Shown one piece after another: positions 1-64,000 of a stretch of 64,000 nt of DNA (positions within the stretch are counted from its first letter, which is position 1; every line of letters begins with the position of its first letter). The stretch covers positions 21,059 to 85,058 of the IMG/VR virus record IMGVR_UViG_3300020200_000014; one strand, 5' to 3'. The notes below the pieces were generated by a model. It saw nothing but the letters and a program-made list of their open reading frames with translations. It ran no database searches and was not told the origin of the DNA. The stretch comes from a virus. A program made the translations under genes and the position numbers.

Positions 1-483
1 TTTACTAGCTTGTGGAGCATTAATTTTTTGATTTGGCCTTGGGTTAATCCCAGGAGGCAAACCAGGATTAGAAACAGGATTAGGATTTTGTGGCTGTAAG
101 TTTTGTGTTGAAGGGTCAATTGCTACTGGAGGTCCATTTTCAGTTTCAGCTTGCCTTTGCATTTCTTCAATTAATGCCTTAGCTAAAGCTCGCATTCTAT
201 CATCTTGATTGTCAGAAGACTGAGGTATTACAGGACTTGCAGCAACATTATGAACAGGTGTTGCTGAAGCTGCTGCGGGCATTACTGGAACTGCACATGG
301 GGGTTGATACTGAAAAGTATAGGCTGGAACTATTACCGGAACAGCAACTTCTCTTACAACTTCTTTAACATAATAGTTATTGTAATAGTTGCCGCTATAA
401 TAATTACCCCTGTAATATCCAGATGCACTAACTAATCCAGCACAAACAAAAAGTCCAAAAATTGATAAAATTAATTTTTTCAT
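1..483 (-). CDS. Secreted proline/glutamine-rich protein, 3' end beyond the window
   Basis: The frame is open from an ATG at 483 to the window edge, about 161 codons, with no stop inside the window. The first 20 or so residues form a signal peptide (MKKLILSILGLFVCAGLVSA). A Tyr/Asn/Gly-rich stretch follows (GYYRGNYYSGNYYNNYY), then a low-complexity Pro/Ala/Gln region. An AAGAGGTAATAA ribosome site precedes the ATG. The composition suggests an exported, unstructured or cell-envelope protein made in the infected host. No catalytic motif is visible and I do not recognise the family. Confidence 0.75.
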   Translation of the reverse strand, partial: MKKLILSIFGLFVCAGLVSASGYYRGNYYSGNYYNNYYVKEVVREVAVPVIVPAYTFQYQPPCAVPVMPAAASATPVHNVAASPVIPQSSDNQDDRMRALAKALIEEMQRQAETENGPPVAIDPSTQNLQPQNPNPVSNPGLPPGINPRPNQKINAPQASK

Positions 484-549
484 TTATTACCTCTTAATTA
501 AAAAAGTAATAATTTAAAAAAAAAATTAATTTATTTTTAGGTTTTTCCG

Positions 550-2193
550 TCATTTCCCCTCAGCGATAATATGCATCATATTTTGATAGCTTTTTTCAAA
601 TTGATCACGCCTTACTGGACGTACTGGTGTTTTAGTTAATCCAAGCAAAACATTATCATTAGACTGTTGAATATAATGATCTAATCTTGACAAAGGTATG
701 CCCAATTCATTAGATACAGTTTCACGATCAAGCAAAATTTCATTATAACTATTCCATATAGCACCAAACTGTCTTGCATTAATTTCGCTTTTTAGTCCAT
801 TTGACCTAGCAACCGCAGCCGCATAAATATTTTGATCTGATACTATTTTTTCATCTAAATCAGTTCCAAATAGGTCTTCGATTCTATATTGATCATCTTT
901 ACTTAACCCAAGCAAAGCAACTGATGATCTGTTTTGCAGCTTTTTAGTTAAAGCTCTAATTTCATCATTAATTGGCCTAATACCGTCTACATGACATATT
1001 ATGCATGAGCGTCCATTTCTAACTACTCGATCCGCAGAATTATTATCTACAGCAATGTCAGGGTTAGCAAAGTCCAGTCTGCTACCTTTTCCATCAGTTA
1101 AAAAATATGCTTGAAGACCATTGGGTAAACTACCAATATCTTCTGTAGCATCAAACTTTTCATGCAAAACATTTTGTACATAATGTCTTTCGTCAACACT
1201 AGTTAAAGAATCATGACTTTGCCAGTAATATCCATCAGTAAAAGTTGGACTTCTAAGTAAAGTTCTATTATTACGTGCAACAATAGAAGTAACAACAACA
1301 CCTTTATATTGTGATCTTGCTTTTACTGCCAAATCTTCATTAGTAAAGACTAGATTTTGGAAGTCTTTAATGTTTTTGCCTAATCCTAGAAATTCATAGT
1401 ATGCTGGGGCAACACTGGCATTTGTAATAAACCAGTCTGCCCTTAGTACAGGAAATTCGCTGTAAGTTTCTTGACAGAGATATTTCCAAGCATTAGGATT
1501 AATCCAAGGAGGATGAGCATATTGTATTTTGCCATTTCTTACTTCTCTTGCTATTAAAACTTTTCTAATATCTGAATCTGTGACCCAAACTTGTTTCCCA
1601 GCATGATCTATAAGCACATATTTGCCAGAAAGTCTAAGTGCTTTATATTCTTGTCCGGCATTAACGTGAGCATATGGGCTACTGGTATTAGGTAAATAAA
1701 CAGCACAATTATCTGTTTGAATTCTGACGGTATCTCCGACAACAATTTTTTCAACAGTAACTTTATCTGGGTCTACAAAGAATCGTTTTTGTATATAGTG
1801 GAAATAAGGTTCCGGTTGGGCTTTTGGGCCACTTCCTTTATATCCTAGATTTTCCCAAGCACTTGTATTCCAGTCATATTGGTCAATGCTTAATCTAATA
1901 ACTGTTTCATCTGAATTACCTACGAACAAAGGTATATACATTTTCTTTCTTCGGCCTAAAGAATTAACCAAGAAAGATACTGTTTGGGCAACTTCTCTGC
2001 GTTTTTCTTTAGGTATATTATAAAGCGAAAGATACCTTATATATTTACGTTCTTGTCTAGGGACGCTTGCTAAATCTTGTGCGGCTAATCTAACAGAACT
2101 ATCTGGCGTGAAACGGGTTATAATAACTTGTTGTGCTGTTAATGGAAGGGCCGCAACTATTAATGTTGATATAATTAAAAGTGTTTTTTTCAT
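550..2193 (-). CDS. Secreted protein with a cytochrome-c-type CxxCH motif
   Basis: About 547 residues. I start at 2193 because the Met there opens a clear signal peptide (MKKTLLIISTLIVAALPLTA) and has AGAGA upstream; a start at 2238 would put 15 odd residues in front. Around residue 397 lies CIICH inside GRSCIICHVDG, the c-type heme attachment pattern, followed by helical sequence. The rest is not recognisable. It could be a periplasmic c-type cytochrome or heme-binding protein that depends on host cytochrome maturation, or the CxxCH could be structural. It belongs to a run of exported proteins with its neighbours on both sides. A heme protein would be unusual in a phage. Confidence 0.7.
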   Translation of the reverse strand: MKKTLLIISTLIVAALPLTAQQVIITRFTPDSSVRLAAQDLASVPRQERKYIRYLSLYNIPKEKRREVAQTVSFLVNSLGRRKKMYIPLFVGNSDETVIRLSIDQYDWNTSAWENLGYKGSGPKAQPEPYFHYIQKRFFVDPDKVTVEKIVVGDTVRIQTDNCAVYLPNTSSPYAHVNAGQEYKALRLSGKYVLIDHAGKQVWVTDSDIRKVLIAREVRNGKIQYAHPPWINPNAWKYLCQETYSEFPVLRADWFITNASVAPAYYEFLGLGKNIKDFQNLVFTNEDLAVKARSQYKGVVVTSIVARNNRTLLRSPTFTDGYYWQSHDSLTSVDERHYVQNVLHEKFDATEDIGSLPNGLQAYFLTDGKGSRLDFANPDIAVDNNSADRVVRNGRSCIICHVDGIRPINDEIRALTKKLQNRSSVALLGLSKDDQYRIEDLFGTDLDEKIVSDQNIYAAAVARSNGLKSEINARQFGAIWNSYNEILLDRETVSNELGIPLSRLDHYIQQSNDNVLLGLTKTPVRPVRRDQFEKSYQNMMHIIAEGK

Positions 2194-2305
2194 TATAGAT
2201 TCTCTGATTACATTAATTATATCAAATAAAAAAACCATATCAATAGGAATTTTTAATTTTCCTATTAATATGGTCAGCTAAATGGATATTAGCCTAAGGT
2301 TGAGT

Positions 2306-2710
2306 TTACTTTTTAATCATATTCATAATCCATTGAGAAATAAGAGCAACCAATTGTGGCCCAAATTTCTCAACAAGAATTGGCAGATATTTCTCAAGAA
2401 TAAGTGGCAGGTAATTATTGATTAAAGCGTCAATAAATGAAGAGTCCATACCACGGAAGGTTTGTTCTGGTACGCCAGCTACTGCCATCATCTTCTTCTG
2501 GTTAAGCCAATCGACCAAAAGCTGAAGCAAGAATGGACCAAACTTATCTACCATTTCAGTAATAAATTGTATTGTAATTCCATGACGTGCAGCTTCAATT
2601 AAAAGGGCAAGCACATCAGACCCCCATTTTTCTAATACGTCTGCAATCCAATTGGTGTCAAAGCCGAATTCAGCAGCCGAAGCTTTCATTGTTTCAATAT
2701 CGTTAGCCAT
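2306..2710 (-). CDS. Small all-helical hydrophobic/amphipathic protein
   Basis: A 134-residue protein with no signal peptide. The sequence is almost entirely predicted helix, with repeated hydrophobic segments such as VLALLIEAA, FLLQLLVDWL and YLPLILEKYLPILVEKFGP. The spacing suggests amphipathic helices that could associate with a membrane or with each other, rather than classic transmembrane spans. The similar LPLILEKYLP and LPILVEKFGP units hint at an internal duplication. Function is unknown. It sits between the CxxCH protein and the papain-like peptidase on the same strand and may be co-transcribed. Confidence 0.65.
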   Translation of the reverse strand: MANDIETMKASAAEFGFDTNWIADVLEKWGSDVLALLIEAARHGITIQFITEMVDKFGPFLLQLLVDWLNQKKMMAVAGVPEQTFRGMDSSFIDALINNYLPLILEKYLPILVEKFGPQLVALISQWIMNMIKK

Positions 2711-2739
2711 AAATCCCCCTTTGTTTTTATTTAAACTTA

Positions 2740-3570
2740 TTAAGCCACTTTTGCTACAGGAACATCATCTTCAGATGTTTTATCTAATGGATCGTCAATT
2801 AATGTTTGAATAGCAAAAGCATCAGGACGCATAAATTGAAAATGCCCTTTATGAATATAACAATACCCCTTCATGCCAAAGCGAATTGACCAACTATTCA
2901 AAATCTTAATTAACCACCCATATTTTTGTGATTTCTTAAGCCCCACGCCTAAAATGGCATGACCACCCCCTCCTCTGTTTGGCAATGGGGCTACACCATC
3001 ACTGTCAAGTTGTGGGAAATTAGACCCTACTAAAATTCCCAATGGACAAACAAAACCTAACGAGATGGCGGAACAAATTTCCTCAAAAGTAGCACAACGA
3101 AATGCCTTTTCTAATCTAAATCTCTTGGCATTTTCGAAAGCTTGTGGAGGAAATTGATTTTGATACATTAAACCAGCAGGTAAGAATTCTTTGGGGCAAG
3201 CGCCAGAAGCCATTAATTCGCTTAATGTTTGTGAAATCATAGCCCCAGCATCTTTTCCACCATTAATTAATCCATATGTAAAAAATGGATTAAATTCAGT
3301 AAGTGGTTTGCCTGTTTTAAGAGTACAAACATGCATTCCGCCATTTGAAGCAAAAGCAGTACAAGCGCTGGTAGCTTTTTGATCTAATACAGGCGGATTT
3401 AACCAACTCATATCTATTTCTTGCCATTCTGCTGCTGCTAATCCCATTTGATCCCCGAACATAGGGAAACCAAATAGAGATTCATCACTAGATGGAATAC
3501 AACCTAATACTCTGTATTCGCCGTCAAATTTTATAGCTGGCAGATTACTTATAGATAATTTTCCTATCAT
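2740..3570 (-). CDS. Papain-like (C1 family) cysteine peptidase
   Basis: A 276-residue protein with the expected C1 landmarks in order: the oxyanion Gln and catalytic Cys in LDQKATSACTAFAS (about residues 62-75), the catalytic His in GGGGHAILGVG (about 201-211), and Asn followed by Trp in ILNSWSIRFGMKGY (about 223-236). There is no obvious propeptide or signal peptide. Its start overlaps the stop of the upstream secreted protein by ATGA, so the two are probably translationally coupled. C1-like proteins occur in some environmental phages, but their substrate is unknown. It may cleave a host envelope protein or process its secreted neighbours; that is inference. Confidence 0.82.
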   Translation of the reverse strand: MIGKLSISNLPAIKFDGEYRVLGCIPSSDESLFGFPMFGDQMGLAAAEWQEIDMSWLNPPVLDQKATSACTAFASNGGMHVCTLKTGKPLTEFNPFFTYGLINGGKDAGAMISQTLSELMASGACPKEFLPAGLMYQNQFPPQAFENAKRFRLEKAFRCATFEEICSAISLGFVCPLGILVGSNFPQLDSDGVAPLPNRGGGGHAILGVGLKKSQKYGWLIKILNSWSIRFGMKGYCYIHKGHFQFMRPDAFAIQTLIDDPLDKTSEDDVPVAKVA

Positions 3571-4322
3571 TTCTTAGCTCCTCCGGTTGCTGCATTTATA
3601 ATAGCAATAGCTTCTGTATCAGTTCTTGGTGCAGTTTGAGCAGCTACTATGGTTCCGTCATTTCTTTGGATAACCATAATTGCGTTTCCACCAATGCGTT
3701 GCACTACACCTTGTAAATTCTTTTGTTGGACAATTGGAGATTTCATATCATATAATCTAAAAAAGTTGCCTTTAGATGTAATAGCTTTCCTTAAGTTCTC
3801 TGAATTAAGTAAAGTTGCAAGTTCTGGAGTTGTATTATTCATATCTACTAAAAAAGTAATATGATAGGTGCCAGTTGGTTGAGGATTTGGTGTAGGAGTT
3901 GGTGTAGGAGTTGGGGTTGGGTTGGGTGTTGGATTATTGCCTTGGCTAATGTTTATATTAGTCATGGCAAAATCTGTTAATTTTCCATCAACAACACCAA
4001 CTGCAAATACTGTAACTAAGTCTGTGTTATTAGGTATTGAAACAATTAAAGAGTTGCTTTGTGGGACTACGAAATATTTAACTTTTGCATTTGAAATTAC
4101 AAGCCATTTGACTTCGCCTTTGCATTTAGCTTGAATATTTACAAATCCTTCATCGCTGTTAACGGTTTGATCATCTGGAAGTTCTAATCCAGCAACTTTA
4201 TTTCCTTTAGCTTTAACTACTTCTGCTTCTTTGGTTTCTTGTTTCTCGACAGTTGGTTGCTGTGAAATAGCCAAACCTGCTAATGCGAATACCATTAAAA
4301 GGGAAAATATTACTTTTTTCAT
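3567..4322 (-). CDS. Secreted two-part protein with Pro/Thr linker
   Basis: A 251-residue protein with a signal peptide (MKKVIFSLLMVFALAGLAIS) and a good AGGAG site 6 bases before the ATG. Residues about 35-125 look like a beta-rich domain. A (PT)n linker around residues 130-148 joins it to a C-terminal domain of about 100 residues with a THITFLVD-like start. Such linkers separate folded domains of exported proteins. Overlap with the peptidase gene (ATGA) suggests the two work together, for example substrate or anchor plus protease. Family unknown. Confidence 0.75.
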   Translation of the reverse strand: MKKVIFSLLMVFALAGLAISQQPTVEKQETKEAEVVKAKGNKVAGLELPDDQTVNSDEGFVNIQAKCKGEVKWLVISNAKVKYFVVPQSNSLIVSIPNNTDLVTVFAVGVVDGKLTDFAMTNINISQGNNPTPNPTPTPTPTPTPNPQPTGTYHITFLVDMNNTTPELATLLNSENLRKAITSKGNFFRLYDMKSPIVQQKNLQGVVQRIGGNAIMVIQRNDGTIVAAQTAPRTDTEAIAIINAATGGAKK

Positions 4323-4394
4323 GTTAAACTCCTAAATTTGCAAATTAAATAAGTATGCATTTTTATTTTTTAAAAAAATTTCTAAATAAATATA

Positions 4395-4556
4395 ATGGAA
4401 TTTTTACTTGGCTTGCTTATAGGATTTATTTTAGGGGTATTTTTCATTCTTTGCTTTACTGATATATTAGCTAACAAAGTGGCCAGAAAAATAGTTCGTG
4501 TCGATGATGAAGATGAAGGCGATTGGCTTACTGATCCCGATTTCTGGAAAAAATGA
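4395..4556 (+). CDS. 53-residue single-span membrane protein
   Basis: The ATG at 4395 opens a short frame ending at TGA 4554-4556. Residues 2-25 are a hydrophobic span (FLLGLLIGFILGVFFILCF) followed by a charged tail (RVDDEDEGDWLTDPDFW). The amphipathic layout and divergent position next to the secreted gene at 4322 favour a real gene over the longer opposite-strand frame, which has no such features. Possible roles include a holin-like or membrane-anchoring protein, but nothing proves this. Confidence 0.6.
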   Translation: MEFLLGLLIGFILGVFFILCFTDILANKVARKIVRVDDEDEGDWLTDPDFWKK

Positions 4557-4593
4557 ATTGACAAGTTAATTTGGTTTCAGTAAAGTGCTTTTT

Positions 4594-4854
4594 ATGAACA
4601 ATTTATATATAAGGGCAAAACTTGCTGAGTTGGGAGTGGAAAAGACACCTGATGAAGCTCAAGAAATAACAAATCTATTTGAAAAAATAATTGATGATTT
4701 AACATTCAAGAAATTCAATTTGTATAGAAATATTACGCCGGAAAGATTGATTTCTTTGGCAAAAAGAAATAAAATGAGTGTGACTGAAACCAGAGATGCG
4801 ATTGAAATATTGGTGACTTTAGGAAATAAAAAATTTAGCAATGGGGACATTTAA
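4594..4854 (+). CDS. Small phage protein of unknown function
   Basis: An 86-residue charged helical protein. I prefer the ATG at 4594 over a GTG nine bases upstream. The sequence contains TPDEAQEITNLFEKIIDDL and a second helical block, with no recognisable catalytic motif. It is the second member of a run of four small plus-strand genes and its stop overlaps the next start (TAATG). Confidence 0.6.
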   Translation: MNNLYIRAKLAELGVEKTPDEAQEITNLFEKIIDDLTFKKFNLYRNITPERLISLAKRNKMSVTETRDAIEILVTLGNKKFSNGDI

Positions 4855-4940
4855 TGGACCCAGAAGCTGTGGTTATTGCCATTTATTCATTTTTTAGCGG
4901 AATTATTGTTGGTGCTTTCCTGATGTGGATTTCGAGATAA
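4854..4940 (+). CDS. 28-residue membrane peptide
   Basis: This very short frame starts at the ATG inside TAATG at the end of the previous gene and ends at TAA 4938-4940. It encodes an acidic N-terminus, then a span (VVIAIYSFFSGIIVGAFLMW) and a short ISR tail. The overlap with both neighbours and the clean transmembrane profile suggest a translated peptide, but at this length chance cannot be excluded. Confidence 0.4.
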   Translation: MDPEAVVIAIYSFFSGIIVGAFLMWISR

Positions 4941-5407
4941 TTTCGGACGAATCTAATTTTGTTACGTTACAAGAAGTTATGAACAAATTACATCAAATGG
5001 TTGTGAGCATCTTAGGGCAAAGAGCAATAGATCATGCCCAAAAACGAGAGGCAATTGTAAATTCGGAAAAGAATTCAGCCCCTAGACCTGGCTTTATGTA
5101 TTTTTCGTCTTCTTTTAAATATGTTGGCAAGTTAATTCTCAAAAAAGAAAAAAGTAATTTTTTTGTAGTGCCTGTTTGGGATCGACCCGCCATTGAATAT
5201 CAGTACCCAAAAATCTACAAAAGAGATTTCGCACTTTTGTTTCCTTTTAAATTAATAGGGTGGGGAGAGCCAATTATAAATTTAAATCAAGGAAAATGGT
5301 TGGACGAAGAGAAGGTAAAAGCATGGAAGTTAGTAGAGATATTAGATAATTGGAAACTTAAAGCAATTCTTAAAAAAATTGATTTAGTTTGCGGAGTTTA
5401 CAATTAA
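4925..5407 (+). CDS. Hypothetical protein
   Basis: A frame of 160 residues from a GTG at 4925, overlapping the previous peptide by 16 bases; an ATG at 4979 is an alternative start. The protein is lysine- and aromatic-rich (for example FMYFSSSFKYVGKLIL, LLFPFKLIGWGEP) with a mixed alpha/beta pattern. I do not recognise a family. It ends the small-gene run, just before a promoter-like sequence. Confidence 0.55.
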   Translation: MDFEIISDESNFVTLQEVMNKLHQMVVSILGQRAIDHAQKREAIVNSEKNSAPRPGFMYFSSSFKYVGKLILKKEKSNFFVVPVWDRPAIEYQYPKIYKRDFALLFPFKLIGWGEPIINLNQGKWLDEEKVKAWKLVEILDNWKLKAILKKIDLVCGVYN

Positions 5408-5418
5408 CAAGATAGAAA

Positions 5419-5446
5419 TTGATTTTTATAAATTTTAGGGTAAAAT
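5419..5446 (+). promoter_or_regulatory. Sigma70-type promoter for the 5491 gene
   Basis: TTGATT (5419-5424) and TAAAAT (5441-5446) are separated by 16 bases, close to the sigma70 consensus. The element lies in the only gap in this stretch and points at the small gene starting at 5491, which also has a strong AAAGGAG ribosome site. Host RNA polymerase with its housekeeping sigma could therefore transcribe this gene early. Confidence 0.5.
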
Positions 5447-5490
5447 GAATTTATCATAAAGTGCCGTTTTATTCTTAAAGGAGTAGAAGG

Positions 5491-5709
5491 ATGCACATTA
5501 AACAAGCTAAAATAGCCAAAGATAAACTAATTAAATCAATGAATAATGATGAATTTAAAGATTGCCATCCTTTCAGCGCCTCAATAGTATTTCATGAAAA
5601 AAAATTAGCATTACAACTTATTTTGGGCAAACCTGGCAAAAATAGAATTTGGCTAAATGAATATGAAGGTTTTCCTTTATTGGTCAAAGTAAAGGAATGC
5701 TCATATTAG
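5491..5709 (+). CDS. Small hypothetical protein
   Basis: A 72-residue basic protein with a strong ribosome site (AAAGGAGTAGAAGG before ATG) and a promoter-like sequence just upstream. It contains an LQLILGKPGKNRIW core. A GKPGKN element also occurs in the unrelated small protein at 42580-43041, which may be chance. Its 3' end overlaps the convergent glycosyltransferase gene by 26 bases. Function unknown. Confidence 0.6.
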   Translation: MHIKQAKIAKDKLIKSMNNDEFKDCHPFSASIVFHEKKLALQLILGKPGKNRIWLNEYEGFPLLVKVKECSY

Positions 5710-6367
5710 CTGCCATTCTTATTTTTTGAGCATCAGCATTAGAACAAACGCTAGGTTCAGATGGACCATTTAAATGTTGCATATGATGTCTAGAATCATC
5801 CATTATTCTTAAATGCCTTAACTCTATAGGTATTTTTTTTATTCTTCCAGCTTTTTCGTACACTTCGCAAATATATCTGTCTGCGCCCCAAGCTGGAAAA
5901 TAAGGGGGCATTGTCCAACCTAATTTTCTAGCTCCTTTTTTACCTATAATTGGAAATTCGCAATAGCTCTTTTGCCTGCATCTGTCCCTCGGCGAATGCG
6001 GCATTGTTCTCATATTGTCGATAGTAAATCCCAATCCTATTCCGTGAAATGATTTTAGTTCTTCGCTTGCTATTGTATCCCAATTGTGCGTTAATATGTG
6101 GCTGTCATCGTTACAAATAAACAACCATTCTCCTTTTGCTTGTTGTGTAGCAAAATTATAATATTCAGACATTTTATTAAATCTTTTACTAATTAAAAGA
6201 CGATGCCAAGAATAAGAAGGAATTTCTGAATAAATTGCATCTTCATCCATAATAGATAGAACTTCAATTGAATCAAGGTCATAGGTGCGTGTAGCAAAAT
6301 GTTGGATAAAAGTCTGGAAAATAGCAGGACGAAAACGGGTAGGACAGATTATACTAAATTTAATCAT
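5684..6367 (-). CDS. GT-A fold (GT2-like) glycosyltransferase
   Basis: A 227-residue protein beginning IKFSIICPTRFRP, the usual first strand and nucleotide-binding loop of GT2-type transferases. A DxD-like metal site lies in WLFICNDDSHI (about residues 85-95), and PYFPAWGADRYI lies further on. It is a paralogue of the transferase at 13115-13840, sharing ICNDD, a conserved Gly-Ala-Asp-Pro-Pro region and a similar length. It probably transfers a sugar to host-surface glycan, phage virion glycan or DNA, consistent with the sugar genes around it. The acceptor cannot be read from the sequence. Confidence 0.75.
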   Translation of the reverse strand: MIKFSIICPTRFRPAIFQTFIQHFATRTYDLDSIEVLSIMDEDAIYSEIPSYSWHRLLISKRFNKMSEYYNFATQQAKGEWLFICNDDSHILTHNWDTIASEELKSFHGIGLGFTIDNMRTMPHSPRDRCRQKSYCEFPIIGKKGARKLGWTMPPYFPAWGADRYICEVYEKAGRIKKIPIELRHLRIMDDSRHHMQHLNGPSEPSVCSNADAQKIRMAANMSIPLL

Positions 6368-6375
6368 AATAATTA

Positions 6376-7301
6376 CTAATAGTTTGCATACTTCGGTTCA
6401 TCAATCATATCAACTAATTTTTTGAGTTCATTGATTCCATATTCAATATCATATAAACATATAAATCCTGTTTTGTAAAATTTTTCACTGCTTATACGAT
6501 AATCTCTTTTGTCCTCATCTTTAGTATATTCTGCTTTAATTATTTCTAAAGGTATAATTGATTTAATTTTTTCTACTAAATCCAGCTTTGAACAATTAAG
6601 AAAATCATTTCCAACATTGAATACTTCATCGATTGTTTTATTTGAATCTATCACATGAACAAATGCTCTACAAATATCTTGTATGTGTATATAATTTCTA
6701 ATAGCATGACTTTCATACAATACAATTACTTTTTCTTTTATTGCCTTTAAAACAAGATTATTAATTAGCAAATCAAACCGTGGCCTTTTTGAAATACCAA
6801 AAACAGTTGCAAGTCTCAGAATAGTGTAATTTTCAGATTGTTTAATTTCTTCTTCTGCTTCACACTTTGTTTTACCGTATATGGAGATAGGCAACAAAAC
6901 AGATTCTTCTGTTATAATTTCTTTATTGTCTGTAATGCCATATCCACTATTCGTATTTGGATATAATATTCTTTGATGTTTTGATCTTATATCGTTTATA
7001 AATTTTACGTGTCTATAATTTATAAGATAGCTATCTGTTGGATTACATTTACATAGATTAGCCCCAACTAATGCTGCAAGTGGTATTATAATATCATATT
7101 TTGGAACTAATTGTTTTAATAGCTCATCATCTCTAACATCTCCCTTAATAAATGTGAATTTTGAATTTGATATATAAGAAACAAGACTGATTCTTTCATA
7201 CAATAAATTATCAATAACCGTAACTTCATGATCTTGCAATAAATGTGCAATTAATTCTGAACCGATATATCCAGCTTTCCTCCAGTCACTAAAATATTCA
7301 T
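6376..7301 (-). CDS. NAD-dependent sugar epimerase/dehydratase (extended SDR), frame broken near the start
   Basis: The long frame covers about 287 residues from 7239 and shows SDR features: PLAALVG, the active-site Tyr-x-x-x-Lys as YGKTK, and an NVGND C-terminal element. The Rossmann glycine loop is missing from that frame but is encoded just upstream: an ATG at 7301 with an AAGGAG site reads MNILVTGG, then the frame must slip by one base near 7276-7281 to read AGYIGSEL. The intact gene would be about 308 residues and would act on a nucleotide sugar. The break could be decay or a sequencing error; rescue by frameshifting is less likely, because the site (GGA AAG) is not a strong slippery sequence. 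Confidence 0.75.
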
Positions 7302-7323
7302 ATAAACCTTACTCCTTTACATA

Positions 7324-8457
7324 ATGAAAAAAGCGTGGGGGTATTGGAACTCCGAAAATAATATAGTATCAGAACTTAAAAAAATAACAAAAAATTTAGG
7401 GCATTTCCCTACCTGCACTGAATTACCAGGAGGATTATGGGGTGCGATAAAAAAAACCAAAAAATCAATTTTTTATTATGGAAAGTTATTGGGATGGGAA
7501 AATAAGACTAAACCAAAAAAATATTGGCAGTTCTGGGAAAATATAAGCTATGAAATTAAAAAATTAATAGTATTAAATAATGGAGTTTTCCCAAAACTAA
7601 CACAAATAGAAGAACATCTAGGTTCAGGTGGAAAATTAGCTGTTCGTAGAAATGGGGGCATTCGTAATGTAGCAGAAAAAATGGGATATAATTATATACC
7701 AACAGGAAACTGTATAAAGGTATCAGACGGCCATGTAGTTTTAAGTTATAATGAATTGATCGTGGATGAATTTTTATATTCTAGGGATATATCGCATGAA
7801 GTAAATGGGTACATACACAAAGGATTACCATATCGTTTTGATTTTAAAATAAATGATTTTTACATTGAATTGTGGGGGTACGAAAAAAACAGAAAAACCC
7901 CTCGATGTGATAAGTATAACAAACGTCGCCAAAAAAAAGAAAAACTATATAAAGAATTAGATTTAAAATTAATTAACATAGAAAGTGGCGTTTTTAAAAA
8001 GCCAATTAATTCAATCATAGCTTGTCTCACCAAGATGTGCGAAACTATGAATTTAAATACCAAAGAAATAAGACCAATTAATTTAACTAATTATATAGCC
8101 AATTCTAAATATTGGACATACGATAAAATTTTATATAATCTAAGAAATTTTATCACAAGTTTAGGAAGATTCCCAAAACAAAAAGATTTTATAGAAAATA
8201 AACTAGGTGGTTTAATAGATGCGATAAGTCGAAATGGCGGATTAATATATTTTGCCAATATTTTAGGATATAATTTCAGATATAAAATAAAATGGGACAT
8301 TAATAAAATAACAACTAAATTAAAAGATATTATAAATAAATTAGGGTATTTTCCTAAATTCAAAGAATTAGCAAATATGGGAGAAAGCAGATTATATCAA
8401 GCAATGAATAAATACGGAACAAAAGAATATTTTAAGCAAGTTGCAATGTCTAATTAA
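7324..8457 (+). CDS. Free-standing homing endonuclease with EDxHD/Vsr-like nuclease and helical repeats
   Basis: A 377-residue protein. The centre (about residues 145-220) has a PD-(D/E)xK-type pattern: RFDFKINDFYIELWG, then a Lys/Arg-rich helix and LKLINIE. This matches Vsr-like or I-Bth0305I-type nucleases. On both sides are repeats of about 50-60 residues with an LGxFPxxxxL signature (LGHFPTCTEL, GVFPKLTQIE, LGRFPKQKDF, LGYFPKFKEL), resembling the repeat domain often fused to homing endonucleases as a DNA reader. The gene is strongly AT-rich, lies inside the sugar cluster between an epimerase and a reductase, and probably spreads itself by cutting phage DNA lacking the insertion. Confidence 0.75.
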   Translation: MKKAWGYWNSENNIVSELKKITKNLGHFPTCTELPGGLWGAIKKTKKSIFYYGKLLGWENKTKPKKYWQFWENISYEIKKLIVLNNGVFPKLTQIEEHLGSGGKLAVRRNGGIRNVAEKMGYNYIPTGNCIKVSDGHVVLSYNELIVDEFLYSRDISHEVNGYIHKGLPYRFDFKINDFYIELWGYEKNRKTPRCDKYNKRRQKKEKLYKELDLKLINIESGVFKKPINSIIACLTKMCETMNLNTKEIRPINLTNYIANSKYWTYDKILYNLRNFITSLGRFPKQKDFIENKLGGLIDAISRNGGLIYFANILGYNFRYKIKWDINKITTKLKDIINKLGYFPKFKELANMGESRLYQAMNKYGTKEYFKQVAMSN

Positions 8458-8486
8458 AACCTACAAAATGATAAATACACCTGTAT

Positions 8487-9386
8487 ATGCAAACTACTAA
8501 AGTCTTAATTTTTGGCAAAGGATTATTAGCTACTGCGATTCTTAAACTAAATGATTATTTTTTTGCTGATCTAGACCTCACGTATGCCAGTAATACAAAT
8601 GATTTCATAAAAAAACTTTCTCCAGACATAATTATAAATTGTGCGGCTTTAGTAGGTGGCGTTAAGTTAAACTCAGAAAATCAAGAAGAAATGTTTTATG
8701 TTAACAATGTCATTAGTTCAAATGTCATTCACGCTGCTGTAAAAAATAACATTAAAAAAATAATTGCTTTTGGGTCCACTTGTTCTTTCGATGAATCTTT
8801 GGAAGAATTAAATGAAAACAATATTCAATTTGGATTACCTTATTTTAAAAACTATGGCTATGGTTATGCCAAAAGAATGACAGAAATTCATTTAAAGACA
8901 GCTAAAGAACAATATGGGCTAAAATACAATTACTACATTCCCTGCACTCTTTACGGCCCTAATGATAACTTCAACTTGGATAGATGTCATGTAATTCCAG
9001 CATTAATTCATAAGTGCTTTTTAGCCAAAAAAGAAGATAAACCGTTAATAGTTTTTGGAGATAAAAATGTAAAAAGAGAAGTTATGTTCTCTGAGGATTT
9101 CGCTCAAATTATAACAAATACTATAAATGAAGATTTAGAAGCTGTAATGGTTTCTGTAGGTCAAGAAGTTTCTGTAGAAGAATTAGTTTTTTTAATAACT
9201 GATAATTTTAAGTTTACAGGGAAAATTATTTGGGAATCCAGTATCCTGCCAGGTCAATTAAAAAGACCTGTTGCAAATGTAAATAAAATAAAACCTTATA
9301 TTAATTTTAAAATAACTAAATTAGAAGAAGGAATTAAAAAAACAATTAATTGGTTCGAAAATAACTACCCTGGTATAAGAAAATGA
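8487..9386 (+). CDS. GDP-L-fucose synthase-like nucleotide-sugar epimerase/reductase
   Basis: A 299-residue SDR. The N-terminus (KVLIFGKGLLATAI) is a Rossmann loop, GSTCSF carries the catalytic Ser region, YGYAKR is the Tyr-x-x-x-Lys motif, and LYGPNDNF followed by RCHVIPALIHK is typical of the GDP-fucose synthase/GDP-colitose synthase group. Such enzymes epimerise and reduce a 4-keto-6-deoxy hexose bound to a nucleotide. The stop overlaps the start of the next gene (ATGA), beginning an apparent five-gene operon (8487-13118). With the 3-dehydratase-like gene downstream, a GDP-colitose-type or related deoxysugar is a reasonable product, though the substrate is inferred. Confidence 0.8.
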   Translation: MQTTKVLIFGKGLLATAILKLNDYFFADLDLTYASNTNDFIKKLSPDIIINCAALVGGVKLNSENQEEMFYVNNVISSNVIHAAVKNNIKKIIAFGSTCSFDESLEELNENNIQFGLPYFKNYGYGYAKRMTEIHLKTAKEQYGLKYNYYIPCTLYGPNDNFNLDRCHVIPALIHKCFLAKKEDKPLIVFGDKNVKREVMFSEDFAQIITNTINEDLEAVMVSVGQEVSVEELVFLITDNFKFTGKIIWESSILPGQLKRPVANVNKIKPYINFKITKLEEGIKKTINWFENNYPGIRK

Positions 9387-9964
9387 TAAAAGAAGACCTT
9401 GTAGCTTTTGAAGAAGATATAAAAGATTGTTACTCAAAAGGATTAATAAAATATCCAATTCATTTAAGAGGAGGATGTGAGGATCATTTAATAGAAATAT
9501 TTAAGAACATTAAAGAAGAAGATTATGTTTTAAGTACATGGGCATCTCATTTACACGCTCTTTTAAAAGGAATTCCTGCCGACAAAGTAAAACAAAGAAT
9601 ATTAGATGGTTTAAGTATATCATTATGTTTTCCTGAACACAGATTTTTTGCTAGTGGTATAGTTGGCAATTTAATAGGAGTTGCTGTAGGGATTGCTCAG
9701 TCCAGTAAACAACGTGTTTTTGTGTTTTTAGGTGATATGGCAATTATGTCTGGAATAGCACACGAAGCTATGAAATACAGTAAAAATTTTGATTTGCCTA
9801 TTTATTGGATTTGTGAGGATAATGGGGTTAGTGTTTTAACTGATACTAAAAAAACTTGGGGGTGTGAAAAACTTCAGTTAGATTGGGATCATCCTAAGTT
9901 AATTTATTATAATTACATCAATAAATATCCTCACAGTGGAACAGGAGCTAAAGTTGCTTTCTAA
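9383..9964 (+). CDS. Thiamine-diphosphate enzyme, PDH E1 alpha-like subunit
   Basis: A 193-residue protein resembling the alpha subunit of 2-oxoacid dehydrogenase E1 but shorter than the usual 320 or so residues. DYVLSTWASHLHALLKG matches the E1 alpha region with two active-site His, SGIVGNLIGVAVGIA is the conserved core helix, and GDMAIMSG to CEDN spans the ThDP-binding GDGx-Asn motif. The reading frame overlaps the next gene by 29 bases, which encodes the matching beta-like half. In a sugar cluster such pairs may transfer a two-carbon unit to a sugar, as the AviB1/AviB2 pair is thought to do in avilamycin biosynthesis; transketolase-like activity is the alternative. Confidence 0.72.
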   Translation: MIKEDLVAFEEDIKDCYSKGLIKYPIHLRGGCEDHLIEIFKNIKEEDYVLSTWASHLHALLKGIPADKVKQRILDGLSISLCFPEHRFFASGIVGNLIGVAVGIAQSSKQRVFVFLGDMAIMSGIAHEAMKYSKNFDLPIYWICEDNGVSVLTDTKKTWGCEKLQLDWDHPKLIYYNYINKYPHSGTGAKVAF

Positions 9965-10484
9965 TTACTTCGATGAATTGTGTAAATCTATGGAATGGCT
10001 TGCAGATAAAAACACTCATTTCATAGGCCAGGGGGTGAAAGATGGAGGCACATTTATGTCTTCAACTTTCAAGAACATTTCAGAAGAAAAAAAAGTTGAG
10101 TTTCCAGTTGCTGAACAATTTCAATTTGGAATCTCTATTGGATGGGCTATTGCCGGACATATGTGCGTTTCGGTATTTCCAAGACACAATTTTTTATTAC
10201 TTGCAATGTCTGAAATGGTAAATTTATTAGATAATTTTCCAGAACTTACAAAAAGCGATTATATGCCCAAATTAATTATAAGAACTGCGGTGGGTACAAC
10301 AAAACCAATATATCCAGGAGTTCAACATGCAGGAAACTTTACAGAAGCATTCAAAAAATTACTTAAAAATATAAAAATTGTGGAATTAACGGCAGCGGAT
10401 CAAATATTTCCAGCTTATCAGGATGCTTATGAAAGAAATGGGACCACTTTAATTACTGAATTTGGGGATTTATATTATGCATAA
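9936..10484 (+). CDS. Thiamine-diphosphate enzyme, PDH E1 beta/transketolase pyrimidine-binding subunit
   Basis: A 182-residue protein matching the pyrimidine-binding half of E1 beta. The key ThDP-activating Glu lies in EFPVAEQFQFGISIGWAIAG, and IIRTAVGTTKPIYPGVQHAG follows as in E1 beta. The C-terminal transketolase domain is absent, so this is a minimal subunit. The start is uncertain: GTG at 9936, or TTG at 9954, which has AGGAG six bases upstream. It must pair with the 9383 product to build an active site, since each supplies half of the ThDP pocket. Confidence 0.7.
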   Translation: MEQELKLLSNYFDELCKSMEWLADKNTHFIGQGVKDGGTFMSSTFKNISEEKKVEFPVAEQFQFGISIGWAIAGHMCVSVFPRHNFLLLAMSEMVNLLDNFPELTKSDYMPKLIIRTAVGTTKPIYPGVQHAGNFTEAFKKLLKNIKIVELTAADQIFPAYQDAYERNGTTLITEFGDLYYA

Positions 10485-11598
10485 AATTGAATTTGGAGAA
10501 TTTAGAGCTAATGAATTATGCAAAAAAGAAGTAATGGATTGCCTGGAGAAAAATTGGGTATCGATAGGGAATAAAACAAAAGAATTTGAAGAAAAATTTG
10601 CAAAACTTTTTAATTACAAATACTGTTCGGCAGTTAATTCAGGAACAAGCGCTGGAATTGCGGCTTGCATCTCGCTTTATGATATTAAAAATGCCAAAAT
10701 GCATGATGAAGTCATTTGCCCGGCTTTATCTTTCATAGCCACAGCAAATGCAATTAGAGCAGCTTCTTTGACGCCTAAATTTGTTGATGTTGGTTACGAT
10801 ATGAATATCAACACTGATTTGATTGAAGAAGCCATTACAGAAAAAACAAGAGCTATCAAAGCAGTAAGTTTAATAGGTAAACCTCCTAAAATGGATAAAA
10901 TTGCAGAAATAGCCAAAAAATATAATTTAGCGGTAATAATTGATAATTGCGAAGGTACTGGCAACAAATATAAAGGAAGACATTGTTTAGAATATTCTGA
11001 CATTGAAACTTCATCTCATTACGTCGGGCATCTTTTAGTAGGTGCTGAAGGTGGAACTTGTTTAACGAATTGTGAAGAGATAGATAGCTTAATCAAATCC
11101 ATAAGATCACATGGCAGAAGAAGTGGACTTTATTTTGATCATCCTCGTTATGGGCTAAATCTTAAACAATCTGATATTCATTCCGCATTACTTTTAGGTA
11201 CAGTTGATAAATTTTGGGATATTTTCAACAAACGCAAAAAGAACTATTATTTTATAAGAAAAGCATTAGTTGACTTTGAAGATATTGCCTGGTTTACTGA
11301 AGAAGATGAAGGAGATACAAATTGCCCGCATGGATTTAGTATAACTTTAAAACCTAAATATAAAGATAAACTTGGGGACTTAAAAACTCATTTGTATGAA
11401 AGTTCAATTCACTGGAAAAGAAATTTTGGCAGTATCCCTGATCATGGCACTTTTGGCTATATTAATGAAAAAGAAAAGTATCCAGTAGCCACTTATATTG
11501 GTGATTATGGCATTCATGTTGGTTGTCACTATTATTTGTCAGATGATGATTTAATTTATTTGACAGATTCTATTAAGAAATTTTTCGAGAGGTTATAA
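10477..11598 (+). CDS. DegT/ColD/DdhC-type PLP sugar 3-dehydratase (His replaces Lys)
   Basis: A 373-residue member of the DegT/DnrJ/EryC1 fold-type I PLP family. The motif that normally holds the PLP lysine reads DIETSSHYVGHLLVGAEGG; aligned with DIGxFSFYPTKN it has His at the Lys position, as in GDP-4-keto-6-deoxymannose 3-dehydratase (ColD) and the CDP-sugar 3-dehydrase E1 (DdhC/AscC), which have AHH there. DNCEGTG also fits that subgroup. So it is more likely a C-3 dehydratase for a 3,6-dideoxy sugar than an aminotransferase. The start is the ATG at 10477, overlapping the stop of the E1 beta gene. The next gene overlaps it by TAATG. Confidence 0.8.
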   Translation: MHKIEFGEFRANELCKKEVMDCLEKNWVSIGNKTKEFEEKFAKLFNYKYCSAVNSGTSAGIAACISLYDIKNAKMHDEVICPALSFIATANAIRAASLTPKFVDVGYDMNINTDLIEEAITEKTRAIKAVSLIGKPPKMDKIAEIAKKYNLAVIIDNCEGTGNKYKGRHCLEYSDIETSSHYVGHLLVGAEGGTCLTNCEEIDSLIKSIRSHGRRSGLYFDHPRYGLNLKQSDIHSALLLGTVDKFWDIFNKRKKNYYFIRKALVDFEDIAWFTEEDEGDTNCPHGFSITLKPKYKDKLGDLKTHLYESSIHWKRNFGSIPDHGTFGYINEKEKYPVATYIGDYGIHVGCHYYLSDDDLIYLTDSIKKFFERL

Positions 11599-13118
11599 TG
11601 CAATTAGACATCTTATTTATTCATTCAAATGCTTCGGAAGAAATATATCAAGGTCTTAGCAAAGAACATTCTGGAATTGAAACACCAATTTGGGCAGGCA
11701 TGCTAGCTCAGCATTGTCGCATGAAAGGCTATGGAGTGCAAATTCTCGATTGTGAAGCAGAAAGATTAAACTATAAAGAAGCTACTAACTTGATTGTAGA
11801 AGCTAATCCAAGAATTGCTTGTTTTGTGGTTTATGGGCAGCAACCTTCGGCGTCAAGTCAAAATATGAAAGGTGCAATTGCACTAGCCCAAGAACTTAAA
11901 AAAATTAGCCATATAAAAATACTATTTGTTGGCGGTCATGTTTCTGCATTACCATATGAAGTTTTACAAGAAGATTGTGTTGACTTGATATGCCAAAATG
12001 AAGGAATCAAAACGATAAGTAATTTGTTAATGTGTGATAACTTTAATGACACTTCTTTGCTGGAAAAAATAAAAGGACTAGGATTTAAATATAATGATGG
12101 CAAAACAACATATCATTTAAACCAAATTGATCCAATAATTCCACAAGACAAATTGCAAGAAGAACTACCAGGCATAGCATGGGACTTATTACCTTCTCCA
12201 ACAAAATACCGCACAGCAGGATGGCATTCTTGGCCTAATAATTCTATAAAAAGTCCTTTTGCATCGATTTATACTAGTCTTGGCTGTCCATTTAAATGCT
12301 TATTTTGCATGATAAACATAATTAATCGTGAAGATAATAGCCCTGACGCTACAAGCAATAAAAGCGCCAATTTCCGATATTGGGAACCAGAGTTTACAAT
12401 TAATAAATTAGATAAACTTGCAAATATGGGTATCAGGAACCTTAAAATTGCTGATGAAATGTTTATTCTTAGGGAACAACATTTTATGAAGTTGTGTGAA
12501 TTAATCAGTGAAAGAAAATACAATTTTAACATATGGTGTTATGGAAGAGTCGATTGCACTAAGCTAAAATATCTAGAAGCATTAAAGAAAGCTGGAGTTA
12601 ACTGGATTGCTCTTGGAATTGAAAGTCCTAATCAAACAGTAAGAAAAGATGTAATTAAAGGCGGTTATAAAGAAGTTAAAATAAAGGACGTTGTAAATGA
12701 AATTCGAAATGCAGGTATAAATGTTTGTGCAAATTATATTTTTGGCTTGCCAGAAGATAATTTGCAAACTATGCAAGAAACACTAGATTTTGCAATGGAT
12801 TTAAATACAGAAAATGCTAATTTTTATGCCACACAAGCTTACCCTGGAAGTCCTTTGTACTATCAAGCTAAAACAAATGGATGGAAGTTACCAGATAAAT
12901 ATGAAGGATATAGCCAACATTCTTATTGGACGCAGAATCTCCCAAGCAAGTATCTATCAGCCGCAGAGATATTAAAGTTTAGGGATCAAGCTTGGATTAA
13001 ATATTTCACCAATATAACTTATCTAAATATGTTAGAAAAAAAATTTGGTATCGCAGCAAGAAATGATGTGGAAAATTCTACAAAAATAAATCTTAAAAGA
13101 AAAATATTAAACGATTAA
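11598..13118 (+). CDS. B12-binding-domain radical SAM protein
   Basis: A 506-residue protein. The first 150 or so residues resemble the Rossmann-like cobalamin-binding domain of class B radical SAM enzymes (ETPIWAGMLAQHC, LFVGGHVSALP). The radical SAM cluster motif is GCPFKCLFC (CxxxCxxC, about residues 233-240), followed by NIWCYGRVD, ALGIESP and NYIFGLPEDN as in the Elp3/MiaB SAM fold. Family members carry out methylations, ring contractions and other radical reactions, often on sugars or antibiotics. Translation is coupled to the dehydratase gene (TAATG), so it may modify the same sugar, for example by C-methylation. Confidence 0.83.
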   Translation: MQLDILFIHSNASEEIYQGLSKEHSGIETPIWAGMLAQHCRMKGYGVQILDCEAERLNYKEATNLIVEANPRIACFVVYGQQPSASSQNMKGAIALAQELKKISHIKILFVGGHVSALPYEVLQEDCVDLICQNEGIKTISNLLMCDNFNDTSLLEKIKGLGFKYNDGKTTYHLNQIDPIIPQDKLQEELPGIAWDLLPSPTKYRTAGWHSWPNNSIKSPFASIYTSLGCPFKCLFCMINIINREDNSPDATSNKSANFRYWEPEFTINKLDKLANMGIRNLKIADEMFILREQHFMKLCELISERKYNFNIWCYGRVDCTKLKYLEALKKAGVNWIALGIESPNQTVRKDVIKGGYKEVKIKDVVNEIRNAGINVCANYIFGLPEDNLQTMQETLDFAMDLNTENANFYATQAYPGSPLYYQAKTNGWKLPDKYEGYSQHSYWTQNLPSKYLSAAEILKFRDQAWIKYFTNITYLNMLEKKFGIAARNDVENSTKINLKRKILND

Positions 13119-13840
13119 AGAAAGGATATTTCTTGAAATGAATCAGATTTCCTAATTTCCTTGTTTAGCAATTCAGTATAATGTTGAATATTTATAGTTG
13201 GATAATTGCTAATAGCAGCTACATATAAATTTATTTTATCTTTTTTTCTCAATCCGCTATGATAAGAAACATGCTGAATCATTATTTCAGACAAATCACA
13301 CACTCGATCTATCGCACTATAAATTTTAAATAATTCTATATCTGCTGACCATGCTGCAAATTGTGGAGGTATTGCGAATCCTAATGCATCTGCCCCTTTT
13401 CTAGATATTAAAGGAAAACAACTGTAATTTAGCCCACCTGCTCTTATTAATAAAGTATCACTTATAAATCCATAAACTATACCATCTGGTTTATCTGAAA
13501 GATACTTTTCTAATTTTTCAAAAGCAATTTGGTCCCATTTTGGGGTTTTAAATAAAGTGTCATCATTACATATGATAGAATACTTTCCTGTAGCAAAGTG
13601 TACATGAAGCCAATTTAAGTAATCCCTATTTAACATAGTCGTTCTAGGTCTACTATAAATTCTAACGAATGAATACTCCTTAATTTTTTCTTTAAAATTT
13701 TGGGATACAACATCATCATCATCGATTGCTACTAATAGCTCAACATTATTTAGATCGTCAGTAGTCTCTTGCACACTTTTAATTAAATTGTACAATAATT
13801 CTGTTCTTTCTCTACTTGCCAATACAATTGAGAAATTCAT
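13115..13840 (-). CDS. GT-A fold (GT2-like) glycosyltransferase
   Basis: A 241-residue protein starting MNFSIVLASRERTELL, with VELLVAIDDDD in the second strand and a DxD-like SIICNDDTLF site near residue 90. It is a paralogue of the 5684-6367 transferase with the same layout, including a GADALGFAIPPQFAAWSAD segment in place of GARKLGWTMPPYFPAWGAD. It converges on the radical SAM gene with a 4-base overlap. The two transferases bracket the sugar-synthesis operon and are the likely users of its activated sugar. Confidence 0.75.
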   Translation of the reverse strand: MNFSIVLASRERTELLYNLIKSVQETTDDLNNVELLVAIDDDDVVSQNFKEKIKEYSFVRIYSRPRTTMLNRDYLNWLHVHFATGKYSIICNDDTLFKTPKWDQIAFEKLEKYLSDKPDGIVYGFISDTLLIRAGGLNYSCFPLISRKGADALGFAIPPQFAAWSADIELFKIYSAIDRVCDLSEIMIQHVSYHSGLRKKDKINLYVAAISNYPTINIQHYTELLNKEIRKSDSFQEISFL

Positions 13841-13953
13841 TTACATATATATTCAATATGAATATCGTTATTTTAACCGAAAAATGGTGATTTAAATGAA
13901 AATTTAGGAGACACAAGTTCTCACGCTAATATAATCGGATCAGTTAATTATTC

Positions 13954-14022
13954 TCAATTAGCAAGTCCTTTTTCTTTTTGATGTTTCAATAACCAATCTA
14001 TTTGTTTCTCTCTAATTCTTGG
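13954..14022 (-). pseudogene. C-terminal gene remnant
   Basis: On the minus strand a 22-codon stretch ending at a TGA (13954-13956) reads as plausible protein (REKQIDWLLKHQKEKGLAN). Upstream of it the frame runs into the unrelated epimerase remnant. It looks like the last residues of a lost gene. It is too short to assign. Confidence 0.3.
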
Positions 14023-14450
14023 AAAATATAGATGTATCTAAAATAAGCAAATACGGTCTAAGCAAATACATCGCAGAATGCATAGTAAAAAACAGGTGTA
14101 AAAATTGGAACATCCTAAGGTTAAATGGCCCCATAGGTCCAAGAATGAAAAAAGGACCAATTTTTGATATATTAAATAACAAAAAACTATGGGTATCTGG
14201 TGAAAGTAAGATGCAATTTATACATGCAAAATTTATAATGAAATTTATAAATTTACTTATAGAAAAAGATATTAAGAATGAAATTTTTAATATAACTGGT
14301 TTTCCCCATGTAAAATTAATTGATTTATTCCCAAATATAGCTTACCCTCAATTGCCTGTGGTAAATCAAAATATTTCTGTAAAAAAAGCTAATTTAATTA
14401 TGCAAATGCCATCTTCAGAGGAATCTATAAAGGAAATTTTATGCAATTAA
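14019..14450 (+). pseudogene. C-terminal fragment of an NAD-dependent sugar epimerase
   Basis: The 143-codon frame has only a TTG start and begins about where an extended SDR would have its active site (SKYGLSKYIAE contains the Tyr-x-x-x-Lys). It continues with NILRLNGPIGPR and a C-terminal NITGFPHVKL element. The N-terminal Rossmann domain of about 130 residues is absent upstream, so cofactor binding is impossible as it stands. I read it as the remnant of an epimerase gene cut by a deletion or recombination, in a scar with other gene pieces. Confidence 0.65.
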
Positions 14451-14536
14451 ATTTAGGATGTGGAACCAAAAAATGCCGCTGTTGGATGTGTTCCTACATA
14501 ACCACTCCTAGGAACAGCAAAAACCCATTGGTCTAG
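14441..14536 (+). pseudogene. N-terminal fragment of a SAM methyltransferase
   Basis: An ATG overlapping the end of the epimerase fragment opens a 31-codon frame beginning MQLNLGCGTKK. That is the first strand and glycine loop of small sugar-cluster methyltransferases (LNLGCGxKxxxGW). Homology ends abruptly after about 11 residues and a stop follows at 14534. It looks like the start of a methyltransferase gene joined to unrelated sequence. Confidence 0.5.
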
Positions 14537-14589
14537 GATAACATAATTTTATCCGCTTCTTTATAGATATGATCATAAAAAGTATTCAT
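14453..14589 (-). pseudogene. Frameshifted remnant downstream of the 14591 gene
   Basis: An ATG at 14589 two bases after the preceding stop starts MNTFYDHIYKEADKIMLS and then hits a stop. Shifting frame by one base near 14540 gives a plausible continuation (LDQWVFAVPRSGYVGTHPT) up to a TAA at 14453. It seems to be a short gene or gene end with one frame error, overlapping the methyltransferase fragment on the other strand. No family is recognised. Confidence 0.35.
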
Positions 14590-14590
14590 A

Positions 14591-14989
14591 TTACCAGCTA
14601 ATATCCCAACCTTTAAAATCTTCAGCAAGACAATCAATTTTGTAATCTTTTCGGCCACCAACAATTTCTTGAATTTTGTTCTTTGCTGTACATCTAAGCC
14701 CATTTAAACCATGACTTAATTCTAAATTATTACCATCCTTAATGCCCTTCCTGTAATTTGCTTCATTATACCAAATATGGGAATTCATTTGAGCAACAAC
14801 TATTATAGCTCTTATTGTATTAGCATCTAACATAACATTACTCTCATCAATTATTTGTTGTATATCATGCAATACATCCTGAATTTCTTGAGCATACTGC
14901 TGTTTATGTTCTGGTATTTTACATTCTTTAAGTTGAATAATACTAAGTCTATCTATCAGTTCAGACAAGGTAGGCAAATATTTCCTCAT
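14591..14989 (-). CDS. Conserved-looking helical protein beside the GT9 gene
   Basis: A 132-residue protein: KYLPTLSELIDRLSIIQLKE, a long charged helix, NSHIWYNEANYRKG and LSHGLNGLRCTAKNKI. The pattern is of a helical bundle with conserved polar residues (SELIDRLSI, HGLNG), but I cannot name a family. Its start overlaps the stop of the GT9-like gene by ATGA, so the two are coupled and probably act in the same glycan step. Confidence 0.65.
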   Translation of the reverse strand: MRKYLPTLSELIDRLSIIQLKECKIPEHKQQYAQEIQDVLHDIQQIIDESNVMLDANTIRAIIVVAQMNSHIWYNEANYRKGIKDGNNLELSHGLNGLRCTAKNKIQEIVGGRKDYKIDCLAEDFKGWDISW

Positions 14990-15897
14990 TTTAATCCTTT
15001 TAAGAATGTCTCTAAATTCTCAAGCTCAGCTGCAAAATTGCCATCTCCATCTTGGTAATTAATCCAAGTTCCCTGTTTTTTCATTTCTGCAAATATATTC
15101 TCTTCACCGCCATCTTCGCCTTCATATAAACATCTCTGCCAAGCAGGTGCTACCAAAAACACAGGAACATTAAATTTTGTAGCCAAAGAACAGTAACATG
15201 ATATTGTTCCAATCATAGCCCTAGCATGAGAAACAACATCACAATGCAATCTTACTGAATATTTATCCAGCAAATTATAAACATTTAACCTATCATATGA
15301 AAAAACTTCCTGTATTTCCTTATAATGTCCAACCTCATGTCTTTTTGAATTTCCTCCTAATAAAACCACGTTAAAACCAGCATCAACAATTAAATCAACT
15401 AGTCTATAAAAACCATCATATCCAATCTTGTCAAACCATCTACGTTCATCATCTCCAGCAAATAAGTGCAATCCTACATACGGTTGTGAAATTTCTACCA
15501 ATTTCTCTTCAGGAGATAAGAAAAATTGCATTCTCTTTTGCTCTAAAGTAGCTTTTAATTCAGGTAATTCATTCAAATAAGGCAATCCTAAAGATCGTCT
15601 TTCTAAAAAACTTTCACTATATTCAGTCCAACTATAGTTAGAAATTTCATCAAAATAAGGATTGTACTTAAACAATTCATGAGTATGATTGCAAGTTGTA
15701 CAAATAACGGCACGAACTTTAACAAAAGGATATTTTTCTTTCAAAGAAATTACATAAGGACATTCATTTTGCCAAGTGTATTTTAACCAATTACAAGCAG
15801 TTCTAGAAAGAGGTTTAGAAAAAGGAGCAGAATAACAAATAGATATGTCGCCTAACCCGGCTCTAAATGCAATATTGATTTTTTCAGGAATAATCAT
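14986..15897 (-). CDS. GT9-like (ADP-heptose:LPS heptosyltransferase fold) glycosyltransferase
   Basis: A 303-residue protein of GT-B type. It starts INIAFRAGLGDISICYSAP, equivalent to the GxGD loop of heptosyltransferases. PYVGLHLFAGDDERRW and FNVVLLGGNSKRHE correspond to the C-terminal Rossmann nucleotide-sugar site, and AMIGTISCYCSLATKFNVPVFLVAP to the conserved GxxSxxxHLAAAxxxP region. It is probably cytoplasmic and acts on a glycan under construction. A second GT9-type domain occurs at 59248-60453. Confidence 0.72.
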   Translation of the reverse strand: MIIPEKINIAFRAGLGDISICYSAPFSKPLSRTACNWLKYTWQNECPYVISLKEKYPFVKVRAVICTTCNHTHELFKYNPYFDEISNYSWTEYSESFLERRSLGLPYLNELPELKATLEQKRMQFFLSPEEKLVEISQPYVGLHLFAGDDERRWFDKIGYDGFYRLVDLIVDAGFNVVLLGGNSKRHEVGHYKEIQEVFSYDRLNVYNLLDKYSVRLHCDVVSHARAMIGTISCYCSLATKFNVPVFLVAPAWQRCLYEGEDGGEENIFAEMKKQGTWINYQDGDGNFAAELENLETFLKGLK

Positions 15898-15898
15898 T

Positions 15899-16507
15899 TT
15901 ACACTAAACCAAATAATTTCTTAGCTGCTGCTTCTATTTCTTGTGGATTTGGATTTACTGAAATTGACTGCCCATTAAAGCGATTACGAACAAAAATATA
16001 CCTCTTATCCTTACTAGGTGTTATTGATAAAGAACCATTTTTAATTCCCAATTTATTTTCTAATGTGCTAACGCTAAATGTATTTTGTCCCTGTAATTGT
16101 TGAACCTTTTGCATTACTGATGTCCACATAGCTCCGTTTTGATTAAAACCTTGTAAAACGATTTCAGGTTTTTCACCATTTATAATTCTTTGAGCATATT
16201 CGGTTATTTTACGACCCTTCATATCATGAAAAGCACCAGTCATGCCTTGAAATGCTGCATTTATATCTGCTGCTGTTTGGTTCTCCATGGGAATATCTCC
16301 AGCGGCTTTCAGTGCATCCATACCAACATTCCCCAATCCTTTTCCAACAGGTTCATTACGATTTTTCCATACAGAGCCTGCTACTTTAAAAGGAAGCTGT
16401 AAGGCTTGTTTGCCTGCATTTAATACCCCGCCCGCAGCACCAATATATTGTTTACCTATGAAATCTTGCAGACCTTCTTCTTGCAGCCATTCGTTAAATG
16501 TCTTCAT
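15899..16507 (-). CDS. Protein with capsid-targeting-like N-terminal tag
   Basis: I start at the ATG at 16507 (about 202 residues). It gives MKTFNEWLQEEGLQDFIG, nearly the tag seen on other genes in this window and close to the T4 internal-protein start MKTYQEFIAEA. LQE followed by E is a possible prohead-protease site. The body has a Gly/Ala-rich helix (YIGAAGGVLNAGKQAL) and a C-terminal beta-rich domain (RYIFVRNRFNGQSISV). It is most simply read as an internal head protein. The start lies inside the neighbouring metallopeptidase-like gene (13-base overlap). Confidence 0.65.
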   Translation of the reverse strand: MKTFNEWLQEEGLQDFIGKQYIGAAGGVLNAGKQALQLPFKVAGSVWKNRNEPVGKGLGNVGMDALKAAGDIPMENQTAADINAAFQGMTGAFHDMKGRKITEYAQRIINGEKPEIVLQGFNQNGAMWTSVMQKVQQLQGQNTFSVSTLENKLGIKNGSLSITPSKDKRYIFVRNRFNGQSISVNPNPQEIEAAAKKLFGLV

Positions 16508-16778
16508 GTTTATAAGCCTCTTTCTCAAAACTAATATTTCTATAAGCTTCATCAAAATTCCAGTATTTAATGAAGTTTCGCATAAATTCGCAGATGTACT
16601 GTATATAGAATCTTGTGTTGCCAATATTATTTCTTTGGGCTATATGAATTTCTTCGTGTTTTATAGTTTCTGGATCAACTTCGTTTTTAGGGTATTTAAA
16701 GTAAGTATTCCAGGGTAGAGAGATAGCGTCAAAATTTTTAAGAATTGGCAATTTGAATATCCAATGATTAAACTTCAT
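16494..16778 (-). CDS. Small HExxH metallopeptidase-like protein
   Basis: A 94-residue protein with ETIKHEEIHIAQ around residue 40: HEEIH fits the zincin HExxH motif. A downstream acidic residue in FEKEAYKHE is a candidate third ligand. It is very small for a complete peptidase and resembles minimal zincin-like domains. It overlaps the tagged protein gene by 14 bases, so translation may be coupled. Substrate unknown. Confidence 0.6.
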   Translation of the reverse strand: MKFNHWIFKLPILKNFDAISLPWNTYFKYPKNEVDPETIKHEEIHIAQRNNIGNTRFYIQYICEFMRNFIKYWNFDEAYRNISFEKEAYKHEDI

Positions 16779-16840
16779 AATGGTATGTAGTTTTAAATAA
16801 AAATATTATATTTGAATACTATATAAAATAGTATTTGGAT

Positions 16841-17620
16841 ATGTCAATACAATCAAGAACAAAAGAAGAAATATATAGGTATTTCCAAGATTGTGGTTGC
16901 ACTCTCTTAGAAGACTATAGAACTGCTACGTATAAAATGAAATATATCTGCAAATGTGGTAGAGAATCTAAAATTAGTTGGAATAAATTTTTAGGTGGGA
17001 GGCGATGTGGATTTTGTGATCCTACCGGCAGAAAAAAGAAATATTCTTTAGAAGAAGTTAAAGTCTTTTTTAGTGAAAGAGGATGCGTTTTATTGGCTGA
17101 GTCTTATGACAATAACAGATCGCCTCTTTTGTATAGATGTGTCTGCAACAATGTAGCTAAAATCTGTTTAACTGCTTTTCTGTACCAAAATCAGTTATGT
17201 ATGAAATGTGGAGCTAAAGCTAGAACAGGTAAAAATAATCATATGTGGATGGAAGACAGAGAAAAGCTTAAACTAAATTATAACTTTAGACAGAGATGCC
17301 GTCGTATCTTACAAAGAACTTTAAAAATAACTAATCAAAAAAAATATGCTACTACCAATAAATCATTAGGCTACAGTAGCAAACAATTAATGGAACATAT
17401 AACTTCTTTTGCTAATTGGGGATTAATTAGTCAGGATGTATGGCACATAGATCATATATTTCCAATAAAGGCTTTTTGTGATTTTGGCATTAAAGACATA
17501 AAAATCATTAATTGTCTTGATAATTTAAGGCCTATTTCTAAAAAAGAAAACCAACTTAAAAATGATACATATAATAAAGAGGAATTCAAAAATTGGTTAG
17601 CAAAAAAAATAGTTTTATGA
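16841..17620 (+). CDS. Zinc-ribbon HNH homing endonuclease
   Basis: About 259 residues from ATG 16841. The N-terminal half has repeated two-Cys ribbons (CKCGRES with CGFCD; CVCNN with CMKCG), probably DNA-reading zinc modules. The C-terminal HNH catalytic part is WHIDHIFPIKAFCDFG to LDNLRPISKKENQLK, with the His-Asp-His and Asn positions intact. It is a free-standing endonuclease gene in an intergenic position. Its stop overlaps the start of the next gene (ATGA), which suggests insertion just before that gene. Confidence 0.82.
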   Translation: MSIQSRTKEEIYRYFQDCGCTLLEDYRTATYKMKYICKCGRESKISWNKFLGGRRCGFCDPTGRKKKYSLEEVKVFFSERGCVLLAESYDNNRSPLLYRCVCNNVAKICLTAFLYQNQLCMKCGAKARTGKNNHMWMEDREKLKLNYNFRQRCRRILQRTLKITNQKKYATTNKSLGYSSKQLMEHITSFANWGLISQDVWHIDHIFPIKAFCDFGIKDIKIINCLDNLRPISKKENQLKNDTYNKEEFKNWLAKKIVL

Positions 17621-18126
17621 GTTTTAGATCATTTCTTGAGAATGAAGAAATAGGCGAATGGCTTTTTTTCATTAATTTTAAACCAACAATTTGTGAAACC
17701 GCAGATAGCACTAGATATAGTATTGAAGTTAATTATAGAACTACGCAAGATGAAATTTTATCAGCAGGAGCGAAAATAATACTTGGCTATGTTTCTGCTG
17801 GCATTAAGCAATATGACTTTCATGTTAAGCATGTTTATGCTGAAAAACCTATTAGAATATTGATTTCTAGCCGCAATTGGGATGATGGAGAATGGACTGT
17901 GCTTGTCTCTTGGAATGACAAAGAAAAATGTTTTGTTGCGTCAAAAGGTTTCTACAATAAAGATAGGCGAACTGTTTCCATACAGAGTAGTGAGAAATGT
18001 AGTGGAGAGAATGCCGCTGAGATTACAAAACAGGTTTATAATATGATGTATGATTTGAAGGGTAAACCTGACAGACACATGGAGAAATTAAAACCTGTAA
18101 AATTAAAGCCGGGGCCTAAAAGTTGA
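17617..18126 (+). CDS. Protein with capsid-targeting-like tag
   Basis: The ATG at 17617, overlapping the upstream TGA, gives a 169-residue protein starting MSFRSFLENEEIGEW, a looser form of the tag shared by other genes here. The body is beta-rich with several Trp and Tyr residues and a basic, Pro-rich C-terminus (KLKPVKLKPGPKS) that could bind DNA. No enzyme motif is visible. A head-internal location is inferred only from the tag. Confidence 0.55.
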   Translation: MSFRSFLENEEIGEWLFFINFKPTICETADSTRYSIEVNYRTTQDEILSAGAKIILGYVSAGIKQYDFHVKHVYAEKPIRILISSRNWDDGEWTVLVSWNDKEKCFVASKGFYNKDRRTVSIQSSEKCSGENAAEITKQVYNMMYDLKGKPDRHMEKLKPVKLKPGPKS

Positions 18127-18153
18127 TATTATTCAGCAAATGGGTTGGCTTTG

Positions 18154-18360
18154 CTAAAGGTTATCAAAGCGGCAAGGAAAATTGGTAAAAATAGATTTAA
18201 GCACAGGCAATCCTTCCTTAGACATACTACCGCTTAACTTGGAAGCTTCCTCAAATGTATCATGACAAAAATCACAACCACCACCATTGCAACTAGTGTT
18301 TTTACATCTTTCGCACACTATGCAAGCACAATTACATGTCTCACACCAATACCAATCCAT
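18154..18360 (-). CDS. Cysteine-rich small protein, probable zinc binder
   Basis: A 68-residue protein with a dense Cys cluster: WCETCNCACIVCERCKN followed by CNGGGCDFCHD. The CxxC pairs suggest one or two zinc sites in the first 35 residues, then a helical tail. Similar tiny zinc proteins are common in large phages, where they modulate transcription or nucleases, but the role here is unknown. Confidence 0.6.
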   Translation of the reverse strand: MDWYWCETCNCACIVCERCKNTSCNGGGCDFCHDTFEEASKLSGSMSKEGLPVLKSIFTNFPCRFDNL

Positions 18361-18369
18361 TTAATTCTC

Positions 18370-18881
18370 CTAGTCAGCACATCTAAAAACAATAGAATAT
18401 CGTAAATCTATTGCTGGTTCTGTTGAATGTTCCCAGCTATCTCTAATTTCTCCACTAATTTGCATTAAACTTTTAGCTGGCAATGGCACTGTATAATTTA
18501 ACTTTTCTTTTCTTTTAGAGAAAATCATTTTTGTTTCACTTAAAAGACTTAAAACTGTAATTATTTGACCGCTTTCTTTGCTATCAATATGTGCTGATAT
18601 TTTTTGCCCTTCAAAATATTCATTTATAGTTACAGAAGCAGGTCTGGTTTTAACTAAGTTTTTTTCAACCAATCTATCTAAAATGAAATTAAAATACTCA
18701 GGAATAATAGAAGACACCATATTGCTTTTATAAGGCAAATCCGAACCATACCTCATTATATTATTTCTGTTTTTAGTTTTTTTATAGTCCCAGACTTTAT
18801 ATTTTTCATTAATTCTTGTTCTTCTTCAACAGTAATAAAGTCAAAAACAATAGAAAATCCTAAACTTTCAATATTTTCCAA
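18370..18881 (-). CDS. AlkB-like 2-oxoglutarate/Fe(II) dioxygenase, frame broken at an A7 run
   Basis: The C-terminal frame (18370-18756, 128 residues) has the catalytic set: HID in QKISAHIDSKESG, the distal His in DSWEHS and the 2OG-binding Arg in RYSIVFR. The N-terminal part (GFSIVFDFITVEEEQEL) is in another frame starting at a TTG (18881) with AGGAG upstream. The two join if one base is re-read at the A7 run around 18770-18776, giving TKNRNNIMRYGSDLPYKS, the expected RYG core. As written the two frames overlap by TAATG. A -1 slip at A-AAA-AAA, transcript slippage or a sequencing error are all possible. The role would be oxidative repair of alkylated nucleic acid. Confidence 0.75.
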
Positions 18882-18890
18882 TAAAAACTC

Positions 18891-19862
18891 CTAAGAACAT
18901 TGAGCAGGCAATGAACACACAGGCAATATGTCTGAAGGCACATATGGCGCACAACACAATCCAATTTCAGGTGGAAGCGGTAAAATTTCACATTCAAGAA
19001 TTTCTCCGTTACAAATACACCGTAAAATAACTGGTTCACCTACAGCACTAGCCGTCAATGGCAAACTTATATTAATATATATCTCTTCGACTAAATCAGG
19101 ATACCTTTCAACTAGACGATCATCAGATGATATACATATAACTTGATCACTATCAGTTCGAGACGTTGCACTCAATTCAATAAGACCACTATATTGTGGA
19201 TTTGCGAAAACAATATTCGCACTAATTACAACTGTGTCTCCTACATATAAAGGACAATGATCAGTAGCAATTGATATAAAATTACCAAAATCATCAACAA
19301 AAGCATCTTGACAAACTCCACAATCATCATTATCACATAGGTTTGAATTAATTGATGCTGCATTATATGTCACAGTCATTTTTATCATACATGCATCAGG
19401 CTGCGACATATCAAGTTCGCCAAAATCTACACTGGAAGGCCACGCATCCCATAAAACACAAGTTTCAACAACATTACCACACCCATCTAACATCTCTAAT
19501 ATAATTCTGCCAAATGCACTCTGACAAGGTGGCACATTCACACTAAAAGGGTCTTTTGTTCTCATATAAATTTGAATCCATCTATATAATGAATTCAAGT
19601 CTAAACCAACTACATCATAAAAACTAAATTCTATAGGCTCATAAGTAACTTCTTGTGCAGGTATTTTATATTTTTGACCATTATAATGAACATCTACTTC
19701 ATCTATATTTATTTTTGGGCGACTACCACTAAATACATTTGAAGCCCAAAAATATTCAGTATTCGAACCACATGTGAAACTTAAACTAAATCTCCATCTA
19801 AATTTTCGCTTGAAAATTATATTTGGCCCACCAAGCGGTCCTAATCCCATATTACTAGACAT
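18891..19862 (-). CDS. Tail-tube (gp19-like) paralogue with extra C-terminal domain
   Basis: A 323-residue protein. The first 170 residues match the tail tube at 34109: MGLGPLGG then NIIFKRKFRWRFSL, SRPKINIDE, SFYDV, a GCGNVVETCVLWDAWPSSVDFGELDM block and a VTYNA end. A Cys-rich bridge (CDNDDCGVC) leads into an extra beta-sandwich-like domain of about 130 residues (YVGDTVVISANIVF). Tail tubes with additional Ig-like domains decorate the tube or form its terminal ring. AAAGG lies seven bases before ATG. It is encoded far from the other tail genes and on the opposite strand. Confidence 0.72.
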   Translation of the reverse strand: MSSNMGLGPLGGPNIIFKRKFRWRFSLSFTCGSNTEYFWASNVFSGSRPKINIDEVDVHYNGQKYKIPAQEVTYEPIEFSFYDVVGLDLNSLYRWIQIYMRTKDPFSVNVPPCQSAFGRIILEMLDGCGNVVETCVLWDAWPSSVDFGELDMSQPDACMIKMTVTYNAASINSNLCDNDDCGVCQDAFVDDFGNFISIATDHCPLYVGDTVVISANIVFANPQYSGLIELSATSRTDSDQVICISSDDRLVERYPDLVEEIYINISLPLTASAVGEPVILRCICNGEILECEILPLPPEIGLCCAPYVPSDILPVCSLPAQCS

Positions 19863-19907
19863 AATTACCTTTAATTGATTTAATTAATATGTTGACTAAA
19901 ATATATA

Positions 19908-20637
19908 TTAGTCATTATCTTTATTTAACAACTCCTCAACCAATTTAGGCATCTGTTCTCCTGCTTTACCTGCAAATTTAGTAAAACTATGCAATCGTAA
20001 AGGAGGCTCTGGATCAACCCAATATTTCTTTTCAGTATCCTTAAATTCAAATATCAAACCAGCTGCCGGATAAACCTGGGCACTCGTTCCAACCCCTATA
20101 AATATATCAGCTTCTCTCTTTAACTGTTCCAAATATTTATCTTGTAAATCTACTGCCTCACCAAACCAAACAACATCTGGCCTTAAATGTCCACCACACA
20201 AAGGACAAAAATCATTTATCGTGGCAGGTTTATTATGAACAATCTTATAGTTACAACTAAATTTATCGTTTTTAGCTATAGAACTATGCCACTCACACTT
20301 CCTAAAACTCAAGCTTCCATGCAGATGCCACACATTCATACACCCAGCCCTTTCCAACAAATCATCTACATTTTGAGTTATATTGATTACATTATACTTT
20401 TCTTGTAACTTAGCTATAGCCTTATGTGCCGCATTAGGTTCTGCTGCCTGCACATTGTTCCATCTATCTGCATAAAATTGTAACATCACTTCTTTGTTCC
20501 ATTTCCAAGCATTATGGTCCGCAACTTCCTCCACCTTATAATTATGCCACAAACCATCAGTAGAATCACTAAAAGTTGGAATCCCGCTCTCTTTAGATAA
20601 CCCAGCACCAGATAAGACAACTACTGTTTTTTTTCAT
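19908..20637 (-). CDS. Sir2-family NAD-dependent deacylase, frame broken in an A8 run
   Basis: The main frame to 20552 has the Sir2 core: TQNVDDLLERAG, the catalytic His in VWHLHGSL, a zinc site made by FRKCEWH and CPLCGG, and VGTSAQVYPAAG. The NAD-binding start (GAGLSKESGIPTF) is encoded upstream, but joining it to the ATG at 20637 requires eight A residues (20627-20634) to be read as seven. The intact protein would be about 242 residues. It cleaves NAD to nicotinamide while removing acyl groups. The frame break may be transcript slippage, phase variation or a sequencing error. Confidence 0.78.
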
Positions 20638-20657
20638 ATGCTCTACTATAGTAAAGA

Positions 20658-21350
20658 ATGGAATATATCGACAAAGGAAATGGGAACCCGGTTGTATTAT
20701 TTAGCGGAACACCTTCAGGATCAGATCACATTTTACTCTTTGAAGGTCTTCTAGACAAGTTCAGAATTATTAGCCCTTCTAGACCTGGATATCTAGGAAC
20801 TCCCCTCAATGGTCCAAGCAGCATCACAGATCAAGCTTGGATGTTTTTCGATCTTCTAAATAAGCTAAACATCAACAAAACATCATTATTAGCTCATTCA
20901 GGTGGTGGACCATATGCCTTAGAATTTGTCAAACTATTTCCAGAAAAAGTAGACAAACTAATTCTTTGCTCTGCGTTAGTTAAGCCTGATAAAATTGGTT
21001 TGCTTTCTAGAATATTTTGGCAAAATTGGATTCTAAGATTAGGCGGATTCTTTGCCCCACAATATAAAGCTTATCTCCAATTACTCATGCCAAAAAGAAA
21101 ACGCATAGATGGCTTTAACAATGATGCATATAATTTCAAAAATATGCCAGTCTTTAATTTTAGCTCCATCAATTGCCCAACTCTAATACTTCATGACCTA
21201 AATGACAGCTTTGTTAAGTTTGAACAAGCACAACTAGCCAATCACATTCCAAAATCTATTCTAATGACATTTTCTGGGAACCATTTCTTAACAATTGGCC
21301 CAGATAAAGATGAAGTTTATGAGGCAATGGAAGGGTTTTTGGAGAAGTGA
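20658..21350 (+). CDS. Alpha/beta hydrolase
   Basis: A 230-residue hydrolase. The nucleophile elbow is LLAHSGGGPYALEF (GxSxG as H-S-G-G-G, about residue 79); the acid lies in LILHDLNDSFV and the catalytic His in SGNHFLTIGP. The oxyanion segment is VVLFSGTPSGSD. No signal peptide is visible, so it is cytoplasmic. It diverges from the Sir2-like gene with only 20 bases between starts. Substrate unknown; an esterase or lipase-like role is generic for the fold. Confidence 0.8.
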   Translation: MEYIDKGNGNPVVLFSGTPSGSDHILLFEGLLDKFRIISPSRPGYLGTPLNGPSSITDQAWMFFDLLNKLNINKTSLLAHSGGGPYALEFVKLFPEKVDKLILCSALVKPDKIGLLSRIFWQNWILRLGGFFAPQYKAYLQLLMPKRKRIDGFNNDAYNFKNMPVFNFSSINCPTLILHDLNDSFVKFEQAQLANHIPKSILMTFSGNHFLTIGPDKDEVYEAMEGFLEK

Positions 21351-21441
21351 GCTTGACAAAAGAAATAAGTTTTGAAATAATACTTTTGCCTAACCTGACC
21401 TATTAGGGTGTGGTGTGGTAGGGTATAATAGGCTGTTGTTG

Positions 21442-21475
21442 AAGAGGAATGGGGCAACTCATTCCTCTTTTATTT
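21442..21475. terminator. Bidirectional hairpin terminator
   Basis: AAGAGGAAT (21442-21450) pairs with ATTCCTCTT (21461-21469) over a 10-base loop, followed by T-rich sequence on the plus strand and preceded by A-rich sequence for the minus strand. It lies where the hydrolase gene and the endonuclease gene converge, and overlaps the last codons of the latter. Confidence 0.65.
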
Positions 21476-23123
21476 TGTATATCCACGTTTTCTTGCCACA
21501 ATCCCAAATGCGGCTAAAACCTCTTGCATTAGCCCATTGCACTTCTGTTAATTCTGGAGGGCAATTGGTTTTCTTCTTTTGTTGAGATTGTTTACTATAT
21601 CTTAATTTAGGTTTCTTTGTAGACACATAAGAATAATCTGCTTTTTCTTCTATTAGTAGCTCAAATCCTAGTTTTTTATATACATTACCTTGACTCCATC
21701 TATTATCACTCCAAGTTCTAATCTCTTCTTTATTATTATTATTAGCCCATTCTTTACAACGTTCAAACAACCTTGCCGCCCCTCCAACCACATTTATTCC
21801 TGATTTCACGCAAAATCTGTCTAAGGTTATTATGTCTAGGTATCCTCTATGATGTCTTCCTAATGACATGGCAGCAACAATTTCTTTTTTATACTCCAAA
21901 ACAAAAAACACGGACCCTAAGTTATTACCATATTGAATATGATTTTGATTACAAAATTCATTAAATATTTTTCTGTTTACTTGTTGAACTTTGCATTTTC
22001 TAGCATATATTGTTTCTGTGTTTTTGTTTAAAACAGATTGCAAAAATCCTTTGACTTGTTTATTTCTAAATTTCCATTCATCTTCAAATATAGTAATTAA
22101 TCTAATGCCTTTCTCTAAACATTTAATATATTTATCGTAATGATATTTTACATCTCTAGGTTGAGGAGAATCTTCATTGTGCCAAAAAAGCCCACAATAC
22201 TCTATTGCTACGTTTATTTTTGGATCATATAAATCAATTTCTTTTCCTTCCAACAACAAATAATCATTTTCAAAAGAAAAGCCCATAGAATTCAACCAAT
22301 CTTTCAATTCTTTTTCTGCTTTTCCATATTTTTGATTTTTTGTTAAACATAATGGATTAGGAACGCCTAACCTTTCCATACAAACATTTCTATAATTCAA
22401 TTTTGATTCATCTGTTTGAGAATAATAATCCTTGTCATACCTGGATTTCATTGTCTCTTTTGCCTTGGCTCTGTTTTCTGGCAATTGTGATTCATGCAAA
22501 ACGCCTTTTTCGTCAAGACATTTTTTTGTCCTGTTAGTCCAATATTCTTCGGTTTGAGTATAATTTCTTTTCCCAAATGTGCTTTCACAAGTATCTTCCC
22601 TTTTTTTCAAACTAACAGGATTTAACATCGGATGATCAAATCCAGAAGCCTCTTGATATCCATTTTTTTGCATTTCTTTAAAATCAGGATGTTGAGAAAT
22701 ATTTTTTACTCCCCACACTTTTTCGCAACTTTCTTGTTGTATAGTTCTTACTTCAGAAGACTGCATAGGATGGTCTACTCCCCAATTCTTACGAGAAGTT
22801 TTTTTTCTTTTTTCTTTATTATTTTTTGTTTGAGAATAATATTCCACTCCGTTTTCTTTTAAACATTTCTCCTTCATATCATCTTTAAACTTATTTGTTT
22901 TAAATATGTTTGTTTCGCCATGAAGAAGCAACGACACTTCTTCTTTTTTCTTTAGTTTACATTCTTTAGCTCCACAACTATCTTTTTGAATATGCTTATT
23001 GCATTTTTCTCTACTATGCTTTTGCCTTTGAAATTCCGCTCCACAATAATCACATTTAAACCAAACAATATCAACAAACCTAACTTTTTTGTAAGATTTG
23101 TCTAACTTTTCTTCAATAATCAT
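21459..23123 (-). CDS. Large homing endonuclease with repeat domain, EDxHD-like nuclease and GNAT-like tail
   Basis: A 554-residue protein. The N-terminus has a zinc finger (CDYCGAEF plus later Cys/His), then six or so degenerate repeats built around GVxxPxxS/GxxxxSQ (ENGVEYYSQT, NWGVDHPMQS, VWGVKNISQH, KGVLHESQ), each probably a DNA-contacting unit. Residues about 270-360 hold a PD-(D/E)xK core (KEIDLYDPKINVAIEYCG, FWHNE, then ITIFEDEW). The last 180 residues resemble an acetyltransferase fold (AAMSLGRHH, VVGGAARLF). This architecture is known in phage homing endonucleases. A hairpin terminator overlaps its 3' end. Confidence 0.72.
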   Translation of the reverse strand: MIIEEKLDKSYKKVRFVDIVWFKCDYCGAEFQRQKHSREKCNKHIQKDSCGAKECKLKKKEEVSLLLHGETNIFKTNKFKDDMKEKCLKENGVEYYSQTKNNKEKRKKTSRKNWGVDHPMQSSEVRTIQQESCEKVWGVKNISQHPDFKEMQKNGYQEASGFDHPMLNPVSLKKREDTCESTFGKRNYTQTEEYWTNRTKKCLDEKGVLHESQLPENRAKAKETMKSRYDKDYYSQTDESKLNYRNVCMERLGVPNPLCLTKNQKYGKAEKELKDWLNSMGFSFENDYLLLEGKEIDLYDPKINVAIEYCGLFWHNEDSPQPRDVKYHYDKYIKCLEKGIRLITIFEDEWKFRNKQVKGFLQSVLNKNTETIYARKCKVQQVNRKIFNEFCNQNHIQYGNNLGSVFFVLEYKKEIVAAMSLGRHHRGYLDIITLDRFCVKSGINVVGGAARLFERCKEWANNNNKEEIRTWSDNRWSQGNVYKKLGFELLIEEKADYSYVSTKKPKLRYSKQSQQKKKTNCPPELTEVQWANARGFSRIWDCGKKTWIYKIKEE

Positions 23124-23156
23124 AACTTATTATTGTAATGCAAAAAACATATGTTG

Positions 23157-24038
23157 TCAATCGAGAGAAATGTAAGGCAAATCCCCCCAGCGATTAATTA
23201 ATCTTTCTTCCCAATCCTTTTTGTCTTGCATTCCTTCTTGGAGTAAATTTTCTCCATCTAATTGAATGCCGCCTTGAGGTCCAGGCAGTTGCTTATATTT
23301 ACTTCGTATTCTACCTAACATAATTTTAGCGAAAGCCAAAGCGCCTTCTTGCATCGCAGAACTTACTTGTTTAAAGTCAGGCTTCTTCTGTAAATAATTT
23401 ACTATTACAGGCCAGCAACGGCATGGAATCGGGTATAATTTAATATTGCAATAGCCATCAACCCATTCCCAGCCGCCAATTTGTGAACTTAATCTATTAT
23501 ACATTTGGTCGTATTGCTTGTACAAAACCCATTCGCCCATTCTACCATAAATAGGTTGGTTTGGATCAAGTAAACCTCCTTGCATAGAAGCATAACTTCC
23601 ACCCGGATAATAATATTCTATAGGTAACGCCCCGCCTAAATCATTAGCATTAAAGCTTAGACTCGGTTGTTTCTTATAAAAGACATTTCTAATAAATCCT
23701 ACATCAGCTGGCATTGTGTAGACGCTTTTTCCGGCTGTTGTATTAAAAACATAATAGGTAAAATATTCTCTAGGTGCCCATTCTTCGAAGACTTGGAGAG
23801 CTAGATCGACAGCACCATCTAAGTTTTGGTTATCTAGCTCAATTTTGACTACTGGCGCACCTAACATAAGGAGAACATAGTCTTTTATTTGTTCTCGTAC
23901 CTTTTCACGGTATTTTCTTGCCCCTATCTTGCCACAACCTACTGGATCGGTGAGGCTTAGGCAATCTCCATTTGAACAGCCAGTGGAACTTCTTGGCAAG
24001 TCAATAAAGATGTTATTGTTGTCGCAATTTGTTGACAT
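23157..24038 (-). CDS. Virion structural protein, probably neck or tail
   Basis: A 293-residue protein with a short Cys-containing N-terminus and then an LDNQNLDGAVDLALQVFEEW helix, FTYYVFNTTAGKSVYTMP and VGFIRNVFYK. This layout (helix then a barrel-like set of strands) is typical of conserved structural proteins in T4-like phages. Because it is divergent from the tagged 985-residue gene and close to gp14/gp15-like genes, a head-tail connector or neck role is likely. I cannot match it to a specific T4 gene. Confidence 0.55.
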   Translation of the reverse strand: MSTNCDNNNIFIDLPRSSTGCSNGDCLSLTDPVGCGKIGARKYREKVREQIKDYVLLMLGAPVVKIELDNQNLDGAVDLALQVFEEWAPREYFTYYVFNTTAGKSVYTMPADVGFIRNVFYKKQPSLSFNANDLGGALPIEYYYPGGSYASMQGGLLDPNQPIYGRMGEWVLYKQYDQMYNRLSSQIGGWEWVDGYCNIKLYPIPCRCWPVIVNYLQKKPDFKQVSSAMQEGALAFAKIMLGRIRSKYKQLPGPQGGIQLDGENLLQEGMQDKKDWEERLINRWGDLPYISLD

Positions 24039-24046
24039 TATAAATA
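24039..24046 (+). promoter_or_regulatory. T4-type late promoter box TATAAATA
   Basis: A perfect TATAAATA lies 22 bases before the ATG at 24069 in an intergenic gap. T4 late promoters consist of this box alone and are read by the gp55 sigma factor. A gp55-like gene is present at 35823-36362, so the combination is coherent. Confidence 0.5.
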
Positions 24047-24068
24047 TATATGTTTAGGAAAATTCAAA

Positions 24069-27026
24069 ATGCGTACAAAATCTTTTTCTGATTATATCTC
24101 AAAAGAATGGGATGTTTGGAGATTTACAAAGCTGCAAGAGGCTAGAGAAAAGCTTACAGAGAACAAAGAAGGTTCTCCAATGGCTTATGCTGGCAATCAA
24201 TCTAAAGCTCCTTTGCTTTGGACTGAGGATGATATGAAGTTTTTGTCACAATTTCCAGTGTCTTTGTGGTCCCAAGCTTTACAATGGAGATATAATGAAG
24301 GTTTAATTCAAGTATCAAAACTTAGAGAAGAAGACCCTAATGGAAAAAAAGGTAGTTATGATTCTATCCCTGATGAAATTCCAGAAATTACTTTAAGAGG
24401 AATGGGCGGCAAGAAATATAAATTCTACAATGTTTATACTGGTTTTAAACAGTTAATGCAGATGTTAGAAAAGCCTATAAAATATAGAAAAAGTCATAAC
24501 CCAATGGGATATTACAAGGACAATCCAGAAGGTCCAGGTATTGAAGACATAGACCCATTCGAAACTAATCCAGAAAGTGAGAAGCATAGAAGCAAATATT
24601 CTGGAGGTTTACACGATTACGATCTTTCTCATCCAATAGAAGTTTCAGATGAGTATATTGATTCTATTCCTGATGAAGATATTGTAGTTCCAAAAGGGAA
24701 AGAAAGGACTCCGCAAAATATAGAAAAAGCAAGAGACAAGATGAAAAAAGATAGGTATAATTCTTTCCAAGGGATGGCAGTCTTAAGGCCAGTTGTTGCT
24801 TCAAAACTACTTGCCAATTGGTTAAAAGCACAAGGTTTAGGATTATTAGGGGAAGTTCCTAATCAAGTAAAAGACCCTATAACTGGTCAAACTGTAGCAA
24901 CAAAGCAAGTAAATCCAGATGCTGTTGATAAAAGATTGAAACTAAGAGTGGGAGAGGACGACAATAAAAGCTTTAATCACGGCCCTTCAGCAATTGGTGG
25001 TAAGCGTGTACCCATTAATCTTCCTGCTTTTGAAAGAAAAATAAATTATGTCGAGGTTTCAAAAGATGGCAAGGAAAAGCAGGTTACAAAAAATGTACTA
25101 ATGCCATATTTGAAGCCAGGCGTAATATTGCCGAGAATTTTTGATTTATCATTAGATCAAAAATATATTCTAGCAACAAGAAACAAGGAATTCGTTGACA
25201 ATTATGAAAAACTTTGTCCCCAGCTTGGGCCATTAACTCCTGGAAATTGGAGTCATATATATCAAACTTGTACAGCAGCAAAAAGGGCGGCTCAGGTCAA
25301 TGAGTTATCTAAATTGCTAACAAATTATGATATTCTAACTCCCGAACAGGTTGATCATTTAAAGAAAAATCAAAGAGACTTATATCATGTGGCTTCTTCT
25401 GAATTTGCTGGTTCTAAAGACCCTTGGAGCAAAGCAGGTGGATTTTATCCTATTGGCTGGTCAACGAATAAAGGAAAAAGAAAGATTGTTCCTGCCGATA
25501 TGGAACAAGATCAATTAAGAACAGCAATCGATAAGCACTGGCAAGAATTATTTGATTTGTCTTTTAAACAAATCGGTTATTTTATAAGTTGGGCTAGAAA
25601 AAGCAATGAATTACCAAAGGCTGTAGTAGACATGTTGGAAAGAATTCATCCTGATTTGGCTAATGTTGCAGCAGCTTTACTTGGTTTAAATTTAAATCAT
25701 CCACGTTTAGGTGTTTATGACCCTGAATCGGGTTTAACCAATGTAAAGGGTGAAGACTCTGATTTGAAACAAGACAGAGCTAATTATGTGATGAATTTAA
25801 CAAGGGATTTATCGCAAGCAGCTTTTGGTGATTTGCCGGGACGTAGACAAAGAGAAAAAGGTGGTGCCAAAACAGTAAGTGCGAGTTCAGGAGACGCAGA
25901 AAAAGGTAGTCTGTCTGATATTATCTCTACTGATGCTGGTATTTCTGGTAATTCTGGTTGGGATACTCGTAGAACATGGCTTAATCCAAAGACTGAACCT
26001 ATTATTGATCCTTCTGGAAACGTTACTTATCAACCTACCAGAATGATTTGGAATGTTCCACAAATTAACCACAAAATTGACGCATACTTCAAAACAAAGA
26101 GAAATTTGATTGCGTCACGATTAGGTGATGATTTTGCTCAAATGGTTGATAATACAAGAGATAAGCTAAAGACTGAAGTTGCTGCAATGAATGAATTAAT
26201 GAGCAAAGCAACAAAAGAGCTTGAATCACAAGGTTTTAGTGGAGAGAAACTTGAAGACAAAGCAAGAGAAATGGCCATGTCACAATTGTCAGATAAATTA
26301 AAGGAACTAAGACCTGACCTTTACAGCAAATCTTCTTCCTCTGAAATGGAAGACATTGCACGAAAGTTTAAAGACTTCAATAAATCTAATTTTAGTGCAG
26401 AAGTAAAGGGCAAAGAAGATGAAGTAATGATGAGCTTCTTTGATTCTTTATTGAATGGCGAATCTGTGCCTATGCCTTATTATGACGAAAATACGGGTGA
26501 ATTTAGCAAAACAGAGCAAGCATTTTCATTAGATCAGTTAATGAAGAGTGGTGTGAACAGTGCCAAGTCAGTATTGCAGTTCATATTTAAACTTTGGAGC
26601 GAAGAAGGTGCAGAAGAATATGCTGTACCTATGACAATGGCTGTTAGCAAGAAAATGGGACAGAATATATCTGAAAATGATGCGATACAGCAAGTTGTAA
26701 CAGCTTCGCAACAGATGGAAAGGCCGATTAAGCCTAATCAAAAACCTACCCAAACTGCTGCCGCTCCTCAACCAACTGCACAACCAATGAAACAAGCTGC
26801 AAGTGATATTAGCAGTGTTGTACAAGATTTGCCAAATAACTATATGAAAATTTGGAATATGAAGGATAAGTTCGCTGACCCAATGGCAAAACAACTGTTG
26901 CAGGTCTATTTTGACAAGTTGATTAAGCAAATACAGGGTATGGCGGCTCAACAGCAAGAAATACCAGATAACTTATTAGCTGCACTTAAGGTAGTTGGAC
27001 AAGTGTTGAAAGGAAAACCTATATGA
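24069..27026 (+). CDS. Very large tagged protein, candidate internal virion protein
   Basis: A 985-residue protein starting MRTKSFSDYISKEW, then FTKLQEAREKL: LQE followed by A (about residue 24) fits the T4 prohead-protease rule. The body is mostly charged helices with no enzyme motif I recognise. It has a Gln/Pro/Ala low-complexity linker (about 895-925, PTQTAAAPQPTAQPMKQAA) before a last helical domain. Length, tag, late-promoter box and position beside structural genes suggest a protein packaged in the head or injected with DNA. Its stop overlaps the start of the next tagged gene (ATGATGA). Confidence 0.6.
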   Translation: MRTKSFSDYISKEWDVWRFTKLQEAREKLTENKEGSPMAYAGNQSKAPLLWTEDDMKFLSQFPVSLWSQALQWRYNEGLIQVSKLREEDPNGKKGSYDSIPDEIPEITLRGMGGKKYKFYNVYTGFKQLMQMLEKPIKYRKSHNPMGYYKDNPEGPGIEDIDPFETNPESEKHRSKYSGGLHDYDLSHPIEVSDEYIDSIPDEDIVVPKGKERTPQNIEKARDKMKKDRYNSFQGMAVLRPVVASKLLANWLKAQGLGLLGEVPNQVKDPITGQTVATKQVNPDAVDKRLKLRVGEDDNKSFNHGPSAIGGKRVPINLPAFERKINYVEVSKDGKEKQVTKNVLMPYLKPGVILPRIFDLSLDQKYILATRNKEFVDNYEKLCPQLGPLTPGNWSHIYQTCTAAKRAAQVNELSKLLTNYDILTPEQVDHLKKNQRDLYHVASSEFAGSKDPWSKAGGFYPIGWSTNKGKRKIVPADMEQDQLRTAIDKHWQELFDLSFKQIGYFISWARKSNELPKAVVDMLERIHPDLANVAAALLGLNLNHPRLGVYDPESGLTNVKGEDSDLKQDRANYVMNLTRDLSQAAFGDLPGRRQREKGGAKTVSASSGDAEKGSLSDIISTDAGISGNSGWDTRRTWLNPKTEPIIDPSGNVTYQPTRMIWNVPQINHKIDAYFKTKRNLIASRLGDDFAQMVDNTRDKLKTEVAAMNELMSKATKELESQGFSGEKLEDKAREMAMSQLSDKLKELRPDLYSKSSSSEMEDIARKFKDFNKSNFSAEVKGKEDEVMMSFFDSLLNGESVPMPYYDENTGEFSKTEQAFSLDQLMKSGVNSAKSVLQFIFKLWSEEGAEEYAVPMTMAVSKKMGQNISENDAIQQVVTASQQMERPIKPNQKPTQTAAAPQPTAQPMKQAASDISSVVQDLPNNYMKIWNMKDKFADPMAKQLLQVYFDKLIKQIQGMAAQQQEIPDNLLAALKVVGQVLKGKPI

Positions 27027-27178
27027 TGACATTTAAAGAATGGGTAGAAAAAAAATTAAAAGAAATGGCTGGAACTGGCGCTATAGTAAGTAGTTGCAAA
27101 GGTGATAAAGATTTTCAAGTTTTTGGAGCGTGCAGTGATATTAAAAAAAATCAAAAAAATAAAATGGGCAAAAAGTGA
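27023..27178 (+). CDS. 51-residue tagged protein
   Basis: The ATG at 27023 (or 27026) overlaps the stop of the upstream gene. The product begins MMTFKEWVEKKLKEMAGTGA, the shared tag with LKE as a possible cleavage site, then KDFQVFGACSD and a Lys-rich end. It may be complete, or its tail may have been altered by the LAGLIDADG gene that begins inside its 3' end. Confidence 0.55.
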   Translation: MMTFKEWVEKKLKEMAGTGAIVSSCKGDKDFQVFGACSDIKKNQKNKMGKK

Positions 27179-28013
27179 AGATAAAATACTTAAAAATAAT
27201 TTTGGCAAAATGTCTCGCAAAGAAATAATAAAAAAATTGCCTAATAGAACTGTTTGCGCAATATCTTATCGAGCTAAAGTTATTGGATGTGAAAAATATT
27301 CCCATGAAAAAAGAGGATTTTTAACAAGAGGCAAAAATAGGAAATATAATATAGATTTTAATTTTTTCGAAAAAATTAACGAAATAAATTCATATTGGGC
27401 AGGTTTCATTGCTGCTGATGGTTGTATTAAAACTAAAAGAAGAGAAATTGTAATAGGAATAAGTGAAAAAGACAAAAAACATTTAGAATTATTTTCTATT
27501 TATTTAAAATACAACGGTTCATTGATTAAAGTGCCTAAAAAAAAATCAAAAGCAATCAACGGAAAGCCTATAAATTCTGGACCATCTGTGAGAATGGAAT
27601 TGTATGGGGTCGAACGTCTTATAAATGGACTGAAAAAAAATTTCAACATAGAAGATAGAAAATCCTTAATTCTAAAACCTCCTGTAAATTTAAAAATTAA
27701 ATATGCTTTGTGTTATATAGCTGGGTATCTTGATGGAGATGGGCATATCCATAAATATAAAAACAAAAATAACAAATATAGCGTTGGATTCATAGGAACT
27801 TTTGAAGTATTAAATTGGATAAAATCAACACTCGATATAATTGCACCTAATGAAGAAGGACAACACAAAGGTAAAGAGGCTAAAGTATTTACAAAAGGCA
27901 AGTATCCCAGATATCTTATAGGAGGCAAAAGAGTTTTCAAATTGGCAAGAAAAATAAACAAGCTAAAATTACCATTATTAAAAAGAAAATGGGGGAAAAT
28001 ATTAACATCTTAG
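27135..28013 (+). CDS. LAGLIDADG homing endonuclease
   Basis: About 292 residues from the GTG at 27135, which has TTTGGAG six bases upstream; an in-frame GTG at 27102 is less likely. The N-terminus is a Myb/SANT-like helix-turn-helix (KWAKSEDKILKNNFG, RTVCAISYRAKVIGC). Two LAGLIDADG helices follow, SYWAGFIAADGCI (about residue 85) and CYIAGYLDGDGHI (about 195), each with the catalytic acidic residue. So it is a monomeric double-motif enzyme. It overlaps the genes on both sides, as expected for a free-standing homing gene that landed in an operon. Confidence 0.85.
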   Translation: MILKKIKKIKWAKSEDKILKNNFGKMSRKEIIKKLPNRTVCAISYRAKVIGCEKYSHEKRGFLTRGKNRKYNIDFNFFEKINEINSYWAGFIAADGCIKTKRREIVIGISEKDKKHLELFSIYLKYNGSLIKVPKKKSKAINGKPINSGPSVRMELYGVERLINGLKKNFNIEDRKSLILKPPVNLKIKYALCYIAGYLDGDGHIHKYKNKNNKYSVGFIGTFEVLNWIKSTLDIIAPNEEGQHKGKEAKVFTKGKYPRYLIGGKRVFKLARKINKLKLPLLKRKWGKILTS

Positions 28014-28270
28014 ATTATGTACAAAAGGGAGTTGCCCTTAAGAAATTTGCATATCAGTTACTTGAACAAAAGTATGGTACGCATCAAGAATTACTTGACA
28101 GAGTTAGTCATTATTTAGTTACAGACAAGGATGTAGAAGGTTTTACTAAATTACTAGCTGATGCATATGAAGTTGGTTATATGAAAGCTGTGAATGACTA
28201 TCAGGATCAATTAGCCAAGTTAAATATTAAAGTGAAAATTAATCAGAAAAATCTGGGTGGTAATCAGTAA
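27989..28270 (+). CDS. Small helical phage protein
   Basis: A 93-residue protein starting inside the 3' end of the endonuclease gene. Its core (VALKKFAYQLLEQKYGTHQELLDRVSHYL and KLLADAYEVGYMKAV) is amphipathic helix. The first ten residues are encoded in the region shared with the endonuclease, and no good ribosome site precedes the ATG, so the native N-terminus may have been replaced when the mobile gene inserted. Function unknown. Confidence 0.55.
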   Translation: MGENINILDYVQKGVALKKFAYQLLEQKYGTHQELLDRVSHYLVTDKDVEGFTKLLADAYEVGYMKAVNDYQDQLAKLNIKVKINQKNLGGNQ

Positions 28271-28766
28271 TTGTAGCATAGACAAGATAACCATTATTTT
28301 CCGGTTTGGTTTCTTGTACTCTCCACCATTGCGTTTCTTGATTTCTTGGATAAATTATTGATCCTTCTGATACTGCTTTTGTATTACACCATAAAATTAT
28401 ATAAACTTCCTTTGTTTCCCGTATAACACCTGGAAACTTAAATTTTTTGCCATATCTAATTTTTTTGTGCATATCTTGTGTAAGTCCATCTTTATATTCC
28501 TTGAAACTAGCAGGAAGACACCATATTTCTGTAGAATTTGGTATAAATTGTGTTTTTGTTACCACTTCTACTATTTCTTCTTTTATTTCTTTAGGTTCTT
28601 CCTTTCGTATCGGACTGATTGGTTTTGGCCTAATTTTAGGGTCTTTTTCAAATATGAGATTGCCTACCTTGTTATGTAAAATAAATTTACCCCAAAAAGT
28701 TTGCTCTGACATTAATGGATTTGGCCCAGATAATTTAAAATCTGTACCGTCTTTATTCTTTAGCAT
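28239..28766 (-). CDS. Hypothetical protein
   Basis: I use the ATG at 28766, 11 bases after GGAG; an upstream ATG at 28787 is possible. About 175 residues with a charged Pro/Lys/Glu linker (KIRPKPISPIRKEEPKEIKEE) joining a short N-terminal part to a beta-rich C-terminal domain with several Trp (ETQWWRVQET). It converges with the 27989 gene (32-base overlap) and overlaps the upstream HNH gene by 7 bases. No family recognised. Confidence 0.5.
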   Translation of the reverse strand: MLKNKDGTDFKLSGPNPLMSEQTFWGKFILHNKVGNLIFEKDPKIRPKPISPIRKEEPKEIKEEIVEVVTKTQFIPNSTEIWCLPASFKEYKDGLTQDMHKKIRYGKKFKFPGVIRETKEVYIILWCNTKAVSEGSIIYPRNQETQWWRVQETKPENNGYLVYATITDYHPDFSD

Positions 28767-29902
28767 GATTTTATTAACTCCATGCAATTTTTAGAAGGCT
28801 TGTTATTCTGAGATACGCTGTCGCAAATTTCTATAAATTTATCATGTGATAGAAAGTTTTTCATTATATTAATATCTTTGTGTACCCATTGGACATTTCC
28901 TTTTATGTATCCTTTATTTGAATCGATTCGATCTAAACTAGCAGTATGATTTTTGCTATATCCTTTGGAAGTGAACAACAAAGGAATTCCAGTATAATTA
29001 CATCTATTTTGTTGAGAAAGCAATAATTCATATGCATATTTAATGTTAATGTTGAATTTAATATTTTTTCTATTAAGTCTTTCAGGCTGACCTTTACTTG
29101 AATTATTTTTAATTCTATTCCAAAATGAAATAGATATATTTCCTTGTCTCTCAAATAATGGCAAATTTTTATTATAATTTGAAACTAAAAAACACAAATC
29201 AATAAAATATTGTTCATCAAATGTAAACTTACATCTATTTACAAATTTGTGTATCCATTGAATATTACCTTCGATATAGTCTTTAGAAGAATCTATCCTG
29301 TCTAAACTTGCGGTAATTTCTTTATAGTCAGGCCAATTTTTATCTATAACTAAGTCCCAATTTGTTAAAGTACATTTTGCATTTTGAGATTCATATAATT
29401 CATAAGCATATTGCATAGAAATATTGAATTTAATATTTCTATTTTTTGCATTATGTTTAATTGCATTCCATAAACTTCCACTTAATTTACCAATACCTTT
29501 CCAAGCTCCATTATACTTACCTTGGCAATAATATTTGCATCCTTTATGATGAATTCTATTTTTTAGTATTAATTTTGCTGAGACTTCTCCCACCCATCCA
29601 CATTTACAGCTTGCTTTAATTCTCCATTTATTTTCTTTTCTTGAAATGTCGTAATAAGGCTCAGATTCTACTGTAAGAAACCCAAAAATATCTCCTTTTA
29701 ATAATTTGGGTTTTTTGCGTCTACAAACTATACATTTTTGTATGCCTCTCATTATATTGCTTAAGTCCAAGACGCCAATGGTTCTACATTTACATTCACA
29801 AACAACATACCACTTGCCTTTAAGTTCAAATTCACAACCTAATATTTTAAATCCATTCGAATAATCTCCTGGTTTTGTATATTTAAATCTAGTTTTTATC
29901 AT
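28760..29902 (-). CDS. Homing endonuclease with two tandem HNH-like units
   Basis: About 380 residues from ATG 29902. The N-terminal 130 residues contain Cys pairs (CECKC, CIVCRRKK, CKCGW, GCKYYC), zinc ribbons for DNA reading. Two similar catalytic units follow: TASLDRIDSSKDYIEGNIQW near residue 210 and TASLDRIDSNKGYIKGNVQW near 330, each preceded by a NIKFNI-AYELYxSQ block. The internal duplication is clear at protein level. Either half could be active, giving a pseudo-dimeric enzyme. It sits on the strand opposite the virion genes. Confidence 0.78.
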   Translation of the reverse strand: MIKTRFKYTKPGDYSNGFKILGCEFELKGKWYVVCECKCRTIGVLDLSNIMRGIQKCIVCRRKKPKLLKGDIFGFLTVESEPYYDISRKENKWRIKASCKCGWVGEVSAKLILKNRIHHKGCKYYCQGKYNGAWKGIGKLSGSLWNAIKHNAKNRNIKFNISMQYAYELYESQNAKCTLTNWDLVIDKNWPDYKEITASLDRIDSSKDYIEGNIQWIHKFVNRCKFTFDEQYFIDLCFLVSNYNKNLPLFERQGNISISFWNRIKNNSSKGQPERLNRKNIKFNINIKYAYELLLSQQNRCNYTGIPLLFTSKGYSKNHTASLDRIDSNKGYIKGNVQWVHKDINIMKNFLSHDKFIEICDSVSQNNKPSKNCMELIKSC

Positions 29903-29932
29903 ATTGTTGCAATATAACAAATAAATACAAAT

Positions 29933-30496
29933 ATGTCAATAAAAAACTGTGATGGAACAATGTATAAAGTTAACGGTTCAATGACTTCTTTTGATCCTTT
30001 TTCACAAGAGCAAGAACTTTTTAACCAATGGGATGCAGAAATAATACAATTCGGAGGATCGCCTATATTTTATTATGAATTGCTAATTCAACGTAATACA
30101 ATTGACCCGTTATTAAGGGAAGATAGGGGCAAGATATATTCAATCGATCCAGTATGTCTTTATACAATTTACGATCCAGTTCCGTCTCAAAATTATATGA
30201 ATATGTATGGCATGGATAGCCCTGACGATATTAAATTTGAACTTAATTATAGACAAGTGCTTAAGAAATTGGGGCATCCTCCAAAAATTGGTTCAAGATT
30301 GTTTACTCCTCATAAAAGAGAAAATTGGGAAATTATTCAAAGATCATTAGGCGATTTTAAGTTTTGGAATGAAGGTTTGACATTAATTCTTATTTGTCAG
30401 AGATTTCAGGAAAGCACAACATCTAATGATGGCAATGCTACACAATCTGTGCCTAAATATACAATTAATGGAAGTGAATTATTTACTCCTCCTTAG
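29933..30496 (+). CDS. Neck protein, gp14-like (tentative)
   Basis: A 187-residue protein: ELFNQWDAEIIQFGGSPIFYYELLIQ, DPLLREDRGKIYSIDP, YGMDSPDDIKFELNYRQ, then RLFTPHKRENWEIIQRSLGDF. The order (acidic helix, early-gene-like ED, then an aspect of a small barrel and an RxFxP block) matches neck protein gp14 of T4-like phages. Its place immediately upstream of the sheath-completion, sheath and tube genes supports this. It converges with a minus-strand gene by 18 bases. Confidence 0.55.
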   Translation: MSIKNCDGTMYKVNGSMTSFDPFSQEQELFNQWDAEIIQFGGSPIFYYELLIQRNTIDPLLREDRGKIYSIDPVCLYTIYDPVPSQNYMNMYGMDSPDDIKFELNYRQVLKKLGHPPKIGSRLFTPHKRENWEIIQRSLGDFKFWNEGLTLILICQRFQESTTSNDGNATQSVPKYTINGSELFTPP

Positions 30497-31252
30497 GAAG
30501 ATAGTCTTTTTTTTCTTAAGATGTTTATCTAGTTCTTTTTTGTTGGAAACACGACTTAGAACTTTATATTTGTCATCAAACATATTGCCTTTATGATCTT
30601 TCCAGGATTTTTCAGCAAATTTGCCTATATTTGCTTCTAATTCGCTTCTTTCTTTTGCTTCCTGTTCTGTCATTTCTTTGATTTTATATTCAATTTTTTT
30701 GGGCACTATAAGAATTTGTGCATAAGGATTGTTTTTCTTAAATATATGGGTTTGTCCAGGAGCAGGTATTTTAAACACTATAAAAAATATTTTGGGCCAC
30801 CATTCAGTTTGCAAATGTCCTGGAACAACACACGGCACTGACCATGTTTGATCTGTAAAATAGCTTGGATGTGGTTCTAATCTTAAAACATATCCAGGTG
30901 GGACTTTTATATCTAAACATGAAGTAAAGCCATAAAAGCCAGGTGCAAAATTATCAAAAGGAGGCCATGCGTGACTTCCTGGCCTTTCTTTTTCCCAATC
31001 ACCTTGCACTTTGGCCAATCCATTTTCATTAATTATGTGACATTCTGTATCAAAAGGATATAAAAGTTCAAGTGCATATGTAGCACCATCTACGAAAGGA
31101 GGGCAATACCAAGGTTGAGGTTTATCGCCATCTTTATGTTCATTATCTTCACCTGCCCAACCTGGAATCTTTAATTTAATAGGTTGTGGTGGTAAATACT
31201 TATACCAACCTCTATAAGTAATTTCAATTTCCACATTAATATAATAGTACAA
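30479..31252 (-). CDS. DUF6065-like beta-rich protein (tentative)
   Basis: A 257-residue protein from TTG 31252 (alternative GTG 31234). It contains AYxLxLLYPFDTECHI, a GFTSCLDIKVPPGYVLRLEPHP block, and LQTEWWPKIFFIVFKIPAPGQ followed by PYAQILIVP. This pattern resembles DUF6065-type proteins, which look like small cupin or double-barrel folds with unknown function. The C-terminal 60 residues are a charged helix. It stands alone on the minus strand inside the tail operon and could be a modifying enzyme rather than a structural part. Confidence 0.5.
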   Translation of the reverse strand: MYYYINVEIEITYRGWYKYLPPQPIKLKIPGWAGEDNEHKDGDKPQPWYCPPFVDGATYALELLYPFDTECHIINENGLAKVQGDWEKERPGSHAWPPFDNFAPGFYGFTSCLDIKVPPGYVLRLEPHPSYFTDQTWSVPCVVPGHLQTEWWPKIFFIVFKIPAPGQTHIFKKNNPYAQILIVPKKIEYKIKEMTEQEAKERSELEANIGKFAEKSWKDHKGNMFDDKYKVLSRVSNKKELDKHLKKKKTIFLRRSK

Positions 31253-31263
31253 AGGAAAACCTT

Positions 31264-32187
31264 ATGACCAATATGAAAGATGTAAACAATGAAAAGTCAT
31301 TGAACGACTGCATTGCTCCCATACAAACTAATTCTGACAATATTGATCCAGTTCCACAACGTTGTGCTGATGATTGTTGGCCTAATCAAAAGAGAGTGGC
31401 AGAAACACCGGAGCAGGCATGGGAAGCACAACCTAGTTTAAATAAACTTGGGATAGGGCAACAGGGCAATTGTGACCCTTTCATGACTGGTCAATCAATA
31501 AATGATTTAGATACACCTAGCAGGGAAATGCTTTATCGTACTTCTAACGCTTTGAGGGGTGCTGACGAAGCCATATGGGATTTGTTTAGAAATATTTATG
31601 TTAAAGACGAAAATGGCAAAGCCCATTTAGTACCTATTTTGCATGCATCTCAAGAACGTGCTGTAGAGGCTATATTGCAGGATAACGTTAGGAAGGACGA
31701 TTCTTTGGTGGTTGACAGAATTAGACTTCCTATTATGGCATTTTGGGCTAATGGTTATGCACCTGCAAGGGAAAGGTTCATGTATCAATGGGCTTATAGT
31801 ACAGACCCAGGTATTGGTTTTACTATAAGGGAGAAGTTTGAGGAAGACACGGTATTTGGGGCTACAGTTGGTGTGCCAATAGATATAAATTATACTTTAT
31901 ATGTTTGGACCAAATATATCTACGATGCCCAACAGATTCTAGAAGCTGTGCGATTAAAATTTTCACCAGTTGCATACCTAAGAATAAGGGGGGTTTGGTG
32001 GGAGGTAATAGTTACTTTGGATAGCATAGGCAACAATATCGATGTTGAGCCTGGTAATGAAAAGCCAAGAGTAATTAAATATGAATTCAAAATGACAGCG
32101 CAGTCTTACATTCCTCAACCATTGTTAAGAGTTAAAGGTAGAGCAGCGTTGCCAGATTGCGAAGCGTCTCCTTGCCCAGAAGTTTAA
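31264..32187 (+). CDS. Tail sheath stabiliser/completion protein, gp15-like
   Basis: A 307-residue protein with AAAGGAAAACCTT before its ATG. After a disordered N-terminus it has LFRNIYVKDENGKAHLVPIL, a RLPIMAFWANGYAPARERF block, VPIDINYTLYVWTKYIYDAQQILEAVRLKFSP and a C-terminal strand. This is the gp15 arrangement (vPv, scYi, vDiwtsNtdq-like, lFnP). The protein caps the tail sheath and tube before head joining. Its stop overlaps the start of the sheath gene (TAATG). Confidence 0.65.
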   Translation: MTNMKDVNNEKSLNDCIAPIQTNSDNIDPVPQRCADDCWPNQKRVAETPEQAWEAQPSLNKLGIGQQGNCDPFMTGQSINDLDTPSREMLYRTSNALRGADEAIWDLFRNIYVKDENGKAHLVPILHASQERAVEAILQDNVRKDDSLVVDRIRLPIMAFWANGYAPARERFMYQWAYSTDPGIGFTIREKFEEDTVFGATVGVPIDINYTLYVWTKYIYDAQQILEAVRLKFSPVAYLRIRGVWWEVIVTLDSIGNNIDVEPGNEKPRVIKYEFKMTAQSYIPQPLLRVKGRAALPDCEASPCPEV

Positions 32188-34094
32188 TGAAAAATTCAAT
32201 TAATACTAATAATGTTCTTTTAATTGGTTTTGCTGAAAAGGGACCGATTGAGACACCTATTTTGATTAAAGATTTAGATCAACTTAAATCAACTTTGGGT
32301 TTTCCTCATTCAGACTCTTATTTGTTTTATACAGCTGAGCAATTATTGTCTTCAGAAGAGAATATTTATATTTATAGGGTTAATACTAAGGAAGAAACAG
32401 CTAATATTCCTGTTCCTGGCATGGATAATATAATAAAGATTCATTCTAAAGTCCGTGGCCCTTATATTTTTAATACAAATCAATTTTTTAAATGGAAATT
32501 AAATGGTGTTCTTGCTAATAAACCTTTGGTTGTTTTGATGACAGATAAGGATGGTATTAGTGCAAAACAATTAGCAGATGAGTTAAATGATCAATTAACG
32601 AGAAGGGACGGAATTGAATTTTATGTTCACGATGATGATTTTATAGCTGTAAGGACTACAAACCCATTAAAAAACGAATTGGAATTAGTTTCTATTCAAA
32701 ATTCCATGTGTGGGCCTTGGGGGTCGATTGGTTTTGGCTATGAAATGAAGCCAGCTATTAAAGTAAGTTCAAAAGATTATGTTTCTTTTAGTAATTGTGA
32801 GCATTTGTTCTTGCAAATCATAGTAAGTGGAAGTGGCTATGAAAATATAGATGGTAAAATACAAATAGTAAATTTAGATGAACTAGACAGAAGAAAAAAT
32901 AGTGTAAACGACATAATTGATTATATTAACAAAGTAGAGATTCCTTCTTTGCCAGGAGGATGGACGGCTTTTAATTCAGAAGGAAAATTGGGATTTAAAA
33001 CAACTTTTGCTGGAAAAGATGCATCTATACGCATTAGACCTACAAAGCTATCTACAGTTCTTGGTTTCGACACCATAGAAGCTACAGGAAATAGCCCTAA
33101 AAATGATGCAATATTTTTGGGGTCCAAAAATTCAAGTGATGAGTCTTTTTTAGTTTATGCAGACAGTGCTGGAGAAGATGGAAATTCTACAAGAATAACA
33201 ATAGTTAATGATGAAAACACTTTTAACATAAGTGTTTATAACAAAGGATTGCTGGTTGAATCTTGGGGGCAATTAAGCAAGAATCCAAATGATAGATTTT
33301 ACGTTGAATCTTTTATAAATTCATTTTCTAATTGGATAAGAATTAAAGATAACGCTAAAAACAATACTTCACCCAAGAGTGGAACTTATAAGTTAATTTC
33401 CAATAAAAACATAAATTCTTTAGACAAGTCTTCAAAGAATGATATTTTGCTTAAAAGCATAAAGAATATCTTTGAAAAAGAGAAGATATCATTTGATATC
33501 ATTTGTGTTCCAGGGTTCTTTTCCCACGAAGTTGCTGAATGCTTAATTGCAGAATGTGAAAAGAGGCAAGATTGTTTGGCTATTATTGATACTGAGTTAG
33601 GATCAGAATTAGATTGCAATTTGAGTTCTAGCAATTATGGAGCGGTGTTTGGTCCTTGGGTAAAGGCGACTGATATTTATAACAAAACTAATATTTGGTT
33701 GCCGCCATCAGGAGTAGTGATATCGAACATATTAAGTTCTTTGCCATACAAGTTAATCCCTGGTATTCTTGATGTTTTCTCAGAAGAAACTTTTAGCTCT
33801 AATGTTAATCAGATTATTTTTTCCAAAAATAGCAGAAGCTTCATGTTAAGAACTCAAAATGTTCTATCAGGCATCAGAATAAATGAAATAAAAAAATTAA
33901 TAAATTTGAAAAAGCAATTGAATTTAGCTTTAAATAATGAAGAAATTAGCAAAAAATTATCCGAAGTTTACGGATATATATTGAAACAGTTGGATATTCG
34001 AGTTGAATGGATTAAATTAGAAATAGGTAAAAATTCAGCTAGTTTAATTTTTAAATGGATGGGAAGAGAATTTAGGTTAAATTTTAATATATAA
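32187..34094 (+). CDS. Tail sheath protein, gp18-like
   Basis: I start at the ATG overlapping the gp15-like stop (635 residues, close to the 659 of T4 gp18). NNVLLIGFAEKGPIETPILI and EENIYIYRVN are typical of the sheath N-terminal domain, the middle contains several beta domains, and VWLPPSG-like NIWLPPSGVVISNI with SFMLRTQNVLSGIRIN marks the polymerisation domain near the end. The C-terminal handshake strands are diverged. Context (gp15-like before, tube after) supports the call. It would polymerise around the tail tube and contract at injection. Confidence 0.72.
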   Translation: MKNSINTNNVLLIGFAEKGPIETPILIKDLDQLKSTLGFPHSDSYLFYTAEQLLSSEENIYIYRVNTKEETANIPVPGMDNIIKIHSKVRGPYIFNTNQFFKWKLNGVLANKPLVVLMTDKDGISAKQLADELNDQLTRRDGIEFYVHDDDFIAVRTTNPLKNELELVSIQNSMCGPWGSIGFGYEMKPAIKVSSKDYVSFSNCEHLFLQIIVSGSGYENIDGKIQIVNLDELDRRKNSVNDIIDYINKVEIPSLPGGWTAFNSEGKLGFKTTFAGKDASIRIRPTKLSTVLGFDTIEATGNSPKNDAIFLGSKNSSDESFLVYADSAGEDGNSTRITIVNDENTFNISVYNKGLLVESWGQLSKNPNDRFYVESFINSFSNWIRIKDNAKNNTSPKSGTYKLISNKNINSLDKSSKNDILLKSIKNIFEKEKISFDIICVPGFFSHEVAECLIAECEKRQDCLAIIDTELGSELDCNLSSSNYGAVFGPWVKATDIYNKTNIWLPPSGVVISNILSSLPYKLIPGILDVFSEETFSSNVNQIIFSKNSRSFMLRTQNVLSGIRINEIKKLINLKKQLNLALNNEEISKKLSEVYGYILKQLDIRVEWIKLEIGKNSASLIFKWMGREFRLNFNI

Positions 34095-34108
34095 AAGAAA
34101 GGAAACAT

Positions 34109-34813
34109 ATGGAAATAAATTTTGACGATGCTCCTGGTATTCTCCAAAACTCTCCACAACCAATGGGTCTTGGCCCTATAGGAAACAGCGACAATATATT
34201 TAAGAGAAAATTTCGTTGGACAATGGAAATTGGGTATTGCATTAAAGATATCGTGGTTGCCGGAGTCGTAGTGGACAAGGCACCATTGTATAGTATTCCA
34301 AAAACATTCGTTAAAGTTGGCGCTCGTCCACAGATAGATTTTGATGAAACCCAAATTGATTTCTTAAATGGTCGTATGTGGCTTCCAGGCAAGGGTGTTT
34401 TCCAAACAATGGCAGTTACTTACTATGATGTAACTACTGCTTCCTTAGCCAACAACTTATTTGGATGGATTGCATCTGTTTATAATATTTATGATCCATG
34501 TTATTTGCAAATGGGATCAAGAGTTGGCGATTACCAAGGCGTTGCGAAGCTTTATTTATATGATGGTTGCGGTAATGCACTTGAGGGCTGGATGTTGCAG
34601 AACGTTTGGCCACAATCAGTTAATTTTGGCGATTTAGACATGGGTTCTGATGAAGTTTGCACAGTAGAATTAACTTTGAGATACACTAACGTTCAATATT
34701 GCTCTTTCTGCCCGAATTCTACACCAAACTTCTGTGAATGCACTGGTTGCCCATCTCCGTTGCCATCTAATTACGAACCTTGCACTGTCGATATTGTTGG
34801 GGATTGCACATAA
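34109..34813 (+). CDS. Tail tube protein, gp19-like
   Basis: A 234-residue protein with AAAGGAAACAT before ATG. Key blocks are MGLGPIGNSDNIFKRKFRW, RPQIDFDETQIDF, VTYYDV, LYLYDGCGNALEGWMLQNVW and PQSVNFGDLDMGSDEVCTVE, as in T4-like tubes, followed by a Cys-rich tail (CSFCPN, CECTGC). It forms the inner tail channel. A strong hairpin terminator follows directly, so this is probably the most highly expressed tail gene. It has two divergent paralogues, downstream at 34882 and at 18891. Confidence 0.82.
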   Translation: MEINFDDAPGILQNSPQPMGLGPIGNSDNIFKRKFRWTMEIGYCIKDIVVAGVVVDKAPLYSIPKTFVKVGARPQIDFDETQIDFLNGRMWLPGKGVFQTMAVTYYDVTTASLANNLFGWIASVYNIYDPCYLQMGSRVGDYQGVAKLYLYDGCGNALEGWMLQNVWPQSVNFGDLDMGSDEVCTVELTLRYTNVQYCSFCPNSTPNFCECTGCPSPLPSNYEPCTVDIVGDCT

Positions 34814-34836
34814 TTATTTTACCAAAATTTACTATG

Positions 34837-34873
34837 AGAAGAGGCATAGCTACTATGTCTCTTCTTTTTTTTT
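34837..34873 (+). terminator. Rho-independent terminator after the tail tube
   Basis: A 12-base stem, AGAAGAGGCATA (34837-34848) with TATGTCTCTTCT (34854-34865), one G-U pair, five-base loop, then a run of T to 34873. It separates the tube gene from the tube-like gene at 34882. Confidence 0.8.
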
Positions 34874-34881
34874 GGAGTTAT

Positions 34882-35574
34882 ATGGAAAAGATGAATTTTT
34901 TTGCTCATCCTGAGTGGAGTAGTGATGGAGTTGATTTAAATAATCGAATTTGTATTAAGCAAAAGAATAGATGGAAATTTATAATTCCGTGTATTTCAGC
35001 AAATGGTGTTTCTTCATTACCTCCTGCAAAAGTAAGCAGACCGACATTATCATTTAAAGAAATAACTGCTGAACATTTAAATGAAACTATTTATTTCCCT
35101 TCCAAGCCTGATTTTAAGCCAATTTCTTTAACATTGTATGATATTAGAAAGCCAACAGAAAATCCTGTGTTTAGTTGGATAAAAAGAGTTTATAATCCGG
35201 CTGAATGTGCTTATTGGCGTCCTCCTTTGGGTGGTGGAACAGTAACCCCAGATTTGCCAAGTTTGAAATGCGCACAAGCATTTTTAGTTTATTTTGATGG
35301 ATGCGGCAATATAATCGACAGATGGGTATTTGAACACATTTGGCCACAACAGGCAGAATTTGCAGAGGGAGACATGTCAGATTCTAATATTGTTTATTGT
35401 GATGTTACATTGAGGTTCGATAGAGCATATATTTGTCTTAACGAAACATCTTTGCCTGATTTTGGGACACTACCATCTAATTTAAATTGTTCCGTGACAT
35501 CTGGGTTTGCGATGGCAGATTATTCACCTGTGCCCGAACCAGAATTTATAACTATTAGAAATTTTCAAAATTGA
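34882..35574 (+). CDS. Second, divergent tail-tube-like protein
   Basis: About 230 residues from ATG 34882, with TTTGGAG upstream; earlier in-frame Met codons run back through the terminator and are unlikely. It shares the tube fold markers: KQKNRWKFIIP, RPTLSFKE, LTLYDI, an AFLVYFDGCGNIIDRWVFEHIW block, PQQAEFAEGDMSDSNIVYCD and a final Arg-Phe strand. It may form the tube initiator or terminator ring, or a minor tube component. It would be read through the terminator at a lower level. Confidence 0.7.
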   Translation: MEKMNFFAHPEWSSDGVDLNNRICIKQKNRWKFIIPCISANGVSSLPPAKVSRPTLSFKEITAEHLNETIYFPSKPDFKPISLTLYDIRKPTENPVFSWIKRVYNPAECAYWRPPLGGGTVTPDLPSLKCAQAFLVYFDGCGNIIDRWVFEHIWPQQAEFAEGDMSDSNIVYCDVTLRFDRAYICLNETSLPDFGTLPSNLNCSVTSGFAMADYSPVPEPEFITIRNFQN

Positions 35575-35598
35575 GGTATTTAGTTACTATTATACTAT

Positions 35599-35826
35599 AT
35601 GGGAAAAAGTCTAATTGAAGTGTTAGAGCAGCAAGAACTTATACAAAAATTGATAGACAATGGTTATGGGGAGTTAGTAGATGCTTTATTAAGTCATGAA
35701 GGCAGCACATTTACAAAGGGTGAAAGATTAAATAAAAGTGGCACTTGTAGAGTTTTAGGTTGGAAAACCAAGAAACTAGAGGATACATTGGCTGCTTGTC
35801 GTAAAGTCTTAGAAAATGATTTTTAA
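35599..35826 (+). CDS. Small hypothetical protein
   Basis: A 75-residue protein: LIEVLEQQELIQKLIDNGYGELVDALL, then GERLNKSGTCRVLGWKTKKLEDTL. It looks like a helical pair with a basic turn and could bind nucleic acid or partner proteins. It converges on the gp55-like gene with a 4-base overlap. I do not recognise it. Confidence 0.55.
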   Translation: MGKSLIEVLEQQELIQKLIDNGYGELVDALLSHEGSTFTKGERLNKSGTCRVLGWKTKKLEDTLAACRKVLENDF

Positions 35827-36362
35827 GTATTGAAACGGTCTTTATTGTTAGAAATTTTAGATTTACCTTTGTTTTTGTGATTGACTAGTGCAGGTTCTTT
35901 AGCTTGTAAATGTACTCCAAACTTACGCTTAAATTCATTGTAATTTTTAGCTCCTCTATATAACTGCCTGTAATGATTCAAAATACAGGTGGTCATGTAG
36001 TTGAATGCTTTTCCCTTTATTGGGTCGAAACGGTCTATTTTCTGCATGCAAATGATTACGAATTCCTGAATTGCTTCTTCTACTTCAACAAAGTTATATT
36101 TCCTATATCTGATGATGTTTTCTGCTAATTTGAAGAATGCATTAATTAATTGTCCTTCTATATCTTCGTAATGTATACATAATATTCTATATTCTTCATT
36201 TTTTACGCTAATTATTTCATCTCTTTCAGGTGTAGCGTTTCTTTTTTGGGCTAATAATAAATCCTCTAATATTAGTTCGTATTTTACTTTATCTTGCTTG
36301 GATTGCTTAAACTTAGCAATATTAGCTTCAAAGAGTTTATTGTCTAAATAATGTGCCTTCAC
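35823..36362 (-). CDS. Late-transcription sigma factor, gp55-like
   Basis: A 179-residue protein with a GTG start and AGGAATAA before it. Residues about 70-150 match a minimal sigma70 region 2: EDIEGQLINAFFKLAENIIRY, EEAIQEFVIICMQKIDRFDP, KGKAFNYMTTCILNHYRQLYRG. That is the order seen in T4 gp55, which binds host core RNA polymerase and reads TATAAATA late promoters. No region 4 is present, as in gp55. Late boxes of that type occur in this window (24039). It is followed by a basic tail (NHKNKGKSKISNNK). Confidence 0.75.
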   Translation of the reverse strand: MKAHYLDNKLFEANIAKFKQSKQDKVKYELILEDLLLAQKRNATPERDEIISVKNEEYRILCIHYEDIEGQLINAFFKLAENIIRYRKYNFVEVEEAIQEFVIICMQKIDRFDPIKGKAFNYMTTCILNHYRQLYRGAKNYNEFKRKFGVHLQAKEPALVNHKNKGKSKISNNKDRFNT

Positions 36363-36377
36363 TTATTCCTTTATATT

Positions 36378-36554
36378 ATGAAAAACCTCTACGAAATATT
36401 AACTAATATAGTTATATGTCCAACAATCCCCAAAAATTACAGGGAATTAAAGGAATATTATTTAAATTATAAACTTACTAATGAATCTGAGGCTATAAGT
36501 CTTTTGGAGAAAAAGTATGGAATTAACAGTTCAGATTCTACAAAACCCGAATGA
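36378..36554 (+). CDS. 58-residue hypothetical protein
   Basis: From ATG 36378 just after the divergent gp55-like start. The helical sequence PKNYRELKEYYLNYKLTNESEAISLLEKKYG looks protein-coding. It overlaps the next gene by 38 bases in another frame. Function unknown. Confidence 0.5.
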   Translation: MKNLYEILTNIVICPTIPKNYRELKEYYLNYKLTNESEAISLLEKKYGINSSDSTKPE

Positions 36555-37347
36555 ATCTGTAGATGAAACTATGAAATCATTGGATGGATTGCCAGTTAGA
36601 GTCACAAAGTTTAATTATGGTTTAGATAGAAGCAAATTAATCAATGATTCTGCTGCCAAGTCTAATACTGATTGGCAATTGTATCTGGATTCTTCGGAAG
36701 TTGTTGTATCTGGATTAGATAATTTACAGTTAGCAACCAGTCATATTCAGCTATTGCAAGGTGAAATACTTACCAAACCCATTAGAATATGGAATAAAAA
36801 TCAGCATAAATTCAAAAATCCAGTCTTCGAAACAATAGAAGGAGAGTCAGTTTTTTGTGATATGATTATTTACAAGAAGAAAAATGATGTCGAAACAGGT
36901 TTAGAAACTTGGAAAAAAACAAAAAACTTGTCTGTTGATTATTATTATTATCAAGCTTTAACCAACTTAAAACACAAAAAAACAAAAGAATTTCTAAACT
37001 TAGCTGAATATTATCTTTTTAATTCAAAAGACATAATAAAGTCTACTATGTTGATATATTACATGGCTTTCATCAATCAAGACATTAACAATTTAATATT
37101 TTGTTTGTCTAATCACATATTGATGGCTGAGTTTTGGTGCCTTTTAGGAGATATTTCTTTCAAGAATAATCAGTTTATGAAAGCAATTGCCTTTTATCAG
37201 AATGCTATGATTTTAGGTGGAAGAAGACTAAAAGAGGATAAATGGCCTATGCATATAACAAAATACAAGGAATATCCAGAAAAGATAATAAATGAAATAA
37301 AAGAAATTCAAAATAAATCTAGTTCATTTACAACCACAGTTACTTGA
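36517..37347 (+). CDS. GT2-like domain fused to TPR helices
   Basis: A 276-residue protein. The N-terminus (LTVQILQNPNESVDETMKSL) has the shape of a GT-A strand-helix unit, and NTDWQLYLDSSEVV resembles the DxD strand of GT2 enzymes but lacks a clear metal pair. Residues about 130-260 are TPR-like helices (FWCLLGDISFKNNQFMKAIAFYQNAM). Such fusions occur in environmental phages next to glycan genes. Catalytic activity is doubtful; a scaffold or lectin-like role is possible. Confidence 0.55.
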   Translation: MELTVQILQNPNESVDETMKSLDGLPVRVTKFNYGLDRSKLINDSAAKSNTDWQLYLDSSEVVVSGLDNLQLATSHIQLLQGEILTKPIRIWNKNQHKFKNPVFETIEGESVFCDMIIYKKKNDVETGLETWKKTKNLSVDYYYYQALTNLKHKKTKEFLNLAEYYLFNSKDIIKSTMLIYYMAFINQDINNLIFCLSNHILMAEFWCLLGDISFKNNQFMKAIAFYQNAMILGGRRLKEDKWPMHITKYKEYPEKIINEIKEIQNKSSSFTTTVT

Positions 37348-37685
37348 TCTTCCCATCTGGTTATAGCAATTTGTTTACGACCATTCGGAAGTTCTTTCAA
37401 TTTCTTTTCTAGATCATTTATATGACAACTGATTACAGACCAATTATTTTCAGTTAATTTAGGGAATTCAAGGTCAGGATTAACGACATCACCCATTCCT
37501 GGAAAATGTTCTTTAAGCTGTCTTACACCATATTTCAATACATCACGATAAAATGGGACATTACAAGGACAACCTGGATTTTGTTCGTATTTAATTATTC
37601 CTTCTTTTAGAATTTCTGGTAGACTTCTTCTAAATTCAGGATTTTGGAGGGCTTGTTTTACTTGTTGTATCGATATTTTTTGCAT
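37308..37685 (-). CDS. Conserved-looking small phage protein with CPCNVPFY motif
   Basis: A 125-residue protein: ISIQQVKQALQNPEFRRSLPEILKEG, then PGCPCNVPFYRDVLKYG, and a C-terminal half with a DDLEKKL-like helix and ITRWEDQVTVVVNEL strand. The two Cys might bind metal with partners. It is the last gene of a four-gene minus-strand operon (37308-38576) and overlaps the zinc-ribbon gene by 50 bases. Confidence 0.6.
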   Translation of the reverse strand: MQKISIQQVKQALQNPEFRRSLPEILKEGIIKYEQNPGCPCNVPFYRDVLKYGVRQLKEHFPGMGDVVNPDLEFPKLTENNWSVISCHINDLEKKLKELPNGRKQIAITRWEDQVTVVVNELDLF

Positions 37686-37902
37686 GTTTTTTAAATTTAA
37701 TTAACCTACCACAATTAGGACACTTATATCTTTGTTGTTGTTCTATTGTCTTTCCAGGTTGTAATTTTCTATTTTCATCAAATTTAGGAGTAACTGTCAT
37801 TACAGGTGCAGTTGGATGAACTATAAGGTCTTCAGCAACAGGCTTTTCTTCCCATCTACTGAAGTGACAAAACTGACAATATAATCTGTATGGTTTAATC
37901 AT
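37636..37902 (-). CDS. Zinc-ribbon protein
   Basis: An 88-residue protein with CQFCHF near the start and CPNCGRLIKFKK near residue 60, a split CxxC...CxxC ribbon separated by about 50 residues containing Pro-rich loops. The tail is basic. It could bind nucleic acid or RNA polymerase. It overlaps both neighbours, so expression is coupled. Confidence 0.6.
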   Translation of the reverse strand: MIKPYRLYCQFCHFSRWEEKPVAEDLIVHPTAPVMTVTPKFDENRKLQPGKTIEQQQRYKCPNCGRLIKFKKHAKNIDTTSKTSPPKS

Positions 37903-38209
37903 TTTTTGGTAAATTCACTAAAGTACCAGCCTCAAGATAGTTCATAAATTGAGCCATTAAATTAGATAAAACACTTCCCAGACCAGCAGATAGCACTACG
38001 TATAATAAATTTTCATAATATAATAAACCTAATGCTAAGCCGACCCAAGTTCCACAACATTGATAACATGTAACTATTTGATAAACTTTGCTTCTTAACC
38101 ATCCTCCAGGCTTTCCCAACCAGTCTCTTAAAGGTGCAAAAAGTTTACTATCAACTACAATATGAGTAATGCCAATAACACCTAAAATAAAAAGTAAAAA
38201 ATATTCCAT
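37895..38209 (-). CDS. DUF1360-like membrane protein
   Basis: A 104-residue protein with hydrophobic spans at residues 2-20 (FLLFILGVIGITHIVV) and 50-85. HIVVDSKLFAPLRDWLG and VTCYQCCGTWVGLALG match the DUF1360 pattern, a small two-span membrane protein with a Cys motif found in Bacillus and phages. Role unknown. Confidence 0.6.
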   Translation of the reverse strand: MEYFLLFILGVIGITHIVVDSKLFAPLRDWLGKPGGWLRSKVYQIVTCYQCCGTWVGLALGLLYYENLLYVVLSAGLGSVLSNLMAQFMNYLEAGTLVNLPKND

Positions 38210-38213
38210 AAAA

Positions 38214-38576
38214 TTATCTCCATGAGGTTAAATATAAATGATCTTTATTTCTACTTATTGTAAAGTTAGTAATATCATTTGATAATTTGCTTGCAATATC
38301 AGAATTCAAATTAAAAGTAACATGTTTAGTTATATTATAATCTATTCTATCAATTATTATAGTGTCACCAAAGTATTCTTTTAATTTTTCTAGATGTTGT
38401 TCGTTTAATGCATTTATCAAATCGATAAGAGATTGAAGTCTCATGGTTCTGAGGAATGAAACTCTTTGGCTTAAAAACCATTGGTCAAATATGTAAGAGA
38501 AGTCATTAAGCAAAAATCTAACTTCTTTATTGTTAAATATAAGTTCCTCAATATTTTTGAGATTTATTGTGAACAT
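38214..38576 (-). CDS. Hypothetical protein, start region duplicated
   Basis: A 120-residue protein: MFTINLKNIEELIFNNKEVRF, a WFLSQRVSFLRTMRLQSLIDL helix and a C-terminal beta part. It heads the minus-strand operon. Its first 13 codons and upstream region lie in a 67-base unit that is repeated directly upstream (38602-38668), so a second, truncated copy of its start exists. Function unknown. Confidence 0.55.
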   Translation of the reverse strand: MFTINLKNIEELIFNNKEVRFLLNDFSYIFDQWFLSQRVSFLRTMRLQSLIDLINALNEQHLEKLKEYFGDTIIIDRIDYNITKHVTFNLNSDIASKLSNDITNFTISRNKDHLYLTSWR

Positions 38577-38668
38577 CTACTATATTAACCAAGTAATCGA
38601 AAAATATAAGTTCCTCAATATTTTTGAGATTTATTGTGAACATCTACTATATTAACCAAGTAATCGAA
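38535..38668. repeat. Perfect tandem duplication, two copies of 67 bases
   Basis: The unit from AAATATAAGTTCCTC to AGTAATCGAA at 38535-38601 is repeated exactly at 38602-38668. Copy 1 covers the start of the minus-strand 38214-38576 gene; copy 2 fills the gap before the plus-strand gp26-like gene at 38683. The identity suggests a recent event or an assembly artefact. It duplicates the divergent control region for both genes. Confidence 0.85.
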
Positions 38669-38682
38669 AGGAAAAATTAAAC

Positions 38683-39612
38683 ATGGCAGATGAAGTTTTT
38701 CGTCAAGTAAATCCAAGCGCACCTCAAATTACAGGAAGAATTCCGCCCAAATTCAAAGAAGTTTTAGCTAAGTCTAGAGGAGAAGGGTCGCAACAATCTA
38801 CTCAACAACCACGAAGGGTTGGGAGTGAAAGTTTAGAAGAAATAATAAGTGCTTTAAATAACAAAATTTATGATGAACTAGAGTTGCCGTCTAGAGGTTT
38901 TTTTTATAAGAATGGATTTGGGCCAGAAGATGGAATTTTGCATATGAGGGCAATGACAGGAGAAGAAGAACAAATTTTAACCACAGAAAGATTAGTTCGA
39001 AATGGCCAAGCTATCAATATGATCTTCGGCAGGTGTTTAAAAGAAAAACAATTCAAACCAGAAAATTTTTTGGTCATTGATAGAACCTATTTGCTAATTT
39101 GGCTACGTGGTATTTCATATGGTACAATGTATGAAGTTGAATTAAAATGTCCAAGCTGTGATAAGAAATTTCCTTTTGCTATTAATTTAGACAGTTTACT
39201 TGTAAGAAAGTGCCCTGATGATTTCAAACCACCATTAGAAGGCAAATTACCAGAAAGCGGCTTGCCTTTCTCATACAAATTGCCTAGTGGTGCTGATGAG
39301 GATTCTGTACAGGAGTTTAAGAAACAACATGAACAGAATTTCCAAGGAGGTTTAGATCAGACTTTATCATGGCGAACAGCTACTTTATTGAATAATATTG
39401 GCAAAGTCACTAGCAAAGAAGAGTTGCATGTATTGCTGAAGCATTTGCCTATTGGAGATGTTAATTATTTGCGAAATTTGGTAAATGATCCACCATTCGG
39501 GGTAGATTCTAAGGTACAAATTACTTGCTCGGAATGTTTCCACGATTTCGAGATAGATTTGCCTTATGAAATAAATTTTTTCTTCCCACGTCCCAAAAAG
39601 GAGCGTGCATAG
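38683..39612 (+). CDS. Baseplate hub assembly protein, gp26-like
   Basis: A 309-residue protein with AAAGGA before ATG. LELPSRGFFYKNGFG, a HMRAMTGEEEQILTTERLVRNG block and VIDRTYLLIWLRGISYGTMYEVE are the hallmarks of the T4 gp26/baseplate hub family. It also carries a zinc-ribbon pair, CPSCDKKF and CSECFHDF, at about residues 155 and 285. The next small gene also fits the usual order after gp26. It acts in cytoplasmic baseplate assembly. Confidence 0.75.
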   Translation: MADEVFRQVNPSAPQITGRIPPKFKEVLAKSRGEGSQQSTQQPRRVGSESLEEIISALNNKIYDELELPSRGFFYKNGFGPEDGILHMRAMTGEEEQILTTERLVRNGQAINMIFGRCLKEKQFKPENFLVIDRTYLLIWLRGISYGTMYEVELKCPSCDKKFPFAINLDSLLVRKCPDDFKPPLEGKLPESGLPFSYKLPSGADEDSVQEFKKQHEQNFQGGLDQTLSWRTATLLNNIGKVTSKEELHVLLKHLPIGDVNYLRNLVNDPPFGVDSKVQITCSECFHDFEIDLPYEINFFFPRPKKERA

Positions 39613-39629
39613 CTTTTTGGGAGAATATC

Positions 39630-39800
39630 ATGGAAGAACAATTCTTCTTTAAATATCATATGAAAATGTCCAGGGATGAATTTAGGACTTATCCAATTAA
39701 TGAAAGAAGGTGGATGATCAAAAGATTCTTAAAACAAAAAGAACAAGAAGAAAAAGCCTACGAAACAGCTAAGAAAAATGCCAAAAAAGGCAATAAATAA
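39630..39800 (+). CDS. 56-residue baseplate-associated small protein
   Basis: From ATG 39630, with GGGAG upstream, to TAA 39800. The sequence MEEQFFFKYHMKMSRDEF and RRWMIKRFLKQKEQEEKAYE is a basic coiled helix. In T4-like phages a short protein of this style often follows the gp26 homologue. It is too short to assign further. Confidence 0.6.
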   Translation: MEEQFFFKYHMKMSRDEFRTYPINERRWMIKRFLKQKEQEEKAYETAKKNAKKGNK

Positions 39801-39803
39801 CAT

Positions 39804-40547
39804 ATGGCAACAAAAACAAGAGGCCAAAATCCAGTTATAGGTGATACAGTAACGCTGCAAATGTTTGTTTTTAATTCAAATAATTATGCAGAACTGGATT
39901 CAATTAACCAAATTCTAATTTATTGGTTAGACCCAAATGCACAAACAGAATTCAATCCAGATGGCAGAACGTTAATTGAAACTATACCTGGAAGCTCTGT
40001 CACCAATCCAGATACGGGAGAATATGAATTAGATTTATATTTAGACCCATTAGTTTATACTGAAACTGGCAGATATTTGGACGTTTGGGATGTTACATTT
40101 GAAAGCGGAGATGCATCCACCGAAATAGAACAATTATTTCAAATTTATCCAGATTTATGGTATACAACACCAATCCCGGTAGTCTACGATTTTAATTTCT
40201 ATTTCCAACCAAACAGAATAAGAAAAGGTAATAAAAAATACATTGAAATTCAGATAATTCCAAATGTCCCAACTGCTACTGATTTAGCTACTTACTACGA
40301 AAATTTAGCCATCGCATCACAACTTTTAGTGACGATCAAAAAAAGATGTGGAGATTGTGTGCCATGTGAAGAGGATTTGAATATAATAGTAGATGCCGAG
40401 CCAACAACTTACAAAGAAAAGAACAGAGCTTTTTATTTTTTTGACACAACTGATTATGACTGCGGGACTTACGACATTTACTTCGAATTGATCTTTGGTG
40501 AAAACACCTACGTATCTGATACCAACCAGATTCAGGTTTACGATTGA
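39804..40547 (+). CDS. Beta-sandwich virion protein (tentative)
   Basis: A 247-residue acidic protein rich in Thr, Tyr and Asp with regular strand spacing (DTVTLQMFVFN, GEYELDLYLDP, TGRYLDVWDVTFES). It looks like two immunoglobulin- or invasin-like domains of about 120 residues each, with a CGDCVPC pair in the second. The position after gp26-like genes suggests a baseplate, fibre or decoration protein. No specific family. Confidence 0.5.
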   Translation: MATKTRGQNPVIGDTVTLQMFVFNSNNYAELDSINQILIYWLDPNAQTEFNPDGRTLIETIPGSSVTNPDTGEYELDLYLDPLVYTETGRYLDVWDVTFESGDASTEIEQLFQIYPDLWYTTPIPVVYDFNFYFQPNRIRKGNKKYIEIQIIPNVPTATDLATYYENLAIASQLLVTIKKRCGDCVPCEEDLNIIVDAEPTTYKEKNRAFYFFDTTDYDCGTYDIYFELIFGENTYVSDTNQIQVYD

Positions 40548-40639
40548 AAATCAAAATTTTGAAATTTTCCTTTACAAAGCAAATTATCGCAATAGAATGT
40601 ACTGTTGTCCGAAAGATTAACCCATTGAAGGTAAAAAAA

Positions 40640-41827
40640 ATGAGTAAGCGTTCTCGTCAACGTAAGCGGCGTCAGATGGAATCAGTTGTAAGGCGAGCCA
40701 CTAATGCAGGGCTTTTAACTCCTAACACGCTGAGTGTAGCGGAAATTCTGGCAGAAAGGATGTCTGGCGGACATCTTCCCATCAAAGCTGCCTCTTTAGA
40801 CACATCTAACCTTCGAGAAGTGAAGGAATGGCCTGCTAATTGGCCATTGTGCCCCAAAGCATTCAATCCAGAAGAATGGCGACGTTCTTTGGAAGCTATG
40901 GAACACTACTGTCTTGCTGCCACTGAACCTGGAAAAACCAAGCCTTGGTTCCAATATCCTAAATTCACGCATCAATATTCCGAGCTTGTCTTTGTGACAC
41001 CGGAAATGGCCTTAGAACTTTTGGCTTATATGCCGGTTAACCGTACACTCAAGGAAAAGTGTGCCCAAGCATGTATGCGGGACATTCAGAATGAGCGTTG
41101 GATTCAAAGCCATGAATCGATTGCCATTAACACCCAAGGAAATATGCATGATGGTCAACATAGGGCTAAGGGTATTATTCTGGCTGGGCGTGGTTGGCCG
41201 ATGTACATGACTTGGAATGTTCCGCCAGAAGCGCTTTACATTACTGATTCTGGGGCACGGCGTAAGATTAATGAAAAGTTGGGTCTTCTCTATCCTGAAG
41301 AGAAGATTACCGCTAACAAGGCGGCTGTTTGCCGTGCCATGATGTGGGGTTTGAACCGCAACACTCAGTATTCTGAATCTGAAATTGCTGAGTTCTTTTT
41401 GAAATACCATGACGTTATCAATTGGATATCAAGCCGATTGAAGAACATTCGTGCTGATATTCAGGCAGTGCTTGCCAAGGCGATTCTTTGGTGGGGGGAG
41501 GCTGTCGTAGCTCCTTTCGTTGACAGATTTTGCGCAGTACAATTTACTGGAGAAGGCGACCCAGCCAAGGCTCTCTACCTATGGACTCAATCAGCCCGTA
41601 AGGAAGGAAAAAGAACCTACGCTAATCCATTAGTGTATTATAAGAAAACCCTTTCTGCTATTACGGCAGCAGCGGCTGGAAAAGAAGCTAAAAAGATTTA
41701 CCAGAAACAGGGTGACATTTTTGAGTGGGAACAGGGATGGAAGGTTCCCGACTCTGCTCCATGTAGCGGTAATGTTTGGTTGCCCAAGGTTGAAGAAACT
41801 CCTGAAGCTGGCCAAACGGTTAGCTAA
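40640..41827 (+). CDS. ParB/Srx-like DNA-binding protein, higher-GC gene
   Basis: About 395 residues from ATG 40640 (GAAGG upstream). Residues 1-15 are a basic patch (MSKRSRQRKRRQ). The centre has GNMHDGQHRAKGIILAG, then ITDSGARRKINEKLG, the signature of ParB/Srx-fold phage proteins (DGQHRL, D-x-G-x-R). The C-terminal 150 residues (NIRADIQAVLAKAILWWG, GEGDPAKALYLW, GDIFEW) are shared with the protein at 42072. GC and codon use are clearly higher than in the neighbours, indicating recent transfer. The role may be DNA binding or control of genome segregation. Confidence 0.7.
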   Translation: MSKRSRQRKRRQMESVVRRATNAGLLTPNTLSVAEILAERMSGGHLPIKAASLDTSNLREVKEWPANWPLCPKAFNPEEWRRSLEAMEHYCLAATEPGKTKPWFQYPKFTHQYSELVFVTPEMALELLAYMPVNRTLKEKCAQACMRDIQNERWIQSHESIAINTQGNMHDGQHRAKGIILAGRGWPMYMTWNVPPEALYITDSGARRKINEKLGLLYPEEKITANKAAVCRAMMWGLNRNTQYSESEIAEFFLKYHDVINWISSRLKNIRADIQAVLAKAILWWGEAVVAPFVDRFCAVQFTGEGDPAKALYLWTQSARKEGKRTYANPLVYYKKTLSAITAAAAGKEAKKIYQKQGDIFEWEQGWKVPDSAPCSGNVWLPKVEETPEAGQTVS

Positions 41828-41841
41828 ATTTTGGAGATATA

Positions 41842-41976
41842 ATGACAGGTCAAGAGATTTTGCAAAGATTTAAAAATAAGGAAATCTCTTTAGAAGAGGC
41901 TAGTGATTTAATCGAAAAGTTAAATCATGCTCGTAAATTTATATACAATGAAATATCCTGTTACGTTACCTTATGA
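41842..41976 (+). CDS. 44-residue hypothetical protein
   Basis: The ATG at 41842 follows TTTTGGAG. It encodes a compact helical hairpin (ILQRFKNKEISLEEASDL, then a Lys/Tyr tail). Strong ribosome site and helix pattern support translation. Function unknown. Confidence 0.5.
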   Translation: MTGQEILQRFKNKEISLEEASDLIEKLNHARKFIYNEISCYVTL

Positions 41977-42106
41977 ATTATGGATGGAATTGTTGATGCC
42001 TGATAATTTAAACCGTTTAGTTCAATTTTTAGAAGAAAATAAAAACAATTTTTTCAAAAAGGATACAGAAGATGGCACGGCAAACAAGAATTCAAACAAT
42101 TGTTAG
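41948..42106 (+). CDS. Possible 52-residue protein
   Basis: An ATG inside the end of the previous small gene opens a frame (MKYPVTLPYELWMELLM, then an Asn/Lys-rich tail) that runs 35 bases into the next gene. The first 30 residues look protein-like, the rest does not. There is no clear ribosome site. It may be a short real gene or chance. Confidence 0.3.
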   Translation: MKYPVTLPYELWMELLMPDNLNRLVQFLEENKNNFFKKDTEDGTANKNSNNC

Positions 42107-42605
42107 CCAGTTGATGAATGGATGTGTTAAAAAGAAAACAAAACCTACAGAACAAGAAATAAAAGATTTCGAAAACAATTATAGAAATGAAATAGCATGG
42201 CTTAGAAAAAATGATATGATTCATTATAGTGCTGGAGTTATAGGGGCTATTGGCAAAGCATATCTTTGGTACGGCAAAGAAAAAATAGAGTCTTTCTTGA
42301 ACGCTCTTAAACATGGTGATTTTAGGGGTAAAGGTGATCCTGCACATGTTTTGTTTATATGGTTAAGTAATAGACAAAGATATGATACTAAATCTGCCTA
42401 TAGAATGACAGTAGCAGCTATTCGTGCTTATGTTGAAAATAAGACTTTGGTAAGAAAGACTAGAGCAGGACAAACAATAACACCAAGTTTACGTCCAGCT
42501 AGAACTGACATTTTCGAATGGAATGCAGATTATACAGAAATGCATCCAGAAAAGCCAAACCAATACATAAAGAGAAAATATGTCAGAAGTTTTCAAGTTT
42601 TGTAA
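42072..42605 (+). CDS. Truncated AT-rich relative of the ParB-like protein
   Basis: A 177-residue protein matching only the C-terminal half of the 40640 product: VIGAIGKAYLWYGKEKIESFL aligns with VLAKAILWWGEAVVAPFV, GKGDPAHVLFIWL with GEGDPAKALYLW, and both end near DIFEW. The ParB/Srx catalytic-like half is missing. Its base composition is typical for this genome, so it is probably the native, shortened copy. It may modulate the full-length protein by sharing its partner-binding domain. Confidence 0.65.
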   Translation: MARQTRIQTIVSQLMNGCVKKKTKPTEQEIKDFENNYRNEIAWLRKNDMIHYSAGVIGAIGKAYLWYGKEKIESFLNALKHGDFRGKGDPAHVLFIWLSNRQRYDTKSAYRMTVAAIRAYVENKTLVRKTRAGQTITPSLRPARTDIFEWNADYTEMHPEKPNQYIKRKYVRSFQVL

Positions 42606-43041
42606 AGGAGAATTATCGCTAGACGCATATAAATTAGACGTTATCGAAATTTCTCTGAATATATCAAAAGGAAAACCTGGCAAAAATATAAAAAACAAAT
42701 TGTTAAATGGTGAATATCAGGTATTAGGCCAATTAGACAACCTTTGCCAACCTAATAATTCTAAAATAAAAAAAGGCAGAATATGGAACTTGAAATTAAT
42801 TCACGAAAATAAGTTCTCTATTTTGCCTATTTTGTTTATTGAAATAACGGATATCAAAAACGAAAAACATCTTAGGAAATATACCTGGACCTTTTTAGCT
42901 GTAAACAAACCCCCCACAGACAATCTAGGACTATTACCTTTTGAGATTGGAGAAATATCACTAGAAGAACTAATTTTGGAACTTGGCGGAAGGTCATCCA
43001 GTAAAGTAATTTTTGATCAAGAAGGAGGATTCACACTATAA
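42580..43041 (+). CDS. Hypothetical protein
   Basis: A 153-residue protein overlapping the previous gene by 26 bases. It has a KGKPGKNIKNKLLNGEYQVLGQLDNL segment spread over the first third, a beta-rich middle (FSILPILFIEITDI) and an acidic end (GEISLEELILELGG). No family recognised. Directly after its stop comes a TATAAATA box and the next tagged gene. Confidence 0.5.
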   Translation: MSEVFKFCKGELSLDAYKLDVIEISLNISKGKPGKNIKNKLLNGEYQVLGQLDNLCQPNNSKIKKGRIWNLKLIHENKFSILPILFIEITDIKNEKHLRKYTWTFLAVNKPPTDNLGLLPFEIGEISLEELILELGGRSSSKVIFDQEGGFTL

Positions 43042-43044
43042 ATA
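43037..43044 (+). promoter_or_regulatory. TATAAATA box directly before a tagged gene
   Basis: TATAAATA lies four bases before the ATG at 43049 and 3 bases into the stop codon region of the upstream gene. It matches the T4 late box, but this spacing would place the transcript start inside the gene. It could instead act in translation. Similar ATAAATA stretches lie before other tagged genes. Confidence 0.35.
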
Positions 43045-43048
43045 AATA

Positions 43049-43342
43049 ATGGGATTTAAAGAATGGCTGAAGCAAGATGAGGCCAAAACATGGAGTAGCA
43101 AACTCAAAAAAGGGGCTTATTGGGCAGCGGATAAAGCACTTGCAGCAGCTTCGCCTTTATCCACATTAGCAGCGGCAGGAGCAGGAGGCTATCTAGGATA
43201 TAATTATGGAAGCACTTTGGATTTTCTACCTAACAAATTAGCCGCAGCAGCAGTTAGCGCTCCCTTATTAGGGGGTCTGACACATTACAGTTTAAAAGAT
43301 TTAAGGCATGCAATTCAACAAAAAATGGTTCATTTAAAATGA
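43049..43342 (+). CDS. Tagged Ala/Gly-rich small protein
   Basis: A 97-residue protein starting MGFKEWLKQDEAKTW, the shared N-terminal tag. The body is hydrophobic and Ala/Gly-rich (LSTLAAAGAGGYLGYNYG, LAAAAVSAPLLGGL), suggesting one or two membrane or membrane-disrupting helices. No SD site precedes it, only TATAAATAAATA. It overlaps the next gene by ATGA. It may be delivered from the head to act at the host membrane; this is inference. Confidence 0.55.
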   Translation: MGFKEWLKQDEAKTWSSKLKKGAYWAADKALAAASPLSTLAAAGAGGYLGYNYGSTLDFLPNKLAAAAVSAPLLGGLTHYSLKDLRHAIQQKMVHLK

Positions 43343-43707
43343 AAATTCAAATCGCTATTGCCATCAATGGTCTTGGTGATTGGTGGGCGTGGGGAGCATC
43401 TGGGTATTCTAATTACGATATGATGAATGAAGTCTCCGGTCAGGTTATAGAACCATATACCATAGACTTTATACAAGCAGATGTAGATGTTCCAAATCCA
43501 CGTAAATTTGATGGTTATGAAATCCAAAGAAAAAGAATAACAGAAGCTCTTTCCAAAGTAATTAAGAATGAAGCAATCGAAGACTGGTTAAATAAGGCCA
43601 ATAATGCTTTCGAAGGCCGAACACCTATTGAATTAATTGAAAGTGGCGAGATTGACAGGCTATGGCGTATGATTTATTTTCTTGAATCAGGCGAACCTTC
43701 AAATTGA
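43339..43707 (+). CDS. Protein ending in an MbcA/ParS/Xre antitoxin-like domain (DUF2384)
   Basis: A 122-residue protein. The last 45 residues, AIEDWLNKANNAFEGRTP then IELIESGEIDRLWRMIYFLESG, match the DUF2384 toxin-binding domain of Xre/MbcA/ParS antitoxins (WLntPnxxFgGrtPlelI). The N-terminal 70 residues are not a helix-turn-helix. So it has the toxin-binding part without the usual DNA-binding domain, as expected of a phage antitoxin mimic. No partner RES-type toxin gene lies next to it. Confidence 0.6.
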   Translation: MKIQIAIAINGLGDWWAWGASGYSNYDMMNEVSGQVIEPYTIDFIQADVDVPNPRKFDGYEIQRKRITEALSKVIKNEAIEDWLNKANNAFEGRTPIELIESGEIDRLWRMIYFLESGEPSN

Positions 43708-44153
43708 AGTCCATAAGCAGCTATACATAATGCATCAGCCATTCCATCGCTAGGAGTCCTGCATTTTTCTGGTATCAAATTCACTTCTGGGTATGTTTTT
43801 TGACAGAATTGAATAGCCGCTTCCTTATCCTTCTCGGTCCCTTCTAAAACTATCCCTTTCCATTTTTGGGGTATTACTTTCACATATTTTATCTTCAAAG
43901 CTGTCAAAACTCCTAGCAAGATACCATAACCCATTCCGAAATTAAACATAGAAGTAACACCTTGACCTGGCATAGCTCCTACTTGTTCAATATAAGCTTT
44001 CTTTATTTTAGATTCTTTTAGAAATTTGATAATAGAAAGAATGTCCAACTCTTTTTTGCCCTTTTTATTTATAAGAGTAGGCATTTTGATTACTTTAACT
44101 GCATCCGATATTATTGCTATACCGCCTTCTAACCCAGGATCAATGCCTATCAT
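43674..44153 (-). CDS. ruvC-like: RuvC-like Holliday junction resolvase
   Basis: A 159-residue RNase H-fold nuclease. MIGIDPGLEGGIAII carries the first catalytic Asp, KKAYIEQVGAMPGQG the Glu, and PSDGMADALCIAAYG the C-terminal Asp pair. The Gly-Met region (FNFGMGYGILLGVL) is the substrate-binding helix of RuvC. It cuts four-way junctions before packaging, replacing T4 endonuclease VII. It converges on the DUF2384 gene with a 34-base overlap. Confidence 0.8.
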   Translation of the reverse strand: MIGIDPGLEGGIAIISDAVKVIKMPTLINKKGKKELDILSIIKFLKESKIKKAYIEQVGAMPGQGVTSMFNFGMGYGILLGVLTALKIKYVKVIPQKWKGIVLEGTEKDKEAAIQFCQKTYPEVNLIPEKCRTPSDGMADALCIAAYGLQFEGSPDSRK

Positions 44154-44165
44154 ATACTAATTGAG

Positions 44166-44987
44166 TTACATGACAAACATTTTACCTTCTAATGAATCGA
44201 AAATGGTATCTAAGTAATACTCATACTTCCCAGCATAACCTTTTACAATTTCATCCCATTCAGTTAATTCTTCACCTTTAAGTTTTGTATATTTTCTATC
44301 ATGTGCTGGATTTCCCCAAGCAAATCTTCTTCTTGTAATTAAGCTGGCCGGAATTGGGGCAAAGGTTATTTTTCCAGTTGTTATGTATTGAGCTACTAAT
44401 TCATAAGCTAATTCATTAAAATTACGTAAGTTCTCTTTTCTAGCTGACCTCATTGTTCCTAAAGCTAAAGCTAAAGGCCGCAATTTTGTATTTCTTTCAT
44501 AGATATCCGATCCTTTTTCGATACCATAAACTTGGTTTGCTAAGTCATAAAAATCTCTTGTTATTTCTTTAGCGAAATTGTCATTAAAAACATCAGTTCT
44601 TCTTATCGCATGTCCTAATCTATGAGCGATAATCCAGGCAGTCATTGGCACTTTTTGATCACCAACATTATTAGTGAATATTATTGTTATAGCATCTGGT
44701 TTTGGTTCTATATCAACTTTAAGATTTTCTTTAACCCATTGAGGAGAAACTTCACCTACTTCCACATGTTTATAAGCATCTTTTGATTTTATAAAATACA
44801 AATCAAAAGTATTTTTGGAATTTGACCATAATTTATGTATTTTTTCTACACCAGCAGGATTATTTAATATGCCAACATCTTGCTTAGTGTAGCCATATTT
44901 ACGTGGGTTAGCAGGATTCCAATCACCCTGCAAATCAAAAGTCCTGATTGGCATTTCATTCATGCCAATCCATTCTCTGAACGTCAT
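44166..44987 (-). CDS. Tagged protein with degenerate zincin-like motif
   Basis: A 273-residue protein starting MTFREWIGMNEMPIR, the shared tag, followed by a Pro-rich linker. Around residue 125, PMTAWIIAHRLGHAIRR has the frame of HExxH with Arg instead of the catalytic Glu, so it may be an inactive peptidase or a non-zincin helix. NELAYELVAQYITTGK lies further on, a plausible third-ligand helix. No SD site; CATAAATAGGGT precedes the ATG. A head-packaged protein is inferred from the tag. Confidence 0.6.
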   Translation of the reverse strand: MTFREWIGMNEMPIRTFDLQGDWNPANPRKYGYTKQDVGILNNPAGVEKIHKLWSNSKNTFDLYFIKSKDAYKHVEVGEVSPQWVKENLKVDIEPKPDAITIIFTNNVGDQKVPMTAWIIAHRLGHAIRRTDVFNDNFAKEITRDFYDLANQVYGIEKGSDIYERNTKLRPLALALGTMRSARKENLRNFNELAYELVAQYITTGKITFAPIPASLITRRRFAWGNPAHDRKYTKLKGEELTEWDEIVKGYAGKYEYYLDTIFDSLEGKMFVM

Positions 44988-45084
44988 ACCCTATTTATGC
45001 CCAAATTACTCATAATATTTATGTTGCTTAATGAATTATCATGAATAACCTAAACGATAAATTCACAGCATAGATAGATAGTAC

Positions 45085-45774
45085 ATGAAGACATTTACAG
45101 AATGGCTAAAACTACGTAAATATGGAGTTGATGCGGGAACATCGGACGCAATTGCCTTAGCTAAGAAATCACTTGGAATTTCCACTAACGAATGGTTTAT
45201 TTTTGAAAATTACGACGCATCACACGCACTAATTGTGGTGGATGTTCAAAATGATTTCGTGAATGGCTCTTTACCAGTCCCAGGGGCAAAAGAAATCATT
45301 CCGTATGTAAACAATTTAGCCAATAATATACGTAACAGCGGAGGAATTGTCGTATATACTGCGGACTTACATCCGGCCAATCACGTAAGTTTCAAAGGAC
45401 AAGGGGGACAATGGCCTTCGCACTGTGTTGTAAACACTTTCGGCTCACAATTTGTTCCAGACCTTGAAGTAAATGGACCTATTTTCGACAAAGCAACAGA
45501 GCCAGATAAAGATTCTTACTCTGGTTTTGGTGGCAAACTAAGATCACAAAAACCTACTACACTAGAAACCTACCTTAAAGAACACAATGTTACAAATGTC
45601 ATTGTATGCGGGTTAGCATTAGATTATTGCGTACTAGCAACCGCAACTGACTCAAAAAAACATGGTTTTAACACCACTGTTTATTTGCCTGGTAGCCGAG
45701 CAGTAAACAATAAAGAAATTGAAACCTTAATTGCCAAGATAAAACAACAAGGCATTAAAATTATTGCAACATAA
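45085..45774 (+). CDS. pncA-like: Nicotinamidase (PncA-like) with N-terminal capsid-targeting-like tag
   Basis: A 229-residue protein. Residues 1-15, MKTFTEWLKLRKYGV, carry the tag; STNEWFIFENYD (about 33-44) has IFE then N, a possible cleavage site just before the enzyme. From residue 48 a complete nicotinamidase follows: HALIVVDVQNDFVNG (catalytic Asp), TADLHPANHVSF (metal Asp/His/His), FDKATEPDKDSYSGF (catalytic Lys) and VCGLALDYCVLATA (catalytic Cys). It converts nicotinamide to nicotinate in NAD salvage. The 40-residue extension is unusual. The Sir2-like gene at 19908 produces its substrate. Confidence 0.85.
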   Translation: MKTFTEWLKLRKYGVDAGTSDAIALAKKSLGISTNEWFIFENYDASHALIVVDVQNDFVNGSLPVPGAKEIIPYVNNLANNIRNSGGIVVYTADLHPANHVSFKGQGGQWPSHCVVNTFGSQFVPDLEVNGPIFDKATEPDKDSYSGFGGKLRSQKPTTLETYLKEHNVTNVIVCGLALDYCVLATATDSKKHGFNTTVYLPGSRAVNNKEIETLIAKIKQQGIKIIAT

Positions 45775-46084
45775 ACTCGTGTGCGAATTGCTTGTTGAAG
45801 TGCTCTTTAACTTCTGTTGTTATAGATTTTGTGTATAAGTTCAAATCTACTGTTAGTGTCTTGCAATGTTTTTTAACCCACGGTGATAGAGCCGCATAGT
45901 ATCCAGACACTTTTCCAAGGGCTATCCAGCGTTCCATATCCCTGCTACTCATCATAATCTGTTCTTCTTTGGGCGTACCTTCAAACCGGCCTTCTAGAAA
46001 GGCTTTAGTTGTTACCAACTCCTTAACTATGTCTGCAAAAGGAGTTATGTCTAAGCCAACTTCCTCCTTAGAGGAATACGTCAT
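45761..46084 (-). CDS. Hypothetical protein cut by an IS element at its start
   Basis: About 107 residues (MTYSSKEEVGLDITPF, RDMERWIALGKVSGYYAAL, VDLNLYTKSITTEVKE). The predicted start ATG (46084) lies at the left edge of the IS200/IS605 remnant with no ribosome site, so the original N-terminus was probably lost. It converges on the nicotinamidase gene with a 14-base overlap. Function unknown. Confidence 0.5.
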   Translation of the reverse strand: MTYSSKEEVGLDITPFADIVKELVTTKAFLEGRFEGTPKEEQIMMSSRDMERWIALGKVSGYYAALSPWVKKHCKTLTVDLNLYTKSITTEVKEHFNKQFAHEFMLQ

Positions 46085-46090
46085 GCAACT

Positions 46091-46819
46091 GTGAGCCTCA
46101 ATCGTGCCGGTCAGTATTTTGTTGCTATTCTCGTTGAACGAGAAATTAAGCCACTCCACAAGGTTAAGAAGGAAGTTGGTATAGACCTTGGCATCTGTGC
46201 TTTAGCAACAACTTCTGCTGGCAAAGAGTATAAGAACATCCGTCCGTATCGTAGTTTGCAAAAAAGACTACGAGCATTAAACAAGAACCTGCATAGGAAG
46301 AAACTTGGTAGCAATAATCGTGAACGAGCCAGGAAGTTGCTTGCCAAGGTGCATATTAAGATTGCGAACATACGCAGCGACCATTTGCATAAAGTAAGTC
46401 GTCAGATAATTGACGAGAACCAAGTCATTTGTCTGGAGACGTTGAATGTAAGTGGCATGATGCGTAATCATTGTCTTGCTAAATCCATTGCCGATGTTAG
46501 TTTGTCTGAATTAGTCAGACAGATTGAGTATAAGGCGAATTGGTGTGGCAGGACGGTCATCAAAGTAGATAGATGGTTTCCATCCAGCAAGACTTGTTCA
46601 AAATGTGGTTTTGTCATGGACTCACTACCTCTTAAGATTAGAGAGTGGATTTGTCCGAAGTGCAAGGCAAAACATAACCGTGATAAGAACGCTGCTGTTA
46701 ACATCCTTAACGAAGGAAAAAGAACCGTAGGAACTACGGAGTTAGCGTATGGACTCAATGTAAGACCTAAGAGCATTCAAGGGCGGTTGAGGATGAAGTA
46801 CGAAGCCCCTACCCTTTAG
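46091..46819 (+). pseudogene. tnpB: TnpB, N-terminally truncated
   Basis: A 242-codon frame covering the C-terminal two thirds of TnpB: KEVGIDLGICALATTS (RuvC Asp), NQVICLETLNVSGMM (Glu), a zinc finger in KTCSKCGFVMD and CPKCKAKHNRD, and NRDKNAAVNIL (last Asp). A full TnpB has about 370-430 residues; the wedge and recognition regions are missing, and the frame closes upstream at a TAA (46052). It cannot form a normal RNA-guided nuclease. The overlapping 3' end and right-end hairpin are where the guide (omega) RNA would be encoded. Confidence 0.8.
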
Positions 46820-46827
46820 GGTAGGGG
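46806..46827 (+). repeat. IS right-end hairpin
   Basis: CCCCTACCC (46806-46814) pairs perfectly with GGGTAGGGG (46819-46827) around TTTA. This is the imperfect-palindrome-like right end bound by TnpA and also the 3' base of TnpB guide RNA. A near copy of its right part (CCCTTTAGGGTAGAGG) occurs at 63091-63106. Confidence 0.75.
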
Positions 46828-47877
46828 TAGTTCACCAGCTTCTTTTTGAGTATTAAAAGCAATAGCATCTTTTTTATTCTCAACCCAATCATAGTAGAGT
46901 CTTTCATTAGGTTTGCCCATCCATCTAACAGAATCGCTACCTTCGGCTACAATATACCATTTCTTATCTTTAGCAGCCATGAATCCGTCATAATATCCAC
47001 TATTGTAACGTTCTCCAAGTAAATCCAATTCCATTATCGATTTTCCTTCATCTTGATCTTCAACGCCTTGAGTATAACCAAGATGATAAATTTTCTTATA
47101 AATATTATCCTTTCTACCAGCATCGGGATCAGCTTCTTTCAAGTAAATGAACTCTTGTAATACTTCTTGCCTATAGCCTTCTTCTCCCATTATTTTCTTC
47201 ATTTCTTTACACCATTCAAGAGTATGTTCTGGATGTTCTGTGTGATCTGATTTAAATATATAAAAATTATTCTTTTTGTCTAGAGCATTTGTATATGTTT
47301 TATAAAACCAATTATTGTCTCTATTTGTTGTTGAAAGGACTATGCAATTACCACCACAACTTAAGACAGGAAACATACCTCTCCAATGACTTTCCATATC
47401 ATTATAAAAAGCTGCTTCGTCAATGAATAAATGGTTTAATGCTTGACCACATGTTGCTTGAGGCGTATAAGAAAACAATTTACAACTAGTTTCTATAAAT
47501 GTCTTTTGATGGTCATTATCTTTACTAAGTTTAGGTTTTATCCATTCAGGCAATTGATTTATAGCAAAATTCACAATCTTCATTAAACTGCAAGCTTCCC
47601 TATCAGTTTTAGAAATCATTACACAACTTTTATCTAATCCAAACATGCACTTCCAAAAGAGATAAAGAATTGTCGTTGTAGTAAAACCACCTTGTCTGAA
47701 TTTAGTGCCTATTACAAACCTATTATTTTCATAACATTCTATAAGTCTTTCTTGAAATGGATATAATTTTAGAGGAATAATTCCATGCTTTGGATGTAGA
47801 ATTTTGATGTAATTTTTAACGAAATAAGGGAAACTAAGTGCGCACTTTCTCAGTTCTTCGATTTGATTTATATTCAT
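46816..47877 (-). CDS. Terminase large subunit ATPase domain, short and with IS-derived end
   Basis: A 353-residue protein with AGAAAGGACAT before ATG. It has the packaging-motor set: Q-motif LYPFQERLI, Walker A variant VIGTKFRQGGFTTTT, Walker B LNHLFIDEAAF and coupling motif IVLSTTNRDNNW, then a FIYLKEADPDAG end of the ATPase domain. The nuclease domain expected after about residue 350 (T4 gp17 has 610 residues) is absent. The last six residues (GELPLP) are encoded by the IS605 right end. Either the gene is truncated or the nuclease is a separate gene elsewhere. Confidence 0.82.
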   Translation of the reverse strand: MNINQIEELRKCALSFPYFVKNYIKILHPKHGIIPLKLYPFQERLIECYENNRFVIGTKFRQGGFTTTTILYLFWKCMFGLDKSCVMISKTDREACSLMKIVNFAINQLPEWIKPKLSKDNDHQKTFIETSCKLFSYTPQATCGQALNHLFIDEAAFYNDMESHWRGMFPVLSCGGNCIVLSTTNRDNNWFYKTYTNALDKKNNFYIFKSDHTEHPEHTLEWCKEMKKIMGEEGYRQEVLQEFIYLKEADPDAGRKDNIYKKIYHLGYTQGVEDQDEGKSIMELDLLGERYNSGYYDGFMAAKDKKWYIVAEGSDSVRWMGKPNERLYYDWVENKKDAIAFNTQKEAGELPLP

Positions 47878-47943
47878 ATATGTCCTTTCTAGTTAAAGAT
47901 ATATAGCTAATAAAGAATAATACTAACAACAATAAATAAAGTT

Positions 47944-48570
47944 ATGAAGAGATTTTACGAATTTTACCATATAATCAAAGAAGCTAACGAATCACAAATT
48001 TGGGCTGTTGATTCATACGATTATGAAGGCAGGCATGTCACCGGAACAACTCTTTATCATGACAAAGGAGTTGCTGAGGCTCAAAAAAGTAATTGGACTA
48101 GAGTAAGACCAGTTAATGTAACGGGAAAATATCATCCTGGGCAACCTGTTTGGAAAATAATGCAATATGGATATGGAGACATGTTTGACAGAGGTAACGC
48201 AAGTTATTTTGCCGACAGAGAAGAAGCAGCAAGAGTTGGTGGCAAATGGGAGCAACCGCAGGAAACAAAAGTATTTAATTCCGCTGAAGAAGCAAAAAAA
48301 TTCCATGCAGGTGAAAATGAAAGATATAAAAACGATGAATTAAATAGAGTAGCAAAGGAAAAATCAGAATATCCAAATATAGTTAAAAAAATATTAGCAT
48401 CTTTTAAAGAAAAAGTGCAACAGGCTGAGCAAATCATGATTTCTTCAGATGGGACTACAAGCGAAGGTTATTCCGCTATTTGGAAGGCTTTAGATGAAGT
48501 TGAAAATAAAGCAAAAGGACTAAAAGAATGGTTGCGTAATGCCAGCTTCCATCATTTTAATCAACGCTAA
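47944..48570 (+). CDS. Tagged hypothetical protein
   Basis: A 208-residue protein beginning MKRFYEFYHIIKEANES: the shared tag followed by IKE then A, a good match to the T4 prohead cleavage rule. The body has an aromatic beta-rich part (YGYGDMFDRGNASYFADR) and a C-terminal charged helix ending in HHFNQR. No SD; AATAAATAAAGTT precedes the ATG. Its stop overlaps the convergent tagged gene by 4 bases. Confidence 0.6.
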   Translation: MKRFYEFYHIIKEANESQIWAVDSYDYEGRHVTGTTLYHDKGVAEAQKSNWTRVRPVNVTGKYHPGQPVWKIMQYGYGDMFDRGNASYFADREEAARVGGKWEQPQETKVFNSAEEAKKFHAGENERYKNDELNRVAKEKSEYPNIVKKILASFKEKVQQAEQIMISSDGTTSEGYSAIWKALDEVENKAKGLKEWLRNASFHHFNQR

Positions 48571-49010
48571 CCATTTGGTGGTTGTTGAGGCATTTCAGGT
48601 GGCTGCTCTTGTCCTTGTGGCATTTGAGGCATCTTCTTTTCTTCAGCAGGTTCTTCCTTTTTCTTTCTGCCTAGGTTATTGACAGGAACACCTATTTTCT
48701 CTGATACACTTTCTAATTCATTTCTAACACTATTTAGAATTTCTCTTAAATCACCTTTTTCATCAATAGCTCGCATCAAAGCTACACCGCATTTCTGTAG
48801 CTTTTTAAGGTACTTGTATTCAGTCCTTGGCCAGCTATTATGTAAAACCTTACGTATTTCAATTACTATGGTTTCTACACTCTTAACAAGTTGACGTGTG
48901 CCTACTTGTTTCCCAGCTGCGATAAGTTCATGTACGGATGTAAGAATATCTCCTACTCTATGGCCTAAGTATTCTCTTGATTCTGTAATTAAATATTGCT
49001 TAAAATTCAT
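48567..49010 (-). CDS. Tagged helical protein with Pro/Gln tail
   Basis: A 147-residue protein starting MNFKQYLITESREYLGH: tag followed by ITE then S, another possible cleavage site. The centre is a helical bundle (ELIAAGKQVGTRQLVKSVE, KKLQKCGVALMRAI) and the last 30 residues are low-complexity Pro/Gln/Glu. It sits just downstream of pyrG on the same strand. A packaged protein is inferred from the tag. Confidence 0.6.
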   Translation of the reverse strand: MNFKQYLITESREYLGHRVGDILTSVHELIAAGKQVGTRQLVKSVETIVIEIRKVLHNSWPRTEYKYLKKLQKCGVALMRAIDEKGDLREILNSVRNELESVSEKIGVPVNNLGRKKKEEPAEEKKMPQMPQGQEQPPEMPQQPPNG

Positions 49011-49014
49011 GTTA

Positions 49015-50646
49015 TTATTTAGTGTTTTGTTGTTGGAAAGCTATTGCAGCCTTGATTAATCCTGAAAATAAAGGTGATGGTGTAGTTAATCTAGACTTAA
49101 ATTCAGGGTGAAATTGGCAAGCAGTAAAATAAGGGTGATCTTTAATCTCCATAATTTCAACCAACTTAGTTTCTGGATTAATCCCGGTCACTTTAAATTC
49201 ATTTTTATCTAATAAATCTATATATTCTTGATTAATTTCATATCTATGGCGATGTCTTTCACTTATAATCTTTTTACCATATAATTCATAAGCATGACTA
49301 TCCTTGGTTAATTCACAGTCATAAGCACCAAGACGCATGGTAGAAACTTTATTCTTTGTTAAATTTTGTTGACCTTCTACATAATGCACCACTAAGTTTT
49401 TTGAATTTGGATCGAATTCCTGACTATTAGCATCTTCTAGTCCACAAACGTTCCTAGCAAATTCAATAACTGCACATTGTAGACCTAAACAAATACCAAG
49501 AAATGGCATTTTCTTTTCTCTAACATAATGAATAGCCTTGATCTTAGATAATACGCCTCTTTTATCAAATCCACCTGGAACTATTACTCCAGATACATCC
49601 TCAAAATGCTTCCATACTCCACGCAAATCTTTAGCTGTCTCTAATTCTTCCGTTATAATCCATTTGATATTAACTTTAAAATTATTATTAATAGAGGCGT
49701 GATGTAATGCTTCTTTCAAACTCAAATATGCTTCGTCACAATTTGTATATTTGCCAACAATTCCTATGGTTACAGAAGGTAAATCTGAATCGAATTTGTC
49801 TACTAATTCACGATATTTGTGAATACGGCACATATTTCTCTTAAACCCAAACTTGTCTATTATTAAATCATCTACATTTCTATTGTAAAATTCGAGCGGC
49901 ACTTTATGGATATTGCTAACATCAGGGGCATCAAAAACAGCATCTCTTGGAATATTTGTTAAATTGGCTACTTTATCTAATATTTTAGTCGAGAATTCTA
50001 TACCAGCAGCGTTAATTAACCTGCAAATCAAGAAATCGGGCTGTAGGCCAAATGATTGTAAATTCTTAACACCCTGTTGCAAAGGTTTGGTCTTAAATTC
50101 TTTTATAATTGAAATCCAGAATATAGGTGCAACAAGACCAATTAACACATCATTCCAATATTTTTGCTTAAATTGTCTAGCTGCTTCCAGAAAAGCTTGG
50201 TTTTCAATATCTCCAATCGTACCGCCAATTTCAACCAAAACCACATCACTTTCTTTCCCTAAATCTACTAATTTTTGCTGTATCTTATTGGTTACATGAG
50301 GAATAACTTGAATTGTTTGACCTAAATATTTACCTTCATCCTCTTCTTTGTAAATTTCTTTATACAAACTACCATTTGTCAATATATTCTTTGATGAAAG
50401 ATCGACACCAACAATTCGGCTATAATGCCCAAGATCAAGGTCAGTTTCAGATTTGTCATCAAGAAGATAAACTTCCCCATGCTCATTTGGGGACAAAACT
50501 CCTGCATTATCGTTATGATACCCGTCCATTTTAATAGGAGTTACTTTATATCCACGAAGAGACAAAAGCAATCCAATAGAAGCAGCGGAGATTCCTTTGC
50601 CGATTCCAGAAATAGTAGAACCAGCAATAAAAATATATTTGCACAT
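49015..50646 (-). CDS. pyrG: CTP synthase
   Basis: A 543-residue full-length enzyme. The synthase domain starts KYIFIAGSTISGIGKGI, with HGEVYLLDDKSETDLDLGHY, VEIGGTIGDIE and FKTKPLQQGVKNLQSFG. The glutaminase domain has the nucleophile in GICLGLQCAVIEFAR and His/Glu in CQFHPEFKS. The usual DPYLN loop reads MDGYHND, a notable variation at the metal/ATP site. It converts UTP to CTP using glutamine, adding to the nucleotide pool for an AT-rich genome. It is eight bases downstream of the ribonucleotide reductase gene and probably co-transcribed with it. Confidence 0.92.
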   Translation of the reverse strand: MCKYIFIAGSTISGIGKGISAASIGLLLSLRGYKVTPIKMDGYHNDNAGVLSPNEHGEVYLLDDKSETDLDLGHYSRIVGVDLSSKNILTNGSLYKEIYKEEDEGKYLGQTIQVIPHVTNKIQQKLVDLGKESDVVLVEIGGTIGDIENQAFLEAARQFKQKYWNDVLIGLVAPIFWISIIKEFKTKPLQQGVKNLQSFGLQPDFLICRLINAAGIEFSTKILDKVANLTNIPRDAVFDAPDVSNIHKVPLEFYNRNVDDLIIDKFGFKRNMCRIHKYRELVDKFDSDLPSVTIGIVGKYTNCDEAYLSLKEALHHASINNNFKVNIKWIITEELETAKDLRGVWKHFEDVSGVIVPGGFDKRGVLSKIKAIHYVREKKMPFLGICLGLQCAVIEFARNVCGLEDANSQEFDPNSKNLVVHYVEGQQNLTKNKVSTMRLGAYDCELTKDSHAYELYGKKIISERHRHRYEINQEYIDLLDKNEFKVTGINPETKLVEIMEIKDHPYFTACQFHPEFKSRLTTPSPLFSGLIKAAIAFQQQNTK

Positions 50647-50654
50647 TTCAAACC

Positions 50655-53294
50655 TTATTTATTGAAACTAACAGGACAAGCACCAGTTGCACAATCTACA
50701 TGAGCATAATCAACATCTTCTTGCATAGCTTTCTTAATTTGATTTAATACATCTTCATATTGTGCTTTAGTTACAGGTTCTTCTGGCAAATATTCATAAC
50801 TTGCTTCTTCTTCTTGAGGCATAATTGAACAACATTTAATTTGCTTTTGGTATTTTCTAAATGTCTTCGCAAATTCCATGAAACTAATCTTTTTAGGTTC
50901 ATATTTAAGCGTAAAACTAATTTGTCCCCCACTATCTCTTTTTAGAGGTTCACCATCTTCAGTAACCCCCCTAAGCCAATATTTTTCGCCTAACATGAGC
51001 CATTTATAGTGTTCTTCTGGTCTGCACTCTCCTGCTGTAACTAATTTATCGCCAATATCCAGATTGCAAATTTCTGGTATTGTGGGGAATCCTATGATAA
51101 CAGCATTTTGATATTTTATCAACTCTCTGCAAGGATAACCATTCTTTTTGTAAGCTTCCACCAAAGGATCACTTTTGCTAAACTGCACCCATCGCAAGTA
51201 CCATTTCATTGCTGCAAGATGCCATCCCTCTGTAAGACCAAATAGCTTAGATACAGAACCACTTGGTTTTATGGTAACGTCAGTGTGTGGAGGTAATAAA
51301 CCATATTTAGCACTGTATTTTTCAGCTTCATCTTGTACTGCACGTTTGATTCTAGACAAAAACATCCAAAATTCAGCAGACTTTTCTTCATCTATTAAAT
51401 CTCTAAACCCTAATTTGAAGAATTTCCAGGCAAATTCATGAACGCCAGTTAGTCCTATGCCAATTCTATTTGTTCTTTGAACTTCCTGAGAGTAAATGCT
51501 ATCCATAGTATTTACTCTAATTAAAGCCCTGGTCATGGCCCTAGCTGCTACTTCAACTTCATCAAGAGTATCCGCATGATAAGGAACTAAATCACCAATG
51601 ACACAAAAAGCACCCCAAAGAGCAATGGGAATTTCACTACAATTATGTGATTTAAATCCGTTGCCACAATAACAATTTACTTTTGCAACATTGCAATCAT
51701 AAACTTTTTGTTTACCAATATATTTTATGCTTTTAAATTTATCGACGCTTTTATTGATTAATAATTTGTCTCCTTGTTTGATTGATTGCAATTCTATCCA
51801 ATATCGTTTTTTATTTCTTATTACTAAAAATCTATGGTTTGCTGTAGCTGTTATTGAATATCCTCTATCTATTTTTAATTCAAATACATCTTTTTCACCT
51901 ATCTCTAGAAATCCGTGAGATTTATAGGGCTTTCCATCAACGATAGCATTAAATGGCACGTCAATTAAATCTTGAACCATTTTGGGACCGCCATCAGTCA
52001 AAACCCAGGTATCACCCGTAACACACGGATTGACAATCATCCAGTATTTTTTCTTAAGTGCCTTCTTCAGCAACCTGTTCAAATAAAGGTGCGTATCGTC
52101 ATTAATTTGATATTTTCTACTTCCTACTATCTCCTTTTTAAAATTATCTGTACCTTCATAATTAACATTTAATTTGTCAACATTAATAAACCCTGGTTCG
52201 CCTGTTCCATCGCCATACGCAGCCGTTGTTGCTAATTTAAATACTTTTCTAGCATGTTTGGCCAAACTAGAATCATATTTTGGATTATTTCTCTTAAGTT
52301 CTATTAATTCCCAAAATTCTTTATCAACTAAGATCGAATTATTTGAACTCCACAAAAAACTATTTGGTTTTATGACAAAGTTTTTTCTTGTTTCAATAAT
52401 TTCTTCTACATTTTGTCCATAATATTCAATTGGTCTTTTGATTGTTATAAATTGGAATATTGTTGGGTCTTTCCAATATTTTGTAGACATGCGTGCGCTG
52501 CGCCTAGCACCACCAAAAAGCACACATTCTGCAAAGTAATGATCGACATACATTGATTGCATAAAACGTGGTAAACCGGCCCCTTTAAGAGTCAATGCTT
52601 TTTGAAATGAATTCATAAGGGGAACAGGGCCACTAGCAGGGCGATTTTGCATGCCTTTAATTAATGCCCCTTTGGGTCGCACTTTCGAGAAATCTAAAAT
52701 AAGTAATTTATCTTTATGAATTTTTTCAAAGGCTGCATTTTCCCAAACTTCTAGAGCTTTTGCCCAACCTTCTCTCGTATCTTCGACTTCATACCACAGA
52801 ATATCTTTGCCTTTTCCATATTTGTGTCTTGCATCCCTTACACTTTCATGTGCAGAATAATCATAATCAGGATGCTTATCATCAATTACACACCTTAAAT
52901 TTGGTGCATTATCCCAATTAACCAACATCATATCGTCGTCATAGCTTCTGCCTACTCCTGAACCGGACATCAAGAGATAGAACATTGCAAAACTACTACA
53001 ACTAGTTGCGCAATTCGTAAAAACTTCTTGTGTACGTTCTGGTTGTGTCTCATCGCCATGTTGTAAATGCCGTCCAGACATGATGATGACGGCTTTTTCC
53101 AGATGCTTCTTTAATATCTTATATTCTTCTTTTTGTTCTTCTTTAGAATTGCATAGTAAAGAATTGCCTAATGCGACTCGATTTGAGACATCGCCCCATG
53201 TTTCCCATTCACCGTTCTCTTTTTTTCTTAGTATTGTTCTTTCTGCTACTGCCCTTCCCATTCCAGGATAAAAATCTCTAACAAAATGACTCAT
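50655..53294 (-). CDS. nrdJ: Class II (B12-dependent) ribonucleotide reductase with mini-intein
   Basis: An 879-residue precursor, 751 after splicing. Reductase signatures: FTNCATSCSSF (about 92), SGSGVGRSYDDD, FGGARRSARMS, and NP-C-SEIPI, the catalytic thiyl-radical Cys loop, interrupted by the intein after NP. TIKPSGSVSKLFG is the substrate-loop and DCATGACPVSF the C-terminal redox Cys pair. The enzyme reduces nucleotides with adenosylcobalamin and so works with or without oxygen, unlike T4 NrdAB. Activity requires intein removal. Followed at eight bases by pyrG. Confidence 0.92.
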   Translation of the reverse strand: MSHFVRDFYPGMGRAVAERTILRKKENGEWETWGDVSNRVALGNSLLCNSKEEQKEEYKILKKHLEKAVIIMSGRHLQHGDETQPERTQEVFTNCATSCSSFAMFYLLMSGSGVGRSYDDDMMLVNWDNAPNLRCVIDDKHPDYDYSAHESVRDARHKYGKGKDILWYEVEDTREGWAKALEVWENAAFEKIHKDKLLILDFSKVRPKGALIKGMQNRPASGPVPLMNSFQKALTLKGAGLPRFMQSMYVDHYFAECVLFGGARRSARMSTKYWKDPTIFQFITIKRPIEYYGQNVEEIIETRKNFVIKPNSFLWSSNNSILVDKEFWELIELKRNNPKYDSSLAKHARKVFKLATTAAYGDGTGEPGFINVDKLNVNYEGTDNFKKEIVGSRKYQINDDTHLYLNRLLKKALKKKYWMIVNPCVTGDTWVLTDGGPKMVQDLIDVPFNAIVDGKPYKSHGFLEIGEKDVFELKIDRGYSITATANHRFLVIRNKKRYWIELQSIKQGDKLLINKSVDKFKSIKYIGKQKVYDCNVAKVNCYCGNGFKSHNCSEIPIALWGAFCVIGDLVPYHADTLDEVEVAARAMTRALIRVNTMDSIYSQEVQRTNRIGIGLTGVHEFAWKFFKLGFRDLIDEEKSAEFWMFLSRIKRAVQDEAEKYSAKYGLLPPHTDVTIKPSGSVSKLFGLTEGWHLAAMKWYLRWVQFSKSDPLVEAYKKNGYPCRELIKYQNAVIIGFPTIPEICNLDIGDKLVTAGECRPEEHYKWLMLGEKYWLRGVTEDGEPLKRDSGGQISFTLKYEPKKISFMEFAKTFRKYQKQIKCCSIMPQEEEASYEYLPEEPVTKAQYEDVLNQIKKAMQEDVDYAHVDCATGACPVSFNK
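51642..52025 (-). other. Mini-intein in NrdJ (128 residues)
   Basis: Residues 424-551 of the precursor. Block A is CVTGDTWVLT with the nucleophile Cys1; block B is SITATANHRFLVI with the TxxH; block F/G is KVYDCNVAKVNCYCGNGF then SHN, with the His-Asn pair and Cys as the +1 residue. No endonuclease domain is present and the length is near the minimum for splicing. The +1 Cys is the reductase thiyl-radical Cys, so insertion is at the most conserved point. Confidence 0.88.
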
Positions 53295-53364
53295 CAGTGC
53301 CTCATCTATTCTAATTGTGAGAAATATTTAGGCCACTTATTTCAAAAAAATAATGAAATTTGGA

Positions 53365-54678
53365 TTAACTAAAAATATTTCTAGCTAATCGCACAGAAGA
53401 AGTTTGTTGGATTTCTCTCAACCTTATTCTTTTCGGCACAGTGACCGTGCCACTATTGAGTTGAGAAACTATGTCTCTCTCCCCTGTACTTTTTATCATA
53501 ATACCTAATGCTCCATTCACATCAGCATTAAGAGTTTTTCCTACACTTGATTTAAATAATCCCCAAGGACTACGTTTGCCAAGATATTTTTCATGGTAGC
53601 ACATCTTTTCTCCAACAAGATGATCACACTTGGAAGTATATGCTTCGTTTTGAGTTTTAAATTCAATACCATTTAACTGACACTTTGCTTGTAATTTCCA
53701 AGCAAATTTTCCAAATGATAACATTGTAAAATTTTGATTATTACGTTTGCCATTATTTGCACATTTTTGTGCTTTCCAACCTTCTCCAACAATGACATTG
53801 CCAATTTTATTGATTATGCAAATTTGCACAATTAAATTAACATATTGATTTAAATATTCATTAATTTGCCTATTTCTCTTATCACCAAAACCAAAAATTT
53901 TACTGCCATATTTAATAGATTGTTTATCATAGATAGATTGAATTTTGCTTTTTTGTTTGTTGTAATACTGATTAATGGCTTTCATTTCTTTGCCATCTAG
54001 AATAAATGATTTTCCAATATTAGATAGACAAGTTGCAAAATTATCTACTCCAATGTCTATTGATAAAACATTCTTTTTATTTAAGTCATGGTTTTTCTCC
54101 TTTACTTCATAAACAAATTCAATTTCAAACCATTTAGCATTATTTTTAGGTAAAATTCTTACTTCTTTGACTTTACCTGTTACTGTTGGTGGTACAGGAT
54201 AATGAAATTCTTTGAAATTAAACTTACTTTGTAATTCCTTTGGTACTCGTAGCGTGAACCAACCTTTGCCACACCTGTTTTCTAATATAAGATAAATAAA
54301 AACAAAATAGCTATCTTTGGGCAAGTAGCCAGGTATATTAACAGGACGATTATAATTACCACCTTGCTTCTTCTTGAGCAAGCCGAAGAATGAGCGAAAA
54401 CTACGTTCCACTATCTTCATGGTTTGTTGAGCAGCCATTGTTGGCAAATTCTTATATTCTTTCGATCCCTTCATTACATGATAAGCACTGTTATAAGTTA
54501 AGAATTGTCCACATTGAAAAAAGTATTGTCTAGTTTCATAAAGTGTAGCATTGTACAGGTTTTTACTTCTTCTGCAAATTTCTTTGAAGAATTTGAGTTG
54601 TCCTTTACCAATCTTGAGTTTATTTTTTTGAACTTTAAACATCATTTGCCTACTACTAATCTTTTTTGGGTAAGCCAA
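53365..54678 (-). CDS. tnpB: TnpB-type RNA-guided nuclease, near full length
   Basis: A 437-residue protein, AT-rich like the phage, so long resident. RuvC motifs: VLSIDIGVDNFATCLSN (Asp), GNVIVGEGWK (Glu) and NADVNGALGI (Asp). The zinc-finger region (TSKCDHL, KMCYHEK) is diverged from CxxC...CxxC, with one usual Cys pair incomplete. No tnpA or clear IS ends flank it, and it lies in an intergenic site between nrdJ and the gp46-like gene. It may act as a stand-alone TnpB using an RNA from its 3' region, like a homing gene. Confidence 0.8.
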   Translation of the reverse strand: MAYPKKISSRQMMFKVQKNKLKIGKGQLKFFKEICRRSKNLYNATLYETRQYFFQCGQFLTYNSAYHVMKGSKEYKNLPTMAAQQTMKIVERSFRSFFGLLKKKQGGNYNRPVNIPGYLPKDSYFVFIYLILENRCGKGWFTLRVPKELQSKFNFKEFHYPVPPTVTGKVKEVRILPKNNAKWFEIEFVYEVKEKNHDLNKKNVLSIDIGVDNFATCLSNIGKSFILDGKEMKAINQYYNKQKSKIQSIYDKQSIKYGSKIFGFGDKRNRQINEYLNQYVNLIVQICIINKIGNVIVGEGWKAQKCANNGKRNNQNFTMLSFGKFAWKLQAKCQLNGIEFKTQNEAYTSKCDHLVGEKMCYHEKYLGKRSPWGLFKSSVGKTLNADVNGALGIMIKSTGERDIVSQLNSGTVTVPKRIRLREIQQTSSVRLARNIFS

Positions 54679-54714
54679 AAATATATTTTAATGGATTGCG
54701 TATGACTATGCAAT

Positions 54715-56694
54715 TCAAGTTTTTGTGGTTATTTCATTTTTCATTTCTAAATTAATAGTGTCATTGCCTTGAAGCAAATTAAGTAAATCTTTGTTGTGAT
54801 CGATAACAAAAACCTGTTTGTCTTTAGCTAACTCACAAATCATTTGATAAATACCTTCTACACCATCTTCATCCATATTCATACTTACTTCGTCTAAAAA
54901 TATAACTGAGGGATATGTGCCCCAATTTAGCATCATGATATTGGCAAAAGCTTGGCAAATACTTAAATTTAACCGACGCCTTTGGCCACCAGACATGCCT
55001 TCATATACATAAGGACGGTCATTAAATGGGAAACGATCAATGGTAGCTTTAAACTGATTGTCAAATTCAATTTTTATTTTTCCATCAATCAAAATCTGCA
55101 TCCAATAAGCTAATTTCTCGTTTAATGTAGGAATGATTCCATCAATGATATATTTTCTAATACCTCCATCACCAAAAGCTTTAATCCAAAAATCAAAATA
55201 AGGCAATTTTGCTTCAATTTCTTCTAATTTCTTCTTTTTATTATCGGAATCTTCTGTTCTATTTTTAAGTTCTTCCTCAGCTTGCGTTTTGATTTCTGTA
55301 AATGGACTTGCTCCTTCGCTTTCTGTTTGCTTAATCAACGCCTGATTCTTTAAATCTTTCATTTGTTCTTGAAGCAAATATGTATCTTTATTAGCTTCTG
55401 GTTTTCTTATGCTAGTCAATCTTGAAAGCATTGTGTGGCAATCAGTTATTTCTTTATTGAACCGTGTAATTTTACCATTGCAATCAGCCATTCCTTTTTC
55501 CATTAATTTCTTACTTTTATCATAAACAGAAAATTCATCATTTGATATTTTTAAATTTTCTCTTATTTTAATTAATTCTTCTTTAGCAGAAGTAATCTTT
55601 TGCGTAGCCACACCAATAATGTTTGAAATTTTAGATTGACTGATTGGAGCTTCGCAATAAGGACAATTTTTTTCAATATTCTTTATTTTCGCTTCATTTT
55701 CTTTTAATGTATCGCAACAAATTGTTTCATTTTGAGCCAATTTGTTAATTTTCAAAGTAAGTTTAGAACACTCGGAACTTGAACTATTATATTTTTCCGT
55801 AGCCAATGGTAGCAATTCATTGGATTTTTTCTTAGAAGCTTCGAGTTCATTTAATTTCAATTTTATTTGTTCTATTTGTTCCTGGGCATCTTCATATTTA
55901 GCCAATTCACTTCCATCATCGGTCTTGTCTAATTCTTCTCTCTTTGCTTTTATCTGTTGCAGAAGATTATTTAATTCTTTAATCTTCTGTTCTTTCCACA
56001 TTTTCTCCTTACTTTCCAAAAGCTTAAGTCTTTCTTTACAGTTGTTAATTTCATTTAAAGAATATTGATAATCATTAGCCAATAATGCAATTTCTTCTTT
56101 TACATCTTTAATTCTTTTTTTAGCTATATCATGACAAACTCTATATTTGTCTAAAGAAAGCAAACTTTCAACAATATCTCTTCTTTTATCTGCTTGGCAT
56201 TCTAAAAAATGAGAAGTGTCTGAAAAAATAAATATATTGACAAAAGTATCATAATTAATACCCAATAAGCCATTAATTAGTTTCTGTGTAGTTGGGACAC
56301 CGCCTTTAGATTCCAAAGTGTCCTCATTCCAAATATGTTCTGGGCTTGACCATAAATGCAATGTATGTTTAACTTTTTCCTTCTTAACTTCCATTGTTCT
56401 GACGAGCCTATAATCATCCCAAATGATTTCTATGCTCATTACTTTATTTTCTTGATAATTTATAACATCTACTTGGTTAGGCTTTCTTAAAGTTTCTCCA
56501 TAAAAACCATAAATGATAATGTCAGCAATAGAACTTTTACCAACACCATTACTGGATTTTTCACTAGCAGTATCTAAGTTTTTGCCCTTTATAACAACAA
56601 TATTGTTATATTCATCAAAATTTAACTCTATACCTTCTGGGCCAAAACATCTAAAATTAGTTGCCTTTAAATATCTTATTTTTAATTTTTTCAA
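54715..56694 (-). CDS. Recombination endonuclease subunit gp46-like (SbcC/Rad50 ATPase)
   Basis: About 659 residues. The start is uncertain: I favour the TTG at 56694 with AGAGG upstream; ATGs at 56718 and 56739 give longer overlaps. Walker A is SSNGVGKSSIADIIIYG; the Q-loop and two long coiled-coil arms (about 170-310 and 370-500) flank a zinc hook CPYCEAP; the signature YEGMSGGQRRRLNLSIC and Walker B PSVIFLDEVSMNMD follow. With gp47 it resects DNA ends for recombination-dependent replication. Confidence 0.88.
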   Translation of the reverse strand: MKKLKIRYLKATNFRCFGPEGIELNFDEYNNIVVIKGKNLDTASEKSSNGVGKSSIADIIIYGFYGETLRKPNQVDVINYQENKVMSIEIIWDDYRLVRTMEVKKEKVKHTLHLWSSPEHIWNEDTLESKGGVPTTQKLINGLLGINYDTFVNIFIFSDTSHFLECQADKRRDIVESLLSLDKYRVCHDIAKKRIKDVKEEIALLANDYQYSLNEINNCKERLKLLESKEKMWKEQKIKELNNLLQQIKAKREELDKTDDGSELAKYEDAQEQIEQIKLKLNELEASKKKSNELLPLATEKYNSSSSECSKLTLKINKLAQNETICCDTLKENEAKIKNIEKNCPYCEAPISQSKISNIIGVATQKITSAKEELIKIRENLKISNDEFSVYDKSKKLMEKGMADCNGKITRFNKEITDCHTMLSRLTSIRKPEANKDTYLLQEQMKDLKNQALIKQTESEGASPFTEIKTQAEEELKNRTEDSDNKKKKLEEIEAKLPYFDFWIKAFGDGGIRKYIIDGIIPTLNEKLAYWMQILIDGKIKIEFDNQFKATIDRFPFNDRPYVYEGMSGGQRRRLNLSICQAFANIMMLNWGTYPSVIFLDEVSMNMDEDGVEGIYQMICELAKDKQVFVIDHNKDLLNLLQGNDTINLEMKNEITTKT

Positions 56695-57325
56695 AACTTT
56701 TACCTCTAAAATAAGCATCCCATATCTTATATTCTTCATTAAACCTATCGTAAAAATACAACTTGCATCCTGCTGGTGATTTCCTCATTATTTCAGGGAT
56801 TGATAACACTTTAATTTTTTGTTTATTATGATAAAATCCATTTTCCCATTGCAAAGAATAATCTAGTTTGTAATTCCATATGTTGCTTATCTCTTTTTTA
56901 TTATGACAAGAAGCCCAAATTGCAGAAATCGAATTAATTCCGCAATCAGACAAACAATTTACAGTCCCTTTTAAGAAATCAAAATAACACAAATCGAAAG
57001 CATAAAAATCATTTATAAAATCATTCCCAGAACAAATTTTACCTTTTGCTATTTCAAAAACGTCATCAATATTATCTTGAAAAAAAGCTCTATGACTCCA
57101 AATTGCCACAATACCATTTTTGCCTTCTAAAAAATCATATAAATTTTCAACAATATTTATATTTATTTTTTTTAAATGATTAACAATTTGCAGCGATAAT
57201 CCTTCATTTATTATCGCCACATCACCAGCAAATTTAATTTTGCTTAAAGAAGCAACCCAACATATTCCGTAATCATTCCATGTTTTTGAATTAAAACTTC
57301 CAATTACAATTTTGCTTCTTTGCAT
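56657..57325 (-). CDS. Glycosyltransferase-like protein inserted between gp47 and gp46
   Basis: A 222-residue protein overlapping gp47 (22 bases) and gp46 (38 bases). SKIVIGSFNSKTWNDYGICWVASLSKI, AIINEGLS, and IVAIWSHRAFFQD resemble a GT-A or nucleotide-diphospho-sugar fold, but no DxD metal site is clear. gp47 and gp46 are usually adjacent or near, so a sugar-related gene there is unexpected. It may modify DNA or be a recent arrival. Confidence 0.5.
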   Translation of the reverse strand: MQRSKIVIGSFNSKTWNDYGICWVASLSKIKFAGDVAIINEGLSLQIVNHLKKININIVENLYDFLEGKNGIVAIWSHRAFFQDNIDDVFEIAKGKICSGNDFINDFYAFDLCYFDFLKGTVNCLSDCGINSISAIWASCHNKKEISNIWNYKLDYSLQWENGFYHNKQKIKVLSIPEIMRKSPAGCKLYFYDRFNEEYKIWDAYFRGKSFEKIKNKIFKGN

Positions 57326-58347
57326 ATATCTTTACCAATTTCTGATAAAACCTTTTTTTCTAAAGTAGTCTCAATTTGTTCAAGATAATTTTCAATCATT
57401 TCATCCTTGTTTGTTAAAATAGCTTTTGCATCTTTAACAATGTGATCAGAATCCTTTTTGGCAATTGGTACTATCTGCAAAGTCCCAGGCCCATGAGAAT
57501 GTAATTGATTTTTTAAATTAACAAGATCAACAGTACCTACATTAGAAGTTTGTATTTTTACGAAATTATTTTTTATTTCGTGATTATCGATATCATCATC
57601 TTTTATAACTAAATGTTTAGGACTTATAGTATTTTCAATATACTGCTTTTCCTTACTCTTAAAATCGAAAATAATTAAATGTTTTTTTTGAAAAGCTTCA
57701 CCAAAATCTAACTGTAATGGCGATCCAATATATTCAATGTTATCAGAGATTTGTTGCGGAGAATGATAATGACCCAAAAAAACATGCTTCCAATGAGAAA
57801 ATGAATCCTTAGAAACTTTTATCATCTCCCCATCATGCTCAACCACAACATCAGAAATTTGAGTCGCATTCAATTTAGCCCCATCAATAGCAATATGAGC
57901 AACCAAGATTTCTGATTCATTTTTTTTTAACTCTTCCATATGTTCAAGCGGATTATGAGTAAAAGGTAAGAAGTCCACCTTGTACCCATTGATGATATGT
58001 ACACTAGGTTTATCTACTACTATTACATTTTTAATAGCAGAAAGTGGCTTTAGACTGCTAATGTTCCATTTGTCGAAATACCAAAGATCATGATTGCCTA
58101 AAAGCAAATAGACATTGAACTTATTAGAATGAGCTTCAATAAGTTCAAAAGTCAAATGATATGCTAATACATCTATTTTTTCTCGATCATGAAATAAATC
58201 ACCACCGAAAATAATATCTCGAACCTTATGTTCTTCAGCTGTCTGATATACCCATTCAAGAACTTTCAGGCAATCATGTAATCTATTAACTGATTTTTTA
58301 TGTTGAGCGACATGTAAATCGCTAAAAATTAAAGTTTTAAATCCCAT
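57304..58347 (-). CDS. Recombination endonuclease subunit gp47-like (SbcD/Mre11)
   Basis: A 347-residue calcineurin-type nuclease. The metal motifs are complete and in order: FSDLHVAQH, FGGDLFHDR, LLGNHDLWY, LVAHIAIDGAK and FLGHYHSPQQ. The C-terminal 100 residues carry the ATPase-binding helices. It acts in complex with gp46 to resect double-strand ends. Position at the head of the minus-strand group 54715-58347. Confidence 0.9.
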   Translation of the reverse strand: MGFKTLIFSDLHVAQHKKSVNRLHDCLKVLEWVYQTAEEHKVRDIIFGGDLFHDREKIDVLAYHLTFELIEAHSNKFNVYLLLGNHDLWYFDKWNISSLKPLSAIKNVIVVDKPSVHIINGYKVDFLPFTHNPLEHMEELKKNESEILVAHIAIDGAKLNATQISDVVVEHDGEMIKVSKDSFSHWKHVFLGHYHSPQQISDNIEYIGSPLQLDFGEAFQKKHLIIFDFKSKEKQYIENTISPKHLVIKDDDIDNHEIKNNFVKIQTSNVGTVDLVNLKNQLHSHGPGTLQIVPIAKKDSDHIVKDAKAILTNKDEMIENYLEQIETTLEKKVLSEIGKDICKEAKL

Positions 58348-58382
58348 TAGACTTAAAACTTTAACAATAATTTAAACTAAAG

Positions 58383-58685
58383 TCAATTCTTATTACCAAC
58401 AATCTTATCTAGGATGTCCCATATATCAGGAGTCTTCATCTTAAATACAGGTTGTTGAGGAGGAGCGCCGCCACCCATCGGAGGACCACCCATTCCACCC
58501 ATTGGAGGAGGAGGCCCACCACCGCCCATTGGAGGAGGCGGACCACCTATTCCACCCATTGGAGGAGGAGCGCCGCCGCCAAGAGGAGATGGACCACCAG
58601 GAAGACCAGCAGGAGAAGCAATTCCCCCAGGTCCGCCAGGCAAAGGTGCTTCCATTAATTCGTAAAATTCTCTAAATGTCTTCAC
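58383..58685 (-). CDS. Tagged Gly/Pro-rich repeat protein
   Basis: A 100-residue protein starting with GTG: MKTFREFYELMEAPLPGG. This has the best tag match to T4 internal proteins and LME then A as a cleavage site. Residues 15-80 are GGPPPPMGG-type repeats, unfolded, and a short helix ends the protein (PDIWDILDKIVGNK). A TATAAATA lies one base before the GTG and no SD is present. It may be a spacer or scaffold peptide in the head. Confidence 0.6.
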   Translation of the reverse strand: MKTFREFYELMEAPLPGGPGGIASPAGLPGGPSPLGGGAPPPMGGIGGPPPPMGGGGPPPPMGGMGGPPMGGGAPPQQPVFKMKTPDIWDILDKIVGNKN

Positions 58686-58730
58686 TTATTTATATATTGA
58701 TTTTTGCCACATTTCTGTTATATTGAGATA

Positions 58731-59264
58731 ATGAAGAAACTAAAATCAAAATCTCTGTCTATTTTTTTCCACAAATCAATTAGACATCTCCTGCCTTATC
58801 CTCCATCAATTGGAATTTTCGAACTAAATCATGTTGCTGATTACGAAAAGTGTCCAGATACATGGAAAAGAGATGGATTTTTTATTGGGATAAATGAAGA
58901 AGAAGCTCTTTTTTTTCATTTTGATACCCTAAACGAAATGGCAATTATAATCAACAAAGATGATAAAAATGCTCTAACTAACGAAAAAAGTAATTTGGTT
59001 TTAAAAGAAGGAAATCATCTTATATCGCCTCCAAAAAAAATACTTGATTTTTGGTTCGAATTTGACAAGGCCGGTCATCAATTTATTCCTCCAGCTAAAA
59101 TAGAAATCATTACATTTGAAACAAAAATAAGACCTCTTGATATATTTGAAATTTATTTAATTGATAAAAACCAATTCAAAGAAATAACAGATCAAGATTT
59201 ACCACCTATCGCAAAAGCAACTCAAGAATACATTACTACCTTAATGAATGGAACAAATAGCTAA
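58731..59264 (+). CDS. Hypothetical protein before the TPR-GT9 gene
   Basis: About 177 residues from ATG 58731 with GAGATA upstream. It has an N-terminal basic part, a middle with DTWKRDGFFIGINEEEALFF, and a C-terminal HQFIPPAKIEIITF section. Overlaps the next gene by 17 bases, so the two are coupled and may serve the same glycan function. Family unknown. Confidence 0.55.
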   Translation: MKKLKSKSLSIFFHKSIRHLLPYPPSIGIFELNHVADYEKCPDTWKRDGFFIGINEEEALFFHFDTLNEMAIIINKDDKNALTNEKSNLVLKEGNHLISPPKKILDFWFEFDKAGHQFIPPAKIEIITFETKIRPLDIFEIYLIDKNQFKEITDQDLPPIAKATQEYITTLMNGTNS

Positions 59265-60453
59265 ATTAGTTGATTATGCTCTTAAAGCTGAAAAATTAAA
59301 CATGAGAGAAGAAGCTTTAGATGCTTTTTTAGCTCTCAAAGAAATCTTCCCAACTTGTCCTCTTGTAAGAATAAAATTAGCTATTGCATATCTCTATACA
59401 AAGCAATTTAAAGAAGGACTAAAAGAACTTGAACACAGATTTGATCCACCTATAGAAAATGAAATAACCAAAATGCAAAGCTGGCCAGCCTTCATGGGAT
59501 CATCTGCAACTTTTAAAAATTTCTATCAAAAACCCCTATGGGATGGTAAAGAAGATATCAAAGACAAAACAATATTAGTCTTTGATGAAGCTGGATTTGG
59601 TGACTATATCCAATACATCAGATATCTTCCAAAACTTAAAGAAAAAGGCTGCAAAATAATTTTGGAAGTTAAACCAGAACTGTATGAATTATTCCAGAAC
59701 TTAGGTGTAGAAACCACACTTTGGAATAAAGAAGAAAAAATGAAAGCTTTTTTCTTTGCAATGACAAAAATTAAAGGTTATAAACCTCCATTACCACCCC
59801 ATGATTACGTCGCTTCTGTATTCTCTTTCCCCTATTATTTTGACCCTGACCTAAGTAAAATTCCATTAGAGCAATACCTTTTCCCAAAACAAAAAACAAA
59901 TTTAATTGAAAAATCAAATAAATTTAAAATTGGTTTGGTTTGGGCTGGAAATAGACAAGATAGCTGTGACCAAAACCGCTCTTGTTATCTAAAAAAGCTC
60001 GCTATTCTAGCAGAAATCCCAAATGTTCAACTTTTTAGTTTACAAAAAGGCGATACAAAACTACAATTAGATGTCAAAAACAATATGATTCGTAATTGGG
60101 AAATCAATGGAGAATTTGAATCTGTAAATCTCCTTGAAGGAACTGAAAATCTAAACTTAATTGATCTAGACGCTAAAATTAACGATTTTACCGACACAGC
60201 ACAAGCTATACAGGAATTAGACCTAATTATTTCAATCGATTCCGCCGTTATTCACCTAACCGGAGCATTGAATAAATCTGGATTCCTTATGCTGCCATTT
60301 ACACAACCAGATTGGAGATGGCAACTAAATTGGTATCCTTCCGTAAAAATATTCAGACAAAAATCTCATAATGATTGGGAAGGGTTAATTCAAGAAGTTA
60401 AAAAAGAAGTGGAATCGGAAATAAATTTCAAGAAATTCAAAAATTCACCTTGA
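59248..60453 (+). CDS. TPR domain fused to GT9-type glycosyltransferase
   Basis: A 401-residue protein. Residues 1-65 are TPR helices (EEALDAFLALKEIFPTCPLVRIKLAIAYLY). From about 105 a GT-B fold begins: ILVFDEAGFGDYIQYIRYLP is the GxGD loop, and KIGLVWAGNRQDSCDQNRS with DLIISIDSAVIHLTGAL marks the nucleotide-sugar site, as in ADP-heptose transferases. Similar TPR-GT fusions modify envelope or glycoproteins. Followed closely by the small RNA promoter. Confidence 0.7.
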   Translation: MEQIAKLVDYALKAEKLNMREEALDAFLALKEIFPTCPLVRIKLAIAYLYTKQFKEGLKELEHRFDPPIENEITKMQSWPAFMGSSATFKNFYQKPLWDGKEDIKDKTILVFDEAGFGDYIQYIRYLPKLKEKGCKIILEVKPELYELFQNLGVETTLWNKEEKMKAFFFAMTKIKGYKPPLPPHDYVASVFSFPYYFDPDLSKIPLEQYLFPKQKTNLIEKSNKFKIGLVWAGNRQDSCDQNRSCYLKKLAILAEIPNVQLFSLQKGDTKLQLDVKNNMIRNWEINGEFESVNLLEGTENLNLIDLDAKINDFTDTAQAIQELDLIISIDSAVIHLTGALNKSGFLMLPFTQPDWRWQLNWYPSVKIFRQKSHNDWEGLIQEVKKEVESEINFKKFKNSP

Positions 60454-60477
60454 AAATTTTGAATTGCTGCGTATGAT
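60450..60477 (+). promoter_or_regulatory. Sigma70-type promoter for a small RNA
   Basis: TTGAAA (60450-60455) and TATGAT (60472-60477) with a 16-base spacer, overlapping the end of the upstream gene. A transcript starting near 60484 would cover the structured region and stop at the terminator at 60599-60635. Confidence 0.6.
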
Positions 60478-60483
60478 AAATGT

Positions 60484-60635
60484 ATCAGTAGGAAAAAATA
60501 AATGAAATTTTTGTTTACAAGCCTGTTTTCACTCAGTTATTCGTTATCCAGCGGACACGAAGAATGACCGTTTAGGCTTGTACAGTAGAGGATCAGAAAA
60601 CCTCAGGAGCTTAAACGGGTTCCTGAGGTTTTTTT
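60484..60635 (+). ncRNA. Candidate small RNA of about 150 nt
   Basis: The region lies between a promoter and a strong terminator and contains a 9-base perfect stem: TACAAGCCT (60516-60524) with AGGCTTGTA (60574-60582), enclosing a second hairpin (TTCGT 60540-60544 with ACGAA 60557-60561, extendable with bulges). A 21-codon frame with an AGGA site (60502-60567, MKFLFTSLFSLSYSL then SSGHEE) lies inside, so a leader peptide is an alternative. No known RNA family is recognised. It could regulate host or phage mRNAs. Confidence 0.55.
60599..60635 (+). terminator. Rho-independent terminator of the small RNA
   Basis: AACCTCAGGA (60599-60608) pairs with TCCTGAGGTT (60621-60630), a 10-base perfect stem with a 12-base loop, followed by TTTTTATTTT. 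Confidence 0.85.
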
Positions 60636-60637
60636 AT

Positions 60638-60655
60638 TTTAATTGTACCAAGAAA
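60638..60655 (+). repeat. 18-base element, copy 1
   Basis: TTTAATTGTACCAAGAAA precedes the 60664 gene and is repeated exactly at 61354-61371 before the 61375 gene. It could be a translation or RNA-processing signal. Confidence 0.55.
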
Positions 60656-60663
60656 GGTAAAAA

Positions 60664-60978
60664 ATGCCAGTTTTAAGTGATTTTCCTTGGGTCAAACAAG
60701 AAGAAGGATACTTTGAAACAAAATCCGTCTTCAAAATGATCCCAGCCACAAATGACTTAGTTGCCGGTAAAAATTACAGAGTTAAACTTGAAGATGGACC
60801 TGAGTATATTGGAAAGTTCAAGACGTTCAGATACAGAAAGAAAACACATGATAGCCCTTCTGTAGCTGTATTCCTTGAATTTGAAATTGCCATAACAGGT
60901 GGAACTGGAAATGTAGTTATGGCAGAAGATAAAGTTAAAGAACTAAGACAAGTTGATGCCCCGATTGTATCAACTTAG
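60664..60978 (+). CDS. Small hypothetical protein before the tRNA cluster
   Basis: A 104-residue protein with AAAGG before ATG. It has a beta-rich, barrel-like pattern: AGKNYRVKLEDGPEYIGKFKTFRYR and AVFLEFEIAITGGTGNVVM, possibly an SH3- or OB-like fold. Its upstream region contains an 18-base element (60638-60655) repeated before the 61375 gene. Function unknown. Confidence 0.6.
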   Translation: MPVLSDFPWVKQEEGYFETKSVFKMIPATNDLVAGKNYRVKLEDGPEYIGKFKTFRYRKKTHDSPSVAVFLEFEIAITGGTGNVVMAEDKVKELRQVDAPIVST

Positions 60979-61005
60979 CTATTTGACAATTTGGATTAAT
61001 TATAT

Positions 61006-61097
61006 GGAGAGAATGGCAGCTATTGGCAGGCTGTACTAGTCTTGAAAACTAGCGTATATGAATAGTATACTGAGGATTCGATTTCCTTTTCTCTCCG
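61006..61097 (+). tRNA. tRNA-Ser(UGA)
   Basis: The acceptor GGAGAGA pairs with TCTCTCC; the anticodon stem CTAGT/ACTAG encloses CTTGAAA with anticodon TGA at 61043-61045. A long variable arm, expected for Ser, precedes the T-arm AGGATTCGATTTCCT. CCA is not encoded. Confidence 0.88.
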
Positions 61098-61105
61098 CTT
61101 AGTTC

Positions 61106-61176
61106 GCAACCTTAGTGTAAAGGTCGCACGTCACTCTGAAGAAGTGAAGGACACGTTTCGATTACGTGAGGTTGCA
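61106..61176 (+). tRNA. tRNA-Phe(GAA)
   Basis: Acceptor GCAACCT/AGGTTGC, anticodon stem TCACT/AGTGA with loop CTGAAGA (GAA at 61138-61140), T-arm CACGT TTCGATT ACGTG. The D-arm is small. About 71 nt, no encoded CCA. Confidence 0.8.
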
Positions 61177-61181
61177 TTGTT

Positions 61182-61266
61182 GGAGCGATGGCAGAGTGGC
61201 TTATTGCACCAGTCTAGAAAACTGGAGTCCCGAAAGGGAACAATGGTTCAAATCCATTTCGCTCCT
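61182..61266 (+). tRNA. tRNA-Ser(AGA), unusual A34
   Basis: Acceptor GGAGCGA/TCGCTCC, D-stem GCA/TGC, anticodon stem CCAGT/ACTGG with loop CTAGAAA, so the anticodon is AGA (61216-61218). The variable arm TCCC GAAA GGGA is long, as in Ser. A at position 34 is rare in bacteria, where UCU is normally read by GGA or UGA tRNAs. Confidence 0.78.
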
Positions 61267-61276
61267 TTAATATTAT

Positions 61277-61352
61277 GGCACCGTAGACCAACTGGTAGGA
61301 GTCGCCACGCTTAGAACGTGGATAGTGATGGGTTCGAATCCCTCCGGTGCTA
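61277..61352 (+). tRNA. tRNA with anticodon UAG (Leu), short variable arm
   Basis: Acceptor GGCACCG/CGGTGCT with one G-U pair, D-stem GAC/GTC, anticodon stem CCACG/CGTGG with loop CTTAGAA (TAG at 61312-61314), T-loop TTCGAAT with a weak outer T-stem. Anticodon UAG reads CUA. Bacterial tRNA-Leu normally has a long variable arm; this one is short, so its charging is uncertain. Confidence 0.7.
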
Positions 61353-61353
61353 C

Positions 61354-61371
61354 TTTAATTGTACCAAGAAA
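61354..61371 (+). repeat. 18-base element, copy 2
   Basis: Exact copy of 60638-60655, immediately after the UAG tRNA and four bases before the ATG at 61375. Confidence 0.55.
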
Positions 61372-61374
61372 ACT

Positions 61375-61740
61375 ATGAAACATGATTTGAAAGTTTGGCT
61401 TGTTTTAGTCCCAGAAACCTTAAATGGCAAGAAAATAAATCGCAGTTACCATCGAGCTTGGGATAAAAAAGTTAGAGATATTACAAAAGGATTGACGATA
61501 CATTATACAGCCAAAGGTCAATGGATAAATCCTGAAGATGGAAAATTAACGTTGGAAGGCATGATACCTGTTCACATGGCCTGCACAGATGAACAGATCG
61601 AAATAATAACGGACATGACGGTAGAATATTACGAACAAAAAGTTATAATGTACTACCCAATCGCCAATAAAGTTTTTTTTAAAAAGCGAAAAACCAATGA
61701 AATGGATTCGTTGCGAAGTGACAAGAAAAGTTTGTCATGA
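61375..61740 (+). CDS. Hypothetical protein within the tRNA cluster
   Basis: About 121 residues from ATG 61375; earlier in-frame starts lie inside the tRNA. Lys-rich with DLKVWLVLVPETLNGKKINRSYHRAW, TKGLTIHYTAKGQWINPEDG and a C-terminal helix and strand. It may bind RNA given its charge and location, but no family is recognised. Confidence 0.55.
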   Translation: MKHDLKVWLVLVPETLNGKKINRSYHRAWDKKVRDITKGLTIHYTAKGQWINPEDGKLTLEGMIPVHMACTDEQIEIITDMTVEYYEQKVIMYYPIANKVFFKKRKTNEMDSLRSDKKSLS

Positions 61741-61765
61741 TTCAATGTGGCATGCTGCATGATCA

Positions 61766-61933
61766 ATGAAAAGAACTGCAAAAATGACAAGTGAAGATGT
61801 AGGAGAATATAATATTTGGCGGTGCGAACATTGTGAATGCTGGCATATAGGACACAAAAATAAAAAGATAGAATTTAATGAAGGTTATTACAATCCATTC
61901 CAAATTGAGAAATTGTTGTATAGGAGAAAATGA
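61766..61933 (+). CDS. 55-residue zinc-finger-like protein
   Basis: From ATG 61766 to TGA 61933: MKRTAKMTSEDVGEYNIW, then RCEHCECWHIGHKN and a YYNPFQIEKLLYRRK tail. The CxxC with two His suggests a single zinc site. The stop codon overlaps the position just before the next tRNA. Confidence 0.6.
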   Translation: MKRTAKMTSEDVGEYNIWRCEHCECWHIGHKNKKIEFNEGYYNPFQIEKLLYRRK

Positions 61934-62023
61934 GGGGCAAAGGCGAATATTGGCTTCGTCGCAACACTTTGCTAAAGTGTCCCGGCTTAAAATCCGGTTT
62001 GAGTTCGATTCTCAATTGTCCCG
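61934..62023 (+). tRNA. tRNA-Ser(GCU)
   Basis: Acceptor GGGGCAA/TTGTCCC, anticodon stem ACACT/AGTGT with loop TTGCTAA (GCT at 61971-61973), long variable arm CCGG/CCGG type, T-arm TGAG TTCGATT CTCA. It starts directly after the stop codon of the 61766 gene. Confidence 0.85.
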
Positions 62024-62034
62024 TTGGAGCAAAT

Positions 62035-62220
62035 ATGAAAATCAAAGAAATTAGAGAACTTGTTAAAAGATTTTCCAGAACTTTAGATGCCAATTGCGAA
62101 AAAGATGAATATGATTGGTGGGGCAGTGATAGAGCAATTTGGAATAATTTAGCAAATCAGTTCTTAAAATGGTGCGAAAAGAATAGGAAAGATATTGAGA
62201 AAGAGGTATATTCGTCGTAA
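62035..62220 (+). CDS. 61-residue hypothetical protein
   Basis: ATG at 62035 with TTGGAG upstream. Helical and charged: IKEIRELVKRFSRTL, then DEYDWWGSDRAIW and a Lys-rich end. It fits between two tRNAs without overlap. Confidence 0.55.
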   Translation: MKIKEIRELVKRFSRTLDANCEKDEYDWWGSDRAIWNNLANQFLKWCEKNRKDIEKEVYSS

Positions 62221-62223
62221 AAG

Positions 62224-62298
62224 GGCCTGGTATGCAAACTTGGCAAAGCAATCAAGCTCAAACCTTGATGAATATGGGTTCGAATCCCATCTGGGCCA
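62224..62298 (+). tRNA. tRNA with anticodon CAA (Leu), short variable arm
   Basis: All arms are well formed: acceptor GGCCTGG/CTGGGCC (two G-U pairs), D-stem TGC/GCA, anticodon stem TCAAG/CTTGA with loop CTCAAAC (CAA at 62259-62261), 5-base variable loop, T-arm ATGGG TTCGAAT CCCAT, discriminator A. The anticodon reads UUG, but the variable loop is class I, atypical for Leu; a changed Met- or Trp-type tRNA is an alternative. Confidence 0.75.
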
Positions 62299-62299
62299 A

Positions 62300-62394
62300 A
62301 AAATCTCCTGTCCGTGAGGGCATGTGGGTTCGACTCCCACCAGCCGCATTGAACACTAAGCGGCTGTGGCGGAATTGGTATACGCTGGAGACTT
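62300..62394 (+). tRNA. Circularly permuted tRNA-Leu(UAA)
   Basis: The 3' half comes first: AAAA, TCTCC (62304-62308), variable arm TGTCC GTGA GGGCA, T-arm GTGGG TTCGACT CCCAC, acceptor CAGCCGC and A (62348). After 11 bases (62349-62359) the 5' half follows: GCGGCTG (62360-62366), TG, D-arm from GCG to CGC, GGAGA (62387-62391), CTT. The acceptor halves pair over 7 bases and the anticodon stems GGAGA/TCTCC over 5. Joining CTT to AAAA makes loop CTTAAAA with anticodon UAA. The long variable arm fits Leu. The ends abut the neighbouring tRNAs. Confidence 0.75.
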
Positions 62395-62483
62395 GTGTGG
62401 TGTTCCTGACGGCGCTCTGTAAAAGCGTTGGCAACTAAACATGTCAGGTGGATGCCGAAGGGGTTCGATTCCCTCATCACGCA
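62395..62483 (+). tRNA. tRNA-Tyr(GUA)-like, D-arm reduced
   Basis: Acceptor GTGTGGT (62395-62401) pairs with ATCACGC with two G-U pairs. Anticodon stem GCGCT/AGCGT has loop CTGTAAA, the usual Tyr loop, anticodon GTA at 62419-62421. A long variable arm (TTGGCA with TGCCGA) and T-loop TTCGATT follow. Between acceptor and anticodon stem only GTTCCTGACG is present, so the 3' side of the D-arm is missing. It may be a degenerate or unusual functional tRNA. Confidence 0.6.
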
Positions 62484-62523
62484 TTTTTTATATAAGATTT
62501 TTTCTAGAAACCTTACTTTGGGT

Positions 62524-62751
62524 GTGTTTTGTGAAAAAAGCAAAGGTTTTATTGGCATAAGGGAAAAATTTGGGTATAGATATTTAGATCAAGAATATCA
62601 TTGGGATCAAGGTCCTCCTCATGGTACAGCTAGCCCAAAAGAATTATTGGAAGAATGCCCATTGGGATTAGACCATAACAGCAAAGAACTATTTGAGTGG
62701 TTAGATCAACATGAAAAAAATACAAACAAGCAAGATTTGGACGCTATTTGA
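62524..62751 (+). CDS. Hypothetical protein, start uncertain
   Basis: The frame is open from inside the tRNA, so the start must be later; GTG 62524 or TTG 62518 are candidates. The coding part reads YRYLDQEYHWDQGPPHGTA and LGLDHNSKELFEWLDQHEK. The N-terminus may have been lost when the tRNA moved in. It overlaps the next gene by 41 bases. Confidence 0.45.
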   Translation: MFCEKSKGFIGIREKFGYRYLDQEYHWDQGPPHGTASPKELLEECPLGLDHNSKELFEWLDQHEKNTNKQDLDAI

Positions 62752-62908
62752 CGATGATAGTGTTAAAAAGAAGTTGAAAGTTATGGATAAATGGGATGCG
62801 ATGATGGATGATAGTCGCAACCCTGAATGTGACATTGCTGAACAGGTTGAAAAATTCTTGGAATTAGGGAAGAGTTATCGAGTTACAATATCATTTGAAG
62901 AAGTTTAA
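62711..62908 (+). CDS. 65-residue hypothetical protein
   Basis: Charged helical protein: KVMDKWDAMMDDSRNPECD, then AEQVEKFLELGKSYRVTI and an acidic end. It starts with ATG inside the previous frame. No family recognised. Confidence 0.5.
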   Translation: MKKIQTSKIWTLFDDDSVKKKLKVMDKWDAMMDDSRNPECDIAEQVEKFLELGKSYRVTISFEEV

Positions 62909-62924
62909 TCAACACATACTGCCA

Positions 62925-63014
62925 ATGCTAAATAAAAATTCATTTGAAATTGTAGATTCTTTACCAATAAACTTTACAGGAAAAATCCCAAATTTTCTTA
63001 AAGTTTATCCATAG
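62925..63014 (+). pseudogene. Gene start truncated by a structured element
   Basis: ATG 62925 opens MLNKNSFEIVDSLPINFTGK and 9 more residues, then a stop formed at the edge of the GC-rich structured element (63013). The protein-like start and the abrupt composition change suggest a gene cut by insertion. Confidence 0.5.
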
Positions 63015-63119
63015 GCGGCGGGAAAACCTCTACATCGAAGATGCTGGCTTGCGTCGGAAGTGAGCGAAGCGAACGACCAGAGCAAGCCAGCCCTTTAGGG
63101 TAGAGGATGAGAGCCGCCT
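63013..63119 (+). ncRNA. GC-rich structured RNA, HEARO/omega-RNA-like scar
   Basis: Three nested perfect stems: AGGCGGC (63013-63019) with GCCGCCT (63113-63119); CCTCTAC (63027-63033) with GTAGAGG (63100-63106); GCTGGCTTGC (63043-63052) with GCAAGCCAGC (63082-63091); plus GTCG/CGAC inside. The segment 63091-63106 matches 15 of 16 bases of the IS605 right end at 46812-46827 region. That relation and the compact fold suggest a guide RNA or terminus from the IS200/IS605 superfamily without its protein gene. Confidence 0.55.
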
Positions 63120-63383
63120 TTAGTGTGAATGACTAATGGTTACATCTGGTTCGACCTGAGTAACACTTGCACCGCTCAAAGATGCCTCTCCCTCTTTTCC
63201 CTCTTCCCTTTCATACAACTTGAACAACGTGTTCTGATAGTTACCATCAGGATTAAGGTCTTGGTAATGCCGCATCCCAAGATGTGTCTCCATATATTCA
63301 CGCAACCGAGACACCGCTTCGCTCTCGTCAGAAGCAACAGGACCATTGACGCCAGCAATGGTAGCGATAAATTTTACGCTCAT
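63120..63383 (-). CDS. Hypothetical protein, higher-GC operon
   Basis: An 87-residue protein with AAGGAG before ATG. It reads FIATIAGVNGPVASDESEAV, a LREYMETHLGMRHYQDL helix and an acidic Glu/Gly-rich end. It is last in a three-gene minus-strand operon whose GC content and SD strength exceed the phage norm. Overlaps the upstream gene by 4 bases. Function unknown. Confidence 0.6.
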   Translation of the reverse strand: MSVKFIATIAGVNGPVASDESEAVSRLREYMETHLGMRHYQDLNPDGNYQNTLFKLYEREEGKEGEASLSGASVTQVEPDVTISHSH

Positions 63384-63802
63384 GCCATATCTCCTTCATT
63401 GTCCATGACGACGTGCAGGTGCTTGGTATATTTCCCGCCGTGTACCACATCATTGAACCATATGATGCACGACGAAGATTTTTCTCCACCTGCTACCTGT
63501 GCCAGACAAGACAACAACGAACTTAGACCCGCTCGGTTTAAGGTAATCAAAGCATTGTCGTTACTTCCAGGTGGTTGCGAAGGGCTAAGGTAAATTTTAG
63601 GGTTCTGACTGACTTCCTTATGAATATATTCAATATCGACACCATCAATTCTATACTCACAAAACTGATATGAAGTCCAAACAAACAACTTGTAGTCAGT
63701 TGGGTCTTTGTCAAAACCAACACTAATCTTACTAATACTTCGTCCAAGATACTTCTCGGACAAAAAATTCTTCACTTTAGTTGCTTGCTCTAATGTAGCC
63801 AT
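63380..63802 (-). CDS. Hypothetical protein, higher-GC operon
   Basis: About 140 residues from ATG 63802 (AGGAG eight bases upstream). MATLEQATKVKNFLSEKYLG, SKISVGFDKDPTDYKLFVW and a Gly/Ser-rich middle (SPSQPPGSNDNALITL). It has a mixed alpha/beta pattern, no motif. Coupled to both neighbours by short overlaps. Confidence 0.6.
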   Translation of the reverse strand: MATLEQATKVKNFLSEKYLGRSISKISVGFDKDPTDYKLFVWTSYQFCEYRIDGVDIEYIHKEVSQNPKIYLSPSQPPGSNDNALITLNRAGLSSLLSCLAQVAGGEKSSSCIIWFNDVVHGGKYTKHLHVVMDNEGDMA

Positions 63803-63983
63803 CTTCTTCGCTCCTCTCTTCTTTTTTAATGAAAACATGCCGTGACAATTTGCCCGCATATTTGTTCCACGCTTCTACAATCTCAAAAGGAGATGCAGTT
63901 TTGTGACGTAAATAAAAGTCCAAGAACTTAGTATAGTCAGATTGAGACAATTCAGCCAAGTCTATATGGTATATGTTTTTCAT
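63777..63983 (-). CDS. Small hypothetical protein, first of the higher-GC operon
   Basis: A 68-residue protein (IYHIDLAELSQSDYTKFLDF, a KTASPFEIVEAWNKYAGKL helix, basic end) with an AGGA-type site before ATG. It heads the operon that runs to 63120. The operon may continue beyond the window edge. Confidence 0.55.
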   Translation of the reverse strand: MKNIYHIDLAELSQSDYTKFLDFYLRHKTASPFEIVEAWNKYAGKLSRHVFIKKEERSEEDGYIRASN

Positions 63984-64000
63984 TGTTAGTTCGTTTCCTG

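Follow-up and report, generated by a model that had tools for sequence, protein, structure and literature searches.

The five-gene operon at 8487–13118, together with a linked Cj1427-like gene, probably encodes the later steps towards a GDP-activated C4-branched 3-deoxy-heptose destined for a surface or virion glycan, a reading to which we assign a probability of roughly 0.6. More tentatively, and at somewhat less than even odds, these genes may represent an undescribed pathway common to phages and diverse bacteria that leads to C4-branched 3-deoxy-heptoses. Its branch would be set by swapping ThDP cassettes of different superfamilies (minimal E1, longer E1 and YerE-like), and a PP-only subunit paired with a PYR-only subunit would act as a keto-sugar carboligase of minimal size, with tailoring by the radical SAM enzyme as the next step.

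The window (the whole stretch of viral DNA analysed, 64,000 nucleotides) is part of an 85-kb record. The genes, their families and conserved catalytic residues, their linkage and the exchange of the ThDP enzyme were observed directly. The relevant features are the following:

6376–7239, minus strand: Cj1427-like GDP-heptose C4-dehydrogenase, frameshifted at its 5' end (PDB matches, alignment, reading frames)
8487–9386, plus strand: GDP-fucose-synthase-like SDR, predicted C5-epimerase and/or keto-reductase (Pfam and NCBIfam profiles, PDB matches)
9383–9964, plus strand: minimal E1-alpha, ThDP pyrophosphate (PP) domain only, 193 aa; 4-base overlap with the SDR gene
9936–10484 (ORF), plus strand: minimal E1-beta, pyrimidine (PYR) domain only (Transket_pyr only)
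10477–11598, plus strand: ColD/DdhC-type PLP/PMP 3-dehydratase-like enzyme; 8-base overlap with the E1-beta gene
11598–13118, plus strand: B12-binding-domain radical SAM enzyme with CxxxCxxC; 1-base overlap with the ColD-like gene
13115–13840, minus strand: GT2-like glycosyltransferase adjoining the operon (Glycos_transf_2 E = 4e-4, slightly under the cut-off)
14019–14450: truncated epimerase remnant (profile search)
14591–14989, minus strand: small protein, a recurrent companion of the module (homologue in 39 of 80 viral loci with the radical SAM enzyme) with no match in Pfam or PHROGs
14986–15897, minus strand: GT9-like (heptosyltransferase family) protein near the operon (Glyco_transf_9 E = 5e-5, slightly over the cut-off)

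All five overlapping plus-strand ORFs described in the earlier note are present, and profile searches agreed with its family calls (SDR, E1 alpha/beta, ColD-like, B12 radical SAM). The module does not end with these five genes, as had been assumed, but extends to the Cj1427-like gene on the minus strand. Neither this gene nor the reduction of the ThDP subunits to PP-only and PYR-only forms had been pointed out before. For E1-beta, the likelier start is the TTG at 9954, preceded by AGGAG at 9943–9947, which gives a protein of ~176 aa. The same gene run was found on a separate 46.9-kb viral contig (L002) with 97–100% protein identity, and dozens of other loci, bacterial as well as viral, again combine the same families; the run is therefore not a product of chance. 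The cultured bacterium Piscinibacter defluvii SH-1 (L021) is one carrier of the module. Counts over 22 genomes, mostly chosen for loci showing the module, demonstrate that it is single-copy and linked and cannot be read as a rate.

The ColD-like protein matched DegT_DnrJ_EryC1 (E = 4e-63, 214 bits), with RfbH as the top NCBIfam hit. Its motif SSHYVGHLLVGAEGG places His185 where the PLP-binding Lys would stand. Replacement of this Lys by His is the hallmark of ColD, and His was parsed at the position in 80 of 84 relatives, the other four not being parsed. The fold family and His185 are thus consistent with the 3-dehydratase-type enzyme proposed at first, and an aminotransferase role was set aside because of His185. 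The SDR matched Pfam Epimerase (E = 2e-35) and, under the equivalog cut-off, GDPFucSynFcl as its top NCBIfam hit (E = 5e-44), while its top PDB matches were GDP-L-fucose synthases (E = 1e-49). The last operon gene is predicted to encode a cobalamin-dependent radical SAM enzyme: its Radical_SAM and B12-binding matches both exceed the Pfam cut-offs, and the CxxxCxxC cysteines are unchanged in 14 sequences. The folds nearest to its model (pLDDT 89.7) were AprD4, MgmA, TsrM, CysS and OxsB; the diol dehydratase AprD4 ranked before the methylases.

Cj1427 is a GDP-D-glycero-manno-heptose C4-dehydrogenase. The top PDB matches of the 6376–7239 product were 6vo6 and 6vo8, which we take to be Cj1427 structures, at 252 bits, with the next best match at 54 bits; bacterial homologues match Cj1427 at 373 bits, and loci L012 and L020 are examples with an intact homologue. 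No intact one-frame N-terminus was found for this gene, as the Rossmann N-terminal motif is encoded a short way upstream, at about 7290, in a different frame. Judging from its sequence, the copy in the window is a relative that has suffered damage, and since the frameshift is common to the window record and L002, the gene looks broken in both. Among 36 bacterial loci retrieved with E1-alpha, HddA-like genes occur in 21, HddC-like in 17, the C4-dehydrogenase in 17, the radical SAM enzyme in 16, the His-type ColD in 16 and GmhA in 10; these, like all our context counts, are lower bounds, since overlap filtering dropped some ORFs in high-GC loci. For the bacterial supply genes, HddA, HddC, GmhA and GmhB came out as the top-ranking family names, alone or tied. 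No heptose-supply gene (including GmhA/HddA/HddC-like) was found in the 85-kb record, itself a fragment.

Because a Cj1427-like gene is linked to the operon and the bacterial versions come with HddA/HddC/GmhA/GmhB-like genes, the substrate is most likely GDP-heptose. The earlier note had proposed GDP-4-keto-6-deoxymannose and a 3,6-dideoxysugar; since no 4,6-dehydratase is linked to the cluster and the linked oxidising gene is Cj1427-like, that substrate was rejected, and the base is probably a heptose, with a 3-deoxy rather than a 3,6-dideoxy product. The same evidence makes unlikely a plain colitose-like route, in which the SDR and dehydratase would make a 3,6-dideoxyhexose from host GDP-4-keto-6-deoxymannose while the E1 pair and radical SAM enzyme serve other metabolism. 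Such a route would suit the similarity of the SDR to GDP-fucose synthase and of the PLP enzyme to ColD/RfbH, and cyanophage ACG-2014f has plain GMD, epimerase and DegT-like cassettes; however, ColD-like, E1, radical SAM and C4-dehydrogenase genes co-occur repeatedly.

Sequence, fold and a His/Glu/His set agree that the ThDP subunits are of E1 rather than transketolase type, as originally suggested. E1-alpha matched Pfam E1_dh (E = 1e-7, covering profile positions 8–175 of 300), and its top NCBIfam hit was PDH E1-alpha (E = 1e-17). Its model (pLDDT 92) aligned to human PDH E1-alpha over 187 residues (Z 19.9, rmsd 2.0), and 2-oxo-acid E1 enzymes scored Z 16–20 versus 15 or less for TK and DXS, a difference still compatible with transketolase activity. 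His27 pairs in the alignment with the His of HLCDGQE in human E1-alpha, and the ThDP motif GDM...EDN is invariant or near-invariant. E1-beta matched Transket_pyr (E = 2e-4), under the Pfam cut-off alone and firmly with an alignment. Its profile matches PDH E1-beta, and its Glu and His, unchanged in 61/61 relatives, line up with the human E1-beta catalytic pair. A profile search of E1-beta gave no Transketolase_C match, and the transketolase C-terminal domain is absent. Both subunits have thus kept the E1 catalytic residues and lost everything outside the two cofactor-binding domains. At 193 and about 176 aa, they are shorter than full-length E1-type (alphaKADH2) sugar-branching pairs, of which they would be a minimal relative in presumed mode of action only; the three-domain TPP_enzyme N/M/C chain of YerE-like decarboxylases (DC-type) was found in neither subunit, both being E1-type. 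Membership in a dehydrogenase complex was rejected, since E1-beta lacks the C-terminal domain and no recurrent neighbour stood out as E2-like.

Of the 80 viral loci that the radical SAM enzyme retrieved, 70 contain a ThDP enzyme, which is a minimal E1 pair, a longer E1 pair or a YerE/JanthE-like DC-type decarboxylase; its kind changes at least 12 times on the radical SAM tree. A clade of five radical SAM loci has no ThDP enzyme nearby. Between L159 and L146, the flanking DNA is 93–96% identical, and a DC-type enzyme in L159 occupies the position of a long E1 pair in L146. The nearest solved relative of this DC-type partner is JanthE, a YerE-like enzyme, and in other phages the partner has TPP_enzyme N/M/C domains. 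This clearest swap concerns the longer E1 pair, not the minimal one; exchange of the minimal pair is visible as synteny (L204 versus L155) and on the tree. The branched 3-deoxy product of the earlier note gains strong indirect support from this co-occurrence and from loci that match except that a YerE/JanthE-like carboligase stands in for an E1-type pair; from these we infer the branch.

It is quite unlikely that the E1 pair is instead a small transketolase making sedoheptulose 7-phosphate for heptose supply, with the remaining genes yielding a plain 3-deoxy-heptose. The GmhA/HddA/HddC-like genes of the bacterial loci do begin from sedoheptulose 7-phosphate, and the fused cyanophage homologues are annotated as transketolase-like and adjoin an annotated phosphoheptose isomerase, kinase and nucleotidyltransferase. 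However, the pair groups with 2-oxo-acid E1 enzymes in sequence, fold and catalytic set, the supply genes are missing from the window phage's record, and a swap with YerE-like decarboxylases at one position suits carboligation rather than sugar-phosphate transfer. Cyanophages S-SM2 and P-TIM68 have a fused E1 protein (phrog_34187) that also contains both minimal domains, with 38–40% identity to the window alpha, but in a single chain. A radical SAM gene lies near it in 0/44 cases and a C4-dehydrogenase in 1/44, so the minimal E1 family may not have a single role.

Some cassettes carry PanB-like or aminotransferase-like genes, whose products might modify 2-oxo acids. This would fit a ThDP enzyme and radical SAM enzyme that convert a 2-oxo acid into an unusual acyl group, joined to the sugar via oxygen or nitrogen with no carbon branch. 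We consider this unlikely: no acyltransferase was recognised among the linked genes, the DC-type swap partner is nearest to enzymes that couple 2-oxo acids with ketones, and the linked dehydratase would supply exactly a 4-keto sugar. A decaying remnant without a product, to which the frameshift shared with L002 and the truncated epimerase piece might point, is the least credible reading, given five intact, overlapping genes with catalytic residues kept and proteins nearly identical between two contigs.

In the branched-heptose pathway as we infer it, including step order, every substrate and product and the two-carbon branch itself, host-made GDP-D-glycero-manno-heptose would be oxidised at C4 by the Cj1427-like SDR; as the phage copy is frameshifted, this step may depend on the host in the window record. 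The His-type PLP enzyme would next take off O3, giving GDP-3-deoxy-4-keto-heptose. YerE uses a ketone of this type. The minimal E1 pair would decarboxylate a 2-oxo acid, probably pyruvate, and place the acyl anion on the C4 ketone, an addition that would make C4 a tertiary alcohol bearing a two-carbon branch. The GDP-fucose-synthase-like SDR would then epimerise C5 and/or reduce a ketone, and the radical SAM enzyme may act last, methylating or deoxygenating the sugar, of which the GT2-like and GT9-like proteins are possible users. The first two steps have a counterpart in vitro, where Cj1427 and a C3-dehydratase produce GDP-3-deoxy-4-keto-heptose (PMC10680097); the m/z reported for this compound is 616.08.

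GDP-heptose modification in Campylobacter jejuni (PMC10440746, PMC10680097) shares with the module the Cj1427-type oxidase, PLP C3-dehydratase and GDP-fucose-synthase-like SDR, and with its bacterial relatives the GDP-heptose supply genes, but the described C. jejuni set lacks a ThDP carboligase or radical SAM enzyme, and its known natural products are unbranched. The yersiniose pathway (YerE/ErwE/JanthE; PMC12247030, PMC12188165) likewise combines a 3-dehydratase with subsequent ThDP-dependent addition of a 2-oxo-acid unit to a nucleotide-sugar 4-ketone for a surface glycan; YerE, however, is DC-type and acts on CDP-hexose, whereas the window has an E1-type pair and probably GDP-heptose. E1 pairs that add C2 branches to sugars have precedent in AviB1/AviB2, Pau11/Pau12 and KbDH (PMC4753412, PMC12247030), where branching of a keto sugar or analogue by an alpha/beta pair is proposed or shown; those serve secondary metabolites (antibiotics), whereas the PP-only plus PYR-only type occurs in phage and surface-sugar clusters. 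The colitose pathway (ColD, ColC) has the His-type PLP dehydratase and GDP-fucose-synthase-like SDR in common with the window, which differs in lacking a linked GDP-mannose 4,6-dehydratase and in its additional ThDP, radical SAM and Cj1427-like genes.

ThDP-made branched sugars occur in a few O-antigens (YerE type) and in antibiotics (E1 type). A search of the literature on heptose, ThDP and radical SAM enzymes in phages found no account of this module; one paper on pelagiphages refers to LPS genes and radical SAM cassettes but not to this pathway (PMC7029224), and a 2025 review foresaw that viruses might prove a source of such surprising functions (PMC12247030). If our reading is true, large numbers of branching cassettes are carried and traded by phages, with a heptose as base sugar, and the reaction needs no more than a two-domain E1 pair. 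The module would then offer chemistry a ready pool of ketone-accepting carboligases and would be a concrete means through which phages might modify the glycans of the host or the virion.

The window spans positions 21059–85058 of a virus record 85,058 bases long. The five genes that an earlier note had described as a single sugar operon were all called as overlapping ORFs on the plus strand, in the order claimed, and their families are backed by both Pfam and NCBIfam. These genes and two neighboring features of the window are as follows.

8487–9386, plus strand: SDR
9383–9964, plus strand: alpha subunit of a minimal ThDP enzyme
9936–10484, plus strand: beta subunit of the same enzyme
10477–11598, plus strand: ColD-like PLP enzyme
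11598–13118, plus strand: B12-binding radical SAM protein (rSAM)
6376–7239, minus strand: Cj1427-like putative C4-dehydrogenase
14019–14450: probable epimerase remnant, a short ORF whose match covers just the C-terminal half of an NAD-dependent epimerase

The five operon genes recur on a 46.9-kb viral contig, L002, whose encoded proteins are 97–100% identical to those of the window apart from alpha, which differs by five residues.

The PLP enzyme belongs to the DegT family (E = 4e-63), with RfbH as the nearest named NCBIfam family. His185 occupies the position of the PLP-lysine of aminotransferases, a hallmark of ColD/DdhC, and the same His is found in nearly all related proteins from the loci gathered. 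This replacement, shared by nearly all relatives gathered, argues against an aminotransferase, the first refutation named for the pathway, and favors the predicted 3-dehydratase.

In the ThDP pair, alpha (193 residues) matched Pfam E1_dh over the first half of that profile only, and beta (about 176 residues) matched Transket_pyr as its sole Pfam family, weakly when taken alone; a beta family profile matched PDH E1-beta at about 1e-15. Each subunit thus consists of one cofactor-binding domain, with beta devoid of its C-terminal domain. In the PDH complex of B. stearothermophilus, the E1-beta C-terminal domain has a part in E2 docking. In the alpha model (pLDDT 92), 187 residues superpose on human PDH E1-alpha (Z 19.9, rmsd 2.0); 2-oxo-acid E1 entries scored Z 16–20, as compared to about 15 or less for DXS and transketolase. 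Alpha His27 aligns to the histidine in the HLCDGQE stretch of human E1-alpha, and a beta Glu and His, invariant in 61 of 61 relatives, align to the catalytic pair of human E1-beta. Fold and residues agree in predicting E1-type chemistry rather than that of a plain transketolase.

The rSAM possesses a CxxxCxxC motif and a B12-binding domain. Its model (pLDDT 89.7) is nearest to the sugar diol dehydratase AprD4 (Z 29.4), followed by MgmA, TsrM, CysS and OxsB. Methylation and deoxygenation are both candidate reactions.

The 6376–7239 ORF matched PDB entries 6vo6/6vo8 at 252 bits (next match 54), and a full-length bacterial homologue did so at 373 bits vs. 78. We take these entries to be Cj1427, the GDP-heptose C4-dehydrogenase of C. 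jejuni; the molecule itself is labeled simply "putative sugar-nucleotide epimerase/dehydratase". At 7239–7300 (minus strand), the beginning of the Rossmann fold, MNILVTGG followed by GYIGSELI, lies in different frames, with the break near 7290. The ORF of L002 is equally shortened, with the same first residue; judged from these sequences, the gene is therefore either damaged or affected by a sequence error common to both.

Scanning GTDB-type genomes with the alpha alignment yielded 36 loci, spread over Omnitrophota, Burkholderiales, SAR11, SAR116, Nitrospiraceae and further groups. The neighbors, counted up to 10 kb away or as far as the contig end, included C4-dehydrogenase (17 loci), rSAM (16), His-type ColD (16), and genes whose best or joint-best NCBIfam names, mostly under equivalog cut-offs, were HddA (21), HddC (17), GmhA (10) and GmhB (3). 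Under the limits used, exactly one Cj1427-like gene was present in 19 of 22 genomes, mostly chosen for the module, and the same count was obtained for exactly one rSAM homologue; nearly all of these genes adjoin E1 genes. The module is best read as a putative GDP-heptose pathway. In one SAR11 genome (L031:5024–14240), one rSAM, HddA, ColD and C4-dehydrogenase are surrounded by a DC-type enzyme, a long E1 pair and a minimal E1 pair.

Cj1427 with a C3-dehydratase produces GDP-3-deoxy-4-keto-heptose in vitro (PMC10680097), and 3,6-dideoxy-heptoses are natural products of C. jejuni (PMC10440746). YerE adds pyruvate-derived acetaldehyde onto CDP-3,6-dideoxy-4-keto-glucose (PMC12247030), and C2 branches in antibiotics are made by E1-type pairs (PMC12247030, PMC4753412). 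We infer all module products; putting the dehydratase, YerE and E1-pair precedents together, we propose by analogy a C4-branched 3-deoxy-heptose. The SDR could catalyze C5 epimerization or ketone reduction; should C4 end up as a tertiary alcohol, the ketone reduced would have to be a different one.

Scanning viral sequences with the rSAM alignment recovered 80 loci. Of these, 56 hold C4-dehydrogenase, 42 a ColD-like gene and 70 a ThDP enzyme of some kind. That enzyme is a minimal E1 in about 21 loci and a longer E1 pair, with subunits of about 276 and 303 aa, in about 30; in 19 it is a DC-type enzyme, nearest to the YerE-like ketone carboligase JanthE (8rph). The ten loci without a ThDP enzyme comprise five short loci and five of one clade. 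On a quick rSAM tree with some long branches, the ThDP kind changed at least 12 times. Viral loci L146 and L159 are 93–96% identical in the flank upstream, in rSAM and in HddA-ColD-C4-dehydrogenase; the stretch from rSAM to HddA holds a DJ-1-like gene and the long E1 pair in L146, and a DC-type enzyme plus an aminotransferase-like gene in L159. Gene order in L204 (rSAM, minimal E1 pair, HddA, ColD, C4-dehydrogenase) and L155 (rSAM, DC, HddA, ColD, C4-dehydrogenase) shows the minimal pair filling the place held by the DC-type enzyme. A PanB-like (ketopantoate hydroxymethyltransferase) gene occurs in 9 of the 80 loci, lying between rSAM and the DC-type enzyme in the phage loci L129, L132, L138 and others; our guess is that it supplies a tailored 2-oxo acid.

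Homologues of a 132-aa protein encoded at 14591–14989 of the window (minus strand), for which Pfam and PHROGs gave no match, occur in 39 of the 80 loci. Farther along, a ribonucleotide-reductase-like ORF (50655–53294, minus strand) has an inner stretch that looks intein-like (CVTGDTWVL ... HNC), and two ORFs (46091–46819 and 53365–54678) resemble IS200/IS605-type TnpB proteins, all by eye only.

As a control, a cyanophage cassette of GMD, epimerase and DegT-like gene has the look of a plain colitose-type set. Cyanophages also encode a minimal E1 in which alpha is fused to a following beta; it belongs to PHROG 34187 and bears the annotation "transketolase central region":

L008:9971–11179: fused minimal E1 of S-SM2
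L009:10046–11191: fused minimal E1 of P-TIM68

This gene had an rSAM neighbor in 0 of 44 cases and adjoins genes annotated for heptose supply; the minimal E1 family may therefore have more than one role. Since the 85,058-base record of the window phage holds no heptose supply genes, this phage would rely on supply by its host.

What the first reader, a model, noticed from the sequence alone, without database searches (positions are those of the whole stretch)
62299..62394. Circularly permuted tRNA-Leu(UAA) gene locked between two tRNAs
The 3' half (anticodon-loop AAAA, TCTCC, long variable arm, T-arm, CAGCCGC-A) precedes the 5' half (GCGGCTG, D-arm, GGAGA, CTT), separated by 11 bases. Acceptor (7 of 7) and anticodon (5 of 5) stems pair across the halves. 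Joining the outer ends restores loop CTTAAAA with anticodon UAA, broken between positions 34 and 35, the same site as the well-known group I intron of tRNA-Leu(UAA). The left end follows the discriminator A of the CAA tRNA by one base and the right end touches the first base of the Tyr-like tRNA. So normal RNase Z and RNase P cuts on the neighbours would free exactly the linear permuted piece, which then needs ligation in the anticodon loop and removal of the 11-base spacer. Permuted tRNA genes are established in algae and some archaea; I do not know of this arrangement in a phage. No archaeal-type splice motif is visible.
Basis: partly seen in the sequence, partly recalled or inferred. Interest (0 to 1): 0.93.

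Follow-up and report, generated by a model that had tools for sequence, protein, structure and literature searches.

The report
Circularly permuted leucine tRNA in phage
In a fragment of an uncultured giant bacterial virus, a leucine tRNA gene is written back half first and packed almost without gap between two other tRNA genes, whose normal trimming would release it in a form that an RNA ligase could close into a working tRNA; such swapped tRNA genes are known from algae and archaea, and I found no report of one in a phage.

Summary
At 62300-62394 the 3' half of a tRNA-Leu(UAA) (nt 35-73), an 11-nt spacer and the 5' half (nt 1-34) lie in reversed order. Swapping the halves gives a complete class II cloverleaf: acceptor 7/7, anticodon 5/5, T 5/5 Watson-Crick pairs. 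Its 17-nt anticodon arm is identical to that of an ordinary tRNA-Leu(UAA) of Xanthomonas phage XbC2. A covariance model built only from rotated ordinary tRNA-Leu genes scores it 92 bits (E 3e-27). ARAGORN and Rfam miss it in place. The record is an 85-kb fragment of a huge phage; relatives carry ordinary Leu(UAA), in LR756511 at the matching place beside SbcCD. No other Leu(UAA) is in the fragment, while TTA is the commonest Leu codon.

The strongest look-alike, phage Y RNA (YrlA), has the same permuted tRNA domain but a flanking stem and usually no usable anticodon loop; the window shows the reverse.

Best explanation: RNase Z on upstream tRNA-Leu(CAA) and RNase P on the downstream Tyr-like tRNA free the piece with 5'-phosphate/3'-OH ends in the anticodon loop; an RNA ligase (relatives encode Rnl1/Rnl2) closes it. 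No step is shown. One extra A at the join and the unseen rest of the genome are the main weaknesses.

The parts
62224..62298 (+). tRNA-Leu(CAA), upstream neighbour; its 3' end (A73 = 62298, no CCA encoded) supplies the presumed RNase Z cut
   Evidence: ARAGORN; Rfam RF00005 54.8 bits
62299..62299 (+). one surplus A between the presumed RNase Z cut and nt 35 of the permuted tRNA
   Evidence: joining with it gives an 8-nt loop, without it the standard 7-nt loop
62300..62348 (+). 3' half of permuted tRNA-Leu(UAA), nt 35-73: loop AAAA 62300-62303, anticodon stem 62304-62308, variable arm 62309-62323, T-arm 62324-62340, acceptor strand 62341-62347, discriminator A 62348
62349..62359 (+). 11-nt intervening spacer (TTGAACACTAA) closing the acceptor hairpin
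62360..62394 (+). 5' half of permuted tRNA-Leu(UAA), nt 1-34: acceptor strand 62360-62366, D-arm 62369-62385, anticodon stem 62387-62391, loop CTT 62392-62394 (C32 U33 U34)
62395..62483 (+). Tyr-like tRNA element (loop CTGTAAA, 8-bp acceptor/T-arm stack, D-arm not recognisable); its 5' end supplies the presumed RNase P cut
   Evidence: (tRNA-Sec model 24.2 bits, below cut-off); not called by ARAGORN or RF00005

Best explanation
A genuine circularly permuted tRNA-Leu(UAA) gene of a huge bacteriophage. Anatomy, shown: 3' half, spacer and 5' half between two tRNA units. Mechanism, inferred: (1) co-transcription with the neighbours; (2) RNase Z (or equivalent) cuts after the discriminator of tRNA-Leu(CAA) and RNase P cuts before the Tyr-like tRNA, so the permuted piece carries 5'-phosphate and 3'-OH ends that meet in the anticodon loop between nt 34 and 35; (3) one surplus A is trimmed, or RNase Z cuts one base later; (4) a T4-type RNA ligase (Rnl1/Rnl2) seals the loop, giving a circular pre-tRNA; (5) RNase P and RNase Z remove the 11-nt spacer and CCA is added. 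It supplies the tRNA for TTA, the phage's commonest Leu codon. Likely origin: tandem duplication of Leu(UAA) and loss of the outer halves.
For: Rotated sequence is a complete tRNA-Leu(TAA) for ARAGORN and folds alone into the cloverleaf, z -3.5. Window-free covariance model: 92 bits, E 2.7e-27. Joined anticodon arm GGAGACTTAAAATCTCC is identical to an XbC2 tRNA-Leu(TAA) arm. Both ends fall within 0-1 base of neighbouring tRNA ends. Positional match: LR756511 has class II tRNAs beside SbcCD with Leu(CAA) followed by an ordinary Leu(TAA). Sampled relatives carry 1-3 ordinary Leu(UAA). TTA is 512 of 1141 Leu codons; no other Leu(UAA) in the 85 kb. Relatives encode Rnl1 (LR756511, G001), Rnl2 and RtcB. 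XbC2 has two Leu(TAA) in tandem, the state expected before permutation. Weaker second case in relative G005: permuted Gly-like unit whose 5' half abuts tRNA-Pro exactly.
Against: No RNA data. Exact joining at tRNA ends would leave an 8-nt anticodon loop. No RNA ligase in the 85-kb fragment. The Tyr-like neighbour is itself odd. No sampled relative shares this permuted Leu; near-identical records may have been left out of the searches. The G005 case has one acceptor mismatch and a decayed second copy beside it.
Confidence: 0.6

Rival explanations
1. A recent, non-functional rearrangement: a tandem pair of Leu(UAA) genes lost the outer halves by deletion (the A-run suggests microhomology at the left joint), leaving halves that are never joined.
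For: Tandem Leu(TAA) pairs exist in XbC2. The surplus A and the run of As fit a deletion scar. G005 has a decayed partial unit beside its permuted-like Gly unit. No relative shares the permuted Leu.
Against: Two independent deletions would have had to end within 0-1 base of tRNA processing sites while keeping every stem perfect and the anticodon loop exact. The fragment has no other Leu(UAA) although TTA is the top Leu codon.
Confidence: 0.2
2. A Y RNA-like (YrlA-type) tRNA mimic or a decoy for tRNA-targeting nucleases, not a translating tRNA.
For: Y RNAs carry a permuted tRNA-like domain; a unit in phage contig L223 matches Rfam YrlA at 33.3 bits, E 4.6e-5, and other huge phages have Leu-type versions. 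A relative, G003, and L007's record encode Ro60/TROVE.
Against: No YrlA match in the window at E up to 5; no flanking stem (274 of 300 shuffles do as well); no room for one; no TROVE in the fragment. The joined loop is exactly that of Leu(UAA), whereas most of the Y-type hits have no usable loop.
Confidence: 0.1
3. Assembly artefact of a tandem tRNA array.
For: Metagenomic contig; the feature lies 1.6 kb from the contig end; reads not available.
Against: The breakpoints coincide with tRNA processing sites and share no long repeat that could mislead an assembler.
Confidence: 0.05

Closest known systems
Circularly permuted tRNA genes of red/green algae and the archaeon Thermofilum pendens (Soma 2014, PMC3978253)
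   Same: 3' half, intervening sequence, 5' half; circular intermediate then RNase P/Z removal of the spacer is the accepted algal route; class II tRNAs tend to be permuted there as well
   Different: Those use a bulge-helix-bulge motif and the tRNA-splicing endonuclease; here no such motif, a phage genome, and ends that neighbouring tRNAs would supply
Bacterial and phage Y RNAs, YrlA type (Rfam RF02553; Chen et al. 2014 RNA, cited in PMC7790460)
   Same: Permuted tRNA-like order: T-arm, acceptor hairpin, D-arm
   Different: Y RNAs have a flanking stem and no anticodon; the window restores a Leu(UAA) loop and has no flanking stem
Two-piece (permuted) tmRNA
   Same: Reversed gene order, presumably by duplication and loss of outer parts
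   Different: Works as two pieces with the break away from the anticodon; here the break is inside the anticodon, so sealing is needed to decode
T4 Pnkp/Rnl1 repair of anticodon-nicked tRNA-Lys (PMC3400036)
   Same: Phage RNA ligase sealing a tRNA broken in the anticodon loop
   Different: There the break is damage by PrrC that needs end healing; here it would be encoded and the ends would already be 5'-P/3'-OH
Group I intron of tRNA-Leu(UAA)
   Same: Same interruption site, 34|35
   Different: No intron sequence present; the exons are swapped

Membership tests
Circularly permuted tRNA gene (gene order) | 3' half precedes 5' half with a short spacer | tested here: met
Circularly permuted tRNA gene (gene order) | Joined halves form a complete tRNA with a plausible anticodon | tested here: met
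   ARAGORN Leu(TAA); 92 bits; anticodon arm identical to XbC2 tRNA
Algal/archaeal permuted tRNA system | Bulge-helix-bulge or flanking helix at the junction | tested here: not met
   no flanking helix above chance, 274/300 shuffles as good
Algal/archaeal permuted tRNA system | Circular RNA intermediate and mature joined tRNA | not testable with these tools
   no RNA data
Y RNA (YrlA) | Match to Rfam RF02553 | tested here: not met
   none at E up to 5; L223 unit 33.3 bits as contrast
Y RNA (YrlA) | Ro-binding flanking stem | tested here: not met
Y RNA (YrlA) | Ro60/TROVE gene in the genome | tested here: inconclusive
   none in the 85-kb fragment; rest of genome unseen; relative G003 has one
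Permuted tmRNA | Match to tmRNA models | tested here: not met
   16.2 bits against gathering score 47
Group I intron-containing tRNA-Leu(UAA) | Group I intron between 34 and 35 | tested here: not met
   no Rfam group I match in the window or around the site
Ordinary tRNA gene | Contiguous 5'-to-3' cloverleaf | tested here: not met
   not found in place by ARAGORN or RF00005

The most novel reading that the evidence does not exclude
A permuted tRNA made without splicing endonuclease or splice motif: cuts already made on neighbouring tRNAs deliver ligatable ends inside the anticodon, and a phage RNA ligase closes them. The arrangement may recur in this phage clade (Gly-like unit in G005).
Probability: 0.5. 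Interest if true: 0.92.

Novelty: new variant of a known kind. Interest (0 to 1): 0.82.

Why it matters
As of the 2014 review (PMC3978253), permuted tRNA genes were known from six algal species and one archaeon, with splice-motif junctions; the literature searches here turned up none in a bacterium or phage. A phage case with no splice motif would show a second route to permuted genes, give phage RNA ligases a constructive rather than repair role, and show a class of tRNA that standard tools miss. It may also bear on how the permuted tRNA-like domain of Y RNAs arose.

Tried and rejected
A loose DNA pattern for the acceptor hairpin gave only chance matches. The first version of the structural finder missed the window because of an over-strict D-loop rule and was corrected. 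Single-protein searches for relatives failed; the two-sequence SbcC alignment worked. Letting ARAGORN judge all possible joins is uninformative, since it accepts nearly any join. Candidate permuted tRNAs in other phages (L223, L233, L363, L355, L507, L509, L514, L517) were first taken as more cases; most have flanking stems and no usable anticodon loop and are better read as Y RNAs; L217, L335 and L352 stay unresolved, and some L233 units are not clear-cut. High-scoring model hits in tandem Leu arrays (L506, L508, L510, L512, L513, L515, L516) are ordinary neighbouring tRNAs. L175 looks like a tandem arrangement as well. Rest-of-genome questions could not be settled because the record is a fragment.

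Full report
What is there. The window is the right-hand 64 kb of an 85,058-bp IMG/VR fragment carrying T4-like myophage genes such as tail sheath, sheath stabiliser, tail tube, baseplate and terminase. At 62300-62394, between tRNA-Leu(CAA) and a Tyr-like tRNA, lie the two halves of a tRNA-Leu(UAA) in reversed order with an 11-nt spacer. Swapped back and without A62299, ARAGORN calls a normal tRNA-Leu(TAA); with A62299 the loop has 8 nt. In place neither ARAGORN nor Rfam sees it.

Is it more than chance? A structural search returned this site alone in the window and no equally good site in 211 Mb of shuffled sequence. A covariance model of 18 ordinary Leu tRNAs, rotated by script and joined through random spacers, was built without the window sequence and gave 92 bits, E 2.7e-27, over its full length. 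Across 48 large phage records the next values, 77.7 and below, belong to tandem ordinary Leu tRNAs or to Y-RNA-like units where inspected. The joined anticodon arm equals that of an XbC2 tRNA-Leu(TAA) in all 17 bases.

Relatives. SbcC and SbcD place the phage near LR756511, a 595-kb uncultured phage (46% and 52% identity), and ten IMG/VR contigs. Several carry a cluster of Leu, Ser and Tyr tRNAs beside SbcCD. In LR756511 the order Leu(CAA), Leu(TAA) matches the window, but Leu(TAA) is ordinary. About 2.2 Mb of clade and related sequence held no second permuted Leu. In G005 (527 kb) a Gly-like unit has the same order: anticodon stem 5/5, D-arm intact, acceptor 6/7, and a 5' half that ends exactly at the first base of tRNA-Pro; joined at 34|35 it would read ACC, or at 33|34 UCC. 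A decayed second copy lies beside it, so I treat it as suggestive only.

The look-alike. Y RNAs of the YrlA type contain a permuted tRNA-like domain. I first met such units as apparent further cases; one matches RF02553. Most have a flanking stem stronger than shuffles and no usable anticodon loop, whereas the window and G005 have no such stem (274/300 and 257/300 shuffles as good) and do restore loops. The window has no YrlA match at E up to 5 and no TROVE gene in the fragment. This separates the window from Y RNAs by anatomy, though not by experiment.

How it would work. Established knowledge: RNase P leaves a 3'-OH on the upstream product and RNase Z a 5'-phosphate on the downstream product, and T4 Rnl1 joins such ends in anticodon loops (PMC3400036 for Rnl1; the rest from general knowledge). 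The cuts that mature Leu(CAA) and the Tyr-like tRNA would therefore hand over 62299-62394 with ligatable ends at the broken anticodon. RtcB needs other end groups and fits less well (general knowledge). No ligase is in the fragment, but LR756511 and G001 encode Rnl1-like proteins with a KVDGS motif, and five relatives encode Rnl2-like ones; huge phages are known to carry genes for ligation of cleaved tRNAs (PMC7162821). After sealing, spacer removal and CCA addition would follow as in algae (PMC3978253). The surplus A62299 is the main loose end: trimming, a cut one base later, or a natural or sequencing indel in the A-run are possible.

Why it is probably functional. TTA makes up 45% of Leu codons in the window ORFs counted, the relatives sampled in depth keep ordinary Leu(UAA) genes, and none is in this fragment other than the permuted one. 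Both outer ends sit at tRNA processing sites. A neutral scar is the main alternative (0.2).

Verdict. Observation confirmed. Best read as a permuted tRNA-Leu(UAA) gene of a new variant without splice motif, confidence 0.6 for a functional gene with the stated route; the route itself is inference.

Noticed in passing
L185 minus strand 16242-16368 (G005, about 163.3 kb): Second possible permuted tRNA (Gly-like, anticodon ACC or UCC) abutting tRNA-Pro, with a decayed partial unit upstream of it.
   Followed up: partly
L507 1189-1280, L509 755-844, L517 916-1005 (-), L514 1010-1101 (-), L223 8120-8215 and 8894-8997, L233 9590-9690, L363, L355: Phage contigs with permuted tRNA-like domains, several Leu-type with a long variable arm, most inside flanking stems: probably Y RNAs that standard tRNA tools do not annotate.
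   Followed up: partly
window 62395-62483: Tyr-like tRNA with a possible 8-bp acceptor stem and no recognisable D-arm; weak tRNA-Sec model match. Several relatives carry their own odd Tyr tRNA.
   Followed up: partly
L127 13314-16437 and matching regions of L159, L160, L161: Cluster of class II (Leu/Ser/Tyr) tRNAs beside SbcCD in several members of this huge-phage clade.
   Followed up: partly
L435 3001-3203 (Xanthomonas phage XbC2): Two tRNA-Leu(TAA) genes in tandem, the state expected before a permutation by loss of outer halves.
   Followed up: no
G003:C1:153323-154177: A relative encodes a Ro60/TROVE protein.
   Followed up: no
window 50658-53294 and 53368-54678: Class II ribonucleotide reductase with an intein-like segment, followed by an IS605 OrfB/TnpB-type gene.
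   Followed up: no
W01, G003, G005 and L435: ARAGORN predicts tRNAs with anticodon CTA (called Pyl) in several relatives, possible amber suppressors.
   Followed up: no
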